Assembly (NCBI GenBank): GCA_022837185.1
Contig: JALHJD010000024.1
Location: forward strand, 1 to 19,603
DNA length: 19,603 bases
Reading direction: 5' to 3'
Source: Desulfobacteraceae bacterium
Lineage (GTDB): Bacteria; Desulfobacterota; Desulfobulbia; Desulfobulbales; Desulfobulbaceae
Shown here: positions 1 to 19,603 of the stretch, one piece after another
How the letters are laid out: the number at the start of each line of letters is the position of its first letter
Numbering within the stretch: the stretch's first letter is position 1
Program-made: the position numbers and the translations under genes
The notes under the pieces: generated by a model
Databases searched by the model: none
What the model was told of the DNA's origin: nothing
What the model saw: the letters and a program-made list of their open reading frames with translations, nothing else

Positions 1-67
1 AGCAGGTGATTTTATTTACTTTTTTTCGCCTAAAACTGAGCGTGAAAAAAAATGAACAGTCACTCAT
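1..67 (-). CDS. Possible start of an unidentified gene running off the left edge
   Basis: A reading frame opens with ATG at 67 on the minus strand and stays open for 22 codons to the window edge. It has a GAGG ribosome-binding-like motif 4 bases upstream and lies about 10 bases downstream of the predicted start site of the promoter at 83-111. The first residues read MSDCSFFFTLSFRRKK. No family is recognised. The codons are AT-rich, unlike the neighbouring genes, and the region also forms an AT-rich inverted repeat (48-71), so this may be a leader rather than a gene. Sequence to the left of the window would decide. Confidence 0.22.
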   Translation of the reverse strand, partial: MSDCSFFFTLSFRRKKVNKITC

Positions 68-82
68 TTTTCCTCGTCTCAA

Positions 83-111
83 GATATAATGAGATGGACG
101 TTGGATGTCAA
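83..111 (-). promoter_or_regulatory. Sigma70-type promoter reading leftwards out of the window
   Basis: On the minus strand a perfect -35 TTGACA (106-111) is followed by a 17-base spacer and a -10 TATATC (83-88). The expected transcription start is near 77. It would serve a gene beyond the left edge and separates that gene from ftsK, which ends at 178. Confidence 0.5.
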
Positions 112-153
112 GAAAAATCGTCGATCAGGGCCGACCGGAAATATCGGATTCTT

Positions 154-182
154 AAAAAAAAAACTGCTGAGGATGATTCAGT
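154..182 (-). terminator. Weak possible terminator after ftsK
   Basis: The minus-strand RNA runs into an uninterrupted U10 tract (154-163) just after the ftsK stop codon. It is preceded only by alternative 4-bp stems (ACTG with CAGT, or CTGA with TCAG), one of which overlaps the stop. The U tract is clear; the hairpin is weak. Confidence 0.28.
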
Positions 183-2349
183 CGGAATAGTTTGAACGGA
201 CCAGCACTTCACGGGGCCGGGAACCGTCAGACGGCCCGACGATTCCTTCCCGCTCCATCATTTCAATCATCCGCGCCGCCCGGTTATATCCGACCCGCAA
301 CCGGCGCTGAACCATGGAAATGGAGGCCTGTCCCGTCTCGGTGACCACGGCCACTGCTTCGTCATACCTGTCATCGTATTCCCCGGCGCCTCCGTTGTTC
401 CCGTCGTCCGGTTCCTCCTCGACCTCCTGCAGAACGGACTGATCATATTCCGCCTTGCCCTGTTCCTTGATGAAGGCGACCAGCCGTTCCGTTTCCGCTT
501 CGGAAATATAGGCGCCGTGTATACGTTTTAGCTTGGCGGCGCCCGGCGGTGAGAACAGCATGTCACCGTCGCCGAGAAGATGATCCGCCCCGCCCTGATC
601 GAGGATGGTGCGGGAGTCGACCTTGGAGGAGACCTTGAATGATATGCGGGTGGGAAAATTGGCCTTGATGAGGCCGGTCAGGACGTCGACCGAAGGCCGC
701 TGGGTCGCCAGGATCAGATGCATCCCGGCCGCCCTGGCCATCTGGGCCAGGCGCGCTATGGAGCTTTCCACGTCCTTGGACGCCACCATCATCAAATCAG
801 CCAGTTCATCAACGATGATCACAATATAGGGAAGTCTTTCCTCCACTTCCGCCTGGTCGTTATATGAATCGAAGGATTTGACCCGTTTTTCCTCCAGCAG
901 TCTGTACCTCCGCTCCATTTCCTTCACCGCCCACATCAGAGCGCGGCTGGCCATTTTCGGTTCAACGACGACGGGATGAAGGAGATGGGGGATATCCTCG
1001 TAGATCGAAAGTTCAATCCGCTTGGGGTCGACCATCAGCACCCGCACCTCGAGCGGTGTCGCCTTGAACAGGATCGAGGCGATGAAGGCGTTGATGGCCA
1101 CGGACTTGCCGGCGCCCGTTGCCCCGGCGATGAGCAGGTGAGGCATCTTCGTTATGTCGGCAACCACGGGCCTGCCGACTACGTCAAGGCCGAGGGCCAC
1201 GCTTAACCGGGACGTGGCGTCGCGATACTGTTCCGTCATTAATATGTCGCGCAGATAGACGGTCTTCCGCTTCGGGTTGGGAATTTCGATGCCCAGGGCC
1301 GCCTTGCCGGGGATGGAACCGACGATCCTGACCCGGTCGGCCTTGAGAGCCATGGCCAGATCGTCAGCCAGGGAGACGATCTTGTTGATCTTCACCCCCG
1401 GAGCAGGGGCGTATTCATAGGTCGTTACCACCGGACCGGGCGAAATCCCCGTGACCTCTCCGGATACCCCGAAGTCGGCCAGTTTGGCCATCAATGTCTG
1501 ACTGGCCTTGTAGTAATGATCCTTTTCCAGGCCGATGTCCTGCTGGTCGTGACGATCGAGAAGATTCAGGGGAGGAAGGCGGTAGGAGCCGCTCCTGGCT
1601 GGTCGCGGCGCAAAAGATGCGTCGTCGTCGGTGTCGGGTACATGTTCGATGCGCACCGGCTCATGGACCGCGGGAACAACATTCTCCTTCCTGGCCGGGA
1701 TCGGAACCGTCTCCGACACCGCCGGTTCATGATTGCGGGCCCCCGTAGTTTTTGCCTTCGCCGGGACCGGGGCCTTCACGGGTATTCTTCCCCCCATTGA
1801 CCTCGTGATCACCCACAACCACCGCAGCGCGCCGAAGGGAGAGAAGCGCACCGCGGCCATGAGCGAGACGATCAGCAGCAGAAGAAGCAGCAGGACCGAA
1901 CCGGCGCCGCCCATGAACCCGCCGAGAATCTCCCAGATAAAACCGCCCAGATATCCTCCGGGGCGGATGAATTCCGGAGGGAAGAACAGGTGCGGGAAGG
2001 TGGCCAGCAGCCCGCTGCCGGAAACAAGAATGCCGGAAATGCCGGCGACCAGAAAAGCGAGCCGTCCGGCGGCGCTGCTGCCGGGGATAAGGGAGAGCAC
2101 CGAAGTATAAATCAGTACAAGGACCGGGACAAAGGCGATGAGGCCGAAAAAATCAAAGAGGGAGCGGGCGGTGTAATAGCCCGCCGTGCCGCACCAGTTG
2201 TCCGCCGGTGCCTGCAGGGCCGGCGCTGGGCCCAGCAGGGGCTCCGCATAGCTGACCAGGCAGAGCAGCAGAAACAGGGCGGGAAACAGGGTGAAAAGGG
2301 ATGCGATCTCCCGGCGGAACCTCGATTCTTCTTTTTTCGGCAGGGGCAT
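178..2349 (-). CDS. ftsK: DNA translocase FtsK/SpoIIIE
   Basis: This is a hexameric ATP-driven DNA pump that clears chromosome dimers and trapped DNA at the division septum. The 723-residue protein has a hydrophobic N-terminal part with about four membrane segments (roughly residues 18-35, 62-90, 96-120 and 135-167) and a short Pro/Ala/charged linker (about 190-260). The motor follows, with Walker A GATGAGKS (409-416), Walker B IVIIVDELAD (509-518) and the family motif LATQRPSVDVLTG (547-559). The C-terminal winged-helix gamma domain (about 655-720) recognises oriented KOPS-type DNA. It is shorter than E. coli FtsK because the linker is short, which is usual outside enterics. It lies 81 bases downstream of nusB on the same strand. 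The start has only a weak GGA ribosome-binding motif, so the N-terminus is less certain than the family call. Confidence 0.97.
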   Translation of the reverse strand: MPLPKKEESRFRREIASLFTLFPALFLLLCLVSYAEPLLGPAPALQAPADNWCGTAGYYTARSLFDFFGLIAFVPVLVLIYTSVLSLIPGSSAAGRLAFLVAGISGILVSGSGLLATFPHLFFPPEFIRPGGYLGGFIWEILGGFMGGAGSVLLLLLLLIVSLMAAVRFSPFGALRWLWVITRSMGGRIPVKAPVPAKAKTTGARNHEPAVSETVPIPARKENVVPAVHEPVRIEHVPDTDDDASFAPRPARSGSYRLPPLNLLDRHDQQDIGLEKDHYYKASQTLMAKLADFGVSGEVTGISPGPVVTTYEYAPAPGVKINKIVSLADDLAMALKADRVRIVGSIPGKAALGIEIPNPKRKTVYLRDILMTEQYRDATSRLSVALGLDVVGRPVVADITKMPHLLIAGATGAGKSVAINAFIASILFKATPLEVRVLMVDPKRIELSIYEDIPHLLHPVVVEPKMASRALMWAVKEMERRYRLLEEKRVKSFDSYNDQAEVEERLPYIVIIVDELADLMMVASKDVESSIARLAQMARAAGMHLILATQRPSVDVLTGLIKANFPTRISFKVSSKVDSRTILDQGGADHLLGDGDMLFSPPGAAKLKRIHGAYISEAETERLVAFIKEQGKAEYDQSVLQEVEEEPDDGNNGGAGEYDDRYDEAVAVVTETGQASISMVQRRLRVGYNRAARMIEMMEREGIVGPSDGSRPREVLVRSNYSD

Positions 2350-2430
2350 ATCGTCCAGAGTGTTGATCAGGGAGCAGCCGGGGCCTGGGAATTTGGCCGT
2401 CCGGCCTTTTCCTCCACCGGCAAAGCGGGC

Positions 2431-2850
2431 TCAGGTTTCGTCATCCTGCAGGGCGTCCAGGATGCCGTTGATGAACGCCACCGAATCAGGCATCGAATAC
2501 TGCTTGGCGATCTCAAGGGCCTCGTTGATGGCCACCCTGGCCGGGACTTCGGCTTCATGCTGCATCTCGTACACCGCAATCCGCAGGATATTTCGGTCGA
2601 CGGGAGACATGCGCTCAAGCCGCCAGTTGTGGGAATGGCGGACAAGCTGCCGGTCAATGGCCTCCCGGTTGGTACAGATGCCCTGAATCAGCTGCAGGGC
2701 GTAGGGCCAGGATTTTTTGCCCGTGGCAAAATTCCTGCAGAACCGGTCAAGTTCCCCTTCGACGGCCTCCCGGTCCAGGGAGAGTCCTTTCACGTCCAGG
2801 CCGAAAAGAAACTGCAGGGCGATTTCCCTGGACTTGCGACGCAATCCCAT
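2431..2850 (-). CDS. nusB: Transcription antitermination factor NusB
   Basis: NusB binds the boxA RNA element together with ribosomal protein S10 (NusE) and supports antitermination of rRNA operons. The 139-residue protein is of normal family length and all-helical in appearance. It shows the typical start (RRKSREIALQFLF), the central MSPVDRNILRIAVYEM segment and the end motif VAINEALEIAKQY...FINGILDAL. It follows ribH by 51 bases on the same strand; the ribH-nusB pair is a very common arrangement in Proteobacteria and Desulfobacterota, which supports both calls. Confidence 0.97.
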   Translation of the reverse strand: MGLRRKSREIALQFLFGLDVKGLSLDREAVEGELDRFCRNFATGKKSWPYALQLIQGICTNREAIDRQLVRHSHNWRLERMSPVDRNILRIAVYEMQHEAEVPARVAINEALEIAKQYSMPDSVAFINGILDALQDDET

Positions 2851-2901
2851 GACGTGTAAACGGAATTTCCCTTGGCTGACAGGAAGGCAATTACGCCCGG
2901 C

Positions 2902-3366
2902 TTACAGGGCGGTCATGAGATTGATCATCTCCAGGGCGCCGACCGCGACTTCAGACCCCTTGTTCCCGGCCTTGGAGCCGGCCCGTTCAATGGCCTGTTC
3001 AATGGTTTCGGTGGTCAGGACGCCGAAAAGCACCGGAACGCCGGTATCCAGCATGACCTGCGCCGTCCCTTTGGCCACTTCGCCCGCCACGTAATCGAAA
3101 TGGGGAGTGGCCCCACGGATAACGACGCCAAGGCAGATGACCGCATCGTACCTGCCCGCCCTTGCCATCCGCTGAGCGACCAACGGTATCTCAAAGGCCC
3201 CCGGAACGCGGGCGACATCTATATCCTCACTTTTGACACCGGACCGGGTCAGGGCGTCCAGGGCGCCTTCCAGCAGTTTTTCCGAAATGAACGAATTGAA
3301 CCGGGCAACGACGATTCCCAGCTTTCTGCCCTGCCCCTGCAGGTTTCCTTCAATGAAATTAGCCAT
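2902..3366 (-). CDS. ribH: 6,7-dimethyl-8-ribityllumazine synthase
   Basis: RibH condenses 5-amino-6-ribitylaminouracil with 3,4-dihydroxy-2-butanone 4-phosphate to give lumazine, the penultimate step to riboflavin; the family forms icosahedral or pentameric shells. Visible signatures are [20 protein letters not shown] at the start, VPGAFEIP, and [14 protein letters not shown] with the catalytic histidine. I take the start at ATG 3366 (MANFIEG), which matches the family N-terminus and has a purine-rich AAGGCGGG just upstream. A GTG at 3423, overlapping the ribBA stop as GTGA, would add 19 residues with no visible ribosome-binding site. The upstream gene is ribBA and the downstream gene is nusB. 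Confidence 0.96.
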
Positions 3367-3419
3367 ATTCCCGCCTTGGTCCAGTATGTTGATATCCTTG
3401 CCTTCTCCGCCGCCGTTTC

Positions 3420-4664
3420 TCACGGATCGCCGGATATATCCTCAAGCGAGGCTTCCCCGTACAGTTCAAGCAGATGCCCCATCTTGTCGCGCTTGGTCCG
3501 CATGTACGCCTTGTTGTCCGCGTCGGTGACGATTTCAATGGGAAAGCGGTCGACAACCTTGAGACCGTAGCCCTCAAGACCGACAATCTTTTTCGGATTG
3601 TTGGTCAGGAGCTGCATCTGGCGGACGCCGAGGTCCCTGAGGATCTGGGCGCCGATGCCGTAGTCGCGGAGGTCGGGCTTGAAGCCGAGCTTGACATTGG
3701 CCTCGACCGTATCCAGCCCCTGGCTGTCCTGCAGCTCATAGGCCCTGAGCTTGTTCACCAGGCCGATGCCCCTTCCCTCCTGCCGCATATAGACGATCAC
3801 CCCCCGGCCCTCCTGGTTGACCATCTGCATGGCCGCGTGCAACTGGGCTCCGCAGTCGCACCGGGACGAACCGAAGACATCGCCGGTCAAACACTCGGAA
3901 TGGACACGGACCATGACCGGCTTCTCCGGGTCGATCTCCCCCTTCACCAGGGCCACATGCTCAAACCCGTCCACATCGTTGGTATAGATGATGACTTTGA
4001 ATTCACCCGCATGGGTGGTGGGCAGTCGTGCCTCGGCGGCCCTGTGCACCAGGGTGTCCTTCCTCAGCCGGTAGGCGACCAGGTCGGCAACGGTGGCGAT
4101 TTTCAGGTCATGGCGGGCGGCAAATTTCTCCAGATCCGGCATGCGGGCCATGGTGCCGTCTTCATTCATTATTTCACAAATGATGCCGGCGGTTCGCATG
4201 CCGGCGAGGCGGGCCAGGTCAACCGATCCCTCGGTCTGGCCGGTCCTGACCAGGACTCCGCCCTTGCGGGCCTTGAGCGGAAAAACATGTCCGGGGCTGA
4301 CGATGTCGTACGGCTGGGCGTTCGGATCCACCGCCGCCTGAATGGTCCGGGCCCGGTCGGCGGCGGATATGCCGGTGGTCACCCCGGTGCGGGCCTCGAT
4401 GCTGATGGTGAAGCCGGTTTTGTAGGGCGACTTGTTGTTCTGGACCATCATCGGCAGGCCAAGCTGTTCGACAATGTCCGGACTCAAGGCCAGACAGATC
4501 AGCCCCCGGCCGTATCTGGCCATGAAGTTGATGGCCTCGGCCGACACGGCCTCAGCGGCCATGCACAGATCACCTTCGTTTTCCCGGTCTTCGTCGTCAA
4601 CCAGGATAATCATTTTGCCCGCCTGGATATCGGCAATTACCTCTTCAATCGAACTGACAGCCAT
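3420..4664 (-). CDS. ribBA: Bifunctional DHBP synthase / GTP cyclohydrolase II
   Basis: RibBA supplies both early precursors of riboflavin. The N-terminal RibB half (residues 1-200) makes 3,4-dihydroxy-2-butanone 4-phosphate from ribulose 5-phosphate; the C-terminal RibA half (about 215-405) opens GTP. RibB shows [10 protein letters not shown] (23-32). RibA shows the zinc cysteines C258, C269 and C271 within [16 protein letters not shown] and the [10 protein letters not shown] motif (293-302), so this half looks fully functional. In RibB the usual GHTE motif reads GQTE, with Gln at 143 (codon 4236-4238), a change at a catalytic-site position. I chose ATG 4664 (MAVSSIEEV) because it matches the family start; a GTG at 4697 would add 11 basic residues. 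It lies 36 bases after ribE. Confidence 0.96.
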
Positions 4665-4700
4665 CGCTTGCTTCTTTCTCCTGCCTCTCCGGCGCACGTT

Positions 4701-5363
4701 TTATTTGAAAAACCCGTGTTCGGCCAGAAAGGCGGCATTAATCCTGCCGCCCGACCCCATCTCCGCCCCGGCGGATTTGTCCATGAGCAGCTTTTCAACA
4801 TATTTGCCTATTATGTCAACTTCGATATTGACCAGGTCCCCGGGTTTGAGCTCGCCGAGGGTTGTTATCTCCAGGGTGTGGGGAATGATGGACACGGTAA
4901 ACCTCTCGCCCGCACAACCGTTGACCGTCAGGCTGACGCCGTTGATCGCTATCGAACCTTTTTCTATAACATATTTTGTCAGGGAACGGGACAGGGAAAA
5001 GGTAAAGAGGGTGAAATCACCGACGGAACGCCGTTCCTCAACCCGGCCCAGGCCGTCGACATGGCCACTGACCAGGTGACCGCCGAGTCGGTCGCTCAGC
5101 CTGAGCGCCCGCTCCAGGTTGACCCGGGAGCCAGGCCGCAGAGCCCCCAGACCCGTTCGGGACAGGGTTTCGGGAGAAACATCGACCAGAAAGGTGTTCC
5201 CCCTGATGTCCCTGGCCGTCAGACAAACGCCGTTGACGGCAACGGATTCGCCTTCCTCCGACTCGGTAAGATCGAAATCCGCTTCCAGCCGGAGCACCAT
5301 CCCGCCTCCGGCGGGCTCCTTGCCGGCAACCCTGCCGCGCCCCTGAACGATTCCGGTGAACAC
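4701..5363 (-). CDS. ribE: Riboflavin synthase alpha chain
   Basis: Riboflavin synthase disproportionates two lumazine molecules into riboflavin and a pyrimidine that RibH reuses. The 220-residue protein has two tandem lumazine-binding barrels: the first with [15 protein letters not shown] and [11 protein letters not shown]; the second with [19 protein letters not shown] and the closing [15 protein letters not shown]. The length is typical. The start codon is GTG (5361-5363), with an AGGA ribosome-binding site 7 bases upstream inside the end of the TPR gene, which stops only 3 bases before. The gene is sometimes called ribC or ribE depending on species. Confidence 0.96.
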
Positions 5364-5366
5364 CGA

Positions 5367-5972
5367 TTATTCCTGTTCGGCCTTCAGTGCCCTCTTATCG
5401 AAGTCCTCCGCTTTTCTCTTGTGGCCGAAGTTGCGATGAATTCCGGCAATGGTGCGCAAGGCATCGGCCGCCTTGAGATTCTCTCCTTTCTCCCTGTACA
5501 CTTCGGCGATCATTTCAAGGACTTCCACCGATCCTTTGGGATTTCTGGTTTCGGTGTAATGGTCGAGAATATCCATCATGACCGCCATGGCCAGATTCAG
5601 ATCCCCCATTTTCCGGTATGCCAGTACTTTTTTCTTGTTGAGGGCAACCAGGGAAAAAATGTCGCTCTCCTTCCGGCATATTTCAAAGGCGCGCTGGTAA
5701 TGGTCGAGGGCCTTGCCGAACTCCTCCCTTTCCATGCATATGTCGCCGATCCGATCATGGGCATTGGCCACCCCCTGATCGTTTCCCTGCTCCTCGAAAC
5801 CACGCAGGGCATTATGGAAGCATACCGCCGCCTGAACATAATCTTTTTTACTGAGGTACTCGCGGCCGGCCTTGTAGTCGACCTTGGCCGGGTCATTCAG
5901 CGCCTCATCACTGTCCTGTCCGGATCCCGGAACCGGACCGATTGCATCAAGAGGTTGTATCCGATCACTCAT
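5367..5972 (-). CDS. TPR-repeat protein of unknown function
   Basis: This is a soluble protein of about 201 residues. From about residue 30 onward it is built of helical repeats of the TPR type (for example AGREYLSKKDYVQAAVCFHNAL, then GDICMEREEFGKALDHYQRA, then AYRKMGDLNLAMAVMMDIL and IAEVYREKGENLKAADAL). There is no signal peptide and no enzymatic domain, so a protein-binding scaffold role is inferred. I chose ATG 5972 because an AAGGGG motif lies 9 bases upstream; ATG 5981 would sit directly on that motif. The start overlaps the stop of the upstream HEAT gene by 8 bases, and ribE follows after 3 bases, so coupled translation through the three genes is likely. The partner is unknown. Confidence 0.85.
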   Translation of the reverse strand: MSDRIQPLDAIGPVPGSGQDSDEALNDPAKVDYKAGREYLSKKDYVQAAVCFHNALRGFEEQGNDQGVANAHDRIGDICMEREEFGKALDHYQRAFEICRKESDIFSLVALNKKKVLAYRKMGDLNLAMAVMMDILDHYTETRNPKGSVEVLEMIAEVYREKGENLKAADALRTIAGIHRNFGHKRKAEDFDKRALKAEQE

Positions 5973-7101
5973 TTGCCGCATCCCCTTTGCTGTGTATCAT
6001 TTCCATGGCTTCAGCCGCCAGCCGGGCAACGCTCGTGCGCTGGGGCCGACCCTGTTCATAAACGGTCATTTCGCTCTGATCATTCCGCAGGCCCATAATC
6101 TGGAGGGCAGCCTCGGCGGCCCGTATGCGCCCCATAAGTCGAACCACGAGCCCGCGGATTTCGGTCTTTTCATGCCCGAGAAAAGGAAGCAGGGCGTAAA
6201 AAGGCGTTTTGCGGATGAGATCGGGCCTGGTCCGCGCAATCTCCCCCAATGCCCAGATAACCTGGGCCTGTGTACTTGTATCGCCCATGAAGGAAAGCAA
6301 GTGGCGGGTGAACGCCCCGTAGATGTCGGGCCGGGCGGCAATGATGCAGCCGATGGCTTCGATCATGCCCCAGCTTGTTGCCGCCGAATCCGAACAGGCT
6401 TCAAACAGCCGGTGCATGAGGTCGGCCACCGGCCCGGGCTCGCGGCTCGACACCCTGGCGCAGACCTGGCCGATCACCCAGGCCGCCCAGTATCGGTCCG
6501 CTTCATCAGGTTCGTAGAGCAGCCGCTGCAAAAAACGCAGGGTCCTCCGATCATCAAAACAGTAGTCAACCAGCGCGTCGATGTCGCCGGCCGCCGCGAG
6601 CTCCTTTACCAGCTGCTTGTCCGCCCTCTTCTTCCGCCGTTTGGGATCGCGCCGGGGTTCAATGAGCGGTTCGCCCGCCTCCGCCCCTCCGGCGCCGGCC
6701 TCCCGCCGGTGATCGAAGCGGGCGGCGATTTCCTCCAGCTCCCGGTGCAGGCGGACAAAATAAAGAACACCCCGAACGGTTCGCCCATCCATCGTACCGG
6801 CCGGCACCACCTGATGGTTGACTTCGTCGTACCGCTCAATGCGTCCGGTGAGATAATCGTCCTCGGGAACCAGTTCCCAGGCAAGATCCCAATCGTCATG
6901 ACAGGCGGCCACCAGGCATTCGACCATGGCCGCCCCGACATTGTGTCCGGTCGCGTCACTGGCATAGACGGCGCCGCACTCGCATTTGCCGACGGGGAAT
7001 TCGGTCAGCTTCCGCTGCACGGGATTTCCCGGCCGGCCGACATCGGCTCCGCAGAACGGGCAAAAGGGTTTGACGTTATGACTTTCCCCCTGGCGCATCA
7101 T
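5965..7101 (-). CDS. Zinc-ribbon plus HEAT-repeat protein
   Basis: The 378-residue protein has three parts. An N-terminal zinc-ribbon-like segment carries FCPFCG (residues 13-18) and KCECG (about 39-43), a four-cysteine set likely to bind zinc. A mixed segment follows (about 50-130) that ends in a charged, Lys/Arg-rich linker (about 140-170). The C-terminal half (about 175-350) consists of repeated helices of HEAT type (for example YWAAWVIGQV, WGMIEAIGCIIAARPDIYG, AQVIWALGEIARTRPDL). It resembles, from memory, the DVU0298-type proteins of sulfate reducers, whose function I do not know. The start forms an ATGA overlap with the stop of the upstream TPR gene, and its own end overlaps the next TPR gene. 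Confidence 0.85.
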   Translation of the reverse strand: MMRQGESHNVKPFCPFCGADVGRPGNPVQRKLTEFPVGKCECGAVYASDATGHNVGAAMVECLVAACHDDWDLAWELVPEDDYLTGRIERYDEVNHQVVPAGTMDGRTVRGVLYFVRLHRELEEIAARFDHRREAGAGGAEAGEPLIEPRRDPKRRKKRADKQLVKELAAAGDIDALVDYCFDDRRTLRFLQRLLYEPDEADRYWAAWVIGQVCARVSSREPGPVADLMHRLFEACSDSAATSWGMIEAIGCIIAARPDIYGAFTRHLLSFMGDTSTQAQVIWALGEIARTRPDLIRKTPFYALLPFLGHEKTEIRGLVVRLMGRIRAAEAALQIMGLRNDQSEMTVYEQGRPQRTSVARLAAEAMEMIHSKGDAANE

Positions 7102-7733
7102 TGACCCATTTTTTCCTCCAGGGCCTGGGCAAAACGGGGATCAACCGAGTAGCCAAGCTCCCTGGCTTTTTCCATGTTTTCCCTGGCATCCCGGTAATCT
7201 CCCTTGAAGTAGAGCGCCACCGCCAGATTGTTCCTGGCCATGGCCGAGTCCGGGTCGATGCTCACCGCCTGCCGCGCCGCTTCCACCGCCTTGTCGTCCT
7301 CCTCCTTCATCGTATAGGCGGAAGTGAGGTTGATCCAGCCGGTGATCAGGGTGGGGACGATCTGAGTGGCCGTCACATAGGATTCAATGGCTTCATCAAT
7401 GCGGTTCTGCTGCTGCCGGATCAGGCCTATGTTGACATGGGCCTCGGCCATTTTGGGGGTGATTTTCAAGGCCCGCTGATTGAGTTCCAGGGCCTTGTCC
7501 ATTTCCCCCCGGTCAAAATAGATGGCGCCCAGATTAATCAGGCTTTCCACCGAGTTATCGTCGAGTTCCAGCGCTTTTTCCAGTTCCCGGATGGCATCAT
7601 CATTGCGACCGGCCTGCCGGTACACGAGGCCGAGATGGTGGTGCGCCATGACGTTCTCGGGTTTTTTGGCCACGATTTCTTCTAGTTCCTTGATCACTGC
7701 GGCAATATCCGCCTGACTCCTGTTTTCTGACAT
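7098..7733 (-). CDS. TPR-repeat protein of unknown function
   Basis: The 211-residue protein is composed almost wholly of five canonical TPR units (AHHHLGLVYRQAGRNDDAIRELEKALELD, then LINLGAIYFDRGEMDKALE and so on). It has no signal peptide, membrane segment or extra domain, so it is probably a cytoplasmic adaptor. It is the first gene of the unit reading into the HEAT, TPR and riboflavin genes. An AGGA ribosome-binding site lies about 10 bases upstream of ATG 7733. Its stop overlaps the start of the HEAT gene as ATGA (7098-7101). Many TPR families look alike, so no more specific name is justified. Confidence 0.88.
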   Translation of the reverse strand: MSENRSQADIAAVIKELEEIVAKKPENVMAHHHLGLVYRQAGRNDDAIRELEKALELDDNSVESLINLGAIYFDRGEMDKALELNQRALKITPKMAEAHVNIGLIRQQQNRIDEAIESYVTATQIVPTLITGWINLTSAYTMKEEDDKAVEAARQAVSIDPDSAMARNNLAVALYFKGDYRDARENMEKARELGYSVDPRFAQALEEKMGQ

Positions 7734-7755
7734 GGTATTTATCCTTTCATCTTTC

Positions 7756-7772
7756 GCAACCCAGCGGGTTGC
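7756..7772. repeat. Perfect 7-bp inverted repeat in the TPR-gene leader
   Basis: GCAACCC (7756-7762) is followed after 3 bases by its exact reverse complement GGGTTGC (7766-7772). In the minus-strand transcript this makes a compact hairpin 23 bases upstream of the TPR start codon. No T tract follows, so a terminator is unlikely; a leader hairpin or a protein site are both possible. Confidence 0.5.
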
Positions 7773-7898
7773 CGGTGTTCAGTGCATCATGCGGCCGGCG
7801 CCTCGCTCCCGATGTGCTCCGTCGGCGACACGGCACAGCAGTTCCCTGCATGGCCGTCGCACCCATGGACGGCAGCCGCATTGTGACAAGGCGATGAG

Positions 7899-7926
7899 AT
7901 TATGCTGATGGAAAAGTACCTAACAA
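7899..7926 (-). promoter_or_regulatory. Candidate promoter of the TPR-HEAT-TPR-rib unit
   Basis: On the minus strand a -35 TTGTTA (7921-7926) precedes, after 16 bases, a -10 CATAAT (7899-7904). The start would be near 7892, giving a leader of about 160 bases before the TPR gene. The -35 lies inside the inverted repeat at 7916-7935, suggesting that a regulator or a hairpin could act here. Confidence 0.4.
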
Positions 7927-7935
7927 TATAGGTAC
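7909..7935 (-). terminator. Inverted repeat: ribF terminator or operator
   Basis: GTACCTA (7916-7922) and TAGGTAC (7929-7935) are perfect inverted arms around a 6-base loop. Read from ribF (minus strand), the hairpin is followed at once by UUUU, which fits a weak intrinsic terminator about 45 bases after the ribF stop. The same repeat covers the -35 of the candidate downstream promoter, which fits an operator. The sequence alone does not choose. Confidence 0.4.
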
Positions 7936-7978
7936 AAACCACAATGAGGCAAGAGGAAATTTCACCCCCGCGCCCAGC

Positions 7979-8950
7979 TCACCGGCTGAAGCTCTCCTCA
8001 CAGGAAAGCAGCAGCTCCTTCTGGGCCGACTCGAGAACCTCCCGGGCCGCCTCGATATCCTTCAGTATCTGGGCCGCCAGTGCCTCGGGACCGCTGAATT
8101 TTTTCTCCTCGCGCAGATGCTGCAGAAGGTTGATCCTGATGGGCTTGCCGTAGATATCGTCATGGAAATCAAAAATATGCGTCTCGGCGACCAGCCTGTT
8201 GTCCCCGAAAGTGGGATTATACCCTATGTTGGACACCCCGCCGTAACACTTGCCGTCGTAGATGACCTGGGTGACGTACACGCCCCGTCTGGGACACAGG
8301 TCCTCCTCCGATATCCGCAGGTTCGCCGTGGGAAAGCCGACCACTCCGCCGCCCCGCTGTTTCCCGCGCTGCACCTCGCCCCTGATCTGATAATACCGTC
8401 CGAGCAATTTGCGCACCTCCCCCATCCTCCCCTCGGCCACAAGCTCCCTGATCCTGGTGCTGCTGACCAGCATCCCTTCCGTATAAAAGGCGTCGACGAC
8501 CGTCACCGGAAAGCCCCTTTCCCTGCCTTTGGCCCGGAGGAAGTCTATATTGCCCTGCCGCCCCCTGCCGAAGGCGTAATCGTATCCCACCACCAGTTCC
8601 CTGACTCCGATCCGGCGGATAAGTATCTCTTCCACGAACTCATCGGCACCGGTTGCGGCGAATTCCAGATCAAAGGGGATGATGACAAGAACATCGATGC
8701 CGGCCTTCTGGATGAGTTCGATCTTCTGTTCGGTGGTGGAAATGAGACGGATGGCCCCCGGATGCAGCACCTTGAGGGGATGGGGGTCAAAGGTGACAAC
8801 AACGCTGGTGCCGCCGATCCGGCCGGCTCTGCTGACAACCTCCCGGAACAGCTGCTGGTGACCGAGATGCACGCCGTCGAAATTGCCGATCGTCACACAG
8901 GCGCGAAAAAACGGGGTGCTGATAGCCTCAATGGTGGTGTACAGTTTCAT
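7979..8950 (-). CDS. ribF: Bifunctional riboflavin kinase / FMN adenylyltransferase
   Basis: RibF phosphorylates riboflavin to FMN and adenylates FMN to FAD. The N-terminal nucleotidyltransferase domain shows GNFDGVHLGH (residues 22-31, with the HxGH nucleotide-binding signature) and later SSTRIRELVAEG. The C-terminal kinase domain shows GFPTANL, RGVYVTQV, SNIGYNPTF and ETHIFDF. The 323-residue length is typical. I chose ATG 8950 (MKLYTT) because an AAGGA ribosome-binding site lies just upstream; ATG 8971 would add 7 residues and lacks one. It is separated from the other rib genes by three repeat-protein genes and probably forms its own unit. The tRNA-Leu promoter sits just upstream on the other strand. 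Confidence 0.96.
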   Translation of the reverse strand: MKLYTTIEAISTPFFRACVTIGNFDGVHLGHQQLFREVVSRAGRIGGTSVVVTFDPHPLKVLHPGAIRLISTTEQKIELIQKAGIDVLVIIPFDLEFAATGADEFVEEILIRRIGVRELVVGYDYAFGRGRQGNIDFLRAKGRERGFPVTVVDAFYTEGMLVSSTRIRELVAEGRMGEVRKLLGRYYQIRGEVQRGKQRGGGVVGFPTANLRISEEDLCPRRGVYVTQVIYDGKCYGGVSNIGYNPTFGDNRLVAETHIFDFHDDIYGKPIRINLLQHLREEKKFSGPEALAAQILKDIEAAREVLESAQKELLLSCEESFSR

Positions 8951-8990
8951 GATCCTTGTCTTTTTTTCCATTCAAACACCAAAGAAGTGC

Positions 8991-9019
8991 TTGACAAAAC
9001 CGGGTTTGACGAGCATATT
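8991..9019 (+). promoter_or_regulatory. Promoter of tRNA-Leu
   Basis: A perfect -35 TTGACA (8991-8996), a 17-base spacer and a -10 CATATT (9014-9019) lie just before the tRNA. Transcription would start near 9026, about 7 bases before the mature 5' end. It overlaps the leader region of the divergent ribF. Confidence 0.6.
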
Positions 9020-9032
9020 TCCACCCGATCGT

Positions 9033-9119
9033 GCCGAAGTGGCGGAATTGGTAGACGCGCTAGGTTCAGGGTCTAGTGGGGGTATCTCCGTGGGAGTTCG
9101 ACTCTCCCCTTCGGCACCA
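9033..9119 (+). tRNA. tRNA-Leu (anticodon CAG)
   Basis: The acceptor stem pairs GCCGAAG (9033-9039) with CTTCGGC (9109-9115), followed by discriminator A and an encoded CCA (9117-9119). The anticodon arm is CTAGG / TCTAG, closed by a G-U pair, around loop TTCAGGG, with anticodon CAG at 9067-9069. A long variable arm follows, as expected for a class II tRNA, and the T arm is GGGAG-TTCGACT-CTCCC. The 87-base length fits tRNA-Leu. It stands alone, transcribed away from ribF and towards the MFS gene. Confidence 0.97.
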
Positions 9120-9341
9120 TCAAATCTTTCCTGCTGCTTCCCGCCCGTTCCCTTTTTCTGCATTCCGCTCTCTCTCCCGCACCCGTCGATGTTGTTTCCA
9201 GTAAAACGGAAATAATACTCTTTTGCGTTGAAAATGCCAAGCAATCTCCCTGCCTCAAGAAATTGTCCCCGATGTCCTGGACCGGAGTCAGGGCGAAGTC
9301 CGAGGGGGAAGACAGGATCCCCTGCCGGACCGGAACCCCGC

Positions 9342-10565
9342 TCACCCCCTTTTCGGCACCTTCAGTCTCGAGGAGACGGCCACTGCGGTGAGGGTCAGCA
9401 CGGCGGCCATGATAAACGCCCCGGCAAAACTGCCTGTTTTCTCGGCCATGATCCCGGCGACATAGGGTCCGGCTATCTGGCCGAGTCCGAAAATAAAGGT
9501 GATCAGGCCGAACACCCGCACCGTGTTCTGCGCCCCGACCAGGTCGCCGACCAGGGCGATCATTATCGAGGGGATGCTCCAGGCAACGACCCCGAAACAG
9601 CCGATGGACAGGGCCAGAGCCGCGCCCTCGAGCCGCAGGCCAACCAGAAGGTAGGCAACGGTCTGCATCGAGAAGACAATCATCAGCCCCCCCCGGCGGC
9701 CGATCCTGTCCGACAGGGTGCCGAAAACCGGGCCGGAAAGCAGACTGAGCAGGCCGACCGCCGACCAGAACGTACCGGCCACCTGTTCGGAAAAGTTGTA
9801 TTCCTGGACAAGGACCGTCACGATAAAGGTCGCATAGATAACATAGGTAAAGCCGAAGATAAAATAGATGACCCCGCAGAGATAAATGGCCTTCCGGTCC
9901 AGCGGCAGGAATATCCGCCGCGGCGGTTCGGATGGTCCGGGGGCCCGATCACCGACTTTGCCCAGACCGAGCTCCTGAGGCCGATCCCGCAGGACAAGCC
10001 AGCAGATGATGGAAATCACGAAAACCGTGCCGGCGAGGACAAACCAGCTCAGGCGCCAGCCGTCCGGACGCAGCGCATTGAGCTGCGGAACAATCTGGCC
10101 TGAAAGAAGAATGGCGAAGCCGCTGCCGATGACGACAAACCCAGCAGCCCTGCCCCGCAGCCGGCTGTTGAACCAGGCCGTCACCAGACCCATCATCGAC
10201 ACATTGGCGGCGCCGCTGCCGATGCCGGTCAGGGCATAGAGCAGGGCAACGACCGGAAAACTCCGGGCTGCCCCGATCAGGGCGGTGGAAACACCAACCA
10301 GGACCAGAGCGGCGAAAATAAGTTTCCGTGCGCCGCAGCGGGCCTGCACCCCGCCGCTGACCAGGACGGCGGCCAGATAGCCCAGGAAATTGCAGGTGCT
10401 GATCAGACCCATCTGGGAATAGCTGAGATGCAGCGCTTCCCCCATGGCCGGGAGAAGCATGCCGATGGCGAACCTCCCCAGGCCGAGGCAGGCAAAAATG
10501 CAGAGACAGCCGACGGCCGCCACCATCCAGCCGTAATGCATTCGTGTTCCCGGCAGTTTCTTCAT
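9342..10565 (-). CDS. MFS transporter, YbfB/YjiJ-like
   Basis: The 407-residue protein has about twelve hydrophobic segments in two groups of six, separated by a charged loop near residues 200-225, the layout of the major facilitator superfamily. The first helix segment LGLGRFAIGMLLPAM resembles the GRFAxxPLLP motif of YbfB/YjiJ-type members. A loop after helix 8 carries SDRIGRRGG, the usual MFS motif-A form. The substrate cannot be read from the sequence. It starts at ATG 10565 with a G-rich ribosome-binding stretch directly upstream and appears monocistronic, divergent from the rhomboid gene. Confidence 0.9.
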   Translation of the reverse strand: MKKLPGTRMHYGWMVAAVGCLCIFACLGLGRFAIGMLLPAMGEALHLSYSQMGLISTCNFLGYLAAVLVSGGVQARCGARKLIFAALVLVGVSTALIGAARSFPVVALLYALTGIGSGAANVSMMGLVTAWFNSRLRGRAAGFVVIGSGFAILLSGQIVPQLNALRPDGWRLSWFVLAGTVFVISIICWLVLRDRPQELGLGKVGDRAPGPSEPPRRIFLPLDRKAIYLCGVIYFIFGFTYVIYATFIVTVLVQEYNFSEQVAGTFWSAVGLLSLLSGPVFGTLSDRIGRRGGLMIVFSMQTVAYLLVGLRLEGAALALSIGCFGVVAWSIPSIMIALVGDLVGAQNTVRVFGLITFIFGLGQIAGPYVAGIMAEKTGSFAGAFIMAAVLTLTAVAVSSRLKVPKRG

Positions 10566-10637
10566 TCACCCCCCTGACCGCGTGACAGCGTGTTTCCCCG
10601 CCGGAACCATGGCGCCGCTCCGGCGAAAAGCTGCGCC

Positions 10638-10646
10638 ATCATACCA
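10638..10646 (-). promoter_or_regulatory. Extended -10 promoter of the MFS gene
   Basis: The minus strand reads TG-G-TATGAT (10638-10646), an extended -10 element about 75 bases upstream of the MFS start; the -35 is poor. It abuts the -35 of the divergent rhomboid promoter. Confidence 0.33.
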
Positions 10647-10674
10647 TTGCCATTCGCGGAATCGTACTTAAAAT
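10647..10674 (+). promoter_or_regulatory. Candidate promoter of the rhomboid gene
   Basis: TTGCCA (10647-10652), a 16-base spacer and TAAAAT (10669-10674) form a good sigma70-type match. The start would be near 10681, which favours the ATG at 10760 as the rhomboid start over the TTG at 10685. Confidence 0.42.
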
Positions 10675-10759
10675 TTCAACTGGTTTGCTGTATCGCGACT
10701 CCTTTTTCCTCCAATCTCTGCCGTCCGGAACCCATGTCCAGACCAAGCGCTCCATTCAC

Positions 10760-11674
10760 ATGCCGCCCCGCAACGTAATCCTTTCCCCGGACGTGACCGG
10801 CAGGGATCCCAATCCGATTATCGCCGCCGGCTCCCCCGATTATCTGGCCCTCTGCTCACTGGTGTTGAGTTCCGTGGGCATACCCCATGCGTACAGCCCC
10901 CGCGGCGACGGCCTGACGGTTGACGAAGAATTCGCCGAGGCGGCCCGGCACCATCTTGAACAGTACTTCGAGGAAAACGAGGGCTGGCCGGAACGCCCGC
11001 CCCCTTATCAGCCGGCCCGCTTCTCCTCCAATCCTCCAACCCTTCTGATAATCGGCGCCCTGGCCCTGTTCTTCTGGGTGACCGGCCCCTGGCAGGATAA
11101 CGTTGCCTGGTTTTCCCGCGGGGCCATCGACAGCAGGGCCATTCTGGAGCAGGGCGAATGGTGGCGGCTGGTAACCGCCCTCACCCTGCATGCGGACCAG
11201 GCCCATCTCATCGGCAACTGCATCATCGGCGGCTTCATCGTTCACCTGCTCGGCAAAACCACGGGCTACGGGCTTTCGCTGCTGCTGCTCGTCGCCTGCG
11301 GATCGCTGGGCAACCTGCTGAACATCATCACCCGCGACGAGGCCCATCTCTCGGTCGGCTTTTCCACCTCGATCTTTGCCGCCATCGGGCTCCTCAGCGG
11401 GATGCAGATTTTTGCCGGCCCCCTGAAAGGGTTCAAAAACCTGCTGATTCCCCTGGGCGCCGGAGCGGCCCTGCTGGCCATGCTCGGCGCCGGAGGCGAA
11501 CGGACGGACCTCGGCGCCCATTTCTTCGGCTTTCTCTGCGGCATCGGCATCGGCATGCTGATCAGGCATTTCGACCTGGTCCGGCTGGCCAGCCGGCCTG
11601 GCCGGCAGTTGAGCCTGTTCACCCTTGCCCTGCTGTTCATCATTGTCAGCTGGGAGATGGCCCTCGGACCGTAA
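10760..11674 (+). CDS. Rhomboid-family intramembrane serine protease
   Basis: Rhomboids cut membrane proteins within or near the bilayer. From ATG 10760 the protein has 304 residues. A soluble N-terminal part (about 1-80, LALCSLVLSSVGIPHAY...VDEEFAEAARHHLEQY) resembles the small DUF2007-like domain often attached to rhomboids. Six or more membrane helices follow. Catalytic-site residues are visible: H144, H149 and N153 in HADQAHLIGN, serine 202 in GFSTS, and H254 in LGAHFFG. The glycine usual after the serine (GxSG) is replaced by threonine. TTG 10685 would extend the protein by 25 residues but would sit almost on the predicted transcription start; neither start has a clear ribosome-binding site. 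hflK and hflC follow on the same strand after 122 bases, suggesting a shared membrane-quality-control role. Confidence 0.9.
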   Translation: MPPRNVILSPDVTGRDPNPIIAAGSPDYLALCSLVLSSVGIPHAYSPRGDGLTVDEEFAEAARHHLEQYFEENEGWPERPPPYQPARFSSNPPTLLIIGALALFFWVTGPWQDNVAWFSRGAIDSRAILEQGEWWRLVTALTLHADQAHLIGNCIIGGFIVHLLGKTTGYGLSLLLLVACGSLGNLLNIITRDEAHLSVGFSTSIFAAIGLLSGMQIFAGPLKGFKNLLIPLGAGAALLAMLGAGGERTDLGAHFFGFLCGIGIGMLIRHFDLVRLASRPGRQLSLFTLALLFIIVSWEMALGP

Positions 11675-11699
11675 ACCGTTCCCAATGCGCAAAAAAATA

Positions 11700-11727
11700 T
11701 TGCAAAGCACCGCTTTTACAGTATGCT
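11700..11727 (+). promoter_or_regulatory. Weak candidate promoter for hflKC
   Basis: TTGCAA (11700-11705), 16 bases, TATGCT (11722-11727). Each box matches four of six consensus bases. The gap between the rhomboid gene and hflK is AT-rich compared with its surroundings, as promoters often are. Confidence 0.28.
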
Positions 11728-11796
11728 TAAGAACCCGTATCAAGACAAGCCGTTTCAAGAAGTTTTCCTTATTCAATCTCCACTTCAGAGCGAATA

Positions 11797-12912
11797 ATGC
11801 CCATGAATGACCAGCAGTCCCCCTGGGGACAGAAAAAAAAGCCATCCTCACCCGAAGATATCATTGCCGCCATCATCCAGAAGATCCGCGACAGTTTCAG
11901 CGGTCATGACGGCGGCTCCGAGCCGCCTCCATCCGGAGAGGGCAGGCAGCCCCGCAGCCCCCAGAACCCCTTTGCCGGCATCGGCAAGATCGCGGTAATC
12001 GTCGTTGCGGTGCTGCTGCTCCAGGTCGTCTACACTTCGTTTTATACCATTGAGCCCGGTGAGGTCGGGGTCGTCCTGCGGTTCGGGAAATACCATCGGA
12101 CCACCTCCTCCGGTCTGCATTTCAAAATTCCCTACCTGGAGGATCTCAACAAGGTAAACATCGAGGCGGTCAGGAAAGAGGAGTTCGGCTTCCGTACCCG
12201 CTCGCCGGGACAGCAGGTTTTGATTGACCGGAAAGGCTTTGAGGTGGAATCACTGATGCTGACCGGTGACAAGAACGTCATCAACGTTGCCTGGATTGTT
12301 CAGTATATCATCAGTGATCCGGTCGACTTCCTGTTCAAGGTCAAGAATGTGCCTCAGTCCGTCCGCGACGCATCGGAAATGGTGACGAGGCGGATTGTCG
12401 GCAACATGGACTTTGACTACGTGCTCAGCAACCGTGAAATCCTGGCTTCGGACGCCAAAATGGAACTGCAGGCCGAACTGGACAAGCTGGAGAGCGGGGT
12501 CAGAATAGTGGCCCTGCAGATGCAGGACATCAATCCGCCCGATCCGGTCAAGCCGGCCTTCAACGAGGTCAACGAGGCCGATCAGGACATGAAGCGCCTG
12601 GTCAACGAAGCCGAGGAAACGTACAACAGGATTATCCCCAAGGCCAGGGGTGACGCAAAGAAAATCATCGAGGAGGCACACGGCTACGCGGTTGAGCGGG
12701 TCAACCGGGCCAAGGGCGAGACCGCCCGCTTCAACTCCATCGTCGCCGAATACCTCAATGCCGAGGAAGTCACCCGGCGAAGGATGTACCTTGAAGCGAT
12801 GCAGGATATTCTGCCGAATGTCGAACGGGTCTACGTCATGAACAAGGACCAGCAGACCCTGCTGCCCTTTCTCAACCTGACCCAGGACCAGAAGATTCAG
12901 GAAAAACCCTGA
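11797..12912 (+). CDS. hflK: FtsH-associated membrane protein HflK
   Basis: HflK is a type II membrane protein of the SPFH/prohibitin family that with HflC forms a large cage around the FtsH protease and modulates its activity. The 371-residue protein starts with the family-typical short cytoplasmic segment (SPWGQKKKP, then a Pro/Gly-rich stretch to about 58). One membrane helix follows (about 63-85), then the SPFH domain with IEPGEVGVVLRFGKYH and GLHFKIPY, and a helical coiled region rich in A/E/K/R (about 260-330). ATG 11797 is used; ATG 11803 (MNDQQSPWG) is an equally plausible start. hflC follows after 59 bases. Confidence 0.96.
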   Translation: MPMNDQQSPWGQKKKPSSPEDIIAAIIQKIRDSFSGHDGGSEPPPSGEGRQPRSPQNPFAGIGKIAVIVVAVLLLQVVYTSFYTIEPGEVGVVLRFGKYHRTTSSGLHFKIPYLEDLNKVNIEAVRKEEFGFRTRSPGQQVLIDRKGFEVESLMLTGDKNVINVAWIVQYIISDPVDFLFKVKNVPQSVRDASEMVTRRIVGNMDFDYVLSNREILASDAKMELQAELDKLESGVRIVALQMQDINPPDPVKPAFNEVNEADQDMKRLVNEAEETYNRIIPKARGDAKKIIEEAHGYAVERVNRAKGETARFNSIVAEYLNAEEVTRRRMYLEAMQDILPNVERVYVMNKDQQTLLPFLNLTQDQKIQEKP

Positions 12913-12971
12913 GGCACCGCTGAAGGACAACCTCCATCAATATTGATCCGAACGGAAAGGTTCCAGAGCCC

Positions 12972-13928
12972 ATGAAAAAAATTATTCAGATAGTACTGCT
13001 CATTATCGTTGTCGCCTTGACCATCACGGTCTGGGACGGATTTTTTATCCTGGATGAGGGGCAGCAGGCGGTCGTCACCCAGTTCGGCCGCCCGGTTGGC
13101 GGGTCCCTGACGGAAGCCGGGTTGAAGTTCAAAACCCCCTTCATTCAGAAAGTTAACTTTTTTGAAAAGAAAATACTGATCTGGGACGGGGAACCGAACC
13201 AGATCCCCACCAATGACAAGACCTACATCTATCTTGACACCACCGCCCGCTGGCGGATTACCGATGCCCTGCGCTTCATGCAGGCGGTCGGCACCGAAAC
13301 CCGGGCCATGAGCCTGCTCGCCGATATTATCGACGGCACGGTCCGTGACATGGTGAACAAGAACAACCTGATCGAAATTATCCGTTCCTCGGACTGGTCC
13401 CCTGAGTTCATGGTGTCCGTCACGGCAAGCGGTGAACTGGTTCATCCACCGGAACTGGGCAGGGATAAAATCAGCGAGCTGATACAGCAGTCAGCCTCCA
13501 GGGTCACCCCCCAGTACGGAATCGAGTTGTTGGGCGTCATGTTCAAGCGGGCCAACTATATCGACACGGTCAGGGAAAGGGTTTATGACCGGATGATCTC
13601 TGAGCGCAAAAGAATCGCGGCGGAGAAAAGATCATTGGGCGAAGGGAGCAAGGCGGAGATTCTCGGCCGGGTTGAACGGGAATTCAAGGAGATCACCTCC
13701 GGGGCCCAGATGGAAGCCCTGACCATCGAGGGCAAGGCCGATGCCGAGGCGACCAGGATTTACGGGGAAACCTACAGCCGCCATCCGGAATTCTACTCCT
13801 TCCAGAAGAGCCTGGAAAGCTACCGCAACATCATCGCCGGCAACACCTCCCTCATTCTCACCTCGGATTCCGACCTGTTCCAGTATCTTGAGGAAATCAA
13901 GGGAGTACGGAAAGAGGCTACTCAATAA
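12972..13928 (+). CDS. hflC: FtsH-associated membrane protein HflC
   Basis: HflC is the partner of HflK in the FtsH-regulating periplasmic-side complex. The 318-residue protein has an N-terminal membrane helix (about 3-24), the SPFH motif LDEGQQAVVTQFGRPV, the RWRI segment, and the characteristic ERKRIAAEKRSLGEG...KADAEATRIYGETYSRHPEFYSF coiled region. Length and order are those of standard hflKC pairs; no ftsH is in the window. Its last 11 bases overlap the end of the convergent cysteine-rich gene, so there is no room for a terminator between them. Confidence 0.96.
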   Translation: MKKIIQIVLLIIVVALTITVWDGFFILDEGQQAVVTQFGRPVGGSLTEAGLKFKTPFIQKVNFFEKKILIWDGEPNQIPTNDKTYIYLDTTARWRITDALRFMQAVGTETRAMSLLADIIDGTVRDMVNKNNLIEIIRSSDWSPEFMVSVTASGELVHPPELGRDKISELIQQSASRVTPQYGIELLGVMFKRANYIDTVRERVYDRMISERKRIAAEKRSLGEGSKAEILGRVEREFKEITSGAQMEALTIEGKADAEATRIYGETYSRHPEFYSFQKSLESYRNIIAGNTSLILTSDSDLFQYLEEIKGVRKEATQ

Positions 13929-14589
13929 GCACCCCGGGTCCCTCGTCGGGATAAGCCGGCCGCTGCTCGGGTGAATAGGGAATCCGGCCCCTCCGGTCGA
14001 GAATTTCCTCGAAGCGGATAATATCCTCTTCCGAGGAAAGGCTTTCCGCCCCTAACTGGTCATAGCGGCAGCTGCAGTACACCAGTTGGCCGCCGCACCA
14101 GGGGCACAGTTCCACCGGGCATCCCAGCTCGTGCAGCTCACCGGTGGCGGCATGGCAGCCCGGGCAGATATCCCGGTCGCTGTCAAGGGGTTCGTAGATG
14201 CCGAAACGTTCAGCCGACCTGCTTTGCTCGCGAAACGTGTCCCTGCTTCCATAACCGAAAAAATCAAGGATATCCCTGTCCCACAGCCCTTCGGCCAGTA
14301 TCCCCTGAAATTCAATCCCTTCGCTGGAGACCAGGTAGACATAACTGTTCACCGGGGTGACGGCGGCCAGCAGAAACATGCCCTGCCGGCGGCCGATCAA
14401 CCGTATCTCCCGCACCCAGTCACTGCCGGCCTCGGGCAGATAACTGTAAAATTCATGCAGCAGTTCCAGGGCGATGGCATCGTTGCGGTAGATATCCAGC
14501 AGGTCCTCGGCCTCTTCCATCCATCCCTCCGGGACCGCGTATTCCATCAGGTCCCTGATGGACCGTCTTTTCTCTGTATAATCATACAT
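13918..14589 (-). CDS. Cysteine-rich putative zinc-binding protein
   Basis: I do not recognise a named family for this 223-residue soluble protein. Residues 1-135 form an acidic mixed alpha/beta region with no known motif. Residues 140-176 carry ICPGCH, HELGCPVELCPWCGG and YCSC: cysteines 142, 145, 157, 162, 165, 172 and 174 and histidines 146 and 153, enough for one or two zinc sites. Similar HELGC-x4-CPxCGGQ tails occur in many uncharacterised bacterial proteins (recalled, not searched). The start overlaps the thiE stop by 8 bases, so the two are probably co-translated. The 3' end overlaps hflC by 11 bases in convergent orientation. Confidence 0.82.
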   Translation of the reverse strand: MYDYTEKRRSIRDLMEYAVPEGWMEEAEDLLDIYRNDAIALELLHEFYSYLPEAGSDWVREIRLIGRRQGMFLLAAVTPVNSYVYLVSSEGIEFQGILAEGLWDRDILDFFGYGSRDTFREQSRSAERFGIYEPLDSDRDICPGCHAATGELHELGCPVELCPWCGGQLVYCSCRYDQLGAESLSSEEDIIRFEEILDRRGRIPYSPEQRPAYPDEGPGVLIE

Positions 14590-15286
14590 CGTTTTTTCTC
14601 CGGGCCCGGGTAATGGTTCGGACCCACCGGGCTGTTTCCCCCGCGATATCGGCGGCCCTCGTCAGGGCGGTGACCACGGCGATACGCCGGGCGCCGAGGG
14701 CGGCCAGCTCCTCGATGTGCTCCGGTTTGATCCCCCCCATCACGGTGAAGGGGAGGGAGAGGTGGGCCGAAAACCGTCGTATGCTTTCCGGACCGATAAA
14801 CTCCGTCAGACCATCCTTGGTCCGGGTAGGATAAAGGGGGCCGATGTTGTAATAGGAAACCGCCGGCCCCAGCTCCCGTTCCAGGCGGGCGATCTGCCGC
14901 GCCTGCTCCTCCCGGTTGCAGGAAATGCCTATCAGCATGTCGGGGGCGAGCCGGGCGATTTCCCAGGGCGGCAGGTCCTGCTGGCCGACGTGGACGCCGT
15001 CGGCATCGGCGAGCAGAGCAATATCCACCCGATCGTTGACCACGAAGAGCGCACCCGCCACCAGGGTTTTGCGTCTGAAATACCGTGCCTTCTCCAGCAG
15101 CACCCGATCGGTTGAAGACTTGTCCCTGAGCTGGACAATCTTTGCCCCTCCCCGCAACACCTCGTCCAGCCAGAACATGTCGGTACGGCCTTCGGCCAGC
15201 CGTTCACAGGAAACGGGATACACCGAGACCTCATCGGTGAACCGTTTCAGCCGCTGGCGGTACACTTCGCTTCTTTCTGCCTGCAT
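14582..15286 (-). CDS. thiE: Thiamine phosphate synthase
   Basis: ThiE joins HMP-pyrophosphate and thiazole phosphate to form thiamine phosphate. The 234-residue protein is a TIM-barrel type, with GGAKIVQLRDK (diphosphate binding), FVVNDRVDIALLADADGVHVGQ, GISC, YYNIGPLYPTRTKDG and the phosphate loop VMGGIKPEH. It has an N-terminal extension of about 20 residues before the first strand, so a later start is possible. No other thiamine genes are in the window. No TPP riboswitch is evident: the predicted leader is only about 70 bases. The cysteine-rich gene follows with an 8-base overlap. Confidence 0.94.
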   Translation of the reverse strand: MQAERSEVYRQRLKRFTDEVSVYPVSCERLAEGRTDMFWLDEVLRGGAKIVQLRDKSSTDRVLLEKARYFRRKTLVAGALFVVNDRVDIALLADADGVHVGQQDLPPWEIARLAPDMLIGISCNREEQARQIARLERELGPAVSYYNIGPLYPTRTKDGLTEFIGPESIRRFSAHLSLPFTVMGGIKPEHIEELAALGARRIAVVTALTRAADIAGETARWVRTITRARRKNDV

Positions 15287-15341
15287 CGCTCCCTGCCGGC
15301 CGTCCGGCCTGTCTCCGGCCAGCGCCCTTGAACCAGCCGTC

Positions 15342-15370
15342 TTGAATTATTCATCAGAAAATATTATAGT
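15342..15370 (+). promoter_or_regulatory. Candidate citrate synthase promoter
   Basis: TTGAAT (15342-15347), a 17-base spacer and TATAGT (15365-15370). The predicted start near 15377 leaves a leader of about 220 bases. The -10 overlaps the -10 of the opposite thiE promoter. Confidence 0.48.
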
Positions 15371-15391
15371 ACTGTTTTGGGTTGCTGTCAC
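15363..15391 (-). promoter_or_regulatory. Candidate thiE promoter
   Basis: On the minus strand GTGACA (15386-15391), a 17-base spacer and a perfect TATAAT (15363-15368) point to a start near 15356, about 70 bases before the thiE start. This is one of the best promoter matches in the window. Confidence 0.6.
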
Positions 15392-15431
15392 CAAAAGTAA
15401 CCATACCCCTCGAGCCGGTTCACACCGCATG

Positions 15432-15452
15432 GCCGGTCCCGCTCGGACCGGC
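15432..15452 (+). repeat. Perfect 8-bp hairpin in the citrate synthase leader
   Basis: GCCGGTCC (15432-15439) and GGACCGGC (15445-15452) flank a 5-base loop. The stem is GC-rich and stable, with no T tract on either strand, so a simple terminator is unlikely. It could be an RNA leader structure or a protein-binding palindrome. Confidence 0.55.
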
Positions 15453-15595
15453 ACCCGGAAATCCTTATGTTTTCGAAGAGGCACGCCGCTGCCCGGATTC
15501 TCCGGTTCACGGACACCTGGATCAAACGCCGGCATCTTGACAAATAAAAACCGGGCCGACACGAACCAAGTGCCGGCCAACAGGAGGTACCTGCC

Positions 15596-16897
15596 ATGAC
15601 ATACACGACAACTGCATCCGCCGCGGAACTCAAGATCAACGGCAAGACCTATCACCTGCCCCTGGTAGAAGGCACCATGGGTGATAAGGCCATCGACATC
15701 TCAAACCTGCTGCGGGAAACAGGGTACATTACCCTGGACTCCGGCTACAAAAACACCGGTTCCTGCACCAGTTCCGTCACCTACCTCGACGGCAGGGGAG
15801 GGATTCTCCGCTATCGCGGCTACGATATCGAGGACCTGGCCAAAAACTGCCTGTTCGTCGAGGTCGCCTATCTGCTCCTGCACGGCAAGCTTCCCAATGC
15901 CGCGGAACTGGAAGCATTCAAACAGCTCATCGGCCGCTTCGCCCTCATCCACGAGGACATGATTCATTTTTTTGACCACTTCCCCTCCCATGCCTCGCCG
16001 ATGTCCATACTCTCCGTCATGGTGAACAGCCTCTGCAATTTTTATCCCGAGATGAGCGCGAATCCCCTTGAGGATTTTGATGAAACATCGACCAGGCTGA
16101 TTTCAAAAATCAGGACCATCGCCGCCTTTTCCTACAAAAAATCCATTGGCCATCCCCTGGTCTACCCGCGGCATGATCTGTGCTACTGCGGCAACTTTCT
16201 CCACATGATGTTCGACAAACCCGTCCGCCCTTACACCGTGCGGCCGGAAATAGTGACCGCCCTCAACAAGCTGCTGATCCTGCATGCCGATCACGAGCAG
16301 AACTGTTCGACCTCGACCGTCAGGCTCGTGGGCAGCGCGGGCGTGAACATCTACGCCGCCATTGCCGCCGGCATCAACGCCCTGTGGGGCCCGCTCCACG
16401 GCGGGGCGAATGAAGCGGTGCTCGACATGCTGGAGACCATTTACGCCGATGACAGCAACTTCGAGAAGTACATCAACAAGGCCAAGGACAGAAACGATCC
16501 CTTCAGGCTGACCGGCTTCGGCCATCGGGTGTACAAAACCTACGATCCCCGGGCCAAGATAATCAAAAAGGCCTGCGACGAGATCCTCAGGGTCCTGAAC
16601 GTCTCCGACCCCCTGCTTGACATTGCCTACAAACTGGAAGAGATAGCCCTGCACGATGAATACTTCATCGAGCGCAATCTCTATCCGAACGTCGATTTCT
16701 ACAGCGGGATCATTTACAGGGCGCTGGGCATCCCGAGCAACATGTTCACCGTCATGTTCGCCTTGGGCAGGCTGCCCGGCTGGATTGCCCAGTGGAAGGA
16801 AATGCACGAGGATCCGGCCACCAGGATAGGGCGACCGCGGCAGGTGTATATCGGCGAACCGGCCCGCAAGTTCATCCCCCTTGCGGAACGGCCATAG
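15596..16897 (+). CDS. gltA: Citrate synthase
   Basis: Citrate synthase condenses acetyl-CoA with oxaloacetate at the entry of the citric acid cycle. The 433-residue protein matches the bacterial hexameric type in length and order. It has LDGRGGILRYRGYDIEDLA near residues 64-82, and the active-site residues H233 (LHADHEQN), H268 (GPLHGGANE) and D367 (PNVDFYSG), plus FGHRVYK around 308-314. A near-perfect AGGAGGT lies 7 bases before ATG 15596, so high expression is expected. It stands alone, divergent from thiE and convergent with the actin-like gene. Whether it runs oxidatively or in a biosynthetic role cannot be read here. Confidence 0.97.
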   Translation: MTYTTTASAAELKINGKTYHLPLVEGTMGDKAIDISNLLRETGYITLDSGYKNTGSCTSSVTYLDGRGGILRYRGYDIEDLAKNCLFVEVAYLLLHGKLPNAAELEAFKQLIGRFALIHEDMIHFFDHFPSHASPMSILSVMVNSLCNFYPEMSANPLEDFDETSTRLISKIRTIAAFSYKKSIGHPLVYPRHDLCYCGNFLHMMFDKPVRPYTVRPEIVTALNKLLILHADHEQNCSTSTVRLVGSAGVNIYAAIAAGINALWGPLHGGANEAVLDMLETIYADDSNFEKYINKAKDRNDPFRLTGFGHRVYKTYDPRAKIIKKACDEILRVLNVSDPLLDIAYKLEEIALHDEYFIERNLYPNVDFYSGIIYRALGIPSNMFTVMFALGRLPGWIAQWKEMHEDPATRIGRPRQVYIGEPARKFIPLAERP

Positions 16898-16911
16898 CGG
16901 AAACCTCTCTC

Positions 16912-16940
16912 CCGGAGCCGCGGCCGTTCCGGTTCTCCGG
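16912..16940. terminator. Possible hairpin between convergent genes
   Basis: CCGGAG (16912-16917) and CTCCGG (16935-16940) can pair around a 17-base GC-rich loop in the 78-base gap between citrate synthase and the actin-like gene. There is no T tract, so this is only a weak candidate for a shared stop signal. Confidence 0.22.
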
Positions 16941-16975
16941 CGGCAGACGGGAGCGGGAAGGCCGGCTGGGCCTAA

Positions 16976-18010
16976 CTAAACCTCCGTCCAGTAATCTTCC
17001 GGCATGTCCATGGCCAGGGATAGGGCACCATTGGCCCCGCAGAACAGCGGGTCCTCGACAACCTCCACCTTGGCCTTGCCGTATTCACTGAGCACGTTTT
17101 CGAGGTACTTGTCGATGCCGCGGATCTGACTCCCGCCGCCGGCCAGGATAATGTTCTGACGGATAACATCCTGGTATTCCGGGTCGAATTTGGCGATCAA
17201 TTCCAGGGTGGTTTCCACGATGGCCGGCAGGATGCTTTCGCAGGCCCTTCGCATCTCCTCGGTAACATCATGTTTGGTCGGCCTGCCGTCGACCGGGATG
17301 TTGACCTTGACGGCCCGCTCCGGATCGCCGATGAAACTGAACTCCTCCTTGAAGCGGCGAACCATGTTCAGGTTGAAATCCGAGTGGGGGTAACGCTCCG
17401 CCATAAAATTGTACAGCTGTTGATCGATATAGTCCCCGGCCTGCAGCACGGTCCGCTGATCCTCATCCGTCGGCACGGTCCCGTGCATGATACAGAAATC
17501 GATGGTCCCGGCGCCGATGTCGATGACCATGGCATTGTCCAGGGCATTGACGCCGTAGGCGATGGCAAAAGGTTCGGAGACAACGAGCAGGGATTCGGCG
17601 AAATCGGAAACCGCCTTCCTGATGGCCACCTTGTTGACCTTGAAGGATTCAGCCGGCACCCCCACCACCGCCCGGACCTTGGAATTATCCTTTTTGGGCT
17701 TGACCAGGGTGATCAGGTGATGGATCAGTTCCTTGACCGCCTCCTCGTCCCGGGTCGTCCCTTCCTTGATGACCCCGTTTTTGAGGGGACGGTACAGGTC
17801 GAGGGAAAGACGGTGTTCCAGGGCATCCTTGCCGAAAAGAACAGAGTTGCCCACCACTTTCCTGGCGATGAAATCCTTCGGCCAGCCGACATAGCTGTCA
17901 ACCCACATGCTCTTGCCATTGCTTGCGGAAATGGCGCTCCTTGACGTCCCCAGATCGATTCCGACGATCAACTTCTCATCAGCTTCTTTTGCCTCGGACT
18001 TTTTGGTCAT
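16976..18010 (-). CDS. MamK-like bacterial actin
   Basis: The 344-residue protein is an actin-fold ATPase whose whole sequence resembles MamK, the filament that organises magnetosomes in magnetotactic bacteria. It shows the phosphate-1 loop GIDLGTSRSA (17-26), phosphate-2 loop DIGAGTIDFC (164-173) and adenosine loop LAGGGSQIRG (289-298). MamK-type stretches include VGWPKDFIARKVVG, SLDLYRPLKNGVIKEG, VVSEPFAIAYG and the C-terminal MPEDYWTEV. Glu146 (SEPF) and Asp164 match residues tied to ATPase and filament turnover in MamK. MreB is a less good fit. I chose ATG 18010 because AGGAG lies just upstream; ATG 18049 would add 13 residues. The start lies 32 bases inside the end of the amidase gene. 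No mam genes are nearby, so a magnetosome role is not supported; a cytoskeletal role is inferred. Confidence 0.88.
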   Translation of the reverse strand: MTKKSEAKEADEKLIVGIDLGTSRSAISASNGKSMWVDSYVGWPKDFIARKVVGNSVLFGKDALEHRLSLDLYRPLKNGVIKEGTTRDEEAVKELIHHLITLVKPKKDNSKVRAVVGVPAESFKVNKVAIRKAVSDFAESLLVVSEPFAIAYGVNALDNAMVIDIGAGTIDFCIMHGTVPTDEDQRTVLQAGDYIDQQLYNFMAERYPHSDFNLNMVRRFKEEFSFIGDPERAVKVNIPVDGRPTKHDVTEEMRRACESILPAIVETTLELIAKFDPEYQDVIRQNIILAGGGSQIRGIDKYLENVLSEYGKAKVEVVEDPLFCGANGALSLAMDMPEDYWTEV

Positions 18011-19154
18011 TCTCCTCTCCTTTGACGACTTGCAGATTTCTTCTGGCAAGATAGCGGCTTGTGCCTTCGGCGATAAAAGAAGTTATTTCTTCGCGGTAGG
18101 CGGGCAGATTCAGCTTCAGCTCCTCCTGCTTCTTGCTGATGCATGAAATCTCCACCAGCACGCTCGGCGCATCGACGCCGAGCAAGACAGCAAACGGGGC
18201 GATCTTTATTCCGGCATCGGAAGTATCCTTATCATACTTTTTGACGTTCGTGAAGAGACTATGTTGAATGGCGGCCGCCAGACTTGCCGATTCCTGCTCC
18301 TTGAACGTGTTGCCGATCTTCCTGATCATGTTTGCAAAATCCCTGGTCAGAATGCCGGAACCCTTGTTTTCCTGTTCGGCGATGCGCAGGGTCTCCGCGT
18401 CGGAGGGCGGACCGTAATAGTAGGTTTCAATGACATTGGCCCGTTTCTGCGGCAGGGCGTTGACGTGGAGGGAAATGAACAGGTCCGTGCGGCCGGAATT
18501 GGCAAATTCGACCCGTTCCGCCAGGGACATGGTGCTGTCCCCCTCACGGGTCAGAACGACATTATACCTGCCGCTCTCCATGAGCTTGTCCCGCAGCCGG
18601 TGGGCGAGGTCGAGGACGATGTCCTTTTCCTTGGTGCCCAGAACCCCGATTGCTCCGGGGTCCACCCCCCCGTGGCCCGGGTCGATGACGATTGTCTGGA
18701 CGTCAAGGCCGAAAACCGAACTCAGCCGCACCATGTCGTTGTTGAGAATAAGGCTGTAGTCAAGCAGCCGGTCTGTGTTGAAGTCCTGGGGCAGGGAATC
18801 GTACGGCCGCATGACGTACGATGCCTGCGGGACCGGAAATGATAGGTTCGCGGACGGCAGCGAGGCGGAAGTATAGGCCGGGGCCATCGAAACGGGGGAT
18901 GCGGTGGCGGAGGCAACGGCAGCCGGTTCCCCGCTGGCGTCCGGCCCCATGGAGGGGAAGAATCTGACAAACAGGACGGTCACGGCCAGAACCAAAAGTA
19001 CTGAAAACACAAGCGCGGTCCGGCGCCCCTCCCTCCCCTTTCTGCCGGACGCCGGGTCCGGGCGGGGACTGTTTATGCGGAGGTTTTCGTTGTACACGCC
19101 ACGCAGGATTGTGCTTTTCAATCGCACGTTGTCGGCGGCATTACGGGGTGTCAT
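17979..19154 (-). CDS. N-acetylmuramoyl-L-alanine amidase, AmiC-like
   Basis: This zinc enzyme cuts the bond between MurNAc and the stem peptide in peptidoglycan, usually during daughter-cell separation. The 391-residue protein has a basic N-terminal segment, a membrane anchor or uncleaved signal (about 46-66), an Ala/Ser/Pro-rich linker (about 70-115), and an Amidase_3 domain (about 153-370). Zinc ligands H161 (DPGHGG), E176 (KEKD) and H230 (SLHVNA) and catalytic E335 (LVEISCIS) are present. The insert around 275-310 (IRKIGNTFKEQESASLAAAIQ) corresponds to the helical block that in AmiB/AmiC-type enzymes keeps the site closed until an activator such as EnvC or NlpD acts. No AMIN domain is seen. 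It shares a transcript with the MamK-like gene. ATG 19154 is used; the ribosome-binding site is not strong. Confidence 0.94.
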   Translation of the reverse strand: MTPRNAADNVRLKSTILRGVYNENLRINSPRPDPASGRKGREGRRTALVFSVLLVLAVTVLFVRFFPSMGPDASGEPAAVASATASPVSMAPAYTSASLPSANLSFPVPQASYVMRPYDSLPQDFNTDRLLDYSLILNNDMVRLSSVFGLDVQTIVIDPGHGGVDPGAIGVLGTKEKDIVLDLAHRLRDKLMESGRYNVVLTREGDSTMSLAERVEFANSGRTDLFISLHVNALPQKRANVIETYYYGPPSDAETLRIAEQENKGSGILTRDFANMIRKIGNTFKEQESASLAAAIQHSLFTNVKKYDKDTSDAGIKIAPFAVLLGVDAPSVLVEISCISKKQEELKLNLPAYREEITSFIAEGTSRYLARRNLQVVKGEENDQKVRGKRS

Positions 19155-19328
19155 TGGCGGCAGCTTCCCATCCTGTCAGGATACGTCAATTCCGTCGGTC
19201 ACTTCGGCACAGGCACGCACAAAAGCCTTATTTCCAAATTAAAACAATAAATTACATGTTTGCGCCGCCACCGTTCCCGGGGCGGCCAGCGGGGTATCTT
19301 TGGGGATAATTCCCAATTAACTCAGAGT

Positions 19329-19357
19329 ATTATATGTGGCACAAGGTGGACTGTCAA
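19329..19357 (-). promoter_or_regulatory. Perfect-consensus sigma70 promoter upstream of the amidase/actin unit
   Basis: On the minus strand TTGACA (19352-19357), exactly 17 bases, then TATAAT (19329-19334). Both boxes are perfect. The start near 19322 leaves about 168 bases before the amidase ATG; this leader has no recognised riboswitch or RNA gene. Confidence 0.72.
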
Positions 19358-19419
19358 CCCGATCTTCTCACGAAGAGCAGGGGGAACGGGCGTGACGGCA
19401 GAAGCGGCAGGGGGCGGAC

Positions 19420-19439
19420 AAAAAAATGCTGACCGCATC
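19420..19439 (-). terminator. Weak terminator after the PilZ-like gene
   Basis: In minus-strand RNA a short hairpin (AUGC, 5-base loop, GCAU) overlaps the stop codon and runs into a U7 tract (19420-19426). The stem is short. Confidence 0.33.
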
Positions 19440-19603
19440 AGGCCCCGGCAACCGCACTGCGGGTGATGAAATAATCAAGCCGGGTTTTCTGCTGCTGGTT
19501 CAACTCCCCGAACTGGAGACCGAGACACTTGACCCGGAGGGAGGAGAAAGGAGTTTTGGGATGATTGTTGGCGATGCTCACCAGACGGACCGGAATGTCC
19601 TGC
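19438..19603 (-). CDS. 3' end of a probable PilZ-domain protein (partial)
   Basis: The last 54 codons of a minus-strand gene enter from the right edge and end at TGA 19438-19440. The tail (LVSIANNHPKTPFSSLRVKCLGLQFGELNQQQKTRLDYFI) has the LGLQFGxLxxxxxxRLxxFI pattern typical of the last strand and helix of PilZ domains, which bind cyclic di-GMP. The RxxxR and D/NxSxxG binding motifs would lie outside the window, so c-di-GMP binding cannot be judged. A downstream terminator and a new strong promoter separate it from the amidase. Confidence 0.55.
   Translation of the reverse strand, partial: QDIPVRLVSIANNHPKTPFSSLRVKCLGLQFGELNQQQKTRLDYFITRSAVAGA

Follow-up and report, generated by a model that had tools for sequence, protein, structure and literature searches.

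A MamK-family actin gene linked to a dedicated cell-wall amidase gene, and a proposed module for placing wall hydrolysis

The window (the whole 19,603-nucleotide stretch analyzed here; contig JALHJD010000024.1 of Desulfobacteraceae bacterium assembly GCA_022837185.1) carries a MamK-family actin gene that is not a magnetosome gene and is linked instead to the gene of a predicted membrane-spanning amidase (Table 1). We propose, at a probability of roughly 0.6, that the two proteins form a dedicated module that places cell-wall cutting, the actin filament recruiting the hydrolase through its cytoplasmic tail. Among bacterial actins, MreB guides wall synthesis and FtsA division, whereas ParM and MamK act on plasmids and magnetosomes, respectively; if true, a dedicated pair of actin and amidase would extend this list to wall hydrolysis, as a directly coupled cargo. 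The pairing suggests how an actin filament might direct the cutting of the wall. No description of such a pair was found in the open-licence literature searched.

In the proposed mechanism, the actin would polymerize along the cytoplasmic membrane, on its inner side. The amidase would span that membrane once and dock on the filament with its cytoplasmic N-terminal helix, and its periplasmic domain, held on a flexible linker, would trim peptidoglycan stem peptides next to the filaments; division sites or other zones of remodeling are the most likely places. Gene order, co-occurrence, the tail motif, the catalytic residues, the separate clade, and the lack of any magnetosome marker above cut-off were observed, and the bitopic topology is predicted; filament formation, membrane association of the filament, tail-filament binding, the site of action, and the cellular role are inferred.

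Table 1. Features of the actin-amidase locus (window positions).
Feature	Positions	Strand	Remarks
MamK-family actin, amidase-linked clade	16976..18010	minus	344 aa; profile, structure-relative, alignment, and tree evidence
Actin start codon and Shine-Dalgarno-like site	18008..18023	minus	both within the amidase coding sequence
Dedicated, predicted bitopic N-acetylmuramoyl-L-alanine amidase (Amidase_3)	17979..19154	minus	391 aa
Amidase catalytic domain, residues 152-372	18039..18701	minus	H161, E176, H230, and E335 invariant in aligned linked amidases
Predicted transmembrane helix, amidase residues 41-65	18960..19034	minus	
Codons of conserved cytoplasmic motif I16-I27 (ILRGVYNENLRI)	19074..19109	minus	proposed actin-docking peptide; within predicted helix 6-28
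Sigma-70-type promoter-like site TTGACA-17-TATAAT	19329..19357	minus	consensus-perfect (12/12); upstream of amidase; pattern match only

The actin open reading frame runs from an ATG at 18010 to a stop codon at 16976 to 16978 (minus strand), with a ribosome-binding-like AAAGGAGAGGAGA immediately 5' of the ATG. Its product scored 440.3 bits against the NCBIfam MamK model NF040964 (cut-off, 400; residues 14 to 344), 231.5 bits against the BeeR model NF053558 (below its cut-off of 530), and 102.6 and 89.9 bits against MreB models (cut-offs, 293 and 365.75, respectively; both far below). The closest solved relatives were AMB-1 MamK chains (308 bits; residues 9 to 343), and E146 and D164 aligned with E143 and D161 of AMB-1 MamK, which we take to be the published ATPase residues. 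The sequence-only reading of this DNA had called the protein MamK-like over its whole length, including the C-terminal MPEDYW (which was found), with the ATPase Glu and Asp equivalents retained, and both points held. Fifty positions were at least 94% conserved in both the 34 amidase-linked actins and the co-aligned magnetosome set; clade-specific residues of the amidase-linked actins occupied six positions, without clear meaning. With a score above cut-off, the MamK fold, and the ATPase residues, the actin is a MamK-family member in the sequence sense. The source metagenome-assembled genome (MAG) (88.9% complete, 7.5% contaminated, 535 contigs) holds the gene in one copy, and all seven genomes of the genus carry it without internal stops. 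NF040964 also scores actins without magnetosome context above cut-off; the name "MamK family" alone does not indicate magnetosomes.

Membership in the MreB or Hsp70 family was rejected on profile scores. That the protein is an MreB-type elongasome actin, or an MreB stand-in, is highly improbable: there is weak full-length similarity to MreB, with scores far under the model cut-offs, and 12 of the 16 actin-bearing genomes in a 57-genome sample of the order also have a separate, 26 to 30% identical MreB-grade gene; G000, G013, G026, and G033, which make up the remainder, are 74 to 89% complete. In three congeners (G001:C60, G002:C66, and G006:C22), the actin gene lies 11 to 13 kb from a 27 to 29% identical MreB-grade gene on one contig; the window's contig ends short of that distance on the amidase side.

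The 3' end of the amidase gene overlaps the actin gene by 32 nucleotides in the window. An Amidase_3 homologue stood directly upstream of the actin, on the same strand, in 80/81 loci, the window included (79/81 by scan; L080 also has the amidase, masked by an overlap filter); the 80 named loci were selected for similarity, being those with the highest scores among at least 466 matches. Across 79 loci, the amidase and actin frames overlapped in 69, lay at most 41 bp apart in 8, and lay 284 to 300 bp apart in 2; frames were taken from the first in-frame start codon, which possibly overstates overlap. In the remaining locus (L100, Chromatiales; contig coverage, 1.5), the actin is preceded by a short motif-bearing open reading frame (L100:4166-4456) with no amidase domain, and a transmembrane-like stretch lies in another frame of that interval. 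By gene order, the amidase is the operon partner of the actin. The sequence-only reading had named an amidase and citrate synthase as the neighbors; their identities stand (Amidase_3 upstream on the same strand, citrate synthase as the next gene downstream on the other strand), and the amidase proved to be a conserved operon partner rather than an incidental neighbor, which that reading had missed. Chance neighborhood of the two genes was rejected on the upstream position in 80/81 loci together with co-occurrence in 22/73 genomes.

By record titles, the 80 loci fell into Nitrospirota (23), Thermodesulfobacteriota (22), Pseudomonadota (12), Rhodothermota (7), "Myxococcota" (4), "Bacteroidota" (3), Aminicenantes (3), Acidobacteriota (2), Rokuibacteriota (1), and Schekmaniibacteriota (1), with 2 unlabeled. 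The "Myxococcota" label is at least partly an artefact of old "Deltaproteobacteria" titles (L035 matches the window's genus), the "Bacteroidota" loci L107 and L108, with old "Bacteroidetes" titles, resemble Rhodothermales ones, and Rokuibacteriota and Schekmaniibacteriota are each represented by a single MAG, for which misbinning is possible. Leaving "Myxococcota" and "Bacteroidota" uncounted, the pair is spread over about seven phyla plus Aminicenantes.

Twenty-two genomes among the 73 of the window's family carried the actin (73 to 100% identity), in one case truncated where the contig stops. These 22 also carried the dedicated amidase, adjoining the actin on one contig in every case; in the remaining 51, neither gene passed the thresholds (1e-30 and 1e-52). 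Fisher's test on this co-occurrence gave 3.9e-19, uncorrected for kinship. In G009, a fragment of a motif-bearing amidase lies at the end of a contig and stays below threshold, no actin of this kind being found in that genome; G378 carries another MamK-like actin (38%) and no dedicated amidase. Within the 57-genome sample, genomes lacking the pair mostly had only a longer amidase aligning from about residue 140, and four had no match. Among 297 genomes of the phylum, the pair occurred in two, with both genes present in both, and 11 further genomes with an actin match held MamK-like actins of 34 to 50% identity. The 73- and 297-genome samples overlap the named loci (e.g., G004/L031 and G242/L066) and so are not independent of the 80 loci; their joint absences are new information.

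The amidase matched PF01520 at 151.2 bits. H161, E176, H230, and E335, presumably the zinc/catalytic residues as in known amidases, were invariant in 78-79 of 78-79 linked amidases; enzyme activity is thus probably retained. Its catalytic domain aligned with those of AmiA and AmiC (8c2o and 4bin) over residues 153 to 370, whereas residues before 153 were unmatched, the window protein having a predicted membrane anchor and a cytoplasmic motif-bearing tail. A structure model of moderate confidence (mean pLDDT, 73.5) gave helices at 6 to 28 and 41 to 65, disorder over most of 66 to 150, and the amidase domain at 152 to 372, and the linked amidases share the order of a cytoplasmic-type tail, a single hydrophobic helix, and a variable linker. 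The protein is therefore predicted to be bitopic, with a cytoplasmic tail, one transmembrane helix, a disordered linker, and the amidase domain.

The tail helix carries a conserved motif (ILRGVYEDNLRI; consensus, K/R-x-A-I-L-R/K-G-V-Y-E-D/E-N-L-R-I), outside which alignment columns drop to about 0.6 to 1.7 bits. A strict pattern was matched by 71/79 called amidases; it demands Asn (71/71 by construction), so plain alignment counts were used instead. These placed Leu17 in 71/74 and Asn24 in 75/75 in an alignment of the 79 amidases, and in an alignment of 28 the same two residues were the sole invariant positions before the catalytic region. With a profile built from the 71, the motif was found upstream of the actin in 76/81 loci; the five missed were L077, L091, L098, and L102, whose contigs end inside the amidase, and L105, the deepest member, with only a degenerate motif. 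In L055, the motif lies in another frame of a frameshifted amidase gene. The Roseithermus amidase (L097:8813-9988) has two tandem copies.

A DNA pattern for the motif, run over the 57 genomes, gave 19 matches in 17 genomes (reversed control, 1) and missed two linked amidases (G018 and G031). Fourteen matches were linked amidases and one (G009:C106) was the amidase fragment at a contig end; G015:C262 (stop codons nearby), G009:C179, G023:C403, and G050:C92 look like chance. With the matches so accounted for, the search found no second motif-bearing client in the window's genome. The hydrophobic moment of the motif helix was 0.483, against a shuffle mean of 0.317, and 16% of shuffles reached as high a value; amphipathicity was thus not above that of shuffles. 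The tail motif may have a part in folding or membrane insertion or may bind a different partner, and horizontal transfer of the pair could account for some of its conservation.

These data bear on an unlikely but serious alternative, in which the genes are co-expressed for one process (division, cell separation, or envelope remodeling) with no contact between the products, the tail binding, for example, FtsA or FtsZ or only tuning membrane insertion; on the same reading, and with the same low expectation, the actin would organize something other than the amidase. Operon conservation would then reflect shared function rather than contact, which accords with the nonsignificant amphipathicity and with a motif whose partner is only proposed. 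FtsA and FtsZ are general, whereas the dedicated amidase occurs with the actin, in the family genomes exclusively so save for the G009 fragment, and at L100 a motif-bearing frame still precedes the actin although the amidase domain is missing. Counting against the module itself are L100, which keeps the motif without the amidase domain, the degenerate motif of L105, and three loci (L196, L197, and L200) whose MamK-like actins, 46 to 50% identical to the window's, have other neighbors and no amidase.

A gene of receiver-transmembrane-SPOR type directly follows the actin in 19/23 Nitrospirota loci, ten of which were checked by Pfam, the helix being computed in a 14-locus family. That family follows the actin on the same strand and has a hydrophobic helix after the receiver region in each of the 14; Pfam receiver and SPOR domains were found in its five scanned members (L057, L069, L073, L083, and L092) and in five further loci (L056, L059, L071, L089, and L094, the SPOR of L094 being partial). 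L053 has receiver plus PilZ in place of receiver plus SPOR. The domain combination (L057:11055-12305 and 18 other Nitrospirota loci) is an unusual one to us. SPOR domains bind glycan strands from which amidases have removed the stem peptides, and such strands are concentrated at the septum (PMC6895207). Because SPOR binds amidase-processed wall, the Nitrospirota partner supports a wall-remodeling role; in most loci of that phylum, it would add to the module a cytoplasmic signal input and a sensor of the amidase product.

Information might also flow inward, actin assembly being regulated by the amidase in the role of wall sensor or anchor, with the filament, a cytoskeletal or partition device, having a main cargo other than the wall. 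We consider both parts improbable. Three points would suit a regulatory amidase: the positioning of cargo by magnetosome MamK, the small gene with a hydrophobic start that adjoins related MamK-like actins of the order instead, and L100, which seems to keep the motif and a transmembrane-like stretch with no amidase domain. The four predicted zinc/catalytic residues are nonetheless invariant in the aligned amidases, so that activity is probably kept, and the SPOR partner suggests a link to wall that amidases have processed.

In four of five careful trees, the amidase-linked actins formed one side of a branch, with support of 99/94 (with MreB), 100/97 (without MreB), and 100/96 and 100/98 (a pair covering both), bootstrap values being 99 to 100; a quick tree also gave the clade (support, 91). 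The adjoining clade was MamK of deep-branching magnetotactic bacteria (joint support, 98/100, 96/79, 98/89, and 96/86), beyond which lay two MamK-like actins without amidase, with alphaproteobacterial MamK further off. Labeled magnetosome MamK sequences fell outside the amidase-linked clade in four of five trees. In the fifth, which included MreB and two very long L201 rows, the clade required two changes, with the MreB root placed within it. The trees drew on the window and on only 33 of the 80 named loci, with L202 added in the fifth tree and the 100/97 tree; long branches (BeeR, L161_10676, and P0175) were dropped from all careful trees, L201_5777 from the 100/97 tree, and both L201 rows and L202, whose contig is as long as that of L066, from the 100/96 and 100/98 trees. 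In the tree without MreB (100/97), L165, the actin of magnetotactic G044, was not grouped with deep-branching MamK. A tree had been proposed to place the protein relative to MreB, and in four of five it stands in its own clade beside MamK.

Three magnetosome markers (magnetochrome, MamB, and MamQ) were sought in the 57 genomes, the window's own included, and none scored above cut-off in the 16 genomes with this actin, among them the window's genome and six congeners. Magnetochrome matches above cut-off came only from G040 and G044; one congener (G004) had a single match below it (21.2 versus 30.4 bits). For MamB, the window's genome scored 139.6 bits; the six congeners did not exceed 139.4, nor did any of the 16 exceed 149 (G031), scores like those of ordinary cation transporters, versus 375 in G044 and 239 in G040. 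MamQ, which separates poorly (unrelated genomes reach 98 bits), gave 80.9 bits in the window's genome, 109.7 in G040, and 169.5 in G044, none over the cut-off of 250. G040, though it has a magnetosome cluster, is itself below the MamB and MamQ cut-offs; genes of it that NCBIfam matches best to MamI, MamQ, and MamB, each below cut-off, lie on the contig of its own MamK together with a magnetochrome protein that exceeds the Pfam cut-off, so that such clusters can be detected in this order. A magnetosome island elsewhere in the window's genome was rejected on the three markers, none above cut-off in a MAG 88.9% complete.

The sequence-only reading had placed this actin outside any visible magnetosome cluster and had called for a genome search for mam genes; the marker results agree with it, and the general cell-architecture role that it offered is likely. 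Its "remnant" option is not supported, all seven genomes of the genus carrying an intact gene and its own partner with no marker above cut-off. As to its "ancestor" option, the clade does adjoin the MamK of deep-branching magnetotactic bacteria, but the root against MreB was unstable. A true magnetosome MamK, displaced from an island or left after its loss, has only a slight chance of being right: the score above the NCBIfam MamK cut-off and the adjoining deep-branching clade speak for it, and the three markers below cut-off in the window's genome and six congeners, together with a clade of its own that has its own partner gene in several phyla, speak against it. From the MamK of the AMB-1 structures (5ljv and 5ljw), the window actin thus differs in its separate clade, its link to an amidase, and the lack of a marker above cut-off. 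The amidase-linked clade offers a nonmagnetic neighbor for asking where the magnetosome actin came from. We suggest tentatively, and with less than even confidence, that actin-based positioning of wall hydrolases through a docking helix extends over about seven phyla and that the deep-branching magnetosome actin is a relative whose cargo switched from hydrolase to organelle.

By architecture, the pair would work analogously to the BacA-LmdC module, in which, in the available part of the description (PMC10945521), a bactofilin recruits a bitopic M23 endopeptidase via its cytoplasmic tail, the genes overlapping. On that partial account, both have overlapping filament and bitopic hydrolase genes, a short conserved cytoplasmic N-terminal tail (here by prediction), and gene adjacency across many phyla; the window pair differs in having an actin, not a bactofilin, a zinc amidase (Amidase_3), not an M23 endopeptidase, and a tail motif predicted as a helix, not a beta-hairpin, with docking here only proposed. 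The pair, if true, would be an actin counterpart to the bactofilin-endopeptidase module, and the short conserved tail makes the docking idea directly testable with a peptide.

Non-magnetosome MamK relatives are already in print, with no amidase partner mentioned in the available portions of the two sources. Bbp ("big bacteria protein"), of Desulfobulbales and Gammaproteobacteria, is likewise a MamK-like actin encoded away from magnetosome clusters; in "Candidatus Electrothrix gigas", it occurs with a hypothetical and a Kelch-like gene, no amidase being named in that portion (PMC10580974). This three-gene Bbp-type cluster was not found at the window, which has the amidase partner instead, and L204 and P0234, candidate Bbp-type proteins, fall outside the amidase-linked clade. 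BeeR (8r2n), from Verrucomicrobiota, is 25 to 30% identical to MamK and of function unknown to its authors, per the part available (PMC11929497); the window actin falls under the BeeR cut-off, as given above.

Neighbor conservation beyond the pair, taken from gene clusters with one member of each scanned, was taxon bound: six Desulfobulbaceae-type loci share PilZ, six Nitrospirota loci share ScpA, and five Rhodothermales/Bacteroidota loci share dihydrofolate reductase (DHFR) plus thymidylate synthase. A 223-aa protein at 13918-14589 of the window, which neither Pfam nor NCBIfam matched at the chosen thresholds, is conserved in the same position in 7 loci.

Five loci of the same order (L160, L163, L166, L167, and L168) hold other MamK-like actins, with no mam genes in the stretch examined, each adjoining a small gene with a hydrophobic start (in L167, 162 aa with no Pfam match); this is another non-magnetosome MamK-family arrangement. 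L160, L166, and L167 have a second actin besides the small gene, and L163 comes from G040, whose magnetosome cluster lies elsewhere in its genome. Near a leucine-rich-repeat gene in one family genome lies a 38% identical MamK-like actin (L204:5145-6152) that could be a Bbp-type protein.
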